64,000 nt of DNA from assembly GCF_000970305.1 (NCBI RefSeq), contig NZ_CP009517.1, positions 3,038,001-3,102,000 on the forward strand, read 5' to 3'. A program made the position numbers and the translations under genes. Within the stretch, counting starts at the first letter, position 1, and each line of letters begins with the position of its first letter. The DNA is from Methanosarcina barkeri 3. GTDB taxonomy: Archaea; Halobacteriota; Methanosarcinia; Methanosarcinales; Methanosarcinaceae. The notes below the pieces were generated by a model. It was not told the origin of the DNA. It saw only the letters and a program-made list of their open reading frames with translations, and did no database searches. Positions 1 to 64,000 of this stretch are shown piece after piece.

Positions 1-85
1 AAAGACAGTAACACCAACTGATGAGTACATGCAGGTATACGACGGAGCAAGAAAGAAGCTCGAAGAATTAGGGCTTGTATTCTAA
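1..85 (+). CDS. mtmB: MtmB second copy, 3' end only (monomethylamine methyltransferase)
   Basis: The window opens inside a gene whose last 28 codons and TAA stop are identical in nucleotide sequence to the end of the complete mtmB at 1728-3104. Identity continues about 25 nt past the stop before the copies diverge. It is therefore the tail of a second monomethylamine:corrinoid methyltransferase gene lying immediately upstream of the mtmC-mtmB pair. The pyrrolysine codon of this copy would lie outside the window. Identity at synonymous positions and in the first 3' noncoding bases points to recent duplication or gene conversion. Confidence 0.9.
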   Translation, partial: KTVTPTDEYMQVYDGARKKLEELGLVF

Positions 86-129
86 TCCGAAAGTCCAGAG
101 CCTGAAGTTTACACTTAAGGAAACGGAAA

Positions 130-159
130 GCCAGCGATACTTCGCTGGCGAATTTTTTT
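130..159 (+). terminator. Hairpin terminator after upstream mtmB copy
   Basis: An 8-bp perfect stem (GCCAGCGA / TCGCTGGC, 130-137 with 142-149) has a 4-nt loop and is followed by a run of seven T. The same hairpin in slightly altered form follows the other mtmB copy at 3150-3180. Confidence 0.7.
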
Positions 160-228
160 AATAAAACTCAGGCAAGACAATTATAAAAATGCTTCACGAT
201 TTATGTAGAAACTTTTTGCATAAACCGA

Positions 229-291
229 TATATTCTGGCTTTTGGACTGATGGCCGCTGGGTGCCAGTAAGGCTTCAAAAAGGATGGTTGA
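229..291 (+). pseudogene. Decayed copy of the small membrane ORF found before mtmP
   Basis: This stretch matches the second half of the 34-codon ORF at 3291-3395, including the shared words CTGGCTTT, GCCAGTAAGG and TTCAAAAAG, but small deletions have broken the reading frame. No permease-like sequence follows. The arrangement says the upstream mtmB copy once had the same downstream permease cassette and lost it. Confidence 0.55.
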
Positions 292-646
292 AAGAAAAAG
301 ATAGTAAAGCTGTTATTAATCACAGTTTTCAAAATTCTCTGCCTTTTACATCTTCAGACAATTGAATATCTTTTCTCAGTCTTTAATCCGACCTTTTTAG
401 TTAATCGAAATTTCAGGTCGTACATTAGTAGATAATTGATATTTTGTATTTGAGTACTTTTGCTCAGTAACATCTTTTTCTAAACTTACCTACTTATGGA
501 AATTGCGTGTACACAAAGCAGAAAATGAGAGCGAATGTGTGAGTACTCCGGGAAATATCAACTGATTATTGAGGGACCGCTAAATTTCAATATGATTAAA
601 AATTCTCATGGCTTGAGCCATATCCATTAAGCCTGGCAAAACTCAT

Positions 647-817
647 TTGCGTTTCAAATGTATAGATGACAAGTCAGTACCTATCTTTTTTGAAAAAACC
701 TCACGGATTAGGCTAAATAGTTCGGAGTATATGAAAATATGGCACAATGTCAGGAAAAAAGAAATTGTTCACAAAAACCCGTACCTGTTCGATAAAATGG
801 CAAATGACAGTGAATAA
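647..817 (+). CDS. Possible small protein (56 aa) in the mtmC upstream region
   Basis: An open frame of 66 codons runs without a stop to TAA at 815-817. The translation is rich in charged residues and contains the words YMKIWHNVRKKE and NPYLFDKMA, which look like real protein rather than random AT-rich sequence. The only possible starts are TTG at 647 and ATG at 731, the latter with a GGAG five bases before it. I do not recognise the family. It may be a gene fragment left by rearrangement upstream of mtmC or a short leader peptide. Elsewhere between 292 and 1054 I see only a small ATGGCT-TG-AGCCAT hairpin near 609-622. Confidence 0.3.
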   Translation: MRFKCIDDKSVPIFFEKTSRIRLNSSEYMKIWHNVRKKEIVHKNPYLFDKMANDSE

Positions 818-1054
818 TTTCTGTTGTGGATAATTCAAAGATTCGTAAAAGGATCTCCTTGCGCCTCATGGCTGAAAAATAGAAGGCAGCAAGGATCTGA
901 ACCTAAAATGAGAACCCCATGCAAACGCTCTTTTTTAACTAGCGGAGCTTGGGTCTGTGTTCAAGCATAAAGCCTTTGCGAAAAAATGACTCTGGAGACA
1001 TTGTACTCTGCTTAACTATACTGTATAGAACTGTAAAAATGGAGGTTTACAAAA

Positions 1055-1708
1055 ATGGCAAATCAAGAGATTTTTGATAAGTTACGCGACGCGATCGTAA
1101 ATCAGAACGTCGCAGGCATTGCGCAATTAACTCAGGAAGCCCTTGACGCAGGGATTCCGGCACTTGATATTATTACAAAGGGCCTTTCCGTCGGAATGAA
1201 AATTGTCGGTGACAAGTTCGAAGCCGCCGAGATTTTCCTGCCTCAGATCATGATGTCTGGAAAAGCAATGAGCAATGCAATGGAAGTCCTTACCCCCGAA
1301 CTTGAAAAGAACAAGAAAGAAGGAGAAGAAGCAGGACTTGCAATTACTTTTGTTGCAGAAGGAGATATTCATGACATTGGTCACAGGCTTGTTACCACCA
1401 TGCTAGGAGCAAACGGGTTCCAGATCGTTGACATGGGAGTTGACGTCCTGAATGAAAACGTTGTAGAAGAGGCTGCAAAGCACAAAGGAGAAAAAGTCCT
1501 CTTAGTAGGCTCAGCCCTTATGACCACCTCTATGCTCGGTCAGAAAGACCTGATGGACAGGCTTAGAGAAGAAAACCTCAGGGACAGTGTAAAGTGCATG
1601 TTCGGAGGGGCTCCTGTATCTGATAAATGGATTTCCGAAATTGGAGCAGATGCAACTGCGGAAAATGCTGCCGAAGCTGCAAAAGTTGCACTTGAGGTTA
1701 TGAAATAA
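1055..1708 (+). CDS. mtmC: Monomethylamine corrinoid protein MtmC
   Basis: The 217-aa cytoplasmic corrinoid protein accepts the methyl group of monomethylamine from MtmB on Co(I) and passes it to the coenzyme M methylase MtbA. The N-terminal half (about 1-90) is the helical cap domain of B12-dependent methyltransferases. The C-terminal half is the cobalamin-binding Rossmann domain. The lower-ligand motif D-x-H-x-x-G is visible as EGDIHDIGHRL near residue 107, and GSALMTTS follows as the second cobalamin contact. The start is fixed by a strong GGAGGT ribosome site ten bases upstream. The gene is followed 19 nt later by mtmB with its own GGGAGG site, so the two are cotranscribed. Length and order match characterised Methanosarcina mtmCB operons. 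Confidence 0.96.
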   Translation: MANQEIFDKLRDAIVNQNVAGIAQLTQEALDAGIPALDIITKGLSVGMKIVGDKFEAAEIFLPQIMMSGKAMSNAMEVLTPELEKNKKEGEEAGLAITFVAEGDIHDIGHRLVTTMLGANGFQIVDMGVDVLNENVVEEAAKHKGEKVLLVGSALMTTSMLGQKDLMDRLREENLRDSVKCMFGGAPVSDKWISEIGADATAENAAEAAKVALEVMK

Positions 1709-1727
1709 TCCTGGGAGGCAAAAGAAA

Positions 1728-3104
1728 ATGACATTTAGAAAATCATTTGACTGCTATGACTTTTATGACAGGGCAAAAGTAGGGGAAAAGTGCACCCAGG
1801 ACGACTGGGACCTCATGAGGATCCCGATGAAGGCAATGGAGCTCAAGCAGAAGTACGGGCTTGACTTCAACAGAGAGTTTGTCCCGACAGATAAGGAAAT
1901 GATGGAAAAGCTCTTCAATGCAGGATTTGAGATGCTCCTTGAGTGCGGAATTTACTGTACCGACACACACAGGATCGTAAAGTACACTGAAGATGAAATC
2001 TGGGATGCAATTAACAACGTGCAGAAAGAATTCGTGCTCGGAACTGGCAGAGATGCAGTAAACGTAAGAAAGAGAAGTGTTGGTGATAAGGCAAAGCCAA
2101 TAGTGCAGGGTGGGCCTACTGGGTCTCCGATTTCAGAAGAGGTGTTTATGCCTGTTCACATGAGCTATGCCCTCGAAAAGGAAGTCGACACCATTGTTAA
2201 TGGTGTGATGACCTCTGTACGTGGGAAAGCTCCTATTCCAAAGAGTCCTTACGAAGTTCTTGCTGCAAAGACGGAAACAAGACTTATTAAGAATGCTTGC
2301 GCCATGGCTGGTAGGCCTGGCATGGCTGTCTAGGGACCAGAGACCTCCCTGTCCGCTCAGGGAAACATTTCCGCCGACTGCGCTGGCGGAATGACCTGTA
2401 CGGACAGCCACGAGGTCTCGCAACTCAACGAACTTAAAATCGACCTGGATGCAATTTCAGTTATTGCTCACTACAAGGGGAACAGCGACATCATAATGGA
2501 TGAACAGATGCCGATTTTCGGTGGATATGCAGGCGGAATTGAAGAAACCACAATTGTTGATGTTGCAACCCACATAAATGCCGTGATAATGAGCACCGCA
2601 AGCTGGCATCTTGATGGGCCTGTCCACATCCGTTGGGGGTCAACCAACACCAGGGAAACACTGATGATTGCAGGATGGGCATGTGCAACAATTTCAGAAT
2701 TTACAGACATACTGTCAGGTAACCAGTACTACCCATGTGCAGGGCCATGCACTGAGATGTGTCTCCTTGAGGCTTCAGCCCAATCAATTACTGATACAGC
2801 TTCTGGAAGAGAAATCCTTTCAGGTGTCGCAGCCGCAAAGGGTGTGGTTACAGACAAGACCACAGGTATGGAAGCCAGGATGATGGGAGAAGTGGCAAGG
2901 GCAACTGCAGGAGTAGAAATTTCAGAAGTAAATGTGATCCTTGACAAGCTTGTAGCACTCTACGAGAAGAATTATGCAAATGCTCCGGCAGGAAAGACAT
3001 TCCAGGAATGCTACGACGTAAAGACAGTAACACCAACTGATGAGTACATGCAGGTATACGACGGAGCAAGAAAGAAGCTCGAAGAATTAGGGCTTGTATT
3101 CTAA
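1728..3104 (+). CDS. mtmB: Monomethylamine methyltransferase MtmB with in-frame amber (pyrrolysine)
   Basis: The full product is 458 residues when TAG at 2331-2333 (codon 202) is read as pyrrolysine. Without readthrough the protein would stop at 201 aa, and both halves lie in one frame. MtmB moves the methyl group of monomethylamine to the corrinoid of MtmC, and pyrrolysine in the active site of the TIM barrel is thought to position the methylamine. The context GMAV-Pyl-GPE is that of the known enzyme. The last 28 codons are identical to the copy ending at base 85. A hairpin terminator follows, and then the permease cassette. No pylTSBCD genes are in this window, so the decoding machinery must be elsewhere in the genome. 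Confidence 0.97.
2331..2395 (+). promoter_or_regulatory. PYLIS-like structured RNA after the UAG codon
   Basis: Directly after the amber codon lie two potential stem-loops: CCCTG(TCCGCT)CAGGG at about 2348-2363 and TTCCGCC(GACTGC)GCTGGCGGAA at about 2369-2391. This matches the position of the pyrrolysine insertion sequence proposed for mtmB. Reporter work in the literature found that the element improves UAG readthrough but is not strictly required. The stems are read directly from the sequence; their function is inferred from the family. Confidence 0.6.
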
Positions 3105-3149
3105 TCCGAAAGTCCAGAGCCTGAAATTTATACTGAAGGAAACGGAAAG

Positions 3150-3180
3150 CCAGCGACAAATTCGCTGGTTAATTTTTTTT
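3150..3180 (+). terminator. Hairpin terminator / attenuator between mtmB and permease cassette
   Basis: A 7-bp stem CCAGCGA / TCGCTGG (3150-3156 with 3162-3168) is followed by eight T. It probably reduces expression of the permease genes relative to mtmCB. Confidence 0.65.
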
Positions 3181-3290
3181 AGCAAAATTCAGGCGAAATG
3201 ATTATATAGATATGTTACAAATGATATGGATTTTTTAGATGAGACTGAATAAATATAATAATAAAGTATCAAAACGGAGGGGATATTCGA

Positions 3291-3395
3291 ATGGATATCT
3301 GGACTTTAATAAACGGACTTGTATATCTCCTGGCTTTCGGATTGATGGGCTGGGTCTTGCTGGATGCCAGTAAGGTTTCAAAAAGAAGGAGCTGA
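3291..3395 (+). CDS. 34-aa single-span membrane protein upstream of mtmP
   Basis: ATG at 3291 is preceded by a strong GGAGGGG ribosome site, and the frame runs 34 codons to TGA. The product starts MDIWTLINGLVYLLAFGLMG, one hydrophobic helix, and ends in a basic tail SKVSKRRS. Five bases separate its stop from the mtmP start, so it is almost certainly cotranslated with the permease. A decayed version lies after the other mtmB copy (229-291), which argues that it was once a conserved part of the unit. I know no named family. A permease accessory subunit or a leader peptide are both possible. Confidence 0.65.
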   Translation: MDIWTLINGLVYLLAFGLMGWVLLDASKVSKRRS

Positions 3396-3400
3396 TAGGC

Positions 3401-4804
3401 ATGCCTGAACATGAGTCTGCCGGCTTGGTAAAAACTCTGCGCCCTTTCCATGTATGGGCTCTAGGAGTTGGTATTGTGCTGGTCGGAGAATATATGGGCT
3501 GGAACTTTACCATTGCAAAAGGCGGAGTTCTCGGGTCTTTGCTTGCCATGCTGGTTGCAGGAACAATGTATGTTATAATCTCCCTCTGTGCCAGTGAACT
3601 CGGATCAGCAACCAAACTTGCAGGAGGACCCTATGACTGGGCAAGATTATTCATCGGGCCCGGGGCGGCTGCCAGTGTAGGACTTGCAGTTTATATGGAA
3701 TATATAGCCCTTGAAGCGGCAGATGCTATTGTTGTCGCTTGCATCGCACAGAGCATCTTTCCAGGACTGCAGGTTTTTCCTGTGACTTTGCTTGTTATTG
3801 CTCTTCTGACCTTTATAAACTACCGTGGTGTTGTTGCGGCTTTAACTCTTAACTTTGTCCTTACCATGATAGCTTTTATTGCGATATTGGCCTTCTTCTT
3901 CTCAACTGCTTTTGGATTAGTAGATATTCACCCTGAGTACCTTTTTCAGGGCGCCCTACCAAACGGCATGATAGGCCTCTTTGCAGCCTTACAGTTCGGA
4001 CCATGGTTCTATTTAGGGATAGAAGGAGCCGCAATGTGCGCAGAAGAGTGCAAACATCCGTCAAGAGCCGTGCCTCTTGGACAACAAGCCGGGATGATTA
4101 CTCTACTTATAGGAGCGGCAATGACCCTCTATCTATGTACAGTTCTGATTCCTACAGACCTTCTCGGAGTTTCTGTGTATCCACTTTTTGAGGCTGCAAA
4201 AAACAGTGGGATTTTTATCTTTGTTGCCCTGCTTGGACTCGGGACATTTCTGACCTGTGTTGCCAGTGCAAACGGCTGCGTCTGTGACTCCTCACGTTCC
4301 TGGTTTGCACTCTCAAGAGACAATTACGTTTCTTCCTGGTTCTCTGCAGTACACCCGAAGTATAATACTCCGTACAGAGCAGTAATCTTCACAATGCCTG
4401 TTGCAATTGGTTTTGCGTTCAGTGGCTTCCTTGACCAGGTAATTACCTTCTCAATTATTTCGGGACTGCTCTGCTACGTGCTGATTCCTTTCTCCCTGAT
4501 TCGCTTCAGGAAACTCTTCCCGCAGACTACAAGAGAAGTCAGGCCTTTTGTGGGTCCTCTTCAGCCATATATTTCTTACTTTGCAATTGCAATCGCAATT
4601 ACTATTCTTTCAACGCTGTTCTGGGGCTACAAGTATAACCTGATTTTCGCTTTTGTGTTCTATGGAATTTCATACTTCTATTTCAGCCACAGGCACAAGA
4701 ACTCAAACATCGAAAATAACTGGGCTGAAATGGGCTGGCCTTTACCCAAAGGCCTGGAAAACGGAAGAATCAAAAAGGAGGCGAAGAACATTGGAGACGA
4801 ATAA
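3401..4804 (+). CDS. mtmP: APC-superfamily permease, probable methylamine transporter MtmP
   Basis: The 467-aa integral membrane protein has about twelve hydrophobic helices and belongs to the amino acid-polyamine-organocation superfamily. The early conserved region reads GVLGSLLAMLVAGTMY and LAGGPYDWARLFIG. A conserved acidic loop follows (EGAAMCAEECKHPSRAVPLG). In Methanosarcina a permease of this type directly follows mtmCB and is assigned to monomethylamine uptake by context. Substrate transport is inferred, not shown by the sequence. The start ATG at 3401 lies just after the 34-aa ORF with AAGAAGGAG as ribosome site. The 3' end overlaps the next small gene by 14 nt. Confidence 0.85.
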   Translation: MPEHESAGLVKTLRPFHVWALGVGIVLVGEYMGWNFTIAKGGVLGSLLAMLVAGTMYVIISLCASELGSATKLAGGPYDWARLFIGPGAAASVGLAVYMEYIALEAADAIVVACIAQSIFPGLQVFPVTLLVIALLTFINYRGVVAALTLNFVLTMIAFIAILAFFFSTAFGLVDIHPEYLFQGALPNGMIGLFAALQFGPWFYLGIEGAAMCAEECKHPSRAVPLGQQAGMITLLIGAAMTLYLCTVLIPTDLLGVSVYPLFEAAKNSGIFIFVALLGLGTFLTCVASANGCVCDSSRSWFALSRDNYVSSWFSAVHPKYNTPYRAVIFTMPVAIGFAFSGFLDQVITFSIISGLLCYVLIPFSLIRFRKLFPQTTREVRPFVGPLQPYISYFAIAIAITILSTLFWGYKYNLIFAFVFYGISYFYFSHRHKNSNIENNWAEMGWPLPKGLENGRIKKEAKNIGDE

Positions 4805-5060
4805 CCAGGCACTGGAAAGCAAATATCACAGCAAACTTACTGGAGATACGGCTCTCGTTGTAGGCATGCTTACTTTGCTTATATGTGCAGAAGGATTTAT
4901 AATATACAGAATTCTCTCCGAGACATGGGAGATTGCTTCCGGTTTCTTCTACCTCTACGTAATCTTTATAGGACTGATAATTTTAATAGAGACTATAGGA
5001 TGCCTGAAGGTAAGAGAATCAATCAAAACCCACATGTTCGAGTTCAAATATTATGATTGA
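4791..5060 (+). CDS. Small two-span membrane protein after MtmP (89 aa)
   Basis: I place the start at TTG 4791, 14 nt inside the end of mtmP, because AAGGAGG lies 9 nt upstream. A longer in-frame ORF begins further inside mtmP but has no ribosome site. The product has a short polar N-terminus and two hydrophobic helices (about 24-45 and 53-74) joined by a short loop containing SETWE. Its C-terminal tail is basic and aromatic. Overlap with mtmP shows translational coupling. The family is not recognised. The setting suggests a permease partner. Confidence 0.75.
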   Translation: METNNQALESKYHSKLTGDTALVVGMLTLLICAEGFIIYRILSETWEIASGFFYLYVIFIGLIILIETIGCLKVRESIKTHMFEFKYYD

Positions 5061-5073
5061 GGAGACAGGAATC

Positions 5074-5310
5074 ATGGCAGAAAAGAACATTATTTCAGAA
5101 GTCTTTGACATCTTGTTTATTTTCGTGCTTGCCTTTGCCTGTGTGGTAATTCCTACAGTGCTCCAGGGAGCAGTACTAGTTTCCTGGGAAGAAGGAGGAG
5201 CAGGAATAGGCTTTGTTTGGGACCCTGTTGGTTTCTTCAGCTTCTTGCTGGTAATAGTTGCTTTCTTTGTTGTGATTCTATATCACTCGGTAAAGAACTA
5301 TAAATATTGA
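5074..5310 (+). CDS. Small two-span membrane protein, last gene of the permease cassette (78 aa)
   Basis: ATG at 5074 has GAGGAG nine bases upstream. An earlier in-frame ATG at 5053 lies inside the previous gene and has no ribosome site. The product has two hydrophobic helices (about 8-32 and 52-70) separated by an acidic, glycine-rich loop (SWEEGGAGIG). It ends in a basic tail. It follows the 89-aa gene with a 13-nt gap and precedes a clear terminator, so it closes the operon. The family is unknown to me. Confidence 0.7.
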   Translation: MAEKNIISEVFDILFIFVLAFACVVIPTVLQGAVLVSWEEGGAGIGFVWDPVGFFSFLLVIVAFFVVILYHSVKNYKY

Positions 5311-5352
5311 AAAGAAAGAAGACTGAAAAAGAAAGAACACTTAATAAAATGC

Positions 5353-5387
5353 CTGCCTGAAGGAAAAGTTCAGGCAGACAATTTTTT
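5353..5387 (+). terminator. Terminator of the mtm permease cassette
   Basis: A 9-bp perfect stem (CTGCCTGAA / TTCAGGCAG, 5353-5361 with 5369-5377) has a 7-nt loop and is followed by six T. Confidence 0.8.
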
Positions 5388-5455
5388 AAAATTCAGGCAA
5401 AATAGTATTTTTTACAAGCGCATATCAGGATTCTATTCTGCCGTATGAGCATGGT

Positions 5456-5485
5456 CTCCCTGAAAAGAGGGAGTTCTTCAGGGAG
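5456..5485 (+). promoter_or_regulatory. Perfect 9-bp inverted repeat in the gap before the clamp-loader gene
   Basis: CTCCCTGAA (5456-5464) and TTCAGGGAG (5477-5485) can form a hairpin with a 12-nt loop. No T-run follows. It ends 18 nt before the start of a possible 39-codon ORF at 5504 and would sit in that ORF's leader. Function is unknown. Confidence 0.4.
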
Positions 5486-5503
5486 TAATGGAGGGATTTA
5501 TTT

Positions 5504-5623
5504 GTGGATTTGTCGAACAGGCCTGATCTGACCTTACTCAAAGAAGTCAAGGCTCTGAACCAGCCGGAAGTACAGTACACCGCTAAGGATGTCCTGAACC
5601 CCAGATTCGTACCTTTTGTTTAA
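5504..5623 (+). CDS. Possible 39-aa ORF or gene remnant
   Basis: GTG at 5504 is preceded by GGAGGG at a suitable distance, and the frame ends at TAA 5621-5623. The translation has the balanced composition of real protein (for example LLKEVKALNQPEVQY and DVLNPRFVPFV). It may be a genuine small protein or the surviving end of a lost gene. I do not recognise it. The rest of 5388-5928 is AT-rich and shows no other feature. Confidence 0.35.
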   Translation: MDLSNRPDLTLLKEVKALNQPEVQYTAKDVLNPRFVPFV

Positions 5624-5928
5624 AAGTGTAATGGAGCCCCTTAACTCCTTAAAAGCCTGAGATTCTGGCCTATCTACAATAAAAAATAAAAGCTAATTGT
5701 ATATATAATTTACTATGTTAATTTCAATTAAATGGTTAAAATATAAGTAGTTTTTTATTTATCAAGAACTCCAAAGGGAAGCATATATATAGTAATACAA
5801 AAAGGGGCGAGAAGTAAAGAGGGGAAATTATATTCAACGTCCAGAAATTAATAGAGAATCGAGCTCCCACGGATATATAAGAAATAAAAAGGCAGTAAAA
5901 GAAGATAGAAGGAAAATGACTCTAAAAA

Positions 5929-6951
5929 TTAGGAAAGAGAAGAGATCAATTTCTCAAGTTGAATTCTCTCATTGGCAGCATCCTTAAGACGAGCATCGGC
6001 TTCGGAAATTTTTACAACAATCCGAGCAATGTCTGTGTCTGTTTCTCCTGACTCTGCAAGAGCTTCGGAAAGCCCTTCAAGAATCTCGACACCTAAAAGC
6101 CCTTTCTCAACTATCATCTCATCTAGAAGCTGCCTTCCTCTGGAAAAATCTCCAGCAAGAGACACAGAAAGCAAATTGTCAATACTTTGATCCCTGCCCA
6201 GAGTAGCCTCATACACCATTTCTTCAGTAATAGCTGAACCGTGTGCAATCAAGGAAACAAGCTGTAGAGTTTGCACCGCTTTTGCAACATTTCCCTTCGC
6301 AGAATAAAGGATTGCATCAAATGCGCCTTCCGAAAGCTGTAAATCCTCAGCACGGCCAATTTTCTCAAGATAAGTTCTCAGAACCGAGTTCGGAACATAT
6401 GTGAAAAAAATTTGAAGGCCTCTTGAGCGAAGCGGAGCAATAAGTTTGGAAGGTTTAGTAGTGGAAAGAATAAACCTGCATGTTGCACTGTACTTTTCCA
6501 TTATTCGCCTTAGAGCATGCTGTGCGTCAGAATTCAGGGACTCGGCATTGTCGATGTAGATTAACTTGTAATCAGAATCAAGTGAAGCCATTCCAGCATA
6601 CTCATTGATAATTTCCTTGAAAATGTCGATTACACTTTTATAAATTTTCTTTGGGTCATCGGTGCCCAGGAAACGCACAAAACGTTTGTCTCGGACGAGA
6701 TAGCGTTTTCCCTGGTCAAAAAAATCCGAAGCATTGAAGTATGTAAAATTGTTTTTCCAGGTATGCCCATAGAGCTGCCTGGCAAGAGCAAGAGCTGCTG
6801 TCGTTTTTCCAGAATTTTCAGGCCCGTAAAAAATAAGGTGAGGAAGAGTCCCGGACTGGATAAATTCAGAAAGCGTGGCTACAGCATGCTCATTTCCAAG
6901 CATTTCCTTCAGGGTACCTGCCCTGTATTTCAAAGTCCAGAGATCCTGCAT
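5929..6951 (-). CDS. rfcS: Replication factor C small-subunit paralogue (clamp loader)
   Basis: The 340-aa AAA+ protein belongs to the complex that loads PCNA on primed DNA. Walker A reads GPENSGKTT where GPPGTGKTT is usual. Walker B reads LIYIDNAE, so the acidic DEAD box has become DNAE. Sensor 1 is FILSTTKPSK, and the arginine-finger SRC motif has become PLRSRG. These changes fit the second, probably non-hydrolysing small subunit described for Methanosarcina, whose RFC has one large and two kinds of small subunit. I set the start at ATG 6951, which has AAGGTGG five bases upstream. An in-frame TTG at 6996 lacks one. It lies downstream of secF-secD on the same strand. Confidence 0.85.
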   Translation of the reverse strand: MQDLWTLKYRAGTLKEMLGNEHAVATLSEFIQSGTLPHLIFYGPENSGKTTAALALARQLYGHTWKNNFTYFNASDFFDQGKRYLVRDKRFVRFLGTDDPKKIYKSVIDIFKEIINEYAGMASLDSDYKLIYIDNAESLNSDAQHALRRIMEKYSATCRFILSTTKPSKLIAPLRSRGLQIFFTYVPNSVLRTYLEKIGRAEDLQLSEGAFDAILYSAKGNVAKAVQTLQLVSLIAHGSAITEEMVYEATLGRDQSIDNLLSVSLAGDFSRGRQLLDEMIVEKGLLGVEILEGLSEALAESGETDTDIARIVVKISEADARLKDAANERIQLEKLISSLS

Positions 6952-7022
6952 ACATTCCACCTTAATTTTTGATTCCCGGGTACCAACCAACCTCAAAGAA
7001 CTTTTTACTTTTCGCTTAATGT

Positions 7023-8723
7023 TTACTCAGTTACACTTGCGGTTCCATTTTCATCTACGTGCAGAAGTTCTTTGATTACTACACCATAAACTGGTCTTGC
7101 AAAAATCACACCTATAAAGACACCAATGATAGTAGTAATTGCAAAACCTTTCAAAGTACCAAAGCCCATTACAACCAGAGGAGACAGGGCAATTATATTT
7201 GTGGAGGCTGCCCCTAAAATAATTGTAAAAGCCTTTGATATTCTGGACTTGAAGACCCTTGTTGGCGGGAGTTTACCTTCGGCAAGCACCTCATCTGTGA
7301 TGATTACAAGGTGGTCAATTCCAGTACCTATGGAGGCAATAACACCTGCAATTGACGCCAGATCAAGCTGCCATCCAATCAGTGCTGCAACTCCGAGGAT
7401 CATGATAACTTCACTGGTAGAAGTTCCGACCATGGGTATCAGGATTTCAGGCCTTCTGTACTTGAAGTAAACCACGGCTGCCACCCCAAGTAGGGAAATC
7501 AAACCTATAACCAGAGCTGAGGTTTTGAACTGCGATCCAAGACCTGCGTCCACATGCCCTGAACCTACAAGTTTCACATTGACAGGAAGAGCTCCTGCTC
7601 GAAGGTGAACCTGAAGTGCTGTAGCTTCGCTTTTGGCAGCCTCATCCGTACCCGTAGAAGCTTCCCAGGAATATATAGGACCTTCTCGCAGTTTTTCAGC
7701 TGCAGACGAGCTCAAAGGAGCTCCATAGATTTCAACTCCGTCAAGATACATCTTCAAGTAATGGGCATCCGGGTTGTCAATTGCTCCGGTGTCGAGAGCA
7801 ACTTTCTGGAGTGTCCGAGCTCCGTCATCATCCAGGGTAAAAGGAGTATGCCACTGTTCATCATGGAAACTTGGGACTCCTACACTTACAATTGAATCGC
7901 CGTAAAGGACATGTTCGGTTTCGTTTCCAGTTGTCTGAATCCGGATCTCAAACTTTCCGGGTTTTTCAGCTATTTCCTTGGCAGTTGTCAGATCAATACC
8001 TGCAAAATCAATAAGGATATATTCGTCCCCTACGGTTCTTACAGGAATATCTTTGATACCCAGAGAGTTCAACTTATCACTGAGAATTTCCTTTGTCAGG
8101 TCTCTGGTATCGGTGCTTACTCCTTCTTTGTAAGTTGAAGTCCCATCTTCGTTCTTGTGGATAGAACCTCCGACCTTTTCCAGTAGAGACTCGAGCTGTT
8201 GTTCAGTGACCGCAGTCCTGATTTCGTAAACAATTCCATTCTCAGTACTCATGGGAACTACTTCTGCATCAAGGGCTTTTGAAAGGTAAGCCTGGATGAG
8301 GCTCTCCTTACTGGTATCAGAAATAGTTACTTGAGTTGTACTCCCACTCAGTTTGTCTACACTTACTGTGCCCAGATACTCAAGCTGGGATGCGCTAACA
8401 GTCGCTGATGTTGTAAAGGTGACAGATTTCTCGGCAGAGCCTCCAACTTCAAGGTTGTTTTTCGTGATCTCGATAGGAGCTCCAATTATAGGTTCTACAA
8501 TTCCGCTAACTAATTTTCCGGAATCCACATCTACCTGGGCAAGTGCTCCTTCCAATTTTATCTGGAGCCAGGATCCACCTTCCAGATCAAGTCCAAAATT
8601 CAGATGAGAAGTTGTCCCGTTTCCAGGAGTATACCCTGGGTGAATAGCCACTATAGAACCAAGAAGTAGTATAATGAAAATAATGACTCTTGGATTTTTA
8701 AGAAGGCTTTTTTTGTCACTCAT
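7023..8723 (-). CDS. secD: SecD protein-export membrane protein
   Basis: The 566-aa RND-like subunit works with SecF to help the SecYE channel release and pull exported proteins, driven by ion-motive force. It has an N-terminal membrane anchor at about 12-30, then the conserved NFGLDLEGGSWLQIKL motif. A large external domain (about 60-400) follows, and the C-terminal bundle of five helices contains GIGTGIDHLVIITDEVLAEG. ATG overlaps the stop of secF by four bases (ATGA), so the pair is coupled. Archaeal secF precedes secD, as here. Confidence 0.95.
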   Translation of the reverse strand: MSDKKSLLKNPRVIIFIILLLGSIVAIHPGYTPGNGTTSHLNFGLDLEGGSWLQIKLEGALAQVDVDSGKLVSGIVEPIIGAPIEITKNNLEVGGSAEKSVTFTTSATVSASQLEYLGTVSVDKLSGSTTQVTISDTSKESLIQAYLSKALDAEVVPMSTENGIVYEIRTAVTEQQLESLLEKVGGSIHKNEDGTSTYKEGVSTDTRDLTKEILSDKLNSLGIKDIPVRTVGDEYILIDFAGIDLTTAKEIAEKPGKFEIRIQTTGNETEHVLYGDSIVSVGVPSFHDEQWHTPFTLDDDGARTLQKVALDTGAIDNPDAHYLKMYLDGVEIYGAPLSSSAAEKLREGPIYSWEASTGTDEAAKSEATALQVHLRAGALPVNVKLVGSGHVDAGLGSQFKTSALVIGLISLLGVAAVVYFKYRRPEILIPMVGTSTSEVIMILGVAALIGWQLDLASIAGVIASIGTGIDHLVIITDEVLAEGKLPPTRVFKSRISKAFTIILGAASTNIIALSPLVVMGFGTLKGFAITTIIGVFIGVIFARPVYGVVIKELLHVDENGTASVTE

Positions 8724-9628
8724 CTGTTATACCTCCCTCTGAATTCGGGTTTCATCGCATACCATCGTAAAATTCCCGTATTCAGGAGCCAGGTGTTCAT
8801 CATGTCTGCAAAAAGTCCCGCAATCAACACGATTGATATCTGAGAAAGCAGAGTAATCTGTGTGAATGAGGGAATGACCAGATAAGAGAAAGTTGAGATT
8901 ACGTACATAGATGCAAGCGCTGCAAGGGTTGTAGTGGTCATGGTTATACCTGTATGCATAGCCTTGGAGACTTTCTCTTCTATCGTGCCCCGGCGTTTAA
9001 TTACTCTGTTTGTGAGCAGGATATCACTGTCTACAGAATAACCGATAAGCATAAGCAAAGCCGCAAGTGTTCCAAGGGAAAGTTCAATCCCTGCAACCCT
9101 CATGAAAGCAGCTGCAATCATGATGTCTGAAAATGCAGAAAGTATCACTGCAAAAGAAGGAATAAAGGTCCTGAAGAGCAGAAATACCACAATTGCCATT
9201 CCTATAAAGGAAATACAAAGGGCCTGCAGAGCCTGTACCTGCAGAGTCTTGCCGTAAATAGGCCCAACCTGCTGAATCTGCAAATTGGAATAGTTATGGC
9301 TCGCAACATCCTTTTCAAGCTGATGCTGTTGCTCATCATCCATGATCCCAAACTGCATGATAACCCTGCTTCCGGTCTGCCGGACATCGGTGAGGGGGTA
9401 AGAAGAATACATTTTTTCAAGTACAGCAGGAGAATCAGTCGTTTCTAACGAAATCTGAGTACCGCCCTGGAAATCCATTCCCAGTTTTACCGGCGATCCA
9501 CTACTCACAAAGGAAACTAGCAGTATTGCTAAAGAAACTGCAAGTATCGCGAGGGGAAGGGCCAGCAACTGGCGGTCACTGTGACTTTTCACGAAATTAT
9601 CTAAAATTTCGGCCAAACCTGTTGCCAT
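8720..9628 (-). CDS. secF: SecF protein-export membrane protein
   Basis: The 302-aa partner of SecD has one N-terminal helix (about 21-43) followed by LGMDFQGGTQISLET, the SecD/F signature. A small extracellular domain follows, then five helices with GYSVDSDILLTNRVIKRRG in the fourth conserved block. It is first in a minus-strand unit secF-secD and probably shares transcription with the clamp-loader gene downstream. The divergent region 9629-10041 should hold its promoter. Confidence 0.94.
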   Translation of the reverse strand: MATGLAEILDNFVKSHSDRQLLALPLAILAVSLAILLVSFVSSGSPVKLGMDFQGGTQISLETTDSPAVLEKMYSSYPLTDVRQTGSRVIMQFGIMDDEQQHQLEKDVASHNYSNLQIQQVGPIYGKTLQVQALQALCISFIGMAIVVFLLFRTFIPSFAVILSAFSDIMIAAAFMRVAGIELSLGTLAALLMLIGYSVDSDILLTNRVIKRRGTIEEKVSKAMHTGITMTTTTLAALASMYVISTFSYLVIPSFTQITLLSQISIVLIAGLFADMMNTWLLNTGILRWYAMKPEFRGRYNR

Positions 9629-10041
9629 AATTTAATACTCCGGATGAGTGTATCTATATTATTTTACTGAACCTATCCGAACAGCTCATTACATCCAGAT
9701 ATATAATCCTGATGTATAATTCAGAACACGAGGTTTATAATCAGATTTATTTAAAATCTTGAACTTACTCTAAATACTCGGGTTCAAGTAACGGGGAATA
9801 ACGTTCTGGAGGTTCTAATATTATAAATAAGTATATATTATAAACAAGTACATTGGAAATAAATTAGTGTTATAAATAAGTTAATTTGTTTTAACTCTGT
9901 ATTCTCACAGATTATATTAATTCTTCCTCTAGAAACTCTTCTCTATACACCGTTAATTCATTCCACTTAAAATTAACTCTTAAAAACGGTAGAATCTTAA
10001 TGTCACAACTCTAATATACCACTTACTGTTCATTAGAAATA
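9629..10041. other. Divergent intergenic region between secF and the dCMP deaminase gene
   Basis: This 413-bp AT-rich region has no ORF. It contains three loosely repeated words of the type TTATAAAtAAGT at about 9821-9885. At 10011-10018 a TATA-like TAATATAC lies about 27 bases before ATG 10042. That spacing would put transcription start at the ATG itself, so the deaminase mRNA may be leaderless. No ribosome site is seen before that ATG. Confidence 0.5.
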
Positions 10042-10548
10042 ATGACCCAAAGACCTTCACTTGATGAATACTTTCTTGAAATCGCCTTTGTAGTAGGCAA
10101 GCGCGCTACCTGCCTCCGAAAGAACGTGGGGGCTGTCATCGTCCGTGATAAACGCATCCTTGCAACCGGATATAACGGGGCACCCAGCGGCATGAACCAC
10201 TGTCTTGAAATCGGGTGTATAAGGGATCTGGAAAAGATTCCTTCAGGTACAAGACAGGAAAAGTGCAGAGCAGTGCATGCTGAACAGAATGCGATTATCC
10301 AGGCTGCAATCCATGGAGTAAGCATAGCAGGAGCAACCATCTACTGTACACACCAGCCCTGTATTCTTTGCGCGAAAATGATTATCAACTCGAACATCAA
10401 AAGAGTAGTATACGCAAATCTCTATCCAGACACCGATTCACTTGAGTTTTTCAGGGATGCTGATGTGAAAGTTGAGTATATACCTTTTAAGCTAAAAAGC
10501 GAGACTTTACCTCTTGAGCTAAAAAGCGAGACTTCAAGTGGGAACTAA
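10042..10548 (+). CDS. Deoxycytidylate (dCMP) deaminase family protein
   Basis: The 168-aa cytidine-deaminase-fold enzyme probably makes dUMP from dCMP to supply thymidylate synthesis. The zinc site is complete: HAEQNAII (His and catalytic Glu) near residue 78 and PCILCAKMI with the two zinc cysteines near 108. The N-terminal [21 protein letters not shown] is typical of the dCMP deaminase / ComEB group. The last 20 residues contain a short imperfect duplication ([15 protein letters not shown]). thyA lies 40 kb away at 50285 and would use the product. Confidence 0.9.
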
Positions 10549-10705
10549 ACATACGTAATTTAAAATTTCCTGCACTCACTCTTGTTAGAGAGTACTTATA
10601 AATGTGATTATATACAGATAATTGCATACAGATAATTGAAAAAAGAATTTAATTGTTCATGGTTTACTTATTCAAGGTTCCGATACAAAAGAATGTAAAA
10701 GTATG

Positions 10706-10760
10706 TCCTGAGGAAAAACATGTTCTGAGGGAATCCTGAGGGAAAACATGTTCTAAGGGC
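10706..10760. repeat. 27-nt direct repeat carrying an AACATGTT palindrome, two copies
   Basis: Copies at 10706-10732 and 10734-10760 differ at about three positions. Each is centred on AACATGTT with CCTGAGG on the left and TTCTgAGGG on the right. They lie 120-170 bp upstream of the cupin gene. Palindromic direct repeats here could be operator sites. The rest of 10549-10879 is AT-rich with no ORF. Confidence 0.55.
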
Positions 10761-10879
10761 ATTTTATATAGAAATCGGAAAAGGTCGAAAATCTGGCGTG
10801 ACTAGATTTATCCGCTCAAAAACTTGTCACATAGCTGATAGATTGTATGGACTTATGGAAAAGAGTAAGAGGTGGAACA

Positions 10880-11203
10880 ATGTCTGAAGAATTGAAAGCC
10901 AGAGTATTAAGGATAGAAACTTTGATTGAGTACCAGGAAGAAGCTGTTGTAAGCAGAGAAATTATCCGCAAGGATACCGGAACCGTAACTATATTTGCCT
11001 TCGATAAAGGTGAAGGGCTGAGCGAGCATACTGCTCCTTTTGATGCCATGGTCCAGGTAATGGATGGAAAGGCAGAAATCACAATTTCCGGAAATAAAAA
11101 TATTCTGGAAAAAGGGGATATGATAATAATGCCTGCCAATGAACCCCATTCACTCCATGCTCTGGAAAAGTTCAAAATGATTCTAACTATGATACGTTCT
11201 TAA
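10880..11203 (+). CDS. Cupin-domain protein (107 aa)
   Basis: This is a single small beta-barrel cupin. The two motifs are visible as GEGLSEHTAPFDAMVQVMDGKAEI and GDMIIMPANEPHSLHALEKFKM, with His residues in metal-binding positions. The start ATG 10880 has GAGGTGG five bases upstream; an earlier in-frame ATG at 10847 has none. The substrate cannot be read from the sequence. Close relatives are often annotated simply as cupin 2. It stands alone, with palindromic repeats upstream that could control it. Confidence 0.85.
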   Translation: MSEELKARVLRIETLIEYQEEAVVSREIIRKDTGTVTIFAFDKGEGLSEHTAPFDAMVQVMDGKAEITISGNKNILEKGDMIIMPANEPHSLHALEKFKMILTMIRS

Positions 11204-11382
11204 TACTATTGACTCTGTTTCACATTGTAGCGAGTTGTTTTTCAGCCAGGTAAGTCGAGAAATGGAGTCAAAACCCAAGACTCTCACATTCTATAAAATC
11301 AAAGTTCTGACAATTTCTCAAATCAAAACCTAAGCTCTAAAGTTACTTTTTTCAACTCGACTCTTTATTATTCAACTTTGTT

Positions 11383-12150
11383 TTATTCAACTCTGTTTTG
11401 AAGGCAGCGAAGTCCTTTTTTAATAATGTCCAGTTCTTCAGGACGGTACATTTCCTTTATATAGGTCTCCTCTTCACAATAATAATCAAAACCACGAATT
11501 ACAATTACGGGAGTTCCTCCTGCTCCTTCACCCATCAGAAGATTTGCGGCACCTGCAAGTTCATCGGCAACTGCTTCCTCCGTAACCTCAAGGACTTTTC
11601 CGAAGAGATCTTTTTCCCCAATCCAGCGCTTTACAGGCTTTATCTTATAAATTCCTATGGCAGCACCGGTTTGTCCTATTTTAAAAGCTCTCCCATTTGT
11701 ATCCGTGACGATGACACTTAACTTTTTCTTACAAAGTTTTTCGAGATTCTGCCCGAGTCTTGAAGCACTAGCATCCGGATTTTCCGGAGGATAGAGTAAA
11801 AATCCGTCTTCAATATTTGATTCATCAACCCCTGCGTTTACGCAGGTATGCCCTGCTAGAGTTGTCACAAGCATAAACGGTTTTTCTACAAGTACCTCCC
11901 TGCTCCGGGAAAGTACAGCCTGGATAAACCTCGCATCTTTTCCATTTCGAGCTGCCATCTCAAGTGCTGTTTTCCCTGGTGTAATATCCTCTAGCCTGAA
12001 GATCTCCCCTTCAGCTTTAGCAACGATGGTCGAGGCAATGATAACAATGTCCCTGTCCTGAAGTTCCAGATTCTTACAGATGATCGAGGGCAGGTCGTCC
12101 CCTGTATGTATAAGGGGAATTTTCTCAACGGCTATGGCTTCGAATTTCAA
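11383..12150 (-). CDS. cofE: Coenzyme F420-0:L-glutamate ligase CofE
   Basis: The 255-aa enzyme adds L-glutamates to F420-0 using GTP, the last stage of coenzyme F420 synthesis. Recognised by the N-terminal VEKIPLIHTGDDLPSII, IVIIASTIVAKAEGEI, VIVTDTNGRAFKIGQTGAAIG and the C-terminal DELAGAANLLMGEGAGGTPV. These blocks span the GTP and metal sites of the family. Length matches other archaeal CofE proteins. It is monocistronic as far as visible. Confidence 0.94.
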   Translation of the reverse strand: MKFEAIAVEKIPLIHTGDDLPSIICKNLELQDRDIVIIASTIVAKAEGEIFRLEDITPGKTALEMAARNGKDARFIQAVLSRSREVLVEKPFMLVTTLAGHTCVNAGVDESNIEDGFLLYPPENPDASASRLGQNLEKLCKKKLSVIVTDTNGRAFKIGQTGAAIGIYKIKPVKRWIGEKDLFGKVLEVTEEAVADELAGAANLLMGEGAGGTPVIVIRGFDYYCEEETYIKEMYRPEELDIIKKGLRCLQNRVE

Positions 12151-12757
12151 ATGTTTTCCTCAAAAGGCTTTAAATCAATAAGAGCAACTGAATTTGTTCA
12201 GCTAGATACAGGAAATAAAGGGTAATCCATTGAACGAATAATTTGCAGCAGTAAAGGCAGTAACCATAAATAAGACCACCGACATACTTCATCTTGCGGC
12301 GATGATGAGAGTTACCCCAACTGAGCAAAAGATGATGAGAACAATTTCCTGATGCCGCGCTTTCACTTACTTTTTCGATAGGAATTATTTCTCTAGTTAA
12401 TTATTTTTACTCATACCACTTTTCGAAATGCGTTTTTAAGTTTACGTTGTATTTGATTTACGCTATTTCTTAACTCATTATTCACATTACATTATTCTCT
12501 TTGTTTAGCATGAAAGTGCTGCCATCTGCAAGCACTTTCATTGGTTGTGCATGTTATTCAAAGAATATCATGTTCGTTTTCACATTACATTATCTCTACT
12601 CATTATTTTTTAGGTTTACCTGCTTTCTCAATACATCTAAATTAGCTATCTTTCAAAATATTTTGTATTCAAGTTTACTTTATTTTCAATTCTATTTTAT
12701 TTGCTGTGGCGCTTTTCTCTCGAGCAGAATTAAAAACTATTAAGATCTTTTATATGC
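12151..12757. other. Intergenic region with a perfect hairpin
   Basis: An 11-bp perfect inverted repeat, ATGAAAGTGCT (12510-12520) and AGCACTTTCAT (12531-12541), encloses a 10-nt loop. TCACATTACATTAT occurs twice (12482 and 12579), flanking it. A short stretch near 12255-12350 reads like decayed coding sequence but no product is recognised. An 80-codon plus-strand ORF here has low-complexity composition and I do not accept it. Confidence 0.45.
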
Positions 12758-13168
12758 TTGCAAACAAATTCCATAGGGGTGTTAAACACGAGCCAGTATG
12801 AACTGAATGAAATTATAGAGAAAATAAAGAATAAAATCCCTTTTGAGTTAAAAGACAAAAAACGAAGCAGAATCTGGAGTTTAAGAGTCATAGTAAGTAA
12901 ACTGTACTATTCCCTGGACTATGAAAACGAACCTCAAGCCACCCGTCAAAAAATAACTCAGCTTCTTCTTTATCATGGACAGTTTAGCAAAGAAGAAATC
13001 GATAAGACCTTTAAAGCATCAGAAAGTGAAACTACAGATTATTCAATAGAATTTCTGAAAGAGCATCCTGAAATTGCACAGGCTGAAGCCCTGAAAAGTA
13101 AGGAATTTCCTGAAGAAGGAGAAGAAAGAGTAAAAGAAACAAAATATAACCTTCCTCGCTATGGTTGA
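12758..13168 (+). CDS. Uncharacterised charged soluble protein (about 136 aa)
   Basis: The protein is hydrophilic and mostly helical, with no membrane segment or cysteine motif. The N-terminal part (ELNEIIEKIKNKIPFEL) and middle (RQKITQLLLYHGQFSKEEIDKTFKAS) look like a helical bundle. The C-terminus is acidic. The start is uncertain: TTG at 12758 without a clear ribosome site, or GTG at 12779. The family is not recognised; I have the impression of a Methanosarcinales-restricted hypothetical protein. It is followed 235 bp later by a cation transporter with no sign of cotranscription. Confidence 0.65.
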   Translation: MQTNSIGVLNTSQYELNEIIEKIKNKIPFELKDKKRSRIWSLRVIVSKLYYSLDYENEPQATRQKITQLLLYHGQFSKEEIDKTFKASESETTDYSIEFLKEHPEIAQAEALKSKEFPEEGEERVKETKYNLPRYG

Positions 13169-13403
13169 ATATTTACTGTAAAGATTTTCAGTTTATCAGT
13201 AGTAAAAGAATATTTTTAGAGTTAATGGCGAATATCAAAGCGGAGTTAGTCCTCAAAAAGCATTAAGAGCTATTAAGCTTTTTAATTAAAGATAACCTTA
13301 TATCTATTGGTCGCTAACTTTTATGCTCACGTTTAAGGACATAATAAACATCAAAATATAATATATCAAATCGACTCAAATATTCAAGACGATATGAGAA
13401 ATT

Positions 13404-14384
13404 ATGGAAGGTACTGGAGATACAAATAAAGAGACTCTCTTCAGTTATGAGGAAAACGAAGATACACGGTACTCCCGAGCAGCTCATGTAACAAAAGTCT
13501 CGATGATCTTAAACTTTGTATTGGCAATTTTTAAGTTTACAGCCGGGATTCTGGGAACCAGTACGGCAATGATTGCTGATGCTGCTCATTCACTATCCGA
13601 TTTAATAACCGATATCGCAGTGATTGTGGGCTTAAGAATTGCAAAAAAACCGGGAGACAGTACACATAATTACGGACACGGAAAAATTGAAACCTTAGCT
13701 GCAGCGTTTACAGGACTTGTACTTGTTGCGGCTGCTATTGGAATTTTCTGGGGCGGCCTTGAGAAAATTATTACTTATTATAATGGAGAAAGGCTTCCGG
13801 TACCAAGTAAACTTACTCTTGTTGTAGCAATCATTTCAATCTTGTCAAAAGAATGGCTGTACCGTTACACTATGGCGTGCGGCCGAGAAATTAAGAGTGA
13901 TGCCGTGATTGCTAATGCCTGGGATCACCGTTCGGATGCGCTCTCATCTTTAGGAACGATGATAGGAGTCGGAGGCGCGATATTTCTTGGAGGTCGTTGG
14001 GTAGTACTTGACCCGCTAACTGCAATTGTAATAAGTTTCCTTATCTTTAAAGTGGCGTTCGACATTTCTTATAAAAATCTCAATGAACTGCTGGAGGCTT
14101 CGCTTGATTCGGAGATTTACGGAAGCATTGAGGACATTCTAAATACTACTGAAGGTGTCCTAGGCTTTCATGAGCTAAAAACCAGAAAAATAGGAAATGC
14201 CATGGCTGCAGATGTCCATATTGAGGTTGACAGGGATTTAAATATCGTGGATGCACATGAAATCTCAACGCAGATAGAAAACAGGCTAAAAGAAGTATGC
14301 GGCAGTAATGGTCACTTTTCGATTCATGTGGAGCCGTGTTCCGATTTCGAGCATTATAAGAAACAAACAGGAAAAATAACATAA
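13404..14384 (+). CDS. Cation diffusion facilitator (CDF) family efflux transporter
   Basis: The 326-aa membrane protein exports divalent metal ions (Zn, Fe, Mn or similar) in exchange for protons. There are about six helices. The metal sites are seen as ADAAHSLSDLITD in helix 2 and AWDHRSDALSSLG in helix 5, each with the D/H pairs that bind the ion. YGHGKIETLAA follows helix 2. The C-terminal cytosolic domain (about 225-310) has the ferredoxin-like fold, with ADVHIEVDRDLNIVDAHEIS typical of CDF. Metal specificity cannot be assigned. Confidence 0.93.
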   Translation: MEGTGDTNKETLFSYEENEDTRYSRAAHVTKVSMILNFVLAIFKFTAGILGTSTAMIADAAHSLSDLITDIAVIVGLRIAKKPGDSTHNYGHGKIETLAAAFTGLVLVAAAIGIFWGGLEKIITYYNGERLPVPSKLTLVVAIISILSKEWLYRYTMACGREIKSDAVIANAWDHRSDALSSLGTMIGVGGAIFLGGRWVVLDPLTAIVISFLIFKVAFDISYKNLNELLEASLDSEIYGSIEDILNTTEGVLGFHELKTRKIGNAMAADVHIEVDRDLNIVDAHEISTQIENRLKEVCGSNGHFSIHVEPCSDFEHYKKQTGKIT

Positions 14385-14395
14385 AGAGACTACTT

Positions 14396-14467
14396 CCGAA
14401 TATAAGGCTTAAATTCGAATATAAGGCTTAAATTCGAATATAAGGCTTAAATTCGAATAAAGGTTTA
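14396..14467. repeat. 19-nt tandem repeat, about 3.7 copies
   Basis: The unit TTAAATTCGAATATAAGGC is repeated head to tail just after the CDF transporter stop. The last copy is degenerate. TTCGAA gives each unit a small palindrome. It lies in the convergent gap before hsp20. Confidence 0.85.
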
Positions 14468-14618
14468 AAATAAAAATTTGATTTGGAATAAATTCGGGAA
14501 TGTGTGGGAAAAGTCAAAAAAGAAAGATTGTAAAGTGAAGTATTCAAAAAAGACAGGCTGCAGTTTTATTTCGCAGTCTGAAAATTAAATTTGATGTTGT
14601 CTTTTAATTTAGTAAAGC

Positions 14619-15083
14619 TTACTCGATAGCTATTTTCTTTGTCGACTCTTCCATTTGCATTTTCGGAAGCGTTATTGTCAGAACACCGTTTTCTATTTTT
14701 GCAGTGCTTCCTTCTTCCTTAACGCTAGCAGGCAAACGGACCGCCCTGTAAAATTGAGTATATGCTCTCTCCCGGCGCAGGTATCCCTCTTCTTCCTCAG
14801 TCTCTTTTTCCTTCCTGGTCTTTGCACTGATCTCAAGCATGTCTTCTTTAAGGTTAATCTGAACATCCTCTTTATTAATACCCGGCAGGTCGGTAGTGAC
14901 TACAAGCTTGTCGTCTTCGTCCTTAATGTCGATAGCAGGAGTGTATACCTTTCCACCACCCCATTCTTCCATCGGCATAAAGTCTTCAAACAACTGATTG
15001 AGGCGCTCTTGTGTCCTTCTTATTTCTTCAAAAGGATCCCAACGTGCAGGTCCTGAAAATGATCTTCTCATAGGCCATCTCAT
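14619..15083 (-). CDS. Hsp20 / alpha-crystallin small heat-shock protein
   Basis: The 154-aa chaperone holds unfolded proteins in soluble oligomers. The alpha-crystallin domain runs from about YTPAIDIKDEDDKLVVTTDLPG to the conserved GVLTITLPK near the C-terminus. The N-terminal arm has the WDPFEEIRRTQERLNQLF segment typical of archaeal members. I set the start at ATG 15083, where a GGGGGT ribosome site lies eight bases upstream. The frame extends 32 codons further to 15179, but that part is unlike the family. Confidence 0.93.
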   Translation of the reverse strand: MRWPMRRSFSGPARWDPFEEIRRTQERLNQLFEDFMPMEEWGGGKVYTPAIDIKDEDDKLVVTTDLPGINKEDVQINLKEDMLEISAKTRKEKETEEEEGYLRRERAYTQFYRAVRLPASVKEEGSTAKIENGVLTITLPKMQMEESTKKIAIE

Positions 15084-15305
15084 ACGAAAATACCCCCTTA
15101 AGTTAAAAGATAACACAGATTTATGTGCTATTCTGAATATATTGAGAAAGGATATATATGTTTTCCTGAGCAATTTCACAAAAACTTAGTACAAAAAAGA
15201 GTTAGAATGTAAAAGAAAAAATTTCCAAAAATCGAGAGCAGAGGATCTTCCGGAAATTAGGATGTTGAATAAATAGAAGAATTAAAAGGAAAAGAGAAAA
15301 AGAAG

Positions 15306-16502
15306 TTATTTAGCCTTTACAAGTATTCCTACAAGTTCCGAAGCTTTTACAAGTCCAAAAGAACCTTTTTTAACCGATTCTTCATCAAAAGTCTCTGCAC
15401 CATCAGAATCCTTTTTGTCAGTCCTGTAGACTGCAAAAGGAATGGGATCAGGAACGTGAGTTTTTAAGGAAATCGGAGTTGGATGATCAGGAAGTACAAG
15501 AATTGTGAAAGGTTCCTCTGAAGCCTTGGCATGCTTAAGAATAGGTGCTACAATTCGACTATCGAAATCTTCGACAGCTCTTAACTTTTTATCAATACTT
15601 CCTTCATGTCCGGCTTCATCCGGAGCTTCCACATGGACAAAAACAAGATCCCTGGTTTTCAGGACTTCAATCGCAGCATTGGCTTTGCCTTCATAATTGG
15701 TATCGAGATAGCCGGTTGCTCCAGGAACTTCAATTACATCCAGTCCTGCATAAATTCCAATGCCTTTCAGAAGGTCGACTGCCGAAATAACTGCTCCGGC
15801 TTTCCCGTAGAGTTCTTGAAATGGTGTAAATTTCGGAGCATATCCCTGACCCCAGACCCAGATTGAATTTGCGGGATTCTTACCCTCTTCAATTCTTTTC
15901 AGATTAACTGGATGCAGTTCAAGAATAATCATAGATTTTTTGATCATGTCGGAAAAGAAATCTCCGTCCTTTCCTTCGGGCAGATATTCCTCAATTTTCT
16001 TTCCGGTAATATCGTGTGGGGGAGTGCACTCTGTTTCAGCTCCCAGGTTATTTCTGGCGACGAGAAGGTGCCTATAGCTGATTCCCGGATAAAACCTCAG
16101 CTCTTCATTACTGAGTTCCGTGTCAAGAGTTTCGATGAGAATCTCAGCTTCTTCACTACTGATATGCCCTGCGCTGTAATCTTTTATTCTCCCTTGTTCA
16201 ATAGTCACAAGATTACATCTGAAAGCTACATCATCGGGTGCAAGAGCGACCCCCATACTGGCAGCCTCCAGAGGAGCCCTACCAGAGTAATATACTGCAG
16301 GATCGTACCCGAGAATAGACATATTTGCGACATCACTTCCAGCGGGAAGTCCATCAGGTATGGTTTTTGCAAGTCCTGTATTTCCATGGGCTGCGATATA
16401 ATCCATAGCAGGGGTTCGAGCTGCCTGGAGAATGGTTTTTCCACCCAGTTTTTCTATTGGGTAATCAGCCATTCCGTCTCCTATAAGTACAGCGTATTTC
16501 AT
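15306..16502 (-). CDS. apgM: Archaeal 2,3-bisphosphoglycerate-independent phosphoglycerate mutase
   Basis: The 398-aa enzyme of the alkaline phosphatase superfamily interconverts 3- and 2-phosphoglycerate in glycolysis and gluconeogenesis. The metal site begins with [11 protein letters not shown]. The catalytic serine is in [30 protein letters not shown] and [15 protein letters not shown] supply the other metal ligands. The start ATG 16502 has GGAAAGAG upstream; an in-frame TTG at 16520 is less likely. Length matches other ApgM proteins. Confidence 0.94.
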
Positions 16503-16931
16503 TGCTTCATCTCTTTCCAACTATCTTAGTCTTTCATCTCGGGAATTAAATATAATATTTTCTACCAGATACCAATTACTTAGATTTATCGGGCATTTGC
16601 CAGCAAGTTTTCCTGTTGATGCGAAGATTAATTTCTGATCCATTTTACACAAACGTTATAATATAGTACCAATATCCTATACAGAACAGGCTCTCAGCAT
16701 AAAACATATAAAGTGGCAAAAGAGCCGATATATAGCTTTCTCTACAAAAAAAACATATTATTCAATCTACAAATTTGCAGAAATTCTGGAGAATTATTCA
16801 CTCTAATTTGAGAAATCCTGGAGAATTATTCACTCTAACTCGAATAATTAGTGAGGATAACTAAAATCATAATAAACAGTTTAAGTAAACGGTGTGAAAA
16901 TAACCAGTTAATGACAAAACGTGATCCGATC
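16503..16931. other. Divergent intergenic region apgM / aspartate kinase
   Basis: AT-rich, with a direct repeat of about 20 nt (GGAGAATTATTCACTCTAA, at about 16790 and 16820) just upstream of the aspartate kinase gene. Promoters for both genes should lie here. The aspartate kinase frame is open back to 16851, but that extension is not part of the family. Confidence 0.45.
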
Positions 16932-18350
16932 ATGAAAATCGTAATGAAATTTGGAGGAACTTCCGTAGGTGACGGAAAAAAAATCCGTCATGTTGCCGAG
17001 CTTCTGAAGGGATACCGTGAAGAAGGCAATCAGATCGTGGTAGTAACCTCAGCGCTCGGTGGAGTAACCGATGAGCTTCTGGAAAATGCACTCCTTGCCT
17101 CGACAAAAGGCAAAGTTGCCCTTGTGAAAGAGTTTAAAACAGAAATTACAAACAAACATCATGAGGCCGTAAAGGAAGCCATTGATGATCCAACAGTCGC
17201 AACAGAAGTTATCCAGACTCTTGACCTCCGCATTGACGAGCTCGAAAAAGCCCTGATCGGAATTTGTTATCTTGGTGAGCTTACTCCAAGGTCAATTGAC
17301 TACATTTGCTCTTATGGAGAGCGCCTGGCTGCTCCTGTTGTGTCAGGAGCTATCCGTTCACTTGGAATCGACTCAACTGAGTTCACAGGTGGAGAAGCAG
17401 GGATTATAACATCATCGGATTATGGAAACGCCAGGCCTCTGGAGAAAACTTACGACCTTGTTAAAAAGAGACTTGAATGCAGGCTTGAGTCACAGGTTCT
17501 TGTAGTTACGGGATTTATCGGAGAAAATGAGGAGGGAATTATTACCACTCTTGGAAGGAGTGGGTCTGACTTCTCAGCTTCTATCCTGGGTGCAGCTTTG
17601 AAAGCCGATGAGATATGGCTCTGGAAAGAAGTAAACGGTATCATGACTACCGACCCGAGAATAGTGCCTGAGGCAAAAACTATCCCGCAAATCTCTTATG
17701 CCGAAGCCATGGAGCTCTCGTACTTCGGGGCAAACGTGTTGCACCCACGCACGATTGAGCCTGCTATGCGTGAACACATTCCTGTGCGTGTCAAGAATAC
17801 TTTTGAGCCAGAGTTACCTGGTACACTTGTAGTTGCGGAAAAGTTCCAGTGCAAGAATGTTGTAAAAGCCGTAAGCCTGATTAAAAATGTGGCTCTCATC
17901 AACATCTCAGGGGCTGAAATGGTAGGAGCCATTGGGACTGTAGCAAGGCTCTTCACAACGCTTGCAAAAGCAAGAGTTAATGTTATTATGATCAGCCAGG
18001 GCTCTTCCGAATCCAACATTTCATTTGTGATCAGTGAGTCACATGTGGAAACTGCATTAAAAGCCCTGCATGAAGAGTTCGACCACGAAATCGTAAAAGA
18101 AATAACTTCAGACAAAAATGTCTGCGTAGTTGCAGTAGTAGGTGCAGGTATGGCAGGAACTCCAGGCGTGGCAAAACGGGTCTTTGGAGCGCTTGGAAAC
18201 TCGATGATTAATATTATCATGATCAGCCAGGGCTCATCCCAGTACAATATCTCTTTCGTAGTGCGGGAAGATGACGCATTTGCTACAGTCAAAACCCTGC
18301 ATGATGAATTCGAACTATACAATGGAAACGGAATTAAAAAACAGCTATAA
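16932..18350 (+). CDS. Aspartate kinase
   Basis: The 472-aa enzyme phosphorylates aspartate, the first step to lysine, threonine and methionine. The N-terminal kinase domain begins KIVMKFGGTSVGDGKKI. TLGRSGSDFSASILGAAL and LWKEVNGIMTTDPRIVPEAK are the ATP and aspartate site blocks. Two ACT domains follow (about 320-390 and 400-470), each with a VIMISQGSSxxNISFVV motif, so feedback control by an end-product amino acid is likely. I start at ATG 16932 because the family begins there. ATG 16911 is possible, and neither has a strong ribosome site. purM follows after 22 bp. Confidence 0.93.
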   Translation: MKIVMKFGGTSVGDGKKIRHVAELLKGYREEGNQIVVVTSALGGVTDELLENALLASTKGKVALVKEFKTEITNKHHEAVKEAIDDPTVATEVIQTLDLRIDELEKALIGICYLGELTPRSIDYICSYGERLAAPVVSGAIRSLGIDSTEFTGGEAGIITSSDYGNARPLEKTYDLVKKRLECRLESQVLVVTGFIGENEEGIITTLGRSGSDFSASILGAALKADEIWLWKEVNGIMTTDPRIVPEAKTIPQISYAEAMELSYFGANVLHPRTIEPAMREHIPVRVKNTFEPELPGTLVVAEKFQCKNVVKAVSLIKNVALINISGAEMVGAIGTVARLFTTLAKARVNVIMISQGSSESNISFVISESHVETALKALHEEFDHEIVKEITSDKNVCVVAVVGAGMAGTPGVAKRVFGALGNSMINIIMISQGSSQYNISFVVREDDAFATVKTLHDEFELYNGNGIKKQL

Positions 18351-18372
18351 AACAAGCAGGGAGGGGCAAAAG

Positions 18373-19374
18373 ATGAGCGAAAAGCACTTAACATACGCAG
18401 ATTCAGGCGTAGATATCAAAAAAGAAGAAAAAACCGTCAAAACCCTTATTGAGAAACTCAGCTACGTTCGAAAAGGTATAGGAGCTCCCCTTACAGGAAT
18501 AGGCCATTATGCAGGGCTTCTGGACTTCGGAGAATATGCCCTTGCCCTGACAACGGACGGGGTAGGCTCAAAAGTTCTTATTGCAAACGAAATGCAGCGG
18601 TGGAACACCGTAGGCATAGACTGTATCGCAATGAATGTAAATGACCTTCTGGCCATAGGAGCCGAGCCTGTAGCCTTTGTAGATTATCTTGCCCTTGAAA
18701 AGCACGAAGAAGGCTTTGCTGCCCAGATCGGAGAAGGGCTGGTAAAGGGCGCGGAAATATCCAGAATGTCAATTGTCGGTGGAGAAACCGCAACCCTCCC
18801 TGAGATAATTAAGGGTTTTGACCTTGCAGGTACCTGCCTTGGAATTGTCAGAAAAGACCAGATTGTCGAGGGAGAAAAAGTAAGGGTAGGCGACGTGATT
18901 GTAGGTGTCCCAAGTACAGGCGTGCACAGTAACGGCTATACTCTTGTAAGGAAAATCATTGAGAAATCAAAATATTCTTATCACGATCCCTGTCCCTATG
19001 ACAGTTCAAAAACGATCGGAGACGATCTCCTAACTCCAACAAGAATTTATATTGAAATTCTTGATGTGCTAAAGGCATGTGAAGTGCATGGACTTGCCCA
19101 TATAACAGGTAGCGGACTTTTGAAACTTAGAAGAGTGACAAAACTCGGTTTTGACTTTTACGATCCCCTTGAACCTCAGGAAATCTTCAAGTTTTTGCAG
19201 AAAGAAGGGGGAGTCGAAGATCTTGAGATGTACAGAACCTTCAATATGGGTATGGGCTTTCTTGTTATCTTGCCGGAAAAAGACGCTGCAAAAGCTGCAG
19301 AAATTACCGGTGGAAAAATTGTAGGAAAGATAGTAGAAAGTGGCATCAGGGTAAAAGACCTGGTAATAGAGTAA
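18373..19374 (+). CDS. purM: Phosphoribosylformylglycinamidine cyclo-ligase PurM
   Basis: The 333-aa enzyme closes the imidazole ring of purines (AIR synthetase), using ATP. Recognised by YADSGVDIKKEEKTVK at the N-terminus, the LTTDGVGSKVLIANEM and MNVNDLLAIGAEPVAFVDYL blocks, SIVGGETATLPEI and GVHSNGYTLVR. The start ATG 18373 has GGAGGGG upstream. The open frame extends back into the aspartate kinase gene, but that part is spurious. It is cotranscribed with the aspartate kinase gene. Confidence 0.95.
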   Translation: MSEKHLTYADSGVDIKKEEKTVKTLIEKLSYVRKGIGAPLTGIGHYAGLLDFGEYALALTTDGVGSKVLIANEMQRWNTVGIDCIAMNVNDLLAIGAEPVAFVDYLALEKHEEGFAAQIGEGLVKGAEISRMSIVGGETATLPEIIKGFDLAGTCLGIVRKDQIVEGEKVRVGDVIVGVPSTGVHSNGYTLVRKIIEKSKYSYHDPCPYDSSKTIGDDLLTPTRIYIEILDVLKACEVHGLAHITGSGLLKLRRVTKLGFDFYDPLEPQEIFKFLQKEGGVEDLEMYRTFNMGMGFLVILPEKDAAKAAEITGGKIVGKIVESGIRVKDLVIE

Positions 19375-19410
19375 ACACACAAGATTTTATAAAAGAACTC
19401 ACAAAAGATT

Positions 19411-19482
19411 CTCTAAAAGGATCTGTAAAGAATTCTATAAAAGAATCTATAACGGGTTCTATGAAGGACTCTATGAAAGGTA
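19411..19482. repeat. Degenerate 12-nt tandem repeat, six units
   Basis: Units of the form CTaTaAAaGaaT follow each other in exact 12-nt register between purM and the convergent DUF1894-type gene. Neighbouring bases suggest two or more decayed units on the left. No hairpin or ORF is associated. Confidence 0.7.
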
Positions 19483-19640
19483 AGGATTTGACCTTAAAAA
19501 TCAATTTAGAGGGAGATTAAATTTTCTTCCCCTATGTTGAAAATCTTTTCTTTCGTTGTATTAAGATTTTCAGTGTTGAGATTCTCTCTTCCTTAACGTA
19601 GAGGTTTTTCCTTAACCTTTTCATACTAAGTTATCAGATT

Positions 19641-20024
19641 TTATTTCTTCCACATATCCCCATAGCTGGCCAAAGGTGCTCCGGAACGTTCAGGCGATTT
19701 ACTTTTTTTACTTTCCTTCACTGAAGTTGTTATCTTTCCTTTACCCGTCTCTCTAAGCCTATCAATCTCTTTTATGCTATCCTCATTATCTATGCTCAGG
19801 ACAAAGCTTCCATGGCACGGTTTTGTATAAGGAAAAATCAGAGCACTACCTTTTGCCCCCATCGCAATGGGTGGTATTCCTATTATATAATAATCTTTGA
19901 AGATTTTATATCCGGGAGATACGTAGTAAACTTCGTCCGAATTTTTCTCAATATACTCTCTGGCCTCCTTGAAGCTTGTCTTTTGCAGGTGGATTGTGTA
20001 CTTCATTTGCTCAATACAGCTCAT
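19641..20024 (-). CDS. DUF1894-type methanogen protein (127 aa)
   Basis: A small soluble protein. The conserved part is about 1-95, with YIEKNSDEVYYVSPGYKIF and FPYTKPCHGSFVLSI. The tail is Lys/Ser-rich. A clear paralogue lies at 21040-21342, and alignment fixes the shared core, including the N-terminal M-(S/A)-C and the TKPC-G motif with its cysteine. I recall this as a domain of unknown function in methanogens (DUF1894) found beside DUF1890, as here. It overlaps the upstream gene by four bases, so the two are translationally coupled. Function is unknown. Confidence 0.75.
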   Translation of the reverse strand: MSCIEQMKYTIHLQKTSFKEAREYIEKNSDEVYYVSPGYKIFKDYYIIGIPPIAMGAKGSALIFPYTKPCHGSFVLSIDNEDSIKEIDRLRETGKGKITTSVKESKKSKSPERSGAPLASYGDMWKK

Positions 20025-20479
20025 TTGACGATCTCCTCCATCACTTTATCCAGCTTGTTCTTAAGCCGAGTGGGATTATGAACATCTTTTGCGACTATTT
20101 TTACGCAGTCGAACTCGATAGCTTCTTCTAGAGCCTCAGCGTTCCTACCAAAAATTACAGAGTACATTTTAGCCTGAGAAATGGCGCTCATCGTTGCTGC
20201 AAAAGTCATTCCGGAGTCGTTATGCATAAAAGCAAAGCATATATCGAAATCTAATCTTTTTTCAATAACATCTTCCAGAGTTTTATCGAGATTAACCATT
20301 CTTTTTACATAATAACCGTCGAAATCAGAAACCTTTAAAAGTTTGATTACGGCATCATTCCCAGCAACAGTTACATCAAATCCTGATTTATTCAGCTTAT
20401 GGGAAAGATACAAGGCAATGCTGGTTTGGATTGGGACCTCGGGACATCCTAGCATGAGGAGCACTTTTACACCGGTCAT
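20021..20479 (-). CDS. DUF1890-type methanogen protein (152 aa)
   Basis: It has an alternating alpha/beta pattern: KVLLMLGCPEVPIQTSIALYL (strand, loop with Cys-Pro, helix), then FDVTVAGNDAVIKLLKV, FDICFAFMHNDSGMTFAATM and KMYSVIFGRNAEAL. This resembles a flavodoxin-like or Rossmann-type fold. I recall it as DUF1890, restricted to methanogens. It is the first gene of a two-gene minus-strand unit. The link with the DUF1894 partner suggests a joint role, which is not known to me. Confidence 0.72.
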   Translation of the reverse strand: MTGVKVLLMLGCPEVPIQTSIALYLSHKLNKSGFDVTVAGNDAVIKLLKVSDFDGYYVKRMVNLDKTLEDVIEKRLDFDICFAFMHNDSGMTFAATMSAISQAKMYSVIFGRNAEALEEAIEFDCVKIVAKDVHNPTRLKNKLDKVMEEIVK

Positions 20480-21039
20480 AATATTTCATCTCTTAGATGT
20501 TTTATCTATAAGAATTGGGCATAAGTACAAAATTCTGAACTTCAATTTTTACAATAAAATTTTATGGAAATTCTTGAAACCAGAAAATGTTTGAATCCAG
20601 AAGAATCCAAAATATTAGATTCAGAGTATCGACTTCAGAATATTGGACTCAAGGTGCCTTCTATGTGGCCAGGTTTCAATTTTTTAAGTATAACTTAATT
20701 ATTCTTATTTTGTCAATAATTATATATTAGTTATAGGTACCAGACTTAAAACTATTTAATTTTGAGGCCAAATTATTGTACCGAAGTTAAATATTTATCC
20801 AGTGCCTGTATACCAGACAAAGAGAACATGAGAATATAATAAATATCAGGATTAAATCAAATGATTATATAGAGCCTTCTGCTATTTTTTCAGAATGAAA
20901 TATATAATATATTATTTCCTCATATTTTAATTTATAAATTTAATTGGCAGTTGATTAAGAGGTTAACGGTTTTTAGACGGGATTGACAGTTATTCGAATA
21001 CTCTGGAGCTGATAAAAGAAAAATATGAAAGGTATGAAA
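20480..21039. other. 560-bp intergenic region without a gene
   Basis: AT-rich divergent spacer between the DUF1890/1894 pair and the second DUF1894 gene. Several AT-only words could be TATA boxes for either side. No ORF, tRNA or strong hairpin is seen. Confidence 0.5.
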
Positions 21040-21342
21040 ATGGCGTGCTTAAGAGAATACAGGTATGAGATTCTCCTGAAAAACGCAACTCTTAAGGAAT
21101 GCGAGGGTTATATAAAGGAATGTTCTGAAGAAGTATATCTAGTACCTGGTGGGTATAAAGTAAAAAGTATCCTCTTGCTTGGTACAACTGCTCCTGTAGG
21201 CTTTTCAGGGAGCGATATTGTATTTCAGCTCACAAAACCCTGTTTCGGTTTCTTTGTAATCAAACTGAAAAATGAGACAGAAGAAATAAAGAAACTAAAG
21301 GACCTGTACAAAAAAGACAAAAATGTAAAAAAGATTAAATGA
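21040..21342 (+). CDS. Second DUF1894-type protein (100 aa)
   Basis: A paralogue of 19641-20024. Both share the pattern M-(A/S)-C, then a YIKEC/YIEKN segment, EEVYLVPGGYKVKSILLLG and FQLTKPCFGFFVI. I choose ATG 21040, which has AAAGGT seven bases upstream and aligns with the paralogue's start. ATG 21025 is in frame. It lacks the Ser/Lys tail of the other copy and ends in a Lys-rich tail. It stands alone, divergent from its paralogue, without a DUF1890 partner of its own. Function is unknown. Confidence 0.72.
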   Translation: MACLREYRYEILLKNATLKECEGYIKECSEEVYLVPGGYKVKSILLLGTTAPVGFSGSDIVFQLTKPCFGFFVIKLKNETEEIKKLKDLYKKDKNVKKIK

Positions 21343-21434
21343 AGAATAAAAGTAATTATGCCTGTAGCTGTTTACTTTTCCCTAAAAATTTTCTTTCTGC
21401 TTATCTCCGATTTTTTGCTTTAATTCTTCTTTTT

Positions 21435-22001
21435 TCAGGCTTTTACCTTTTTTGTACATGCAACCCTGCACTCAAAGAATCCGGCTGAAGGGAGCTCATG
21501 TATTGTGGTTGCAACGACCATACCTTCTCCAATTTCTTTTACGACCATTATAGGTCTGCCCCTGTCATCAGTTAATACCACATCAGCGTCGGTTTCCGCG
21601 AAGTAACCGTCACATCCGACAGGAGGACAAATATTTTCTACAAGTTTCTGAGCTTCGTGCTTACCTACAGGCTGAGGCGTGCATGAGTTTTCTTCCATTA
21701 CATATTTCAGAGAAAAAGGAAGCCACTCATATTCGTATTGCGGAACAAGAGGACTGAAAACAAGAAGAGTCCCACCTTTTGTCACAAATTTTTCAAGGGA
21801 GCGTTGACCGTGTTTAAGTCCTACACCTGTTTTTGTATACTGTTTATTTGCAAAACCTGTCGGCAAAATCAGAACCTTGCAGGCAGGAAGATAAGGAGTA
21901 CCAAGGGACGTTGAGAGAGCACGAGTACATTCAAGCTCATATTCCACAAACAGTTTTTCAAAGAGAAGAGGGCAGTCCCAGAGCAAAATTACGTCACTCA
22001 T
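21435..22001 (-). CDS. Uncharacterised protein, glutamine-amidotransferase-like fold suspected (188 aa)
   Basis: A soluble alpha/beta protein. The block CKVLILPTGFANKQY, then LEKFVTKGGTLLVFSPL, resembles the strand-turn-strand of class I glutamine amidotransferase-like (ThuA-type) domains, where a loop presents a nucleophile. No clear catalytic Cys-His-Glu triad is seen. The C-terminal part has VVLTDDRGRPIMVVKEIGEGMVVATTIHELPSAGFFE, again typical of that fold. There are several cysteines (7 in all). The assignment is by pattern only; function is unknown. Confidence 0.65.
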   Translation of the reverse strand: MSDVILLWDCPLLFEKLFVEYELECTRALSTSLGTPYLPACKVLILPTGFANKQYTKTGVGLKHGQRSLEKFVTKGGTLLVFSPLVPQYEYEWLPFSLKYVMEENSCTPQPVGKHEAQKLVENICPPVGCDGYFAETDADVVLTDDRGRPIMVVKEIGEGMVVATTIHELPSAGFFECRVACTKKVKA

Positions 22002-22097
22002 AAAAAAGGATAGGAGAATCCCACATATGAATTTATCTATCTTACTGAATGTTAGAGAATAAAGAAAGTAGGGGTCAATGTCAGTGTTCGAGATTCA

Positions 22098-23192
22098 TTA
22101 TTCTGAACAAGTATTGGATGAAACAAGGTTTTTTCCAAACTCAAACAGAATCATATGAGGGCTAGTGGTGACTTTAAAAGAGTGGTTAATTGACTTGAAA
22201 ACATTAGAATAATATTTTGTAATAGACTCGCATACTTTTCTGTCAGAGTAATCGTGAATCAGTTTCACATATTCCCTGTTTTTTTCCGTGCAGATTTCTA
22301 TATCACTTCCTATTCTGTCCGTGAGATAAATTTCTTTAAAAATAATTATATGCTCAGCAAGAGTAAAAGCCACAGGGGGCTTGCCTGTAATCAACTCAAA
22401 ATTTCTTCTCAATTCAGCTATGGACGGAAGATCTCCTGAAACAAAAGCTTCGAAAGTCTTTCTTTGCATGCTAAGCCGCTGGTAATTCTGCTGCCTGTGG
22501 GTCTTGATAAGATTCTTCCAGAATTCCGGCTTTTTTTGAATTTCCTGGAAAGTACTTTCCATACAACCAAAATGTTCCTCAAACCCTTTAGGAACTTTTT
22601 GAAACTCAAGAAATTCGAACCTTTTGAAGTAGATTTTTGTTACGTTTGATTTGCAGAATAAACCCTGAACATCCAGCTTCATTTGTTTTGCCAGATAAAG
22701 AGCCAGGCTGTGAGCCATAACTTCCCTGAAGCAGGAATTTCCATTTAAGAGGGTAAGACTTGCAGTTTCCGGCTCTGGACCCTGACTGCACTCCGCATCA
22801 ACCTTAATTTTCCAGCCCATTTTTTCATTGAGCGAATTTATATAATTGACAAGCTCAGGGATTTCCTTAATTTTATAAGGGTTAATTATCTCATATATAG
22901 TTGATTCGTCAATCAGTAACCCGGAAGTGTTATTAATAAGCCATTCAAGTAGAGTATGATGAACAAGAAGGAATTCCTCGTTTTCAATCAACCCGTTACG
23001 AAACTCTGCATTTTGTGAGACATTACTTGAAGCTTTTTCTCCATTTTCATCAGTTCTTCCAGCTAGAGCGAGAGAGGCAGTTTCGATAGCATTCCTTATT
23101 GCCGCACTTAAGTTTCCATTATTTTTTTCCAGAAAGGGTTTTAATTTATCCACGTAACATTGATCAATAGAGATATTTTTTCGGACTATCAA
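22098..23192 (-). CDS. Putative regulator with ribbon-helix-helix-like N-terminus (364 aa)
   Basis: Residues 1-40 (IVRKNISIDQCYVDKLKPFL, then NGNLSAAIRNAIETA) have the strand-helix-helix pattern of RHH/CopG DNA-binding proteins. The remaining 300 residues are alpha/beta, contain SGLLIDESTIYEIINPYKI and a C-terminal helical part, and match no family I know. Such an N-terminus suggests a transcription regulator with a large sensor or partner domain. It stands alone in a minus-strand position with about 350 bp of upstream spacer. Confidence 0.6.
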   Translation of the reverse strand: MIVRKNISIDQCYVDKLKPFLEKNNGNLSAAIRNAIETASLALAGRTDENGEKASSNVSQNAEFRNGLIENEEFLLVHHTLLEWLINNTSGLLIDESTIYEIINPYKIKEIPELVNYINSLNEKMGWKIKVDAECSQGPEPETASLTLLNGNSCFREVMAHSLALYLAKQMKLDVQGLFCKSNVTKIYFKRFEFLEFQKVPKGFEEHFGCMESTFQEIQKKPEFWKNLIKTHRQQNYQRLSMQRKTFEAFVSGDLPSIAELRRNFELITGKPPVAFTLAEHIIIFKEIYLTDRIGSDIEICTEKNREYVKLIHDYSDRKVCESITKYYSNVFKSINHSFKVTTSPHMILFEFGKNLVSSNTCSE

Positions 23193-23547
23193 GCGGATTC
23201 CCTCTCTTGCCTTTTTGAGACTGTAAGCAGCTCAAAGTTCTTGATATATGCATATTTCCATTTTCGTAAACCCAATAATAGATTGTCGCTTCTACTTCTT
23301 AATATTTTTGCTAGAATGAAGAATGAAAAAATCAATGAGAAAACAAATAAAATGTAACAGTTAGTTGAAAAAAACAATTTCATTCGAAGGAAAAGTCAAA
23401 ATAAAGAGAAAAAGAATTAAAACCGAGATATCGGGATAATTAACTAAAAATATATAATATGTAATAAATTAAAAGATATAGAAGTACATTCCCGAAAAAT
23501 CCAGATAACCGGAACGGCTTTAAGGTCTGCATATATTACGTACTTCT
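23193..23547. other. 355-bp divergent spacer
   Basis: AT-rich and without genes. It should hold promoters for the RHH-like gene (minus) and the PUA gene (plus). A TATATAATATG word near 23450 lies about 100 bp before the PUA gene. Confidence 0.4.
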
Positions 23548-24030
23548 ATGAATTATGACACCGAAAGACTTGCCAGAGTCCGCATGATAGCAGACTACCA
23601 GTTTGGGAAAGGCATTGGAAAAGAGCTTTTTCCTGAAGGCTCAACATTCCAGTTATCCAGAACAAAAAGAGTACGCCAAGTCTTAAACTCTGGAAAGCGT
23701 ATAGCTACAGCAAGAGCAAAGGATGGTTTTTTTACCCTCAGTATTGAAGGAGCTTCCATCGTTCACAAGCTTTTACCAGAAAAGAAGCTCAGAGTCATTG
23801 TCTCAGAAGAAGCTGCTCCTTTTGTAGAGAAAGGTAAAACTGCTTTTATAAAACATGTAGTTGAAATTGATCCAGAACTGAGGGCCGGAGAAGAAGTACT
23901 GGTGACAGATGAAACTGACAGACTGCTCGCAACAGGACAACTGCTTCTATCTCCTGCAGAGATCCTGGCTTTTAACAGTGGAGCAGCCGTGGATATAAGA
24001 GTAGGAGTAGCTTCAAAAAAAGAAAAGTGA
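23548..24030 (+). CDS. PUA-domain RNA-binding protein (160 aa)
   Basis: The C-terminal half (about 75-150) is a PUA domain: KKLRVIVSEEAAPFVEKGKT, then AFIKHVVEIDPELRAGEEVLVTDE and LLATGQLLLSPAEI. The N-terminal part (RLARVRMIADYQFGKGIGKELFPEG) matches the small domain that precedes PUA in archaeal tRNA-guanine transglycosylase (ArcTGT) and related proteins. There is no catalytic TIM barrel, so it is a stand-alone RNA-binding module. A role in tRNA or rRNA modification is likely, but the target is unknown. Confidence 0.85.
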   Translation: MNYDTERLARVRMIADYQFGKGIGKELFPEGSTFQLSRTKRVRQVLNSGKRIATARAKDGFFTLSIEGASIVHKLLPEKKLRVIVSEEAAPFVEKGKTAFIKHVVEIDPELRAGEEVLVTDETDRLLATGQLLLSPAEILAFNSGAAVDIRVGVASKKEK

Positions 24031-24354
24031 ACCTAGAAAAAGAAAAATAAATCTAGAAAAAGAAAAGTGAACCTAGAAATTCTTAAAACTTATGGAGATA
24101 AAAAGAGACATCGAAAAAGAGAAAGCATGTTAAATTTCAATAATAGATACCCCAATTTTTAAAATTTTACACAAATTAACATATAGTTAAATATGATATA
24201 AAACGCTACTTATATTGCTCAAATATTCTTATAGTGAAAGATAAAATGAATAAGAATATATTATAGATAGTAATTTTTGAATGAAAGATCAAAAATAAAA
24301 GATCAAAAAATAAAGTTTTAAGAAATAGAGCCAAAAATAGCAGTTTCCCGGAGA
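24031..24354. other. Spacer with a 20-nt imperfect repeat
   Basis: After the PUA gene the sequence ACCTAGAAAAAGAAAAaTaA repeats about 2.5 times (24031-24082), including the end of the coding region. The remainder is A-rich without ORFs. Confidence 0.5.
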
Positions 24355-25518
24355 GTGAGCAATATTTCAGAGTCAGAAGAGATTCTAAAATACTTCCTGG
24401 TTCCAGATAACACCAGAATTGAAGCAAACATAATTACAGTTGAGGGAGACGTTATTGTCGGCAATCACTCTAGTATTGAATACAGTCTGATAGGCGATAC
24501 TGTTATAATGGGAGAAGGGGTGGCCGTCTCAGGGGATATTGAAGCAAGTAATGATATCAGGATTGACATGTGGTCAAAACTGGGGAACAGAGTAGAGGTT
24601 GGAGGAAACGCCTACCTGGGAGAATTTGTAACCATTGACGGGAAACTGCTTGTACAGGGAGACCTGGACGTAGGAAAAGAAGTTAAAATCAGGGGAGGAT
24701 TCGAAGCCAAGGGATGGATAGTAGTAAGGAATCCGATCCCTGTAATAATTTTTTTATTTCTTTACATAAAGGAAATGATGCGCCTCGGGAAAGGCGAGGA
24801 AATTGAAAAAGCCGTAGAAGAACTTTTTGATGATTCTGAGGACATACAGAGCTTTGAAGGAAAAGAACCCGCTGAAAAAGTGCTGATCATACCAGCCGGC
24901 TCAAAGCTTTCCCATGACACTATTGAGGTTGATGGTGAAACCGTTATAGGAAACAACTGCCTGTTAACAGGAAATATTAGGGCGCAGGCTGTCACTACAG
25001 GTGAAAAACTGACTCTAAAGGGAAGCATTTACTCAGAAGACAAAATCTTCATTGGGGAAAATAACACTGTCTATGGCAATCTCTATTCAAAAGGAGATGT
25101 ACAGATTGGCAGGAACAGTCGAGTTTTCGGAGGAATAAAATCCAACTCGGTCTTACTGCTTGAAAACGCGAGAGTAGATGGTACAATAAAAGCCCCTTCA
25201 GGAGTATCGTTCTTAAGAGACGCTGCAGAAATGCCTGTTCTCGCAGAGGTCAATGCTTTAGGGAAATTAATTATGAGCGAAACTCATGAGTTGCCCGAAA
25301 ATGAACCAAAGGATGAAACCAGGAATGGGCCTCAGGGTGAAACCGTAAAACCTCTGAATTTGATAGAAATTGGTTTACCTCTCGATCTGAATGCCAAAGT
25401 CAGGAATATTTTTGTGCCTGGTAGAAAAAGAAGAACTGCCAGAACACGGGCCTTAGAAAGAACCACACGCTTCACAGGAGCCAGGACTTACAGAAAAGAA
25501 CAGAAGTCCGGAGAGTAA
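24355..25518 (+). CDS. Bactofilin-like polymer-forming protein (387 aa)
   Basis: The protein has two blocks of short beta-helix repeats, about 15-125 and 165-305, of the type GDVIVGNHSSIEYSLIGDTVIMGEG and VYGNLYSKGDVQIGRNSRVFGGI. These are typical of bactofilin / polymer-forming cytoskeletal domains. The blocks are joined by a segment with a hydrophobic stretch (VIIFLFLYIKEMM) that may touch the membrane and an acidic linker. The C-terminal 70 residues are polar and end in a basic, Arg-rich tail. The start is GTG 24355 with GGAGA directly before it. It probably forms filaments or a surface-associated scaffold; function in archaea is unknown. Confidence 0.75.
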   Translation: MSNISESEEILKYFLVPDNTRIEANIITVEGDVIVGNHSSIEYSLIGDTVIMGEGVAVSGDIEASNDIRIDMWSKLGNRVEVGGNAYLGEFVTIDGKLLVQGDLDVGKEVKIRGGFEAKGWIVVRNPIPVIIFLFLYIKEMMRLGKGEEIEKAVEELFDDSEDIQSFEGKEPAEKVLIIPAGSKLSHDTIEVDGETVIGNNCLLTGNIRAQAVTTGEKLTLKGSIYSEDKIFIGENNTVYGNLYSKGDVQIGRNSRVFGGIKSNSVLLLENARVDGTIKAPSGVSFLRDAAEMPVLAEVNALGKLIMSETHELPENEPKDETRNGPQGETVKPLNLIEIGLPLDLNAKVRNIFVPGRKRRTARTRALERTTRFTGARTYRKEQKSGE

Positions 25519-25886
25519 TTTGAGAGTAATTACTCCGGCTTGAGTCCTTTTGCATGCCTTTGATACCCAAAAAAAACCAAAATTTGCCGACTCCTGTTCT
25601 GAATTTTAGTCCAGGATATAGCAAACCTTATCCATAAGTTAACTAATGCTTCATGGAGAAAGAATTGAAGAAAAAAATTTCTTTTTTTGAGAAGGATCAG
25701 TAACATTCATAGGGATCAAGGAGCTATCTAAGTTTTGGAGATAGCAGAACAGAACTCGACTCTGATAATTAACTGTAAACTTTTTGAAATCTCAAAGAAA
25801 AATGCACTCAAAAATCTTAATATCTTAATAATACATTCATTTTGAGTTATTCAGTCTCCAAATTTAGATATGACTCAAAAATATTA

Positions 25887-26014
25887 TAAATTAAATTCAA
25901 AATACCTGGAATTAAACTCAAATTACCGGGAATTAAATTCAAAATACCTGGAATTAAATTCAAAATACCTGGAATTAAATTCAAAATACTTGGAATTAAA
26001 TTTGAAATACTCCA
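25887..26014. repeat. 21-nt tandem repeat, about six units
   Basis: The unit GGAATTAAATTCAAAATACCT runs in exact 21-nt register with few changes, ending about 60 bp before the aminotransferase gene. Because 21 is a multiple of three, the minus strand reads NLIPGIL repeats in a 75-codon frame. I regard that as a by-product. The rest of 25519-26074 has no gene. Confidence 0.85.
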
Positions 26015-26074
26015 GACTTTACTCGTTGAACTTTCCGACCAGTTAAAAGGAACAAGTTTCATGAAGGGATCCAA

Positions 26075-27286
26075 TTGACAGAGAATTTTATAGGGCCTGA
26101 AAATCTACAGGTTACAGAGCCTGAGAATTTACAGGCAAAATACGATTCAGTTATAGAAAAAGATTCAAAATATGTAATGCAGACTTATGGGCGTCAGCCC
26201 CTTGTACTTTCAGAAGGAAAGGGGGCGGTTGTCCGGGATATTTACGGAAAGGAGTATATTGACTGTGTAGCAGGGATTGCAGTAAACAATGTTGGGCACT
26301 GCCACCCAGCTGTAATCAGGGCAATCCAGGCTCAGGCTGAGAAGCTGCTGCACGTCTCTAACCTTTATTACACAGAGATTCAGGCTGAACTTGCAGAAGC
26401 CCTTGTCTCGGTTACAGGAATGGAACGTGTTTTTTTCTGTAACTCAGGGGCTGAGGCTATGGAGGCTGCAATGAAACTGGCCCGCATGGCTTCCGGGAAA
26501 AGTGCCTTTGTAGCTGCTGAACACTCCTTCCACGGCAGGACTATAGGAGCACTCAGTGTAACCCACAAGAGCATATACAGGGACCCTTTCATGCCTCCTG
26601 TGAGTTCCGAGACTACTTTTGTCCCTTACTCCAATGCTGATGCTGTCAGGCAGGCTATTTCGGGAAACACGGCAGCTGTGATTCTTGAGCCCATTCAGGG
26701 AGAAGGTGGAGTTAATATCCCTAATCCCGAGTACCTCAAAGAAGTCAGGGAAATCTGTGACGAAACTGGAACTTTCCTTATCTTTGATGAGGTGCAGACA
26801 GGCTTTGGAAGGACAGGCACATGGTTCTGTAAAGACCAGTTTGGCGTGGAACCCGATATCATGAGCATGGCAAAAGCAATCGGTGGAGGTTTTCCGATGG
26901 GCGCTATCGCAGCGAGGGACGGACTAAGCTTTGAGCGTGGACAGCATGCTTCTACTTTCGGAGGCGGGCCACTTGCCTGTGCAGCTGCACTTGCTTCGAT
27001 TGAGGTAATTAGGGAAGAAGGACTCCTTAAACGCTCAAAAGATAACGGGGCTTATTTTATGGGAAAGCTCAAAAATATGGAAAGGGAAGATGTCGTAGAA
27101 GTCCGTGGAAAAGGGCTAATGATAGGGATTGAGATAAACCATCCATGCAGCGAGTTCGTTGATTTTGCAAGGGAATATGGAGTACTCGTAAATTGCACAT
27201 CTGACTCGGTGCTCCGTCTGGTTCCTCCACTTGTAATTACAAAAGATCAGATTGATACGGTAGTTGATGTTCTTGAGCAGGCCTGA
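26075..27286 (+). CDS. argD: Class III aminotransferase, acetylornithine/GABA type
   Basis: The 403-aa PLP enzyme is most like acetylornithine aminotransferase of arginine synthesis. The PLP site is seen as [29 protein letters not shown] and the lysine of [30 protein letters not shown] follows. The start TTG 26075 has AAGGGAT upstream. GABA or other omega-aminotransferases share all these motifs, so substrate is inferred. The first 25 residues contain a doubled ENLQ segment. hisC follows with overlapping ends, so the two form an amino-acid biosynthesis operon. Confidence 0.88.
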
Positions 27287-28367
27287 ATTGATAAAAAAAG
27301 AGATCTTTGATATCGCAGAGTACGTTCCAGGGAAATCTATTGAAGAAATCGTTTCTGCCTACGGTCTTGAACCGACTTCAATTATCAAACTCGGCTCAAA
27401 CGAAAACCCACTAGGACCTTCTCCAAAGGCTATTCAGGCCCTGGTAAACGTAGCTTCCTATGCAAATATTTATCCCTCAGCAGACGCGATCGAACTCAGA
27501 GAAGCTCTCTCGAAATACACAGGTTTTCCGGTTTCAAACCTCATAGCCTCAGGGCCAGGAATGGACGGACTACTTGACGGGGTTTGCAGGCTGGTTATTG
27601 AAAGAGGAGACGAAGTGATTATTCCAACTCCTACTTTTGCCTATTACGAGCTTCCGGCAAGGGCATGTGGAGGAAAACCGGTCTTTGTAAGGAGAAACCA
27701 GGATTTCTCAATAGATCCTGAAAAGATCCTGGAAGCCGCATCCGGAAGGACAAAGATAATCTTTCTCTGCTCACCAAATAACCCCTCAGGCAACCTCCTT
27801 CCAGAAAATGATCTGAGGAAAATCCTTGAAAACACCACGGCTCTTGTGTTCGTTGATGAAGCATATGTAGAATTTGCGGACAGGAACCTTGCAGGGCTTG
27901 TAAGAGAATACGATAATCTTGTTGTGGGTAGAACTTTTTCAAAAGTTTTTGGACTTGCAGGTCTTCGTCTGGGCTATGGAATCATGCCTGAATGGCTGGC
28001 AAAAGAGTACATAAGAGCAGCAACTCCGTTTTCAGTAAGTCTTCCGGCTTTAAAAGCAGGAGTTGCTGCCCTTTCAGACACCGAACACCGTAAAAAGAGC
28101 ATAGATCTTGCAAGAAAAGGCAGAGAATACCTTAAAGAAAAAATTCCTTTTAAGGTGTATCCTTCACAGTCAAATTTCGTACTTGTAGATGTTGCCCCTT
28201 TAAAAGCAAAAGTTGTTACACAGAACCTCATGAAAAAAGGAATTATTGTACGTTCCTGTGATTCCTTTCGGGACGCTGGAGATAATTTTATCAGGGTAAC
28301 TGTCGGGACTCCGGAACAAAATGAAATAATTGTCAGGACTTTTGAAGCTGTAAAGAACGAGGTTTAA
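27273..28367 (+). CDS. hisC: Histidinol-phosphate aminotransferase
   Basis: The 364-aa class I/II PLP aminotransferase converts imidazole acetol phosphate and glutamate to histidinol phosphate. Blocks seen: [55 protein letters not shown] and the PLP lysine in [18 protein letters not shown] set the start at TTG 27273 (protein [12 protein letters not shown]), which overlaps argD by 14 nt. ATG 27267 and TTG 27264 are alternatives, and no start has a strong ribosome site. Translation is likely coupled to argD. Confidence 0.92.
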
Positions 28368-28519
28368 AAGCTTCAGTTCTCTACTTTTCAAATTATTATT
28401 TTTCAATTTTACTTTAATTCTTTATTTGTTTTAAATTCTACTTTCTAAGTCCACATCTTAGAGGCTATTTATTTCAAATATTTGTTTACGTTTATTTACG
28501 TTTATTTCAAATATTTATT

Positions 28520-28963
28520 TCAAACGTTTATTTCTTCGAGTTCTAGAATTTTCATCAGTGGATAATTCAGTTCAGGATTGTATTCCATTCCGACTTTTAC
28601 CCTTGAAGAGCTGTATCTTACAGTAATCTTTACTTTAAGCATAGGCCCCTGAAGTTCAGAATAACCGAACTCATTACTTAACTTACCCTTCAACATATTC
28701 CTGTCAATTTTTACCGAGATATCTTCTACATAGGGCTGGACTGAAATGCTTTCCTGAATAGCCTGTTCAAGGCTTGAAACCGTGTTCAAATTTACAGGGG
28801 AACCCGTAAATTGATGATATAGAGCTCCGAGTTTTATTCCTGCCTCAAAGAGTGCGTTATCTCTGTCAGTTGCTTTTTCTTGAACCAAAAAATCACTTCC
28901 TTCTGGAAATCCATTAATAAGTGTCTCGGACAAGTTAGTTTTACTGTTTTTCTTTTCTGGCAC
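28520..28963 (-). CDS. mptD: Archaeal dihydroneopterin aldolase MptD
   Basis: The 147-aa enzyme of methanopterin synthesis cleaves dihydroneopterin to 6-hydroxymethyl-dihydropterin. The archaeal (non-FolB) family is recognised by DNALFEAGIKLGALYHQFTGSPV and SLEQAIQESI, and by the C-terminal GPMLKVKITVRYSSSRVKVGMEY. The first 35 residues are an extra polar extension compared with the usual length. The start ATG overlaps the end of the phosphatidyltransferase gene by 23 nt, so it is the last gene of the artA-asd-pssA-mptD unit. Confidence 0.85.
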   Translation of the reverse strand: MPEKKNSKTNLSETLINGFPEGSDFLVQEKATDRDNALFEAGIKLGALYHQFTGSPVNLNTVSSLEQAIQESISVQPYVEDISVKIDRNMLKGKLSNEFGYSELQGPMLKVKITVRYSSSRVKVGMEYNPELNYPLMKILELEEINV

Positions 28964-29738
28964 TAAATTCTTTATTTCGATATTCCTTACTACCCAGATT
29001 ACTTAATAGAGGGACCTTGAAAAAAGGAGAAAAGATGTACATCAACATCAGGATAAAAGGCAGGATTGAGAAGATTCGCATATATTCGATATTGTACAGA
29101 TAGAGAAGCATAGTTATACCAAAAATGGAAGCTACAAAAGCTAGAATCCTGACGTTCCTGATCTTCGGATAATTCACCGAACTCACCATAAGAATAGACA
29201 GACAAAGGGTAAGTGCTAGAAGGAAGTCTATCTTGACAAGATCTTCACTTAATAACATATATGTAACAAGCATAACGCAGCCTGCAGTTATGGGAAGTCC
29301 CTCGAATCCGGTTTTACTGGAAGCCATGGAATTGAAACGTGCTAGCCTGAGTACACCGCAGATAGCGTAGAAAACCGGAAATACAGCAACAAGAGGATCT
29401 GGATCTCCGACAAGAGGGTTTATTTGCCCGAATTGCAAGTATATTAAAAGAGCAGGAGCCACCCCAAAAGAAACTGCATCTGCCAGAGAATCAAGTTGTT
29501 CCCCGAGTTCTCCTCCTTTAAATCGTCTGGCAATGTACCCATCCGCCCCGTCTGCAATTGCTGCAATAAGAAGTAAGATCAAAGCCAGAACAAATCCGTT
29601 ATGGGCTGCTGTAGTTTGAGATATAGCAGCCTGGATTGTAGCCTGAGCAGCTACTGCAATTGAACTGATTCCGCAGATAAGGTTCAAAAGAGAGACCAGG
29701 TCCGGGAGTCTTAACATTTGAAATACGTTCATGTTCAA
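28941..29738 (-). CDS. pssA: CDP-archaeol serine transferase (archaetidylserine synthase)
   Basis: The 265-aa membrane enzyme exchanges CMP of CDP-archaeol for L-serine. The CDP-alcohol phosphatidyltransferase motif D-G-x2-A-R-x8-G-x3-D-x3-D is complete: DGADGYIARRFKGGELGEQLDSLADAVSF. About seven hydrophobic helices are seen. It overlaps the decarboxylase gene by four bases. In Haloferax the corresponding genes pssA and pssD are needed for archaeosortase-dependent lipid anchoring, which fits artA two genes upstream here. Confidence 0.9.
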   Translation of the reverse strand: MNMNVFQMLRLPDLVSLLNLICGISSIAVAAQATIQAAISQTTAAHNGFVLALILLLIAAIADGADGYIARRFKGGELGEQLDSLADAVSFGVAPALLIYLQFGQINPLVGDPDPLVAVFPVFYAICGVLRLARFNSMASSKTGFEGLPITAGCVMLVTYMLLSEDLVKIDFLLALTLCLSILMVSSVNYPKIRNVRILAFVASIFGITMLLYLYNIEYMRIFSILPFILMLMYIFSPFFKVPLLSNLGSKEYRNKEFSARKEKQ

Positions 29739-30358
29739 AAGTCCCTGTCATTTTTTATTATTGCTATAATGGTTTTGCCTGCAAGTACCCGCTCTCCTTT
29801 CCGTACTATGATCTCAAAGTCATGAGGGATCGTTACATCAACCCTTGATCCGAAGCGAATCATTCCAATTCGCTGTCCCTGCTCGATTATATCATTTACT
29901 TGAGAATAAGAGACGATTCTTCTGGCAATTGTGCCTGCAATCTGCGTGACACTAACGTCACCATACTTGCTGTGAATAATAAATTCATTTCTCTCGTTTC
30001 TTTCAGAGTCTTTCCAGTAAGCAGGAAGATATCCACCTTTTTTGTAAGTTATTTGCTTAATCTTTCCCGAAATCGGAGCTCTATTTACATGTACGTTCTG
30101 GAGAAACATAAAAATACAGATTTTCCGGCCTCGAATATCTATGACAGTGCCATCGGCCGGGGAAATCATATAAGTGTCCGAAACTTCAACCTTTCTTTCT
30201 GGATCTCTAAAAAAAAGAACCATAAAAAAAGTCAATGCCATTGCTACATAAGCAATACAGTTTAAACGGGAGCTGTTCATTGCCCTGGAGAGGACTGCAA
30301 ATAGTGCAGTAATAGACACAGCTGTAAAAAGCCAGGGTTCTGAACCTTTTGCAAGCAT
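29735..30358 (-). CDS. asd: Archaetidylserine decarboxylase (PSD-related)
   Basis: The 207-aa proenzyme makes archaetidylethanolamine. There are two N-terminal helices (about 10-50), then the conserved FRDPERKVEVSDTYMISPADGTV and VFLQNVHVNRAPISGKI-like block. The C-terminal RFGSRVDVTIP has the serine that would be cleaved to form the pyruvoyl group. This is the short PSD form of archaea and some bacteria. It is placed between artA and pssA with a 5-nt gap and a 4-nt overlap. Confidence 0.9.
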   Translation of the reverse strand: MLAKGSEPWLFTAVSITALFAVLSRAMNSSRLNCIAYVAMALTFFMVLFFRDPERKVEVSDTYMISPADGTVIDIRGRKICIFMFLQNVHVNRAPISGKIKQITYKKGGYLPAYWKDSERNERNEFIIHSKYGDVSVTQIAGTIARRIVSYSQVNDIIEQGQRIGMIRFGSRVDVTIPHDFEIIVRKGERVLAGKTIIAIIKNDRDF

Positions 30359-30363
30359 TTACC

Positions 30364-31233
30364 TTAATCCCCCTCAGACCTGCGCAGAAGAGATTTCAGT
30401 TCTATAGAAAGAATGACCCAGAGGCCATCAATCATTCCGAACAGCTCGGGGAGAATCCGGAGTACTGCATATGAAATTACAAAGAGGGCAATACCTGAAC
30501 CCGCCTTTGCGATATAGTTATGTGCAATTATAAAACTGTCAGCCCCAAACCATTGCTCTCCATAAGCGACTACCACGAAAATGTCCCTTATAAGATTAAG
30601 TATATAAATCACGGGCACTGACACGGCAAAAGCCATAGCCAGACGGTTAAGAGGAGCTCTCACCGCACCTATAAGCCCCATAAAGAGAGCAATGCTTTCA
30701 ATTGCCGTACAGGCGAGAATGATTTCCACTGTGTACCCATTAAGTGATATCATATTCCAGGCTTTCATATAAGCCGGAATCTCGAAATAATGAAGAATCC
30801 AGAGAACCTGAGAAGTAACACCTCCTATAATCCAGGTGTTCAGAAAGGCGAAATTCGCAAATGGGAAATAAACTAGAGCTCCAAGTGCACTGGCACTTGT
30901 AAGCATCGAGGTTATGTCAAGGTAATCAGCCTCATCCTGAGCTGAAAACTTCGAGTGCAGTACTTCTCTATTATTTCTTATCTTTAGAGGACCTTTTCTG
31001 TACTCTAGAAACATGATATACGCTACAAGTAGACAAAACAGAGCTACTACTATTGTTAATAGCACATTGGCATAGTCCATAATTTTGAGATAATGGAGAG
31101 GCTGATAACTCCAGTGGATGGAAAATACACCCCATCCAATCCCTCCAACAAGTTTACGAACCCTTAAGGTTCTGGGAATGACGGATGACGCAACCATTAA
31201 CCCGACTGCGAGCCAGAGTATACTTTCTATCAT
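30364..31233 (-). CDS. artA: Archaeosortase A (ArtA) family transpeptidase
   Basis: The 289-aa protein has about eight hydrophobic helices. The catalytic cysteine lies in LACTAIESIALFMGLI, the conserved arginines in APLNRLAMAF and LNLIRDIFVVVAYG, and a histidine in FIIAHNYIAKAGSG. These are the exosortase/archaeosortase signatures. ArtA removes the C-terminal PGF-type signal of surface proteins and links them to a lipid. It is first in a four-gene minus-strand unit with the two head-group enzymes, a link known from Haloferax and here conserved in a methanogen. No PGF-CTERM substrate is seen inside this window. Confidence 0.9.
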   Translation of the reverse strand: MIESILWLAVGLMVASSVIPRTLRVRKLVGGIGWGVFSIHWSYQPLHYLKIMDYANVLLTIVVALFCLLVAYIMFLEYRKGPLKIRNNREVLHSKFSAQDEADYLDITSMLTSASALGALVYFPFANFAFLNTWIIGGVTSQVLWILHYFEIPAYMKAWNMISLNGYTVEIILACTAIESIALFMGLIGAVRAPLNRLAMAFAVSVPVIYILNLIRDIFVVVAYGEQWFGADSFIIAHNYIAKAGSGIALFVISYAVLRILPELFGMIDGLWVILSIELKSLLRRSEGD

Positions 31234-31465
31234 TTTTCACGCACCTTTTTTGCCAGAGGTAAAGTTTAGTTCTAAATATTATTCTTGTTTATGAAAGCTA
31301 AGAAAGCCTCAGGCAAGTTATGAAGTTTCCGAGAGTGACAAGTTAACTTATATAAAATAATTAATAAATTTTTGCATAAATTTTGAATGAGTCAAATTCG
31401 TCTATAATCGTTAGTATTTAGGAATTCAAAGCTTATGGATTTTACTTTTCATATTGGTTAGGAAA

Positions 31466-31624
31466 CATAGAACTCTTATCTCTCATCATTACTTTCAATG
31501 TTGATGAAGAGATGTAGAACTATTTACTTCCATCATTATTTTCTATGTTGATGAAGAGATTTAGAACTATTACCTCCATTGCTACTTTTTATACTGCTGA
31601 AGAGGTAGAATTGTTACCTACATC
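31466..31624. repeat. About 47-nt degenerate tandem repeat, three and a half units
   Basis: The words TAGAACTATT, CCATCATTA and ATGTTGATGAAGAG recur in the same order three times, with a fourth partial copy. The copies drift apart left to right. The rest of 31234-32000 is AT-rich with no ORF. The region lies between the divergent artA and NUDIX genes. Confidence 0.75.
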
Positions 31625-32000
31625 AATATAATGATATCGAGTAATTGAGCCTGCAAATAAGATAATAGATTCCTATTATAGAAGAATAACGTTATAAACA
31701 GAACTTTACAAAAATGTCCTTATTTGTATAAAAAATATAGGGATTGAATAATTTAAGAAATATGAAAAATTTTTATTTCGATAAAAGGAAAACATTTAAT
31801 AGAAGCAACCGTATAAGGAACTTTTCTGCTCGACAGAAACATGACTTACAATGTCAAAATTGAAATAAGATGAAGAATTTCTACATTATGTACAATAATA
31901 ATATTATTTTGTTCTGGCTTTCCTGCCGGAAAAGCAAAATCAGAAAGGGATTGGTGGCGGAAAAAGAGATCTCCCAAAAAGAAAAATGCGAAGGCGTTTT

Positions 32001-32417
32001 ATGAAACCCCAAACTCCTAGTTTAACCGTTGATACCGTGATCCTCTTTAAAAATAAGCTTGTGCTTGTGAAGAGAAAAAATCCTCCATATCAGGGAAAAT
32101 TTGCCCTTCCTGGCGGCTTCGTAGAAATAGGGGAAACTACAGAAAAAGCAGCAGTGAGGGAAGCTTTTGAAGAAACAGGCCTTTCCGTAGAGCTTATCAA
32201 ACTTGTAGGAGTCTATTCCGATCCGGACCGCGACCCCAGAGGGCATACTGTTTCAGTATGCTACCTTGCAAAGGGATTAGGAGAACTCGAATCCGGATCT
32301 GATGCGGATTCCGTCGATCTTTTTGAGCTTGATTCCATTCCTGAACTGGCTTTTGACCATAATAAAATTATAAACGACGCAAAAAGTGATATTAATGCAG
32401 TTCTGTCCCAAATGTAA
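32001..32417 (+). CDS. NUDIX hydrolase
   Basis: The 138-aa pyrophosphohydrolase carries a complete NUDIX box (G-x5-E-x7-REUxEExGU) from GGFVEIGETTEKAAVREA through FEETGLSVE near residue 38-60. The residues around it (LALPGGFVE and GVYSDPDRDPRGHTVSVCYL) are typical of the ADP-ribose pyrophosphatase group. The substrate is not certain. Start ATG 32001 is chosen; the frame continues five codons upstream. It overlaps the TFS gene by 23 nt. Confidence 0.9.
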   Translation: MKPQTPSLTVDTVILFKNKLVLVKRKNPPYQGKFALPGGFVEIGETTEKAAVREAFEETGLSVELIKLVGVYSDPDRDPRGHTVSVCYLAKGLGELESGSDADSVDLFELDSIPELAFDHNKIINDAKSDINAVLSQM

Positions 32418-32709
32418 AAGTATGATGTTTCCTAAAAACGGAAATTTTGAGTGTAGAAAATGCGGAAACATAATACCTATAAAAAGTGATGAAAAAAGCT
32501 TTGTTTCCAGAGCCAAGATCGATGATCATGAAATAGTGGTTCTGGAAGGCGAGCAGACTTCAGGCCTGCCGACAACAAGTGCAAAATGCCCAGAATGTGG
32601 AAATAATACTGCAGCCTGGTGGCTCAGACAACTTAGGTCGGCTGACGAATCCGAAACCCGCTTTTTCAAGTGTACGAAATGTGGATTTACCTGGAGAGAA
32701 TACGACTGA
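32395..32709 (+). CDS. tfs: Transcription factor S (TFS / RpoM-like)
   Basis: The 104-aa protein stimulates RNA cleavage by stalled archaeal RNA polymerase. The N-terminal zinc ribbon is CPKCKSMMF...CRKCGN, and the C-terminal TFIIS ribbon is CPECGNNTAAWWLRQLRSAD...CTKCGFTWREYD. The acidic pair in RSADESETRFF that enters the polymerase active site is intact, so it should be an active cleavage factor. Start ATG 32395 lies inside the NUDIX gene. A longer open frame begins nine bases earlier. Confidence 0.95.
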   Translation: MQFCPKCKSMMFPKNGNFECRKCGNIIPIKSDEKSFVSRAKIDDHEIVVLEGEQTSGLPTTSAKCPECGNNTAAWWLRQLRSADESETRFFKCTKCGFTWREYD

Positions 32710-33007
32710 GATTTAATTACCTTTCTATTACCCCTTGAAAAAAGTACATTTCCCGAAAAAATAGATTCATCAGGCTACAGCTTCCTTTCTGCTTTAAACA
32801 GAGCCTGAAGCCGCCCTGTTTTCTGACCAAGATTTATATAGTTGCCGGGAGTTTGAATCTAGTGGTTTTTCCAGTTCCATAAACCCGTTTGACCATACTT
32901 GGAGAGTTAATTCATTAAGTGAGCTGGAATTTCGGAATCTGTAAAGAAATTTATATATCTCAAGGGTAATAAAGAGTTAGATTTAAATTTATTATTGGAG
33001 AAGAAAC

Positions 33008-33745
33008 ATGTTTAAGGCAGCAATTAATGCAGAGCTTCTGAAAGACGCGGTTGCCGCACTAGCTGTAATTGTAGATGAGGTCAGATTCAGGATAAAACCA
33101 GAAGGTATTTCGGTAAAAGCCGTTGATCCTGCTAACGTTGCAATGGGAATTTTCGAGCTTGGGTCATCTGCTTTCGATGAGTATAACGCTGATGAGTGTG
33201 AAATCGGAGTCGACCTGAATAAGATTACGGACCTGCTGGGAATTGCGGACAAGAACGACACAGTCCAGATGGAACTTGAAGAAGGAAATCACAAACTCCT
33301 GATTGATGTCGGAGGGCTGTCTTATACACTTTCTCTTCTCGATCCTTCTACAATTCGAGCAGAACCAAGAGTCCCACAGCTCGAATTACCTGCTAAAGTT
33401 GTTCTTAACGGTGCAGACCTCAGACGTGCTGTTAAAGCTGCCGAAAAAATAAGCGACCATATGCTCATGGGAGTTTCTGACGACACATTTTATATGGAAG
33501 CAAAAGGCGATACTGATCAGGTTCGTCTCGAGATGGGCAGAGATCAGCTAATCGACCTGAAAGCAGGTGAAGCATGTTCTCTTTTCTCTCTGGATTATCT
33601 GACCGATATAGTCAAACCCACAAACAAAGTCAATGAAGTTACTCTCTCCCTTGGAAAAGACTTCCCAATGCTTATAGATTTTGAAATTGCAAACGGTGCA
33701 GGAAGGATTTCTTACCTCCTGGCTCCAAGAATTGAGTCGGACTGA
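33008..33745 (+). CDS. pcn: DNA polymerase sliding clamp PCNA
   Basis: The 245-aa ring subunit consists of two similar domains (about 1-120 and 125-245). Recognised by MFKAAINAELLKDAVAALA, KAVDPANVAMGIFELGSSAF, the interdomain loop after RAEPRVPQLELPAKV, and the C-terminal FPMLIDFEIANGAGRISYLLAPRIE. TTGGAG lies before the ATG, and a TTTATATAT word about 55 bases upstream may be the TATA box. priL follows after one base, a conserved replication pairing. The clamp-loader subunit at 5929 would act on it. Confidence 0.97.
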   Translation: MFKAAINAELLKDAVAALAVIVDEVRFRIKPEGISVKAVDPANVAMGIFELGSSAFDEYNADECEIGVDLNKITDLLGIADKNDTVQMELEEGNHKLLIDVGGLSYTLSLLDPSTIRAEPRVPQLELPAKVVLNGADLRRAVKAAEKISDHMLMGVSDDTFYMEAKGDTDQVRLEMGRDQLIDLKAGEACSLFSLDYLTDIVKPTNKVNEVTLSLGKDFPMLIDFEIANGAGRISYLLAPRIESD

Positions 33746-33746
33746 A

Positions 33747-34838
33747 ATGGACGAAGAACATATCGCTCTTTACCCATTTGCTTCAGAAGTATCTGCTTAT
33801 GTAGAAAGCCTTAGAATCTCGTTAGAGAGTTTACTTAATTCTCCAGCTTTCCGGAGATCTCGAGCTCGCGGGATGGAAAGAGTAATGCAGTCCATCGAAG
33901 GAGAGATTGAAAAACCACTCATGAAAGACGAAAGCTGGCTTCTTTCCGAGACTCTCTCTTATCCTTTTGCTCAAATTTTAGTTGCTTGCGTGGATGACCA
34001 GTTATTCACTAAGCGATATGCACTTAAAGAAGCAGAAGCAGCCTCAAAATGGCTCGAAAAAGAAAGTACTGATTTTTTACTTGAACTTGGAGAAGATTTT
34101 GGGATTCAAGCAGATGTTGAAAACTTACAGTTCAGTATGCATTTTGCAGATTACATACGCTTCTCCTCTTCAATAAGGGAACCCATATGGAAATTAACAA
34201 ACCGGGAACTTAGATCCGGAATGGTCGCAGTTACGAAAAAAGACTTTGTAAGACTTCTTCAAGAAGCAATCAAAGAAAGAATAGAAAAATCGTTCCCGAT
34301 TCCTAAAATTCCTTCTGAAGTGTCAAGTTTCTGCATCCCTTATGTTGCCGAAATAAAAGACAAGTTTGAGGTCCACAAGAAAAAATTCGGAACAACGGAC
34401 TTTGGCATAGTGGAGCCCGAACTCTTTCCTCCCTGTATATCCCATGCCCTTGCAAATATACAGGGTGGAGTAAACCTTGCCCATTCTATGCGTTTTGCCA
34501 CGACTTCCTTCCTGCTTAGCGTAGGAATGTCAGTTGATGACATTCTTAACCTTTTCAATGTTTCTCCTGATTTTGACGCAGAAGTAACCCTTTACCAGAT
34601 AGAGCATATTGCAGGTGCAACAGGAAACATATACAAGCCTCCTGCATGTGATACCATGAGAACCTATGGAAACTGCATAGGTAAAGACCGACTATGTGAA
34701 AAAATCAATCATCCTCTAGCTTACTACGAGAAGAAAATATATCTGAAAAATAAAGAGAAAGAAAGGGAAGAAAAGGAAAAAGAAGAGGGAAAGGTAAAAC
34801 AAGAAGAAAAAGAAGAAGGAAAAGAAAAGAAAGAATAG
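33747..34838 (+). CDS. priL: DNA primase large subunit PriL
   Basis: The 363-aa noncatalytic subunit guides the primase. The C-terminal Fe-S domain is visible with four cysteines: PPCISHALANIQGG, then PPACDTMRTYGNCIGKDRLC. The N-terminal helical domain begins YPFASEVSAYVESLRISLESLL. After YYEKKIYLKNK the protein ends in a 30-residue Lys/Glu tail that is simple in composition. ATG 33747 lies one base after the pcn stop; upstream codons are open within pcn. Translation is probably coupled to pcn. Confidence 0.93.
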   Translation: MDEEHIALYPFASEVSAYVESLRISLESLLNSPAFRRSRARGMERVMQSIEGEIEKPLMKDESWLLSETLSYPFAQILVACVDDQLFTKRYALKEAEAASKWLEKESTDFLLELGEDFGIQADVENLQFSMHFADYIRFSSSIREPIWKLTNRELRSGMVAVTKKDFVRLLQEAIKERIEKSFPIPKIPSEVSSFCIPYVAEIKDKFEVHKKKFGTTDFGIVEPELFPPCISHALANIQGGVNLAHSMRFATTSFLLSVGMSVDDILNLFNVSPDFDAEVTLYQIEHIAGATGNIYKPPACDTMRTYGNCIGKDRLCEKINHPLAYYEKKIYLKNKEKEREEKEKEEGKVKQEEKEEGKEKKE

Positions 34839-34867
34839 CGACTTGAAAATCAGTTACTCTACCCCAT

Positions 34868-35029
34868 AATTCAGCCCTCTTGAGCGAACGAAGTGAGCGA
34901 AAAGGGCACCGTCCTCCCGAGACGGAACTCGGGTGACGGAACTCGGGTAATTCAGCCCTCTTGAGTGAACGAAGTGAGCGAAAAGGGCACCGTCCTCCCG
35001 AGACGGAACTCGGGTGACGGAACTCGGGA
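34868..35029. repeat. 81-nt GC-rich element in direct tandem (two copies)
   Basis: Two adjacent copies (34868-34948 and 34949-35029) differ at two positions. Each contains GAGCGAACGAAGTGAGCGA flanked by GCCCTC and AAGGGC. This is followed by CCCGAGACGGAACTCGGG, a 6-bp hairpin, and a second ACGGAACTCGGG. Composition is far richer in GC than the surroundings. It looks like a dispersed repeat of the genome lying between priL and gatC. Confidence 0.9.
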
Positions 35030-35117
35030 TGAACATATATTTATCCCATTAACCTATTTGTATTATGCAGCAACCAACGGTATTTATTCAGGATCATTCT
35101 GTTTTTGAGGAACTTTC

Positions 35118-35399
35118 ATGATCACAAAAGAAGATGTAGAACACATCGGCTGGCTTGCTCGCATTGATATTAGCGAACAGGAAACCGTCGAATACATGGA
35201 AAAACTTAATTCAGTATTGGGGTACTTCGGACAACTTGACGAGTTGCCGACAGAAGACGTAGCTCCTACTTACCACGTGGCTGAGATTTATAACGTGTTC
35301 AGGGAAGATGTGGTAGAAGAATGTCTCCCTCAGGAGGTTGTTCTTGCAAACACCGAACACAAGCAGGATGGAGCCTTCAGGGTTCCGAAGATAGGCTGA
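35118..35399 (+). CDS. gatC: Aspartyl/glutamyl-tRNA amidotransferase subunit C
   Basis: The 93-aa scaffold subunit of GatCAB. The conserved pattern is seen as ITKEDVEHIGWLARIDI, LNSVLGYFGQLDELPTEDVAPTYH, then VFREDVVEECLPQEVVLAN and a C-terminal GAFRVPKIG. It wraps around GatA and GatB. It is the first gene of the gatCAB operon, with GAGGAAC before the ATG and gatA 12 bases downstream. Confidence 0.95.
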   Translation: MITKEDVEHIGWLARIDISEQETVEYMEKLNSVLGYFGQLDELPTEDVAPTYHVAEIYNVFREDVVEECLPQEVVLANTEHKQDGAFRVPKIG

Positions 35400-35411
35400 G
35401 GAGGGTTTTTT

Positions 35412-36839
35412 ATGGCAAAATGGATGAGCGTTGCACAGGTAAAGGAAAAAATTGAGGAAAACTCAGCCGAAGAAGTAACAGCTCAGTATCTCGAAGTTAT
35501 AGGAAAGAGCAAAATTAACGGTTATATAACTGTCTCTGAAAAAGCTCTTGAGCAGGCGAAGAAAATTGATGCTGAGGGGCATAACGGTCCTCTTGCAGGG
35601 GTACCAATTGCAATAAAAGATAATATTTCCGTAGTCGGACTGCCAAACAGTTGCGGTTCGAAAATTCTTGAGGGTTATATCCCACCATTCAATGCTCATG
35701 TTATTGAAAAGCTTCTCGCTGCAGGTGCAGTAATCCTGGGAAAAACTAATATGGACGAGTTTGCAATGGGTTCTTCTACGGAAACCAGCTATTTTGGGCC
35801 GACTGCAAATCCCTGGGACCTTGAAAGAGTACCTGGTGGATCTTCCGGTGGTAGTGCAGCAGTTGTTGCAGCAGGAGAAGCTCCTTTTGCCCTTGGTTCA
35901 GACACAGGAGGGTCCGTACGCTGTCCTGCGGCATTCTGTGGTGTAGTTGGACTTAAACCAACATACGGATCGGTTTCAAGGTACGGAGTTGTAGCTTATG
36001 CAAACTCTCTTGAGCAGGTCGGACCTCTTGCAAACAATGTGACAGACATTGCAGTGCTGATGGATGTTATAGCCGGCTACGATCGTAAAGATTCGACTTC
36101 AATTGACAGTAAAATCGAGTACCAGAAAGCTCTTGTGGAAGATGTAAAAGGGCTTAAAATCGGGGTTCCAAAGGAGTTTTTCGGAGAAGGCATCCATCCA
36201 GATGTTGAAAAGGCTGTCTGGAACGCCATACACAAATGCGAAGATCTCGGAGCGTCCTGGGAAGAGGTTTCCATGCCTCATATAAAGTATGCTCTTGCGT
36301 CTTATTATATCATTGCAATGAGTGAAGCATCCTCAAACCTTGCAAGATTTGACGGAACACGTTACGGATATAGAGCGAGTGGTGAAAATTGGCATTCCAT
36401 GGTTTCAAAAACAAGAGCCGAAGGCTTTGGAACCGAAGTGAAAAGAAGAATTCTCCTTGGAACTTATGCCCTTTCAGCAGGATATCACGACAAGTATTAT
36501 TTAAAAGCCCTCAAGGTCAGAACTCTTGTGAAGCAGGACTTTGACAAAGCCCTCTCAAAAGTTGATGTGCTCATGGCTCCAACTATGCCAAATCCTGCTT
36601 TTAAAATAGGAGAAAAAATAGAAGATCCGCTTACTCTCTACCTCTCGGACGTGAATACCTGCCCGATCAATCTTGCAGGAGTTCCTTCACTTTCCGTGCC
36701 ATGCGGTTTCACTGATGGTCTTCCAATAGGACTTCAGATAATGGGAAAACCATTTGACGAGCCTGCTGTGCTGCGTGCAGCATATACTTTCGAGCAAAAT
36801 ACTGATTATCACATAAAGAGACCTTCGGAGGTGGCATAA
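35412..36839 (+). CDS. gatA: Aspartyl/glutamyl-tRNA amidotransferase subunit A
   Basis: The 475-aa amidase frees ammonia from glutamine and feeds it to GatB. The Ser-cisSer-Lys triad is complete: the lysine in [28 protein letters not shown] and [20 protein letters not shown]. Length and order match archaeal GatA. Stop and the gatB start are directly adjacent, so translation is coupled. Confidence 0.97.
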
Positions 36840-38327
36840 ATGGTCTATGAAAATCCGGACGGAATAAGAATCGGGCTTGAGATTCATATCCAGTTGAATA
36901 AACTTAAAACCAAGATGTTTTGCGGATGCTCTACAGACTATCACAATGCAGCCCCAAACACTCACACCTGCCCTGTCTGTCTGGGCCTTCCGGGGGCGCT
37001 TCCTGTTCTCAACAAAAAAGTGGTGGAAGCTGCAATTAAAGTTGGGCTTGCCCTTGAAGGGGAGATTGCAGAAGAGACGCAGTTCCACAGGAAGAACTAT
37101 TTCTACCCCGATCTTCCCAAAGGTTACCAGATCACACAGTATGATTTTCCAATTGTGAGCAATGGAAAAATCGTAATTGAAGGCGAAGACGGAGAACATA
37201 CGGTAGGGATTACAAGAGCCCACATGGAAGAAGATCCAGGCAAACTTGTGCATATCGGAAGTATAGAGAAGTCAAAAGGTGTCCTTATCGATTATAACAG
37301 ATCAGGCGTGCCTTTGATCGAGACTGTTACGGAACCTGATATGCGCAGTCCCAAGGAGGCAAGAAGGTTCCTTGACAAATTCAGGAATATCCTTGAGTAT
37401 CTGGATGTTTTTGACGGTAACCTTGAAGGAGCAATGCGTGTGGATGCAAACGTTTCAGTCCACTGGGGTACCCGTGTTGAGGTTAAGAATATTTCCTCCC
37501 ATAAAGGAGTTGAAAGAGCTCTTCTCTATGAGATTATGCGTCAGAAAAATGTGATCAGGCGTGGAGGAAAAATCTCACAGGAAACTCGCCACTTCGATGA
37601 AGGCAGGGGCGTAACGCTCTCGATGAGGACAAAGGAAGAAGCTGAGGACTATCGTTACTTCCGCGAACCCGACCTTATGCCTATGCGCATTACCGATTGG
37701 ATTCCTGCAGTTAAGGAGACTCTTCCTGAACTTCCGGACGCAAAACGCTCTCGTTTCATAGAGCAGTACGGAATTACGGATATGCATGCAAAGTCTCTTA
37801 CATCAAAGATTATGCTTGCTGACTTTTATGAAGGCGTCTGTGCAAAAGGAGTTGACCCGAAGATTGCAGCTACCTGGACAGCTGATGTCTTCCTTGGAGA
37901 ATTAAACTACCGTGACCTTGCAATCTCTTCTTATGACGGGGAGAAAATAGGTTTTATCCATGGGAAAGACCCAAGGATAAAGAATTCTATAAAGGTTTCA
38001 GATATGGTAGAACTGGTTAACCTCTTTGCCGAAGGTAAAATCAGTGACCGGGCTGCCGTTGAAGTAATTCGAACTATGCTGGACACTGCGGAGGAAAAGA
38101 CTCCGTTCCAGATTATCGAAGAAAAAGGCCTTTTCAAAGCCGAAGACGACCTGGTGACTAAAGCGGTTGCCGAAACAATTGCCGAGAATGAAGCTGCAGT
38201 ACAGGACTATCTTGGAGGCACGGAGAAATCCCTGAACTTCCTTGTAGGGCAGGTCATGAAAAAGACAAAGGGTACGGCGGATGCAAAAACTGCACGCGAC
38301 CTGATAATTAAAGAACTGAAAGGGTAA
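36840..38327 (+). CDS. gatB: Aspartyl/glutamyl-tRNA amidotransferase subunit B
   Basis: The 495-aa subunit binds misacylated tRNA, activates the acyl group with ATP and amidates it. It starts RIGLEIHIQLNKLKTKMFCGCST; the zinc cysteines are CGCST and CPVCLGLPG. The conserved FYPDLPKGYQITQYDFPI and RSGVPLIE blocks follow. The C-terminal helical YqeY-like domain is at about 340-495. Because it is GatB and not GatE, it may serve Asn-tRNA formation in archaea, although the sequence cannot show which tRNA is used. Confidence 0.97.
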   Translation: MVYENPDGIRIGLEIHIQLNKLKTKMFCGCSTDYHNAAPNTHTCPVCLGLPGALPVLNKKVVEAAIKVGLALEGEIAEETQFHRKNYFYPDLPKGYQITQYDFPIVSNGKIVIEGEDGEHTVGITRAHMEEDPGKLVHIGSIEKSKGVLIDYNRSGVPLIETVTEPDMRSPKEARRFLDKFRNILEYLDVFDGNLEGAMRVDANVSVHWGTRVEVKNISSHKGVERALLYEIMRQKNVIRRGGKISQETRHFDEGRGVTLSMRTKEEAEDYRYFREPDLMPMRITDWIPAVKETLPELPDAKRSRFIEQYGITDMHAKSLTSKIMLADFYEGVCAKGVDPKIAATWTADVFLGELNYRDLAISSYDGEKIGFIHGKDPRIKNSIKVSDMVELVNLFAEGKISDRAAVEVIRTMLDTAEEKTPFQIIEEKGLFKAEDDLVTKAVAETIAENEAAVQDYLGGTEKSLNFLVGQVMKKTKGTADAKTARDLIIKELKG

Positions 38328-38347
38328 CCCTACAAGGGTTCACCTTT
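38326..38347 (+). terminator. Short hairpin terminator after gatB
   Basis: AACCCT (38326-38331) and AGGGTT (38335-38340) form a 6-bp stem with a 3-nt loop, followed by CACCTTTTTATT. Confidence 0.5.
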
Positions 38348-38371
38348 TTATTATGTTTTAACTTATCTAAA

Positions 38372-39181
38372 TTAATAAATCTCAGGCCTCCGATCCTCAA
38401 TGATAGAGCCAGTTTGTCTGATCTCTTTTGCCTTTTCGAGATCGATTTCCCCAATTAGAACACATTCTTCCTTTCCGGCTTCTGCAAGAATACGTCCCCA
38501 TCCGTCGGCAATAAAAGACTTTCCTGCATAAGTTGAGAACCTATCATTTCCTGCTCTATTACAGGCGATATGCAACAGTTGGTTTTCAATTGCTCGAGAA
38601 AGAGACATAATACGCCAGGGATAGATATAAAAATCAGGCATATCAGAAGCCGAAACCAGAAAATCAGCTCCCTCAAGAGCAAGTTTTCGAGAAACTTCCG
38701 GATAACGGATTTCGTTACATACCATAAGCCCCATGGAAAGTCCATACTTTTTCAGCCGAATAGGATGTATATCTTCTCCAAGTGCAAAATGTTCTTTTTC
38801 AAGACCGTAAAGCTGAGTTTTCCGATGGATTCCAACTAGCTTTCCGGACTCAATGCAGAACCCCAGGTTGAACTGAGGAGGAATGTTCATTTCACTACTG
38901 AATTCTGAGCCTTCTCTCTGCTCTATCATAGAACCCGCAAGGATACATTGATGTTCCTTTGAAAAATCACATAAAGCTCCGATGGTAGAACCGGAAACAG
39001 TTTCAGCTACCTCGACTATCCGGTCATAACAAAAACCGGTGGAGAAGACTTCCGGAAATGCAAGCAGCTCAGCTTCTTTCGAAACCGCTTCTTCTGCCAG
39101 GGAGAGGGCACGCTCAAGGTTTTCCTTTTTTGAGCACAGAGAGATATTCATCTGGATGCAGGCAACTTTCATGGTTGTCAC
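38372..39181 (-). CDS. Carbon-nitrogen hydrolase (nitrilase superfamily)
   Basis: The 269-aa enzyme has the complete catalytic triad: Glu in AFPEVFSTGF (about residue 44), Lys in GIHRKTQLYGLE (about 120) and Cys in GLMVCNEIRYPE (about 154). It hydrolyses an amide or nitrile, but the substrate is not clear from sequence. Relatives include omega-amidase, carbamoylputrescine amidase and predicted amidohydrolases. GTG 39181 is preferred because GGAAGG lies just before it; ATG 39172 is in frame. It is convergent with gatB. Confidence 0.9.
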   Translation of the reverse strand: MTTMKVACIQMNISLCSKKENLERALSLAEEAVSKEAELLAFPEVFSTGFCYDRIVEVAETVSGSTIGALCDFSKEHQCILAGSMIEQREGSEFSSEMNIPPQFNLGFCIESGKLVGIHRKTQLYGLEKEHFALGEDIHPIRLKKYGLSMGLMVCNEIRYPEVSRKLALEGADFLVSASDMPDFYIYPWRIMSLSRAIENQLLHIACNRAGNDRFSTYAGKSFIADGWGRILAEAGKEECVLIGEIDLEKAKEIRQTGSIIEDRRPEIY

Positions 39182-39260
39182 TCTTTCCTTCCACGAAGTA
39201 TAAGTTATTTTACTTCATAAAGTTACTCCATTTAATGGTTAGACCGGAGGATAGAAAGGA

Positions 39261-39470
39261 TTGATAAAAACTGGTAAAAGAAGACCGATAAAAAAGACTG
39301 ATAAAGAAGATTAAAATTGATAAAAGGAAATTGACAAAAAAAACTGATAAAAGGAAATTGATAAAAGGAAATTGACAAAAAGAAACTGATAAAAGGAAAT
39401 TGATAAAAGGAAACTGATAAAAGGAAACTGATAAAAGGAAACTGATAGAAACTGATAAAAATTGATGAAA
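39261..39470. repeat. Tandem array of a 14-nt word (CTGATAAAAGGAAA)
   Basis: About a dozen units of C/TTGATAAAAGGAAA with point changes and variable A-run lengths follow the nitrilase start region. The right half is very regular; the left half is older. The minus strand gives a low-complexity Phe/Ser frame that I do not accept as a gene. Confidence 0.8.
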
Positions 39471-39878
39471 AGAGACAATGAAAAACTTCAACCGGAAAGG
39501 ACAGAAGAGAACAGGCTAATCGAATATATCAGTAAGTTACTCAATCTGTTTTTCTTGTCTTGTTGATCAAGTTTTTTATTAAGCTTCCACGTTTTTAGGA
39601 AGTTGGATTATGGAGGAAATCAATATTAGTTACAACTTCTCCGGCTTTTTACAGTTTTGTACAGGGATTGGAGGTTTTGCTAATTTATGGAAGTCATTTT
39701 TGTTCCATTTTTAAAGATCGTTCTGCTGGAAGTTTTTGAGTTTTTATATTATCAACAAGTCGAAGTTTTTACAGGGCTGATTAAGGAGTCGAAGATTTTT
39801 AGGGTATTATTGCAAATTATTTATGAGAACTTCTTTAGTCTGTCCAATGAGATGTCTTTTCCGATTTGTTTGTGGAAT

Positions 39879-40013
39879 TCAGGTTTTTGTTGACCGGACG
39901 ACCCCGAGGCTTTCCATAATATTCATTTCTGCCGGAGTGATAAACTTTCCGTTACTTAACAAAAACCCATGCAAAACGGGTTTGAGAGAAGTCTCCTGGG
40001 TTGCGTCTTTCAT
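39879..40013 (-). CDS. Small soluble protein (44 aa)
   Basis: ATG at 40013 is preceded on the minus strand by AAAGGAG at an eight-base distance, the best ribosome site in this spacer. The 44-codon product contains TSLKPVLHGFLLSNGKFITP and AEMNIMESLGVVRSTKT, with normal amino-acid balance, no membrane segment and no cysteine. The family is not recognised. No other gene is seen in 39471-40266. Plus-strand frames over the same area are low-complexity. Confidence 0.55.
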   Translation of the reverse strand: MKDATQETSLKPVLHGFLLSNGKFITPAEMNIMESLGVVRSTKT

Positions 40014-40266
40014 ATCTGAAACTCCTTTTGTTTGGTTGTAGTCCATCATTTGACACATGTACTACGGAAATAAATTACCGTGTTATAGTACAAATAGATT
40101 TCTATCAAGCTGAGCAAGTTAGTTTAGAAAAGTTGTCACACTGTATGCAGGTTACGTTTACCCAAATATTTAAGAGAGACATTCAGACCGACAGGAAAAA
40201 CACTTTGATTCTTAGTCAAACTGCATTCAACCAAAAATTTTTATAGCCACGGTCAGAACAAAATAT

Positions 40267-41178
40267 ATGGCCATCCCTACAGCCAGATATTCTGAAACCT
40301 CAACTGTCAGAATCGATAATGAGAAGTGTAAGGTCTGTGGTCTCTGTGTTAAAGTCTGCAAAGGAGCACCTCTTTACCTTGAAAACAATAAAGTAAGAAT
40401 TGACCAAACTCGCTATTTCGGCTGCATCGGCTGCGGACATTGTGCTGCAGTTTGCCCCACAGGAGCTATCACGATTGAAGGAAGAGACATATCCCAGACT
40501 TCCTTTATGGATATCCCGATGGAAGAGACAAGAGCCGGGTATGAAGAACTTATGGCTCTCATGCTAGCCAGGCGAAGCATTCGGGAATTCGATGACAGAG
40601 ACGTCGAACAGGAAAAAATAGACAGGATTCTGGTAGCAGTAAGCACGGCACCCATGGGAATTCCTCCTTCGGATGTTGAGGTCCTGGTTATAAACGGAAA
40701 AGATAAGGTAAGGGAATTTTCCGATGACATGTTAGAGCTTATGAAAAGTCAGAAATGGATATTTTCAAAGCCTACACTTCTCCTTCTGCGGCCTTTCATC
40801 AAGATGGAAGAGTATGAAGTCCTTGACAAATTCATAAATCCGGTGATTGGAATCTTTGAAGAAATGAGAAAAGAAGATACAGATTACCTGCTCTACGGAG
40901 CTCCCCTTGCTATGTACTTCCACGTATCTCCTTATGCTGACCTGGCAGATCCCTTTATCACAGCTACCTATGCCATGCTTGCAGCCGAAACCCTGGACCT
41001 TGGAAGCTGCATGATAGGAACCATTGGTCCAATGCTGAAAAATGGAGGCAAAGACGTGAAAGAAAAGTACGGAATCAGCGCCCGAAACCAACCTGGAATA
41101 GTGGTCATTTTTGGTTACCCCGCAGTAAAATACAAACGTGCTATCCGGAGAAACTTGGCAAAAATCCATTATTATTAA
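40267..41178 (+). CDS. Ferredoxin-nitroreductase fusion protein (303 aa)
   Basis: The N-terminal 65 residues hold two 4Fe-4S clusters: CKVCGLCVKVCKGAP and CIGCGHCAAVCPTGAI. A nitroreductase-type FMN domain follows (about 90-300): ARRSIREFDDRDVEQEKID, a TAPMGIPPSDVEVL block and LGSCMIGTIGPM. Ferredoxin electrons can be passed to FMN and on to an organic substrate, or be bifurcated. The substrate is unknown. It is a known fusion in anaerobes. Upstream lies a long spacer, with TTTTTATAGCCACGG just before the ATG and no clear ribosome site. Confidence 0.9.
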   Translation: MAIPTARYSETSTVRIDNEKCKVCGLCVKVCKGAPLYLENNKVRIDQTRYFGCIGCGHCAAVCPTGAITIEGRDISQTSFMDIPMEETRAGYEELMALMLARRSIREFDDRDVEQEKIDRILVAVSTAPMGIPPSDVEVLVINGKDKVREFSDDMLELMKSQKWIFSKPTLLLLRPFIKMEEYEVLDKFINPVIGIFEEMRKEDTDYLLYGAPLAMYFHVSPYADLADPFITATYAMLAAETLDLGSCMIGTIGPMLKNGGKDVKEKYGISARNQPGIVVIFGYPAVKYKRAIRRNLAKIHYY

Positions 41179-41191
41179 AAAAGAATTTTTT

Positions 41192-41290
41192 AAATTGCTC
41201 TTTAGATTATAATGCTCTTTAGATTATTAGATTATAAATTGCTCTTTAGATTATTAGATTATAAATTGCTCTTTAGATTATTAAATTACT
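41192..41290. repeat. 27-nt tandem repeat, about 3.5 units
   Basis: The unit AAATTGCTCTTTAGATTATTAGATTAT repeats in the convergent gap after the nitroreductase. The leftmost copies are shortened by deletions. Confidence 0.85.
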
Positions 41291-41360
41291 AACACAAACT
41301 TCGGCTTGAGCTGGGCTCAGTTTAATTTTTATCTAACTTCCATTATGATCATCTTCAAAC

Positions 41361-42464
41361 TTACAATTTAATATTCTTCAAACTCGCACTCAACCTTTTT
41401 TCCCTCTCAAACTCATTCCTCACTTCAACCGAAACCCTGTTAAAAGGACATCCAAAATAGATACAGCGGCAGCACTCATATCTCCAGATCGTTAGCAAGA
41501 AAATCGAAATGGAAACTAAATAAGCACCCAATAAAAATTGCTCTCTCAAAAGCCAGGGAACGGGAAAGAGAATCACGACTAGGAACCCAAGAGTAGTAAC
41601 GGCGAGATCGAATTTTCCTGGAGGATACGGCCTGGATCTGAAATGCTTCGGCCAGCCCCAGTTCATCATGCACCCTAATTTTTTTCCTTCCTTCGGATAG
41701 TAAGGGCAGTGAGTACAGAAAAAGCTCTGTTCAAGAATATTGAAATGGAAGAAAAGTGTGAGAATGTAGGCAAGAAGCCATCCTGTTGAACTGATGCCGA
41801 TCGCAAGCCCCGCAGAAAACAGAATAGTTAGCGTTACGAAGTTCCAGTAAAGGAAGTCTTTAAATTCGTGCTCTACTCTAAGGGAAACAGATCTGCCTGA
41901 ACCTGCTGCCTGAAGTTCCTCTCTTGAAAACCCAATATTTTCAGAAATTCCATCCCTTTTCTCAAATTCTTCTTTCACACCCGCAGGCACCCAATTCATA
42001 GGACACTCAAAGTTAATGCATCTTACACATTCATACCGATAGGCTGTCAGAAAGAACAGTACCCAGGCAACAATATAAGTTCCCAGAAGTAGAGGGTCAC
42101 TGATAATCCAGTAAACCGGAAAAAGAAACACGGATAGAGCCCCAAGAACAGTAATAATCTTTTCAAAAAGGCTGTGAGGTCCTGGACGGTCTTTAAAAAT
42201 TTTTGGTACTCCCGAAAGCATCATGCACTTTACGCAGCCTTTACTCTGGATATAGTAAAAACAATGAGTACAGACGAACCTGAATTCGAGGACCAGGAAG
42301 AAAAAAAGGGCTATCCCTATGTAAACCGCTACCCATTTGAGTGAATCCCTGGCGATTGCGATTGAACCGATAAGGAAAGGTATTATGTTTAAGAAGTTCC
42401 AGTAGAGGCGGTCTTTAATAGAATGTTCAGTTTTGAGAGGAAAAAGGACGCCTGAAGAGGACAT
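41361..42464 (-). CDS. Internally duplicated Cys-rich integral membrane protein (367 aa)
   Basis: The protein is two copies of one module. Each module (about 10-170 and 195-355) has four hydrophobic helices and three short cysteine motifs in the same order: FVCTHCFYY / FFCTHCPYY, then KCMM / GCMMNWG, and YECVRCINFECPMNWV / YECCRCIYFGCPFNRV. The helices are followed by E-F-E-K/R. The paired CxxC motifs face the same side, suggesting metal or Fe-S binding. I know no named family. ATG 42464 is the likely start. A role in electron transfer or metal handling at the membrane is inference only. Confidence 0.7.
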   Translation of the reverse strand: MSSSGVLFPLKTEHSIKDRLYWNFLNIIPFLIGSIAIARDSLKWVAVYIGIALFFFLVLEFRFVCTHCFYYIQSKGCVKCMMLSGVPKIFKDRPGPHSLFEKIITVLGALSVFLFPVYWIISDPLLLGTYIVAWVLFFLTAYRYECVRCINFECPMNWVPAGVKEEFEKRDGISENIGFSREELQAAGSGRSVSLRVEHEFKDFLYWNFVTLTILFSAGLAIGISSTGWLLAYILTLFFHFNILEQSFFCTHCPYYPKEGKKLGCMMNWGWPKHFRSRPYPPGKFDLAVTTLGFLVVILFPVPWLLREQFLLGAYLVSISIFLLTIWRYECCRCIYFGCPFNRVSVEVRNEFEREKRLSASLKNIKL

Positions 42465-42605
42465 GAAGAGCTTTTGGGAAAGGAAAAGGTATAAAGGTTT
42501 GGATTTTACAGTTTATTGGAAAGCGATCTGTTATGGAGAAGTAGTTTTTGAAATAGAATCAGAGTCACATAAAATGAGATATAATCACCAAAGGGGGAAA
42601 AGATA

Positions 42606-43163
42606 TTGAAAGAAAACCCACCGAGAATAAAACTCTACATCGCCTGCAGCCTTGACGGTTTTATAGCAAGAGAAGACGGCAACATAGACTGGTTAACCAA
42701 ATATGATAACAATCCCGAAACCAATTATGGTTATTCTGAATTTTATGAGTCAATCGGCACAGTTCTCATGGGCAGGAAGACCTATGAACAGGCGCTTGGA
42801 TTCGGAGAATGGCCTTACGGGGAGAAAAAAACATACGTATTTACCCGGCAAAAAGAGTCTTTGCACCACGAAAAGAACGTAGAATTTGTTACCGGTGATA
42901 TTACAGAATTCGTTCGTCTGCTGAAAGAAAATAAGGATCAAGATATCTGGCTCATGGGCGGTTCACAGCTCATTAAAGCATTTCTTAAAGAAAACCTTGT
43001 GCAGGATCTGATTGTTTTTGTGGTTCCAATTATCCTTGGAGGTGGAATTCCTTTGTTTGACCACATCGGGAAAGAGGTCAGGCTCAGGAGTGGAAGGATT
43101 GAAAGATATGAAAATGGACTTGTGAGGTTGGAGTATAAAGTTCAGGAACAAATAAAAAAATGA
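42606..43163 (+). CDS. RibD C-terminal / dihydrofolate reductase-like protein (185 aa)
   Basis: The DHFR-fold domain is recognised by KLYIACSLDGFIAREDGNIDWL, then TVLMGRKTYEQALGFGEWPYG, IWLMGGSQLIKAFL and VVPIILGGGIPLFD. Proteins of this group (YyaP-like) reduce pteridine- or riboflavin-type substrates with NADPH; the substrate here is unknown. The start TTG 42606 has AGGGGGA nine bases upstream. The stop lies two bases before the IS66 element, so the 3' untranslated region is disrupted. Confidence 0.88.
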   Translation: MKENPPRIKLYIACSLDGFIAREDGNIDWLTKYDNNPETNYGYSEFYESIGTVLMGRKTYEQALGFGEWPYGEKKTYVFTRQKESLHHEKNVEFVTGDITEFVRLLKENKDQDIWLMGGSQLIKAFLKENLVQDLIVFVVPIILGGGIPLFDHIGKEVRLRSGRIERYENGLVRLEYKVQEQIKK

Positions 43164-43165
43164 TA

Positions 43166-44694
43166 GTAACTATTCAGGGTATAGTTATCGGCGCTCCTTT
43201 GAGCGCCGCGAGAATACCCTCTAAAACCGGTAAACCATCTTTTTCATTGTCGAAATATATGCTCTAATTCTGCAGAAAGCTTCCGCTCCTTGCATGATCC
43301 TGAAAGTTCCTGATATTTTCTGCTGTAGTTTCATCATCCTGACATCTCTTTCTGCTTGATTATTCTCAAAGGGAACTTTCAAGTCTGTCAAGAATCGCAG
43401 AATCTTTTCTTCATGTTATATAAACCTATCAAGCAGATTTCTTGCTTTAGTTTTAGGATTCTTACCACGTTTTCCTTGTCTTTCAGGATTTAAAGAGGGT
43501 GGATTTTCTTCAATTCCTTTCTCGACTAAAGCATTGAACCTTTTTTCTAATGCCTTAACTTGTTCAAAATCCAGATCTTTGACCTGCTCTTCTTTGCACT
43601 CATCAGCATACTTTCTCATTTCAGATAACAGCTCATTCATATCTTTAGCCCATTGCTGTTTATAATTTTCTTCAATTCCAGTAAGTTCTCTCTGGAGATG
43701 AGCATTGCAAAGAGCATGATCACAATTATAACCGTTGTAAGGTTTCCATCCATCGTGAACTGTTACCCCTTTAAACTCTGGAAGAATTCCCATAGCATCA
43801 ATAGCTTCGGATCCTCTTTTTGGATGAGCAAAATAACAGGTGTATTTGTCAGTAGAAGCTACATGAAGACAGTGTCTTTTTCCTTGAATTTTCATTCCAG
43901 TTTCATCACAATGGATGACAGGAGAAGCTACTAACTTCTCATTAACCCTATTTTCAAAATCCTCCAAACTCCGGAAACATTCTCTTTCTGCTTTAATAAT
44001 AGTAGCAAAACAGATTTTTATCCCCATTACATCGTTAAACAATTCAAAAATCCTTTCGTAAGGAATGAAATGATAATTTTTAAAGTAAATTGCCGAGGGC
44101 AAAATATTAGGGCCATATTGAATTGGATACTTTATAGATTCTGGAAAATCAGCTTTATTTAATCTTCCACAGTAAGGATAGGTCCTTATCTGACTTCGAT
44201 GTTCAGTGACAGTAAGATTTACAGGTGAAATATCAAAAATATGTCTTTTTTCATGAGCCTCATCTTCAATGTCCTCAAGATTATGTCCACACTCTTTGCA
44301 GCAACTCAAAGAATGTTCAATAGTCTACTCAGGATTATCAATCATTTCAAGAGTTCCTGAATGGTCTTCTTGACCTCCAGGTTTCTTGCCACTCTTTTTA
44401 CGCAGACTCTTGGGATTAGGTTTTCCTTTGAAAAAATAGTCAGTAGAAGGAGGTTTACTGCTGTTTCTACTGTTTTGATTTAAGCGAGATTCTAAGGCTG
44501 TCAATCTTTGAGTGAGATCTTTAATTTGGGATTCAAGACTTTCAATGTAAGCTGCAATAGCTTCAGAGTTTGAAGCACACAAAGCAAGAATCTCTTCACG
44601 TTTCATCAAGGAAGAAAATGATTCATTTTAATCCAATTTTTCCTCGGAAAGAGGAAGAATTGGGTAGCCTTAACAAGGCTACCTGAATAGTTAC
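43166..44694 (-). mobile_element. IS66-family insertion sequence, inactivated
   Basis: The ends carry inverted repeats: GTAACTATTCAGGgTA at 43166 and its reverse complement at the right end (about 44679-44694). GTAA is the usual IS66 terminus. Hairpins lie inside both ends: GGCGCTC-CTTT-GAGCGCC on the left and GGTAGCCTT-AAC-AAGGCTACC on the right. The only gene is a tnpC-type transposase. No tnpA/tnpB genes and no clear 8-bp target duplication are seen. The element lies between the RibD-like gene and the secreted protein gene. Confidence 0.85.
43221..44609 (-). pseudogene. tnpC: IS66 transposase with in-frame amber and ochre stops
   Basis: Read through two stops in one frame, the gene encodes about 462 residues, the normal tnpC length. 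Blocks: N-terminal coiled coil (IAAYIESLESQIKDLTQRLT) and SSKPPSTD; zinc CKECGHNLED; catalytic HCDETGMKIQGKRHCLHV, VTVHDGWKPY and CNAHLQREL; C-terminal NNQAERDVRMMKLQQKISG. The first stop is TAG at 44325-44327. In Methanosarcina it could be read as pyrrolysine. The second is TAA at 43416-43418, replacing a likely CAA glutamine codon, and no known route decodes it. The element should be unable to move by itself. Confidence 0.85.
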
Positions 44695-44813
44695 CAATTT
44701 TTTTATTAATTAATAAGTAGCGTTGAAACAGATATTAGCAGATAATATATTATATTGATTATAAAAACAGCGTTAGCTTTAATTCGACAGGTATAAATCA
44801 AAATATTTATATT

Positions 44814-45338
44814 TTGTCTTTTTACATATTTTTTGGTGATTTTATAACAACCTTGTATAGAGAAAACATAGATCAGGAAGTTAATTCGATTTCCACCGAA
44901 CAAGAATATATTGTTGAACTCTTGAAAGATGACTTTGTTTGCACTCAAAGTGCTTCATCTTCGATAACAATCAAGAAAGATGTAGAACTACTGGAATTCG
45001 CCAAAGTATCTGAAAGCAGCTTTGATATATGCTCAACAGGAACCTCCATAGTACAAGGACAGACGAAATATAACAAAGCACAAGTAAACCAAAAAGCAAC
45101 TTATCTTGACATATCTTTAAGCTGGGGAAATAAGAAAAATATCCTAAGCCTTACTATATTTTCCCCTACAGGAGCCTCTTATGGTCCCTATAAAGCTAAG
45201 TCTAACAACAAAATCATCTTACGTATAAAACCGAAAACGGGGAAATATCTGCAAGGAGGAAACTGGAAACTCAATGTGTTCGGAAAATCAATCATTGGAA
45301 CGGAGTACTACACGCTTAAAGCCGTCTATTATATTTAA
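44814..45338 (+). CDS. Probable secreted beta-sandwich protein (about 174 aa)
   Basis: The C-terminal 80 residues (ATYLDISLSWGNKKNILSLTI through LQGGNWKLNVFGKSIIGTEY) look like a pre-peptidase or jelly-roll beta domain of the kind found outside the cell. The N-terminus FYIFFGDFITTLYREN is partly hydrophobic, but no clean signal peptide is seen and the only start is TTG 44814, without a ribosome site. The true start or signal may have been lost near the IS66 element. The next gene overlaps it by 65 nt, so the pair may form one unit. Function is unknown. Confidence 0.5.
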   Translation: MSFYIFFGDFITTLYRENIDQEVNSISTEQEYIVELLKDDFVCTQSASSSITIKKDVELLEFAKVSESSFDICSTGTSIVQGQTKYNKAQVNQKATYLDISLSWGNKKNILSLTIFSPTGASYGPYKAKSNNKIILRIKPKTGKYLQGGNWKLNVFGKSIIGTEYYTLKAVYYI

Positions 45339-46083
45339 GCTTCAAAATAAACTACTTCTCTTTTTATTGTTTATTTTTTTGATAGAAACAGCTGAGGCTA
45401 CTGAATATATTATAGAACCTATTCCAGATGATCAATTCGGAGTCCCAATTAATGGAGAAAAAATGGTAGAGCTTCAAGTCATCGAAATACCCTACTGGCA
45501 GTTTCTTTTATGGCTGGCTATAGTGTATATCTCAACGGCTTTTGACTTCCTTTACACCAGGCTAATTTTCTCAATAGCAGGATATAAAATTGTAAATCCT
45601 GGAAATGTACTTGACAACCCCAGCCGTCTTAGTATTTACACCTATATCAAAAACAAACCCGGAGCATATATTAGTGAGATTGTAGGAAATGTAGGCTTGG
45701 ATAGAGAACATACAAAATATCACATAAAAGCCCTTGAATCCCAGAACAAAATCGAAGCCTATAGAGAGGGCGGGAAGACAAGATTCTTCGAAAATAATTT
45801 TGCTTATAATGAGGAAGAAATGAAAGTTATTTCTGCTCTTCAAAATGTAACGAATCAAAGAATAATTTTAGAAATACTAACTTGTAAGTGTAATACAAAC
45901 ATTGCTCTTGCACGTGAACTTAGAGTTTCTAAGGCTACAGTCAGTTGGTATATAAAAAATCTCAGAGAAATTGGCCTTATAATAGAAACAAAAAAAGGAA
46001 GAAATACAATTTACAGAATAAATCATGTATATGAGCCAGTTGTTGAAAAACATATTAGGCATTTACAGGATTCTAACAATTAA
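45274..46083 (+). CDS. Membrane-anchored regulator with two winged-helix domains (269 aa)
   Basis: Residues 25-43 (LLLFLLFIFLIETAEA) are a signal or first helix. A short outer loop and a second helix (FLLWLAIVYISTAFDFLYT) follow. The rest is cytoplasmic: a first winged helix (about 112-170, RLSIYTYIKNKPGAYISEIV and REHTKYHIKALESQNKI) and a second (about 187-250, QRIILEILTCKCNTNIALAREL and SKATVSWYIKNLREIGLI). It is a one-component membrane sensor. Its beta-sandwich neighbour may supply or sense an outside signal. The start ATG overlaps that gene; no better start is seen. Confidence 0.75.
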   Translation: MCSENQSLERSTTRLKPSIIFKLQNKLLLFLLFIFLIETAEATEYIIEPIPDDQFGVPINGEKMVELQVIEIPYWQFLLWLAIVYISTAFDFLYTRLIFSIAGYKIVNPGNVLDNPSRLSIYTYIKNKPGAYISEIVGNVGLDREHTKYHIKALESQNKIEAYREGGKTRFFENNFAYNEEEMKVISALQNVTNQRIILEILTCKCNTNIALARELRVSKATVSWYIKNLREIGLIIETKKGRNTIYRINHVYEPVVEKHIRHLQDSNN

Positions 46084-47414
46084 TGTCATGGCAATTAAAC
46101 TATTGAGTATAATCTTTGCCTAGTACTATGATTCCGAAGTATATTCACGAAACTTGATGCTTGAATCAATTCAAAGATAACGAATTTACTATTAAATAAG
46201 AAATTTTTGGATTCTAAGCGTTGGTGTAAAAAAATTTAGTTGTTGACCATATAATAAGCTCAGAAATGAGCTCAGAATCACTGTACTCTGATAAGAAGCT
46301 ACTTTTGAAAATGGTCCCAACCCTTTGAACGTGATCTATTGATTAATAGACCCTCTGAAAGATGATTGATTTTTTAATGGATATTAAGTCTTATTTGTTC
46401 AATTAAATCTGTTTCAACCCTTTCTCGGCTATACTGCATTCACTAAATATTTTATTTGTTATTTAAGTGTGTTATATACTTTAATTAATAAATTAAATAT
46501 TGATTTTTCCTTACATTTAGCATTGAATTTCTAATGAGTGAAAATGACATCAGATGCCTTAATAATGCACAAACAAAGGTTGTGGGCAAATAAAGTTTTT
46601 ATCGCATATATTTGTCAATTTTAAATATTATTATAGCTGTTTTATTAAAAAAATCGGTTTTTAGAGTGTAACTTAATTGAGGAAACTCTAAATAAACTCT
46701 AAATGAACTCTAAATGAACTCTAAATGAACTCTAAATGAACTCTAAATGAACTCTAAATGAACTCTAAATGAACTCTAAATGAACTCTAAATGAACTCTA
46801 AATGAACTCTAAATGAATATACATTGTCCAAAATAAGCATTCTATAACCTTAATTTTATCACTGATTTAAAAGGATTCTATTAGTGTTGGGAGATCTCGA
46901 ATATTTAGTTTAAGTGAAACCTGAATTCTTCTTACTGATTCAGATTTTTAATCAAAAAACACAAAAATCACTAGATTTTAGAACAGGGCATAAAATGTTA
47001 ATTGTTAGATACTTTGGTAATACAAATTATATAGATGTTTATAAGTTGTAATGTTTGGGATTCAATCGAGTGTGGAAATTAACGATTGGAACCCAAAATC
47101 CAGAGACTCTATCAGTTGCTTACAAAACGAGATCAAAAGAAGTAATTTTGAGTTTTGGGATCAACTCACTGCTAACAATTAAAGTTTAATTTTTGTATAA
47201 AACAGATTATGAAAAGTGAAACAGTTGTATAGAAAAATAGAATTTTAAGTTTGTGAGACCACAGACAGAGAAGAAAAATAAGTTGTCTGTTATTTTCCAC
47301 AAAAAAATGAACCTATTTTATATACTCAAATAAAAATGGAAAAGTTTAAAACTTTATAACAAATCAAAATTATTTGTATTATCTATGGAAAAATGAAATG
47401 AGTAGGTATAGGAC
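46084..47414. other. 1.3-kb gene-free spacer
   Basis: AT-rich without acceptable ORFs, tRNA or rRNA. It holds the 11-nt tandem array described separately. It is the longest gap in the window and lies in the accessory region between the regulator and the beta-helix protein. Confidence 0.7.
46683..46815. repeat. 11-nt tandem repeat, twelve units
   Basis: The unit AACTCTAAATG is repeated twelve times in register; only the first copy has a mismatch. The near-perfect identity shows recent expansion. An 11-nt step is about one helical turn, so all copies face one side of the DNA. Confidence 0.95.
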
Positions 47415-48086
47415 ATGAAAACAAACAAAGTAATTTTAATTTCAGTAATGCTAATATTATTACTATTGGCATCTACTGCATCAGCAGCTACCCTAAACGT
47501 AGGGTCAAAAGAAAAATACAAGACAATTCAAAGTGCTGTAAACGCAGCAATCCCCGGAGACATTATACAAGTTGCGTCAGGCACATATAAAGAAAATGTT
47601 AAAATTACCAAGGAATTATATATTGTAGGAACGAAATATCCGAGTGTTTACGGTTTCTATTATGATAAAGGGAAATCCGGTACTATAAACGGATTCACAA
47701 TTACAAAGAAGGGAGTAACAGCCAATAACGCTGGTGCTAACGCAATTATCCGAAACAATTATTTCAATAATTGTGGTATCACCTTACAAGGGAAATCATC
47801 ATACGGCGTTACTATAATGAACAATCAGATTAAAGGCGGAACTGTTGCACTGTATAACACCTATGACCAAACTCTTAAGGGTAACACGATTTCCAATTCA
47901 AAATATGGACTCTATGTAGGGGATAAGAACAGTATTCCCACAGTTACGAAAAACACATTTAAAAATTGTAATTATGGAGTTTACCTATATGGTTGGAAAC
48001 AAAACCCCGGAAAATTAGTCACATTCACAGATAACAGCTATATAAATAATAAAGTTAATATCGGCTGGGGTATGAATAAGTTATAA
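47415..48086 (+). CDS. Secreted right-handed beta-helix protein (223 aa)
   Basis: A cleavable signal peptide is clear (KVILISVMLILLLLASTASA, then ATLNVG). The mature part starts with YKTIQSAVNAAIPGDIIQVASGTY, the usual entry to NosD/pectate-lyase-like parallel beta-helix repeats. About five more coils follow (ANAIIRNNYFNNCGITL, VTIMNNQIKGGTVALYN and so on). No catalytic residue pattern, anchor or sorting signal is seen at the C-terminus. It is probably a surface or matrix protein of the Methanosarcina cell. It is monocistronic. Confidence 0.82.
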   Translation: MKTNKVILISVMLILLLLASTASAATLNVGSKEKYKTIQSAVNAAIPGDIIQVASGTYKENVKITKELYIVGTKYPSVYGFYYDKGKSGTINGFTITKKGVTANNAGANAIIRNNYFNNCGITLQGKSSYGVTIMNNQIKGGTVALYNTYDQTLKGNTISNSKYGLYVGDKNSIPTVTKNTFKNCNYGVYLYGWKQNPGKLVTFTDNSYINNKVNIGWGMNKL

Positions 48087-48924
48087 ATTTAGAGGAAGTT
48101 AAATTCCCTCTATCTTTTTCTTTATTTTTTCAAGCCAGTTTTTATGCAATTGTTTATCTTTTTTATAGTTCCCATTTCCTCACACCGTCCGACAAGCTAT
48201 ATACTTTACAAACTTATACAACCCATCCCTTTTGAGAAATTCTCCAAAATCGACAGCAGGAAAATTGTTGTTTTTTTGAGAACATCTGCGGAAAGTAGAT
48301 TCCAGTGTACCCCGGAAATTAACAGGACTTCATTTGTATTCGGCTAAGGAATATGTTAACATTAAAGTAGCTACTGTAATGCTATTGTAATTATAGCCTC
48401 ATCTCGGTTTGCATTTATAGATTTACAGACAATGACAACGAGAATAACACATTTCTATTTCTTATACTCATATCTTAGCTGAATATAAAATTCAGAATAC
48501 AGATTTAGTTTTTGGAGTCAGTTTTTCAATAAATACATATACCTGAAGTTGCAATAATAGTTTGAAATCAAACTAAATGTACCTAAAACATGCAAATGTA
48601 AATATATCAAAAAAGAGATACTAGTTATTAATGTAAGCTTTAATGGGGGGAGATTCCAGAGAAAAATATAATTTCTTGAATGATATTTCCCAATTTGAGG
48701 ATAAAATTGCCTTTTAAGATAATTTTAAATTGATTTAAGATAAATAAGGAAAATAGAATAACACGATTGTACTAATCTGCGTTTGCAGGAGAATAAGTAT
48801 ATATCTGTGTTCAAAAAATATATAACCGGTTCTAATCTGCTTAATTTATAAAAATAAATTCAGAAATAAGAATCAAAGACCGAAAACCCAGACATTAGCC
48901 TGGGAGGACGTCGCGTGATGAGTC
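48087..48924. other. 838-bp spacer without a gene
   Basis: A 67-codon plus-strand ORF (48144-48347) has no ribosome site and low-complexity composition, and I reject it. The end of the spacer has GGGAGG 17 bases before the htpX ATG. Nothing else is seen. Confidence 0.5.
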
Positions 48925-49788
48925 ATGAAGAACATGCTTAAAACTACAATTTTGCTTGCCTTCCTTACAGGCCTCCTTGTTTTGATAGGAGACTATTTTG
49001 GAGGTACGAGCGGAATGATTATTGCGTTCCTGTTTGCAGTAATTATGAATTTTGGAAGTTACTGGTACAGCGACAAAATAGTACTCAAAGTGTACAGGGC
49101 AAAAGAAGTTTCACCTGCGGAGGCTCCAAACCTTCATAGGATCGTCGATGGACTGGCTATGAAAGCAGGAATCCCAAAGCCCAAAGTGTATATCGTAGAG
49201 TCCGGAATGCCAAATGCCTTTGCAACCGGGAGAAACCCGGAGCATGCGGCTGTGGCTGCTACAACCGGAATTCTTGAGCTGCTATCTTATGAAGAAATGG
49301 AAGGTGTGCTGGCACACGAGCTTGCACATGTGAAGAATAGAGATACCTTAATAAGTGCCATAGCGGCAACCCTTGCAGGTGTTGTCACAATGCTTGCCAA
49401 CTGGGCACAGATAGCTGCAATTTTCGGCGGTTTCGGTGGCAGCAGGGATGATGACAACGGAGGAATCATAGGTCTTATTGTAATGGCTGTCGTGGCTCCT
49501 ATTGCTGCAACTTTGATTCAGCTTGCAATTTCAAGGTCAAGAGAATATGCAGCCGATGCAGAAGGAGCCAGTATATCCAGGAAACCCTGGGCTCTTGCCA
49601 GTGCCCTTGAAAAACTCGAATACGGAAATTCTCACTACAGTCCGAAAGTTTCAGACGTGCAGGCAAAAGAAAGCAGTGCCCATATGTTTATTGTCAATCC
49701 GTTAAAAGGAGGAGCTATCCAATCTCTCTTCAGCACTCACCCTGCAACCGATGAGAGAGTAAAACGCCTTAGAGCAATGAGGTTCTGA
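48925..49788 (+). CDS. htpX: HtpX-type membrane zinc metalloprotease
   Basis: The 287-aa M48 protease degrades misfolded membrane proteins. Two N-terminal helices (about 5-22 and 27-44) are followed by the zinc motif [12 protein letters not shown] with its HExxH. Two more helices surround a Gly-rich loop, and the third zinc ligand lies in [11 protein letters not shown]. The C-terminal [13 protein letters not shown] is typical of HtpX. The start ATG 48925 fits the family. Confidence 0.95.
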
Positions 49789-50284
49789 GAATATTTCTCG
49801 AACCTTTAATCTTTTAATTCTTTTACCAGGCTTTTTTCTTTGGCTTTTTTAAGTTTTTAATTTTATCCTTTTATCCAGATTTCGTATTCCAGGTTTTAAC
49901 TCAGTTTATAGTCAACTGCTTACCTTATTAAATATTAGTTGCTTACTTTCTTAAATATTATTTTATTTCTTTTCCATATTTTTTGTCCTGAATTCCACAT
50001 TCTTTTTTGTCCGGAATTCTTTTAAGTCAGGCGTGCTATATGCTATCAATATACACAGTAAAGTTTTAAGTTATATCTGAGAGAAAGCACTTATAAAAGA
50101 AAATAGTGAATAAAGAAAATAGAATAAATAATCATCTATGTAGAATATTGTGCTGTGTTCTAGCTATAGCAAACGTATCCGAAAATCCCATAATTATGGG
50201 CATAATCAAATTTTGGATTTGAGAAATTTCGGATCAGGATATTAATCGTGCATACTCTATCCTGATTTTATCGGGGAATTTTCA
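49789..50284. other. 496-bp spacer without a gene
   Basis: T-rich after htpX, with several T runs that may end transcription. A repeated TTGCTTAC/TTTCTTAAATATTA word occurs at about 49917-49965. No ORF is accepted. Confidence 0.45.
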
Positions 50285-50938
50285 ATGGAAGACAGATTTG
50301 AAATTGGCAGAATTGTCAGGGCAAAAACTATCTCTGATGCATGGTATCGCGGGCTTAACATCATCCGAAATCACGGGCAGGTTATTACGGATGAAAGAGG
50401 AAGCCAGATCAGGGAATTTATGGATTTGATGATCATAATTGAAGACCCCTATACTGACAGGATCCCATGTGGAACTGCCTGGAATGAGGAAAGACTTGAA
50501 GAGTATGCAAAACAGCTGATCTCAGGAGAAAACACACAGGACTTTGAATACACATACGGGCAGCGCCTTCGAAACTGGCATGGAAAAGTTGATCAAATAG
50601 ATTATGTAATCGAAAAACTGCAGGAAAACCCTACTTCCAGACGAGCAATTGCAGTTACCTGGATTCCTCCTATGGACACGAAAGTTAATGAAGTTCCCTG
50701 CATGATGCTTGATGACTTTAAAATAAGAGACGGAAGGATGCATCTCACAACTCTTTTTAGAAGCCACGATTTTGGGGGAGCTTATCCGGCAAACCTTTAC
50801 GGACTCTCGAAACTCCTCGAGTACGTAGCTGATAGAGTGGGAATAGAACCCGGAACAATCACAACTATCAGTATCTCAGCACATATATATGATCATGACT
50901 GGGATATGGTAGAAAATATTATAAAAGGAGTGAACTGA
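50285..50938 (+). CDS. thyA: Archaeal thymidylate synthase (ThyA type)
   Basis: The 217-aa enzyme methylates dUMP to dTMP. It is the short archaeal ThyA form. The catalytic cysteine is in EVPCMMLDDFKI, arginines binding the phosphate in NPTSRRAIAVTWIPP, and the C-terminal RSHDFGGAYPANLYGLSKLLEYV and SAHIYDHDW blocks are standard. The cofactor in methanogens may be a methanopterin derivative rather than folate. The start ATG 50285 has no strong ribosome site. It works downstream of dCMP deaminase (10042). Confidence 0.92.
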   Translation: MEDRFEIGRIVRAKTISDAWYRGLNIIRNHGQVITDERGSQIREFMDLMIIIEDPYTDRIPCGTAWNEERLEEYAKQLISGENTQDFEYTYGQRLRNWHGKVDQIDYVIEKLQENPTSRRAIAVTWIPPMDTKVNEVPCMMLDDFKIRDGRMHLTTLFRSHDFGGAYPANLYGLSKLLEYVADRVGIEPGTITTISISAHIYDHDWDMVENIIKGVN

Positions 50939-51120
50939 GTTTTAAACTAAGTTCTAAACATGTTCAAAATATTAAATTTTATTAATTTATTAGCAGGGCT
51001 ATAAAAGATATTAACTTTGTTTAATTTATTAGCAGTGTTGTAAAAATATTCAGAAGTTAGAAATGCATTTGAATCCCATAAAAAAATCCAAAAATAAGAA
51101 ATAGAAGAGATCTGGTACAC

Positions 51121-52413
51121 ATGCGTGTTTCTATTGACAAATCCTCAATCAAAGGGGAAGTCCTTGCCCCACCCTCAAAGAGTTACACCCACAGGGCTGT
51201 AGCCCTGGCAGCTCTTTCGAAAGAATCAACCGTCAGGCATCCCCTAATTTCGGCCGATACTCTTGCAACAGTCCGAGCTTCCGAGATGTTTGGTGCCTCG
51301 GTTGAGAGGGAAGAAGACAAGCTTATTATTCATGGAATTAATGGGAAACCAAATGTCCCTGATGATGTAATTGATGCTGCAAATTCTGGGACAACTCTTC
51401 GGTTTATGACCGCAATAGCAGCACTTACTGATGGGGTTACAGTGCTTACCGGAGATGCTTCCCTTCGTACCCGGCCAAACGGGCCTCTTCTTGAAGTTCT
51501 CAAGAGATTAGGAGTAAAAGCCTGCTCCACTCGAGGAAACGAGAGAGCTCCACTTGTTGTTAAAGGCGGACTTAAGGGAAAGGATGTGAGTATTGACGGC
51601 TCTATCAGTTCCCAGTTTATCTCGGCTCTTCTAATAACCTGTCCACTTGCCGAAAACAGTACTACCCTTTCTATCACAGGAAAACTTAAATCAAGACCTT
51701 ATGTGGACGTAACCCTTGAAATGCTTGAACTGGCAGGCATTAAAGTTCATATCGATGAAAGTAAAGGTATTAGGTTCATAATTCCAGGAAAACAGAAGTA
51801 CGATTTCAAAGATTATACCGTTCCTGGCGACTTTTCCTCTACGTCCTACCTCCTTGCAGCCGCAGCTATGACGAACGGATCTGAGGTTACAGTCAAAAAT
51901 CTTTTTCCATCAAAACAGGGAGATAAGGTAATCGTTGAAATCTTGAAACAAATGGGAGCAGATATTACCTGGGATAAAGAAGCAGGCAATGTGACTGTTA
52001 GGGGAGGAAGACAATTAAAAGCTACAACTTTTGACGCCGGAGCAACCCCTGACCTTGTCCCTACTGTCGCTGTCCTGGCTGCAGTTGCCGAAGGGACTAG
52101 CAGAATTGAAAATGCCGAACATGTTAGATATAAGGAAACGGACCGTCTGCGAGCCCTCGCAACCGAACTTCCGAAGCTTGGAGTAGACCTTAAAGAGGAA
52201 AGAGACAGCCTGACCATTACCGGTGGAAAACTGCATGGGGCAGCAGTGCATGGATGGGATGATCATAGAATAGTTATGGCTCTTTCAATAGCAGGAATGG
52301 TCGCAGGAAATACAACAATTGACACAACAGAGGCTGTATCGATTTCTTACCCTGGCTTTTTTAAAGATATGTGCAGCCTTGGAGCGAAAATTAAGGATAT
52401 TTCGGAAGAATAA
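51121..52413 (+). CDS. aroA: 3-Phosphoshikimate 1-carboxyvinyltransferase (EPSP synthase)
   Basis: The 430-aa enzyme of the shikimate path joins phosphoenolpyruvate to shikimate 3-phosphate. The motifs are complete: LAPPSKSYTHRAVALAALS, ANSGTTLRFMTAIAAL, SLRTRPNGPLLEVLKRLG, SSQFISALLI, VRYKETDRLRALATEL and HGWDDHRIVMALSIAGM. It stands alone between thyA and the methyltransferase gene. Confidence 0.97.
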   Translation: MRVSIDKSSIKGEVLAPPSKSYTHRAVALAALSKESTVRHPLISADTLATVRASEMFGASVEREEDKLIIHGINGKPNVPDDVIDAANSGTTLRFMTAIAALTDGVTVLTGDASLRTRPNGPLLEVLKRLGVKACSTRGNERAPLVVKGGLKGKDVSIDGSISSQFISALLITCPLAENSTTLSITGKLKSRPYVDVTLEMLELAGIKVHIDESKGIRFIIPGKQKYDFKDYTVPGDFSSTSYLLAAAAMTNGSEVTVKNLFPSKQGDKVIVEILKQMGADITWDKEAGNVTVRGGRQLKATTFDAGATPDLVPTVAVLAAVAEGTSRIENAEHVRYKETDRLRALATELPKLGVDLKEERDSLTITGGKLHGAAVHGWDDHRIVMALSIAGMVAGNTTIDTTEAVSISYPGFFKDMCSLGAKIKDISEE

Positions 52414-52650
52414 GTTGAAACACAGTACAGATTCCTAAGTCCGGGGCTAGATAAGATTAAATCAGACTTTACTTAACTTTGAGGGTTAATTCCGAAATAA
52501 AATGATAAAGTATAGCAAGTTAGTAAGTAGCGTCAATAAATATGAATAGATGATAAAATGGAGGTAATTCACAATGAAGAATAATAATAAATGATGAAAA
52601 ATAATAAGAGATGATAAGAAAGAATAAGGATAATAAAAAATGACATAGTA

Positions 52651-52660
52651 CTTATATAAA
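52651..52660 (+). promoter_or_regulatory. TATA box of a probably leaderless transcript
   Basis: CTTATATAAA is centred about 24 bases before ATG 52679. With archaeal spacing, transcription should begin at or next to the ATG. No ribosome site precedes that codon. Confidence 0.55.
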
Positions 52661-52678
52661 ATATTCCAATTTAAGTAT

Positions 52679-53659
52679 ATGGAAATGAGGTGTAGGTGTG
52701 GAGATAAGTGCATAAGGCCTATTTCGGAAACATTAAAAGACATTGAATTATTCTACAAACCGTGCAGCAATTGCAAAATAGGAAAAATAAAGAAATTCTC
52801 CCCTCTGGCAGAACAGATTAATTTAGATGAAATAGATAACTATTTTGGAAGTTGTAAATGCGGTAAAAGGCATCTTGATATTGTAATGTCTCATGTACTA
52901 AAAATAATGATTGATGAAGGAGTAAAAGATAAAAAAGCTAATTTAAGGAATTCGTGTGTTCCTCTTGTGACTCCTGGCTATCCAACTGATTCTGTTCCCT
53001 ATTTACCTAAGGATTCTTTAGTAATATTATCTGATGAAATGGATAAAAGATGTGCTGAAAGAATTATAAAGGAAGTGGGAGAAGTTAGTGGGGTTTTAAA
53101 AGGAGATATAAGAAAAACTGTGGGTATAAAAGATTCTGATTCTAACCCTCATGTATATGAACTTCTTGCTGGATGCGATTTAAGATGTGATATTGTACAG
53201 ACTCCTTACGGTGCTTTGGGAATATATAAGTATCAGCATGAAATTCACATAGAGTTTCCAAAGGCAAAATCGCCCAAAATAGAGATACTTGAAAAAGTTT
53301 TGGAACATTATAATAAGCCTACTGTTCTTGATTGTACATGTGGCCCTGGGACTTTAGGAATAGCATGCCTTAAAGCCAACGCGCAAAAAGTTGTTTTTAA
53401 TGATATATGGAGTCCTGCAATAGAAATTACCTTGATTAATTTAGAGACTAATGGATTTCCAGTCAAACCTTCGGGTAATGAAGAAGGATTAATAGCATCT
53501 GGAGATAAATTTGAAGTTTATAGTATGGATATCAGGAAATTAGCAAATTATTTAGATAAAAAATTTGATATTTGTATTATAGATACATTTCCTGGTGTGG
53601 ATACAAAAGAATTTGTAGAAGCGGCAGACAAATTAGGCAAAAAAGTTGTCCTGGTTTGA
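52679..53659 (+). CDS. Zinc-ribbon plus class I SAM methyltransferase-like protein (326 aa)
   Basis: The N-terminal 65 residues have three cysteine clusters (CRCGDKC, CSNC, CKCGKRH), probably a zinc-binding region. The C-terminal third (about 210-326) is a Rossmann methyltransferase: motif I VLDCTCGPGTLGIACLKA, then KVVFNDIWSPAIEITLINLE, a Trm5-like pattern, and FDICIIDTFPGVD in place of the NPP-type motif IV. In between lies a conserved-looking segment (VSGVLKGDIRKTVGIKDSDS). Such an arrangement could methylate RNA or a protein. I know no characterised member. Confidence 0.7.
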   Translation: MEMRCRCGDKCIRPISETLKDIELFYKPCSNCKIGKIKKFSPLAEQINLDEIDNYFGSCKCGKRHLDIVMSHVLKIMIDEGVKDKKANLRNSCVPLVTPGYPTDSVPYLPKDSLVILSDEMDKRCAERIIKEVGEVSGVLKGDIRKTVGIKDSDSNPHVYELLAGCDLRCDIVQTPYGALGIYKYQHEIHIEFPKAKSPKIEILEKVLEHYNKPTVLDCTCGPGTLGIACLKANAQKVVFNDIWSPAIEITLINLETNGFPVKPSGNEEGLIASGDKFEVYSMDIRKLANYLDKKFDICIIDTFPGVDTKEFVEAADKLGKKVVLV

Positions 53660-53793
53660 AGTAAAATTCACTGGTCATCGTTAAGTACTAAATTCCCTGT
53701 CTTGTAGATGTTTTTATATGACAAACCTTATTTATAATACATGTACTTCTATGTCTTCTCATTCTTTTTTACTCTTGAAGACTCTCTTCGGAG

Positions 53794-53996
53794 AATGTTT
53801 CCCGAAGAGTGGTTAAGGCAAACTGCCAAAGAAACTGTCAAAGAAACTGGTCTTAAACATGTAAATATAAAATTTATTTTTGTCACCGTTTTTTGGGTTT
53901 TAACTCTGAGTTTTGGTGTACGCTTATAAGCTTACAAGTGCCAGTTTAAAACGCGAATATGAAACTGAGCCCTGTCAATTGTTCTATACATCATAG
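53794..53996 (+). pseudogene. Remnant of an IS4-type transposase (N-terminal fragment)
   Basis: The fragment reads MFPEEWLRQTAKETVKETG, then VFWVLTLSFGVRL. A frameshift near 53930 and the tail TSASLKREYETEPCQLFYTS follow. This is the beginning of a transposase type common in Methanosarcina; the words FWVLTLSFGVR and ASLKR-YE are typical. The catalytic part and both ends of the element are missing. Confidence 0.65.
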
Positions 53997-54515
53997 GAAT
54001 CTAGGATTCTATGCTGACTAGTAGGCGCATCAAATGAAAAAAATACTAAGAAAACATAGTCATTTTCCCAGATGTTTCTTGATAACAGAAAAAGACTGTG
54101 TTTTTGATTTTTATAAAAATGACTGTAAATTCGAAATCACATTTCTGAATATGTATTATATTTGAATTAGTGAACTTGGAAGTTTACGATTTTACAGAAA
54201 AACTTTTAAACTATTTTTTGTGCACTGCCTGAATACACTAATCAAAAATCTAAAAATTACTGATTCTTTCAGTCTCATGAGGTAATTCTCAATATTTCTG
54301 TAAAATTTAACCAACTAAAACTTACGAAATATACAGACTTAGGAATAAAACCTATTCAAAAGCTGCTGAGAAAATTTGCCGGAAAAAGTACATCGGTACA
54401 TGTAAAAAAATTGTTTTTATTATATAAATAAAATATGTTCTCATATTTAAGAGGGGCTCCTTTATTCTTCTAGTTACCTTTTACTTCTGTATTTTTTACA
54501 TATGTTAAATCTAAG
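53997..54515. other. 519-bp spacer before the FMN-reductase cassette
   Basis: AT-rich without ORFs. It holds only scattered poly-A/T words. It separates the decayed transposase from the duplicated promoter region, and its boundary with 54516 may mark an acquisition junction. Confidence 0.4.
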
Positions 54516-54608
54516 GAGAAAGAATTAAATAATATGGTCAAGTACTGTACTGTCAAGTACTTTACTACTTGCCACTTGACAATGTTGCCGGCACTTGACA
54601 ATATTGCC
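54516..54608 (+). promoter_or_regulatory. Promoter/operator region A: 15-nt repeats and ACTTGACAATATTGCC box
   Basis: It starts GAGAAAGAATTAAATAATAT, the same words as region B at 55430. Two 15-nt units follow at 54537-54551 and 54552-54566 (GTCAAGTACTgTACT, GTCAAGTACTTTACT). Two copies of ACTTGACAAT(G/A)TTGCC lie at 54574 and 54593. The last box ends 38 bases before ATG 54646. Region B has the same box at the same 38-base distance from its ATG. Confidence 0.75.
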
Positions 54609-54645
54609 AAAGAAATATAATATTCTTTATGAGGTGAGAATTTAA

Positions 54646-55275
54646 ATGAACACACAATGTACGGAAAAAACCGTAAACAGACCAGATGTGAAAGGAGGAA
54701 AGATGAAAATCATTGGATTTATCGCAAGCCCGCGAAAAGAAGGCAATACCGCCTGGATCATCAACCAAATACTCGAAGAGGCGCAAAAACAGGGTGCTGA
54801 AACGCAGTCCTGGTCTTTCGGCGATCTTGATATCAAACCTTGCCGGGGTTGTTTGGGATGTCATAAAGACGATGGCAATCGAGGTTGTCTTATCAACGAC
54901 GACATGCAGCAGCTGTATAACGCGCTTGCGCACGCCGATGCCCTGGTGCTTGGCTCACCGGTGTACATGGGACAGATGAGTGCCCAGGCGAAGATATTCA
55001 CCGACAGGTTGTTTGCGTACATCTCTCCGCGTTTTTCTCCGCATTTCAAAGAAAAAGCCATGAAAAAAAAGCTGCTGCTTGTGTTTACGCAGGGGAATCC
55101 TGATGCCAGCTTTTTCCAGGAGTATTTTGATTATACGAAAAAGATGTTTCAGCTGCTGGAATTTGATGTGAAAGAGGTACTTGTCGTCGCCGGTATGCGA
55201 GATAGACCGGCACATGAAAGAAAAGATCTGCACACTGTCTTGAAGGATGTTGGTTCATCGCTGGTTTCGGAATGA
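54646..55275 (+). CDS. NADPH-dependent FMN reductase / iron-sulfur-flavoprotein type protein
   Basis: The flavodoxin-like protein has KIIGFIASPRKEGNTAWIIN for the FMN phosphate loop. CRGCLGCHKDDGNRGCLIND, a cysteine cluster that may bind Fe-S, and LVLGSPVYMGQMSAQAKIFTDR follow. ATG 54646 (209 aa) has GAGGTGA and stands 38 bases after the promoter box. ATG 54703 (190 aa) has a stronger AAAGGAGG and is where most relatives begin, so either could be used. Codon choice is richer in G and C than in nearby genes (for example GCGCTTGCGCACGCC), suggesting transfer. It probably reduces quinones or other oxidants. Confidence 0.85.
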   Translation: MNTQCTEKTVNRPDVKGGKMKIIGFIASPRKEGNTAWIINQILEEAQKQGAETQSWSFGDLDIKPCRGCLGCHKDDGNRGCLINDDMQQLYNALAHADALVLGSPVYMGQMSAQAKIFTDRLFAYISPRFSPHFKEKAMKKKLLLVFTQGNPDASFFQEYFDYTKKMFQLLEFDVKEVLVVAGMRDRPAHERKDLHTVLKDVGSSLVSE

Positions 55276-55429
55276 TTCCCGGAATAATAAGATATTGCAA
55301 TTGCAGATAAGCAGGAATATCCTGTGGTTTCCTGTGATGGTTCTGTCAAGTTGATGGGTGTTAAGAAATTTTTCCAGCGTCAATTGAACCAATAAACATC
55401 CAGCTTTTATCAACTGACAGAAACTCCAT

Positions 55430-55563
55430 GAGAAAGAATTAAATAGTATAGTCAAGTACCATACTATCAAGTACTTTACTATCTGGTACTTTACTATCAA
55501 GTACTATACTATCAGGTACTTTACTATCAAGCGGTTTACTATCGAGTACTTGATAATATTGCC
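55430..55563 (+). promoter_or_regulatory. Promoter/operator region B: seven 15-nt repeats before the MarR gene
   Basis: Seven units in exact 15-nt register run 55451-55555: consensus ATCAAGTACTTTACT, with variants ATCTGGTAC, ATCAGGTAC and ATCAAGCGG. Each holds the half-site AAGTACTT or a near form. The last unit runs into ACTTGATAATATTGCC (55548-55563), which ends 38 bases before ATG 55601. The leading GAGAAAGAATTAAAT is shared with region A. Two neighbouring genes therefore carry copies of one control region, with a different number of units. Confidence 0.8.
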
Positions 55564-55600
55564 TTGAAAAGTTCTACTAAATAAAAAGGAAAGATTTCAT

Positions 55601-56317
55601 ATGAGTGAAATAAAAAATGAGATATTAGAACAGTTTATACGCTTGCAAGGATTGCTGCATCGCTACCATACGCAACATTTCATGGAATTTGGACCGTTGG
55701 GCAACCCGCACAGAGGACAGGGGCGTGTGCTCTCTATTCTAAAGTTGAAGCCGGAAATAAGCCAGAAAGAATTAACTTACCTGCTGGATATGAGCAAGCA
55801 AGGTTTGGCGGAACTCCTTAATAAACTGGAAAAGAAAGGCTATATCAAGCGTGAACCGGTAGAGGAAGATCGTCGCAGCTTCAATATAAAACTCACCGAA
55901 GAGGGTGCTACCGTTGCCGGCGAGATTGATGACATGCCGCTTGATCTGGATAAAGTGTTTGACTGTCTAAGTGATGAAGAACTTGCTAAACTCTATGAAT
56001 ATTTGAAACGCATCATTGGATGCCTTGAAGATCAATTACCAGGTGATGATAATGACTTGCGCAAGCAGATGATGGAGAGGTTTATGGAACATTATCTCCA
56101 CGGAAAACATGGAGACGATTTCTCAGGTTTATTTGGAGGCAGATTCCCTCATGGGCGGGGTAGCAGGAAAGGTCATGACGAAAGGAAGCAGATGATGGAG
56201 ATGTTTATGGAACATTATCATCATGGAAAACATGGAGACGATTTCTCAGGTTCCTTCAGAGGCAGATTCCCTAATGAGTGGGGTAGCAGGATAGATGATG
56301 ACGAAAGGAATGAGTGA
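55601..56317 (+). CDS. MarR-family regulator with duplicated His/Met-rich C-terminal tail (238 aa)
   Basis: Residues about 25-145 are a MarR winged helix: GRVLSILKLKPEISQKELTY, MSKQGLAELLNKLEKKGYI and REPVEEDRRSFNIKLTEEG. The tail, 155-236, is a 41-residue unit in tandem: KQMMERFMEHYLHGKHGDDF and, with few changes, KQMMEMFMEHYHHGKHGDDF, each followed by an S-G-F-R-G-R-F-P segment. The DNA repeats in 123-nt register (56063-56185 and 56186-56308). His, Met and Asp content suggests metal binding. It probably controls its own promoter and that of the FMN reductase through the 15-nt array. ATG 55601 has AAAGGA eleven bases upstream. Confidence 0.85.
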   Translation: MSEIKNEILEQFIRLQGLLHRYHTQHFMEFGPLGNPHRGQGRVLSILKLKPEISQKELTYLLDMSKQGLAELLNKLEKKGYIKREPVEEDRRSFNIKLTEEGATVAGEIDDMPLDLDKVFDCLSDEELAKLYEYLKRIIGCLEDQLPGDDNDLRKQMMERFMEHYLHGKHGDDFSGLFGGRFPHGRGSRKGHDERKQMMEMFMEHYHHGKHGDDFSGSFRGRFPNEWGSRIDDDERNE

Positions 56318-56640
56318 CGTTGATCTGGCTTCAGTAGTTAGGTTAAAAATCTTGCGAACAGAGTTTAAACTTTTACAAATAATTTGTTTTTAAGAGTTTT
56401 ACAGAAAAAGTATCTCATATAGTTAATAGATAGAGATCTACATTTTAAAAAGGATACGTTTATCATCGGTTAGTATACACTTTGTAAAAATATATCAATT
56501 TTAGAGTATTTTTAGGAATTTATCTGAATAAATAGAAAATTATAGGATATAATTTTTTTATTTGGATAAAAAGTATTTATTTTTAAAATATGCATAGAAA
56601 TTAGTTTCATTATTTAGAAAGAAGGACAGCAGGTGATCGA

Positions 56641-57390
56641 ATGGAACCGATAATTGAAGTCAAAAACCTGGTCAAAACTTTTGATTCCAGAGGGAAAAAA
56701 ATCACCGCAGTGAATGATGTTAGCTTCAATGTTTTTAAAGGAGAAATTTTTGGCATGATAGGACCAAATGGAGCTGGCAAATCCACTACTTTTTCCATGC
56801 TGACCACACTAACAAAGCCTACAAGCGGCAGTATAAAAATCGCAGGCTTCGATGTTGAAAAACAGGATGATAAGATAAGACCTATTATCGGCATAGTTCC
56901 TCAGAAACTTAGCCTTTATCCACTTCTTACAACCAGGGAGAACCTTGAGTTTATGGGAAAACTTTACAATCTCCCAAAAAAGGTAATGGAAGAGCGAATT
57001 GATTATTATCTAGAACTTGTAGGCCTTGAAGATAGTGCTGATAGTTTTACAGAAGGCTTTTCAGGTGGCATGAAACAACGCCTTTCAGTGATCTGTGCAA
57101 TGATGCATGACCCTCAAATCTTGTTTTGGGATGAACCTTCAACAGGTCTTGACCCTCAGACAAGGCAAGCTATCTGGAAACTCGCTAAGAAATTCAATGA
57201 AGATGGAAAAACACTGATATTTACAACTCATTACATGGAAGAGGCGGAAAATATCTGTGATAGGGTTGCTGTAATGAATTCAGGCAAAATGGTAGCTCTG
57301 GATAAACCGGAAGTTCTAAAGAAAACCTCTGGGAGTTCAAATCTTGAACAGGTGTTTATGCACTTTGCGGGAGAGGAGGTGTATAATTAA
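56641..57390 (+). CDS. ABC-2 type exporter, ATP-binding subunit
   Basis: The 249-aa ATPase has Walker A GPNGAGKSTTF, the Q-loop in GIVPQKLSLYP, signature FSGGMKQRLS, Walker B ILFWDEPSTGLDP and the switch histidine in FTTHYMEEAENICDR. This is the DrrA/NatA-like group that exports drugs, ions or lipids. Directly adjacent to the permease gene (stop and ATG touch). It follows the MarR gene by 323 bp, a gap that may hold its own promoter. Confidence 0.95.
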   Translation: MEPIIEVKNLVKTFDSRGKKITAVNDVSFNVFKGEIFGMIGPNGAGKSTTFSMLTTLTKPTSGSIKIAGFDVEKQDDKIRPIIGIVPQKLSLYPLLTTRENLEFMGKLYNLPKKVMEERIDYYLELVGLEDSADSFTEGFSGGMKQRLSVICAMMHDPQILFWDEPSTGLDPQTRQAIWKLAKKFNEDGKTLIFTTHYMEEAENICDRVAVMNSGKMVALDKPEVLKKTSGSSNLEQVFMHFAGEEVYN

Positions 57391-58515
57391 ATGACAATAA
57401 AAACGGAACTAATAAATTCATTAGCGGTAGCGGAAAAAGAATTCAAAATTCTTTCCAGAAGAAAAGGGGTTGTAATTCCTTTGTTATTATTCCCCTTAGT
57501 AATGATGATTTTTTTTGGCTACGGAATGGGAGGGACGTTAAGAGACGCTCCTTTTCTCATTGTCAATAGCGACACTGGCCAGGCATCAAGTTCTCTTATT
57601 CAAGAAGTTGGAAGTTATACTTCAAAATATGATGGATATCCAATGTTTTCTGTGACTTACACAAAGGACATGTCGCAGTCTGAAGCAGAGAGTAAGATAA
57701 ACTCAGGAGTTTATAAAGGCGCTCTAATTATTCCACCGGATTTTAGTGATAACATAGCAAAAAATCAGAGTACCACTTTAACACTTTTGACTGACTCCTC
57801 AGACACTACCGCAAGTGAAAGTATTATAAATACCATTAAACAGTTGTTGACAACAACCGGGTTATTAACAATAACCGGACTAGTATCTTTAAACATTCCT
57901 AACATTTACGGCAGTCTGGAATACCTGGATTTCCTCACACCTGGCATTATAGCCCTTACGATATTTTTTGGTTCAGTAATGACCACAGGTTCTGCAATTG
58001 CAGAAGAAAAAGAATCCGGCACACTTATTCGCATGTTAATGACACCTATTAGTAAAAGATCTGTTATTCTCGGGAAAACTATCTATCAGCTAATACTGGA
58101 ATTAGCCAAAGCTGTAATCCTGATACTTGTAGCTTATTTTCTTGTAGGATTCCGCATAAATGGTAGCTGGCTTCTTGTTGCTCTGGTACTGATTGTTTTT
58201 ACTCTTGGTGGTGTCGGAGTGGGGATAATTTTGTCGGCTAAGGCAGAAAGTATGGAATCTTTTGATCAATTAGCCATGCTGGTCACTATGCCATCCATGT
58301 TCCTTACAGGTGTGTTTTTTCCTTTGAGTTCGGCTCCAGTCTGGATGCAGTATTTAGCGCGTTGCGTACCTCTGACTTATGCAATTGATGCTATGCGTAC
58401 CATCATGGTAAAGGGTCAGAATTTGAACGCCATATCTACTGATTTGATAATACTCACTCTCTTTGCAATTGTTACCTTTACTTTAGGTGTCCATCTATTC
58501 AGGAGGGAAGCATAA
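57391..58515 (+). CDS. ABC-2 type exporter, permease subunit
   Basis: The 374-aa membrane subunit has an N-terminal helix (about 28-46), a large outer domain (about 50-170), and five C-terminal helices with EEKESGTLIRMLMTPISKRSVILGK, the ABC-2 signature, and MFLTGVFFPLSSAPVWMQYLARCVPLTYAIDAMR. It forms the channel with the ATPase before it. The substrate is unknown. The gene for a secreted protein follows at once, with AGGAGGGA placed inside the end of this gene. Confidence 0.93.
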   Translation: MTIKTELINSLAVAEKEFKILSRRKGVVIPLLLFPLVMMIFFGYGMGGTLRDAPFLIVNSDTGQASSSLIQEVGSYTSKYDGYPMFSVTYTKDMSQSEAESKINSGVYKGALIIPPDFSDNIAKNQSTTLTLLTDSSDTTASESIINTIKQLLTTTGLLTITGLVSLNIPNIYGSLEYLDFLTPGIIALTIFFGSVMTTGSAIAEEKESGTLIRMLMTPISKRSVILGKTIYQLILELAKAVILILVAYFLVGFRINGSWLLVALVLIVFTLGGVGVGIILSAKAESMESFDQLAMLVTMPSMFLTGVFFPLSSAPVWMQYLARCVPLTYAIDAMRTIMVKGQNLNAISTDLIILTLFAIVTFTLGVHLFRREA

Positions 58516-58516
58516 A

Positions 58517-59512
58517 ATGAAAAAAATGATAATATTCTCTTTAATCTCTCTTCTATTGCTTGCTATGATATCATGCGCAGAAGGCGCTTCCAGTTCCCCG
58601 GACAATTACAATGTTCCTCAAAGCTTTGATCTTGGAAAAAATTACTATACCGTAGAAGGCAGTCCTGATCTTAACGCCAATATTATTGGAAGTAACGAAT
58701 TTGATAGAGATCAAACGGCTACTTTGAATATTAATGTGATGAACAAAGGCAAATTGTTAGGATTTAAGAATGACAAAACTCCTTATGATGCGGACGAAAT
58801 CTATGCTGCTCGAACAGAAATGAAGCTGGAAAGCGGTATAGTGGATGCTACAAACGTAGTAGCTTCTCTTTCAACAGATCCGAACAGTCCGATTGAAGTC
58901 AAATCGGTAAGTCAGGAAATCGGTTCCGTAAAAAGTGGAGAAAACTCAATAGCACCAGCAAAATTCGATATAAAAATAGATAAGAAAGCAAAGGCTGGGG
59001 AATACAACCTTTACCTGAACCTTTCCTATGATTACCAGAAAAATGTGCAAATAATGGATCCGGATGCAGTTGCTCAGACATATGATGCAAACCGCTGGTA
59101 TGGAATGATGAACCAGAATCTGACCTTAAAGGTTAAGGTGAATGATCAGGCTGATTTTGAGATCGTAAACACTACAGGCAGTCTTTCCCCGGGTGGGGAG
59201 AATATGATTGATATAACGATTAAAAACACAGGCGAGGAAGAAGCAAGAAACGTTAAAGCGATAATTAATCCGGCTGATCCTTTAAGCACAACCGATAGTG
59301 CAGCATTCCTATCTACTATAGCGCCTGGCAGTACGGCCGTTGCAAAAATTAAAATTAAGGCAGATAGCGAAGCTGTACCCAAAATATATGGAATTGACAC
59401 AGTTTTAAAATATGAAACTCCGGAAGGTGACATTAAGTATACAGACATCCTTCAGGCTCCAGTAGAAATAAGGGAAGCAGGATTCTTCGAGAAAATCTTT
59501 GGATGGATATAA
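58517..59512 (+). CDS. Secreted S-layer-like (COG1361-type) protein linked to the ABC exporter (331 aa)
   Basis: The signal peptide is clear (IIFSLISLLLLAMISCAEGA). ATG 58517 has AGGAGGGA nine bases upstream; the longer in-frame start at 58487 lies inside the permease gene. The mature protein has Ig/CARDB-like beta domains: DRDQTATLNINVMNKGKLL and ADFEIVNTTGSLSPGGENMIDITIKNTGEEEARNVKA. No anchor helix or PGF-type signal is seen at the end, which is EAGFFEKIFGWI, amphipathic. Such proteins are often encoded with ABC-2 systems in Methanosarcina. It may act as an outside partner of the exporter. Confidence 0.85.
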   Translation: MKKMIIFSLISLLLLAMISCAEGASSSPDNYNVPQSFDLGKNYYTVEGSPDLNANIIGSNEFDRDQTATLNINVMNKGKLLGFKNDKTPYDADEIYAARTEMKLESGIVDATNVVASLSTDPNSPIEVKSVSQEIGSVKSGENSIAPAKFDIKIDKKAKAGEYNLYLNLSYDYQKNVQIMDPDAVAQTYDANRWYGMMNQNLTLKVKVNDQADFEIVNTTGSLSPGGENMIDITIKNTGEEEARNVKAIINPADPLSTTDSAAFLSTIAPGSTAVAKIKIKADSEAVPKIYGIDTVLKYETPEGDIKYTDILQAPVEIREAGFFEKIFGWI

Positions 59513-59521
59513 TATTGAAAC

Positions 59522-59632
59522 GGCTCTGTTAAGTCTTCGCCAGCTAACATAATTGAAAATCATTTTATTAGCATTAGTCATATTCTAAAAGATGGCCATT
59601 GTATCGTAGTAAGCAAAGACTTAACAGAACCC
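59522..59632. mobile_element. MITE-like 111-bp element with terminal inverted repeats
   Basis: The left end GGCTCTGTTAAGTCTTCGC (59522-59540) matches the reverse complement of the right end GCAAAGACTTAACAGAACCC (59613-59632) with few mismatches. The interior has no ORF. The size and shape fit a nonautonomous IS derivative. Confidence 0.7.
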
Positions 59633-59652
59633 TGAAAACCTGGAAATAACTT

Positions 59653-59740
59653 CTATATCCTCTGCATGTATTTTTCATATTCAAGTCCAAATGTTGCTTT
59701 CAATGCTTTTTTCTCAACATGTATGTTGGGTATTCAAGTG
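59653..59740 (-). pseudogene. Possible remnant of an isoprenylcysteine-methyltransferase-like gene end
   Basis: The minus strand reads ALKATFGLEYEKYMQRI and a stop, with a frameshift before it (YPTYMLRKK). The pattern E/K-x-L-x3-FG-x-EY-x2-Y is typical of the C-terminus of ICMT/phospholipid methyltransferases. Nothing longer is preserved. Confidence 0.3.
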
Positions 59741-60027
59741 CTGTTGTATCCTGAAATGATTTCGCAGACTCAAAACCATTTGGAAGTCCAATATATAATA
59801 CAATAACAGACGACGCAAAATGTCAAATATTGAGTAAATTCCAATTTCATTTTGTATTATGGAGTGATCGTGTAAAGTGAAACAAATTAGAAGTTGGCAA
59901 AACAATGGGCCATCTGTATATGATATATAACTGCAATAAAAGAAATTAAAAAGCGAAATAATTTGGGAATAGAACATGAATACCAATTTACATCCTTAAA
60001 ATATGAGAAGAAATTTAGCAACAGATC

Positions 60028-60710
60028 CTACTCTACTACAGTTGTACAAACAAAGTGTCCATGCTTAGATGCATGGTATCCATCTGTGCGCCCTTCAAAA
60101 TAACTTTTTTCAATGGTAGCTGAGTTTAAATCCTCGTGAAGATATAAATTTAAATTTTTGAGATTATTTGCCAATATAGATGGATTAAAACCTGTTATCA
60201 TTGGTTCCCCAATCTTCCTTAAAAACTCTTGTTTCCTTTGCATTTCTGTAGACGAGTTATCCTGGTTAAGTGCCATTATCTATGTAATCGAAAACAATAG
60301 TACTGCCTATTGGACCAACACTTGTAATTGAACGAAGAGTGGAAAACACCTCATCAGGGGTCAAGTACATGGTGACACCCAGCCAACTAAAAAAACTTTT
60401 AGCTCTTGTGTCATAAGAGGATGAACGAGTTAGTACTGATTCCAGATCTTCCTTCGTGAAATCGAGAGGAATGAAGTTCAATTTTGCTGGATGTTTCCAT
60501 CCCAACTCGGCTATACGTTGAAGTTTAAATGCTTGAGATTATCAAGCTGTTTGGCTTTAATCAAAATTTTTTCGATGATTGTTCTTCTTTCTTCAGGTAT
60601 CAAGCTATAGCTAGGTAATCATCAAATATTTTTGGAGTATCATGCATAGAATGATAAGCACGTATGTAGGCTGTCATCATTGCAGTAAAACTAGGGTTTG
60701 TTTCTTTCAC
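60028..60710 (-). pseudogene. Broken O-methyltransferase gene of the leucine carboxyl methyltransferase family
   Basis: Fragments in three frames are in the right order. GTG 60710 with GGGAGA upstream begins KETNPSFTAMMTAYIRAYHS and DTPKIFDDYLA, typical of this family. Then LIPEERRTIIEKILIKAKQL. Then, after a large deletion that removes the SAM-binding region, KLNFIPLDFTKEDLESVL and FFSWLGVTMYLTPDEVFSTL, and finally KQEFLRKIGEPMITGFNP to the stop at 60028. Frameshifts and stops near 60270, 60505 and 60590 rule out a working product. Confidence 0.8.
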
Positions 60711-60973
60711 TTGCTATCTCCCTTTTCTTGAACTTCCATCTTTTGAGACTTCTTTTCATATTTGTACATCTCATCAGTCGGATAGTTTAATGAAGTTTTG
60801 TAAAAATTTTAAACTTCAATGCTTGGATCACAAAACCAACAATTCATTTAAAATAAGTAATTATCAAACCTTGAGTAAATTCATATCATATAGGCAGAAT
60901 TATTTTTGGAATACTCTTTAGATAAATAACAATTTCCGGGAAAACAGCAGAGGAAAAACAGTATAAAAAAGAG

Positions 60974-61001
60974 ACAAAAAGTAGGCCCGAAGACCTACTC
61001 T
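60974..61001 (-). terminator. Terminator of the mcr operon
   Basis: On the minus strand AGTAGG-TC-TTCG-GG-CCTACT, a 6-bp stem with a UUCG-type loop, is followed by TTTTTG. It ends 27 bases after the mcrA stop. Confidence 0.75.
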
Positions 61002-61027
61002 GTTTTAGTATTTTTCAATTATTGAAT

Positions 61028-62740
61028 TTATTTTGCTGGAATGACGAGGGATCTCTCACCAGCAGGCACGAACTCTCTCATGGCACCGCGGCCGAATTCT
61101 CTCCTGGGTTCAGCAAAGTTGAAGGGCATGAGATCGTCAGCGAAGCAGACCTTGATGAGTGGGTTGACGGTGAATGCGTCTCCACGACCTGAGTGAGCTG
61201 CCTGAGCGATACCTGCGTATCCACCCTGGTGACCGACGTTCATTGCGTAGTTGGGGTAGTTTGGACCACGGAGTTCGTCTGGGAGACCTTCGTCGCCCTG
61301 GTAGGACAGAACATTTGTGGCACCGCACTGATCCTGCAGGTCGAAACCGAAGAATCCGAGTCTGCCCCATGCTTCCTTGTGCAGGTACATGGAGAGGTAC
61401 CAGCCTGAAAGACCGGCATTGGCATTTGCAGTTGCGAGAGAAGTTGCAACACCGGCTGCGGCTGCGAGCACGGTTGCTCTCTGGGAACCACCGAAGTGGT
61501 CTTCAAGGGCAGTTGGGAATTTCTCGTAGGTCTCAATACCGTAGAGTGTGGACTCGGTTGCGATGTCCTTTACGACTTCGAGAGTTGCCTTTACCTTGTT
61601 GTCCTTGCCTACGTTTGCAGCACCGTTGTACTTGTCATTGATGTAGTCAACGTCATAGTAAACGTTGTTGTCGAGGATGTCATCAGTGTATGCAGCTGTT
61701 GCATACTGTGTGAATCCGACACCACCGGACATGTAGGATCCGAGCCAGATCTGGTCGTAGAGCATACAGCCTGCACCGACGACTTCAAGAGCAATCTTTG
61801 CTGGGTCTTCGGAGGTGCGGCTTGTCTGGATGATGTCTGAGAGGTGACCGAAGGAAAGTCCACCGGGCTCGTTTGGTCCACGTGCACGCCTTGCTGGGAG
61901 CATTTCACCCATTGAGACAAGGGCTGCGTGCTTTGCAGCGAAGGACAGGTCAGCGACGGCTGCTTCACCGGCGCACATTGCGTATGCGGAAATGAAGGAC
62001 ATACCGATCTGCATGGCTGCCCACCTGGGGGTCTGAGCACCGTCTGTTGTTCTGGAGACAATTGTTGGGATGTGGATTGCCTGCCAGGATGTCTTGCCGA
62101 TGGAGGCCTTAATCTGGGCTGCCTGTTCTTCAGAGAATTCCTTGTTGATATCAATAAGGAACTGCTTGTCGATTTCGTCTGCGAGGGCGTCGTCACCTGT
62201 GAAGACTTTCACGTAACAGTCGTCAACAAGGGCAGGGTGAGTTTCGACCATCATTTCCTGAACCACTGCTGCACCGGGCATGGCGTGGTTAAGGACTTCA
62301 AGGTAGTGGTTGATGGTTTCAGGAGTAACTTCCTTACCCAGTCTCTTCTCAAGTGTCTCGTGAGCCATGTCAAGACCGACAACGCAGGTTCTCCTGATGT
62401 CGTCCCACATCTGCTGCATTGCAGCGTTGTTTACGTAGTGGAGGTCATCAGGTTCTGCGACAATGTCAGTACCGGAGATGGTGTAAGGAGTAATTGCACG
62501 CTGACCGAGAGGAGCACCGGAGTGCATCATTGGGTTATAGAATGCAATACCTCTTTTCTCAGCAATTTCTTTACCGGCTTTAATCATTTCGACCTTTCTG
62601 GGGTCCTGCTCAGGGCCTAACCTCAGGAACTTTTCAGTCTTGCCGGTGATGTCCCCACCAGTCTGCTTGTTTGAACCAAATTCCTGTGCGAATTTGACTT
62701 CCATGTCTTTTTTGAATTTTGAGAAAATGTCTGCTGCCAT
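61028..62740 (-). CDS. mcrA: Methyl-coenzyme M reductase alpha subunit
   Basis: The 570-aa subunit of the final methane-forming enzyme binds F430 with its partners. Start ATG 62740 has GAGGTGA upstream; the open frame reaches 62821 inside mcrG but that part is spurious. Conserved residues are seen: the Gln that binds nickel in [48 protein letters not shown] (sites of thioglycine and methyl-Cys in studied enzymes) and the C-terminal ERSLVIPAK. It is the last gene of mcrBDCGA. Confidence 0.98.
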
Positions 62741-62750
62741 TGTGGTCACC

Positions 62751-63497
62751 TCATTTCGGCTGGAAGCCGAACTTTGTCCTCTGATCGAATATCCTGTGTA
62801 CCCATTCAACAACTTCTGCATCGTCCCTGAAGGCTACATTGTCCACACGGTAAATGGTGGTTCTCTTTGCGGCTTCCTCACTGGACATTGGCTTACCGAG
62901 ATCTACTTTCCTGTCGAGTGGAATTGCAACCTGGTCTTTGTCCATTATGATGGTACCGTTCTCAAGTCTTCTCCTGTCGAGCATATCGAACATTACACCG
63001 TCTTCCTGGAGACGGACAGAGTGACCGTGCACAGTTGCACCACGCACACCTGCGAGTGCATGGTCAGTGATTTCGGTTTCCATCTGAACCTTTGCGCACT
63101 GTTCCATATCTCTTTCACGGGCTTCAACGATTTGACGACCGGAAAGGGTACCTGGGTCTACACCTCTGAAGTTGATTGCTGCAAAGTAGGATCTGAAGTA
63201 TGGGGTTGCAGGTGCATTGTACATTGAGTCAGCAAACTGAATGTATCTTACTCTGTCTCCTGCTGCTGCGCCGGGTGTAGGTGCAACGTTTTCACGAGTC
63301 GAGCATGCAGGTTCTCCCATTTCTGCAAGTGGTGGGTGGGTGCTTGGATAGTCGCTCCCTGGAGCGCGGTGTCCGAGAACTGCGGTTAAGTCTTCGTCTG
63401 AAATTTCCCTGAGTTTCTCAAGTTTTCCAGACATGTGTTTTCTTCTGTTAGCGGCAACTGATGTTGCGCCTGGATAAAATTGTCTTTCGTAAGCCAT
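62751..63497 (-). CDS. mcrG: Methyl-coenzyme M reductase gamma subunit
   Basis: The 248-aa subunit completes the McrABG active site. Recognised by [40 protein letters not shown] and [20 protein letters not shown]-like blocks. Start ATG 63497 has AAAGGAG nine bases upstream. mcrA starts 10 bases after its stop. Confidence 0.97.
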
Positions 63498-63498
63498 C

Positions 63499-64000
63499 TC
63501 ATGCAACTCCTTTATGATCTTCTAACTGGTCTAATGTAGTCTTGACGTATTTAATGATAAGATTTAGTTTATCCCTGGGACAGGAATCACCACGTGTAAC
63601 TCCACTTACCATATCCATCACAATTCCCTTTGTAAGAATATTTTCATCCCTTGGCATCACTAATCTCGTCTTTATCCCTGCCTCTGCAAAATCCTCAAAA
63701 TCTACCGGGATCTGGCTGACTACAATCGCCGGAATATTAGCCTGGCTTAGGATTTCCCTGGTCTTTCTAACCACATGATCCTTGATATTTCCGAGGTGAA
63801 TCACGGCCAACTTATGCATTTCAATCTGTGCGACTTCTACCGGACTCAATACAAAAGATCCGGTTCTCATACCTGATTCAGGGATTCCGGAACCTGAGTA
63901 GAGTACCAGCACACTGACCTGAATGTTCTCTTTTCTCATGCCGTATGTGATCTCACATACCGGCTTTGTGATATGTCTCTGACCGGGACTCATGGCAATA
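63499..64000 (-). CDS. mcrC: McrC, methyl-coenzyme M reductase operon protein (5' end outside window)
   Basis: The 167 codons in view end the protein; the start lies beyond base 64000. An ATG at 63993 begins MSPGQRHITKPVCEITYGMR, but this is an internal part of McrC, which normally has about 40 more residues with a Gly-rich N-terminus. McrC is part of the ATP-dependent activation complex that reduces F430 nickel to Ni(I). One base separates its stop from the mcrG start. Confidence 0.95.
   Translation of the reverse strand, partial: IAMSPGQRHITKPVCEITYGMRKENIQVSVLVLYSGSGIPESGMRTGSFVLSPVEVAQIEMHKLAVIHLGNIKDHVVRKTREILSQANIPAIVVSQIPVDFEDFAEAGIKTRLVMPRDENILTKGIVMDMVSGVTRGDSCPRDKLNLIIKYVKTTLDQLEDHKGVA

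Follow-up and report, generated by a model that had tools for sequence, protein, structure and literature searches.

The question raised by this locus is whether the tandemly doubled C-terminal tail of a MarR-family regulator in Methanosarcina barkeri 3 marks a new kind of sensor, or is a variation on a tail that its relatives also possess. The gene was analysed within a window of 64,000 nucleotides (the whole stretch of DNA under study), and the features of this window that are considered here, all on the forward strand, are as follows.

54538-54567, forward strand: two more operator units, ahead of the gene for the flavin reductase
54646-55275, forward strand: NADPH-dependent FMN reductase-like protein (PF03358, E 3e-22), a probable target
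55452-55556, forward strand: operator-like array of seven 15-bp units (TCAAGTACTTTACTA) in register, a degenerate form of the palindrome GTCAAGTACTTGAC
55601-56317, forward strand: open reading frame for a MarR-family winged-helix regulator of 238 aa (PF12802, E 3.5e-12; PF01047, E 1.3e-10; both above the gathering cut-offs)
56054-56176, forward strand: tail unit 1, 41 aa (residues 152-192), a short predicted helix followed by a low-confidence H/G/R/F-rich stretch, and the orthologue of the one unit found in Bacillota homologues
56177-56299, forward strand: tail unit 2, 41 aa (residues 193-233), a tandem copy of unit 1 restricted to this lineage
56641-57390, forward strand: DrrA-type ABC exporter ATPase (PF00005; top NCBIfam model TIGR01188 DrrA, under its cut-off), a probable target
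57391-58515, forward strand: ABC-2 type permease (PF12698, E 1.3e-43), a probable target

The MarR identity given in the preliminary description is borne out by both Pfam MarR models, with scores of 46.8 bits for MarR_2 (cut-off 27 bits) and 41.4 bits for MarR (cut-off 24.6 bits), and the operator array, flavin reductase and ABC exporter placed beside the gene are all real. The flavin reductase (54646-55275) also contains a CX2CX2CX7C stretch (PCRGCLGCHKDDGNRGC) which, as read from its sequence, resembles those of iron-sulfur flavoproteins. Two independent programs agree on the 123-nt direct repeat coding for two 41-residue units: a repeat search recovered 2 x 123 nt (56052-56174 and 56175-56297) at 85 % identity, and Tandem Repeats Finder reported positions 56063-56310 with a period of 123, 2.0 copies and 88 % matches, the score of 398 being the highest among its forty rows in the window. 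An adjacent 123-nt match at 85 % is not due to chance. The repeat occupies the final third of the gene and its reading frame is intact and without a stop, the units reading in frame as DLRKQMMERFMEHYLHGKHGDDFSGLFGGRFPHGRGSRKGH (56054-56176) and DERKQMMEMFMEHYHHGKHGDDFSGSFRGRFPNEWGSRIDD (56177-56299). A spurious or broken repeat is ruled out by this preserved frame, together with the occurrence of the repeat in Methanosarcina spelaei. Between the two species, the first units are 89 % and the second units 95 % identical, with first and second units sharing only 78-85 %, and the duplication thus predates the split from M. spelaei. The whole genome from which the window derives contains a single copy of the MarR gene. 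Other tandem repeats in the window include those at 46684-46817 (11-mer x12, 99 %), 34867-35028 (81-mer x2, 98 %), 39314-39447 (14/42-mer array) and 25889-26010 (21-mer x6).

The tail is uncatalogued. A search with the 41-residue unit alone, as proposed in the preliminary description, matched no Pfam or PDB domain; the Pfam search returned nothing at E-values up to 10, the phmmer search against the PDB was likewise empty, and the profile search gave a chance match alone (E 0.89), by which a known domain is rejected. In the AlphaFold2 monomer model (mean pLDDT 65), the protein resembles the MarR family (PF12802 / PF01047) in its winged helix and in its N- and C-terminal helices, at residues 3-25 and 125-145 of a structure modelled as the monomer alone. 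One helix opens each unit (151-166 and 190-206), with the remaining tail below a pLDDT of 50; this part of the model is of low confidence and derives from a shallow alignment of 22 sequences. In it, every unit consists of a short helix and a disordered remainder. The best PDB matches, Tm0710 (2a61; E 1.1e-07) and SlyA (4aih; E 3e-07), cover the MarR core and, unlike the window MarR, are without a tail. Matches to PDB structures end by query residue 152, and the one or two 41-residue units are added C-terminally.

Close relatives of the gene occur in 3/112 Methanosarcinaceae genomes, which rules out a family-wide trait of Methanosarcina. In addition to the window genome, the carriers are M. spelaei MC-15 and the metagenome-assembled genome Methanosarcina sp. 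ERenArc_MAG2. In the phylum sample the gene was found in 1/393 genomes, with none added at E 1e-12, and no relative was found on viral contigs, by which a viral origin is ruled out. M. spelaei encodes one two-unit copy (L036/L044) and one single-unit copy (L037/L047), and ERenArc_MAG2 encodes a copy with a single unit (L038/L045) and one whose first unit precedes a second unit with a frameshift (L039/L046). Unit number thus differs among paralogues, with two in the window MarR and L044 and one in L045 and L047. ABC exporter genes follow both the one-unit (L037, L038) and the two-unit (window, L036) paralogues. The preliminary description had named orthologues that lack the tail in an unchanged context as evidence against its proposal, and this holds in part, in that L037 and L038 are without the second unit and keep the exporter. 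As one-unit paralogues also adjoin exporters, the second unit represents a lineage-specific tandem duplication that is dispensable for the context. ERenArc_MAG2 further contains a shortened MarR copy that continues in frame into a fragment of an ABC ATPase (L050). This fusion of the MarR N-terminal part and the ABC ATPase, at L039 14899-15477, appears to have originated by an inter-gene deletion.

Among 84,980 species genomes scanned, Clostridiaceae orthologues of 61-66 % identity were recovered, and further searches, using either the protein or a profile of the unit, covered the Clostridium family and a sample of Bacillota. Orthologues were found in at least six Bacillota genomes (BL-3, G576, G579, G444, G1019 and G696) at 61-68 % identity, each with exactly one unit, the closest bacterial orthologue (L194) being 68 % identical. 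The Bacillota and Methanosarcina units can be aligned at 55-61 % identity, and the BL-3 group has the identical unit type to the window MarR, but one copy instead of two. In a tree of the core (11 rows), the five Methanosarcina and six bacterial copies group together (support 96/95), with the Methanosarcina copies forming one clade (99/95). The window MarR thus belongs to this clade by core phylogeny, and departs from its trait of exactly one unit. Unit homology, the variation between one and two units and this phylogeny, as well as the operator conservation described below, are read directly from the sequences. Considering the placement in the tree and the patchy archaeal presence, the MarR gene was probably acquired from Bacillota, with the direction of this transfer inferred. 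At the bacterial loci examined, the one-unit MarR genes do not adjoin an ABC exporter, and the genomic context was therefore not kept across the transfer.

The operator at the gene's own promoter, a trait of the MarR family, was found as pairs in the Bacillota and as a degenerate array in the window, where the adjacent efflux genes are a further likeness to that family. The palindrome GTCAAGTACTTGAC is also present at the promoters of Bacillota orthologues, and a paired operator of two GTCARGTACTTGAC copies lies upstream of the start codon in 6/6 of these, with variants in one BL-3 copy (GTCATGTACTTGAC) and one G576 copy (GTCAAGTACCTGAC). In BL-3, one operator copy supplies the -35 TTGACA of a sigma-70-like promoter, an arrangement that would be expected of an autorepressor. 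When four Clostridium genomes were scanned allowing at most one mismatch, every operator match was located at a MarR gene or a decayed MarR copy. Decayed copies in Clostridium genomes (L143 16365-16526 and L184 11459-11627) retain the tail, and that of L143 also retains the operator and promoter. Among the Methanosarcina MarR genes, there are seven operator copies in the window, five at L036, four each at L037 and L038 and five at the L039 copies, and between two and four precede the flavin reductase gene. The exact perfect palindrome is absent from the Methanosarcina genomes with the gene, and its one-mismatch form was found in the window genome alone. A longer form of the 15-bp unit occurs in the window genome only at the MarR gene, the flavin reductase gene and one stray site. 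A large regulon is ruled out for the exact operator by the scans of the window genome and four Clostridium genomes. The 324 nt separating the MarR gene from the ABC genes showed no copy of the operator. The conservation of the operator across the transfer supports a role of the protein as a repressor that would bind these putative sites.

It is therefore probable, although by no means certain, that the gene encodes an autoregulated MarR repressor whose phylogeny places its origin in the Bacillota, with an accessory and mostly disordered tail of which one unit suffices. We infer the repression, its targets and the contribution of the tail as follows. The repressor would probably occupy the TCAAGTACTTTACTA repeats that lie shortly past the TATA-like region of its own gene and also those ahead of the flavin reductase gene. 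It would so silence itself and probably also the reductase, whose gene has sites of its own, until a presumed effector triggers its release. The ABC exporter may be expressed by read-through from MarR. Against this account stand the lack of an operator between the MarR and ABC genes and the different gene context at the bacterial loci examined. The flavin reductase and drug-type exporter suggest that the effector is a redox-active or toxic organic compound. The tail would extend the protein C-terminally past its final dimerisation helix, as is typical of this MarR clade, and may tune properties such as repressor contacts or stability. Of this tail, one Methanosarcina lineage has doubled in frame the single unit of its bacterial relatives.

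The preliminary description knew of no MarR subgroup with such a tail, which no longer stands considering the one-unit Bacillota orthologues above and the differently spelled, compositionally similar tails in a wider group of Clostridia and Bacilli MarR proteins. Its interest in the unit count is answered in two parts, the tail being common to relatives and the second unit special to this lineage; it is the doubling, rather than the tail, that is distinctive. Members of the wider group (among them Clostridiaceae BL-3, Enterococcus and Listeria floridensis) share the core NPHRGQGRxLxxLKxxPExxQKELxYLLDM and the tail composition with the window MarR, but differ in their genomic neighbours. Pooled over 36 group rows, which take in the Methanosarcina and Clostridium orthologues, the tails are also enriched in Gly, Arg, Phe, Pro and Asp in addition to His. 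In one Enterococcus genus the gene is present in 17/22 genomes, and all fifteen tails read are Gly/His/Arg/Phe-rich. Such tails, and their growth by repetition, are on the evidence of these sequences a habit of the Clostridia/Bacilli MarR group. Literature searches on tailed MarR regulators found nothing relevant, no characterised repressor of this clade was found in the papers searched, and the group appears to be undescribed in them.

It is unlikely that the tail is a functionally nearly neutral low-complexity extension, which lengthens and shortens by slippage like many C-terminal tails. Such an origin would fit the spread in tail length within the group (11 to 109 residues), the independent three-fold TPEMxEHLxxHG repeat of the clostridial member L133, the varying HG micro-repeats of the enterococcal tails and the richness of the window in tandem repeats. 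Furthermore, dN of the unit is several-fold above that of the core between Methanosarcina copies, where its dN/dS is 0.33-0.63 versus 0.06-0.41 for the core (with approximately 40 codons per unit). However, the units remain alignable between Bacillota and Methanosarcina, and among Clostridium orthologues the dN/dS of the unit is well below 1 and similar to that of the core (0.12-0.23 versus 0.11-0.16, again for approximately 40 codons per unit). These ratios indicate purifying selection on the unit in Clostridium and faster evolution in Methanosarcina.

More doubtful still is the idea, raised in the preliminary description, that the tail senses metal or heme. On this view, conserved His, Asp and Glu residues would bind a transition metal and alter DNA binding, with the exporter and reductase responding. 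AdcR-type metal-sensing MarR regulators, the model for this reading, have a MarR fold with metal sites in the core and not in a tail, whereas the candidate ligands of the window MarR are located in the tail instead. The conserved His and Asp make metal binding a possibility: E8, H13 and D21 are invariant across ten tail units, H19, E12 and M11 are present in nine of the ten, His makes up 8.1 % of the pooled tails versus 2.6 % of the cores, and the selection on the unit in Clostridium points in the same direction. However, the paralogue L047 is without H19 and its frame is still intact, the tails outside the BL-3/Methanosarcina clade are alike in composition but not alignable to the 41-residue unit and share no alignable ligand positions, and the linked exporter belongs with the DrrAB drug exporters and not with the metal ATPases. 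Binding of heme is unsupported, as the tail units contain no heme motif and Tyr14 varies among the ten. A bridging of neighbouring repressor dimers on the 15-bp array by the tail units, with the unit number growing with array length after transfer, is very improbable, the counts that it would fit being seven and five operator copies with two intact units, four and four with one unit, and two in one-unit bacteria.

Under the favoured autoregulated repressor, the doubled tail is a genuine, modest lineage-specific variation and not a new kind of sensor. A bacterial-type repressor apparently retained its DNA site on transfer to a methanogen, where two operators became a longer array and a clade-specific tail was doubled, providing a small natural experiment on the role of disordered tails in MarR regulators. 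A second methanogen, Methanobrevibacter curvatus, has a like arrangement of regulator, exporter and array: a related MarR (L058 1650-2440; 47 % identical) is followed by a DrrAB-type ABC exporter and preceded by an array of ATACTTGA-like repeats.
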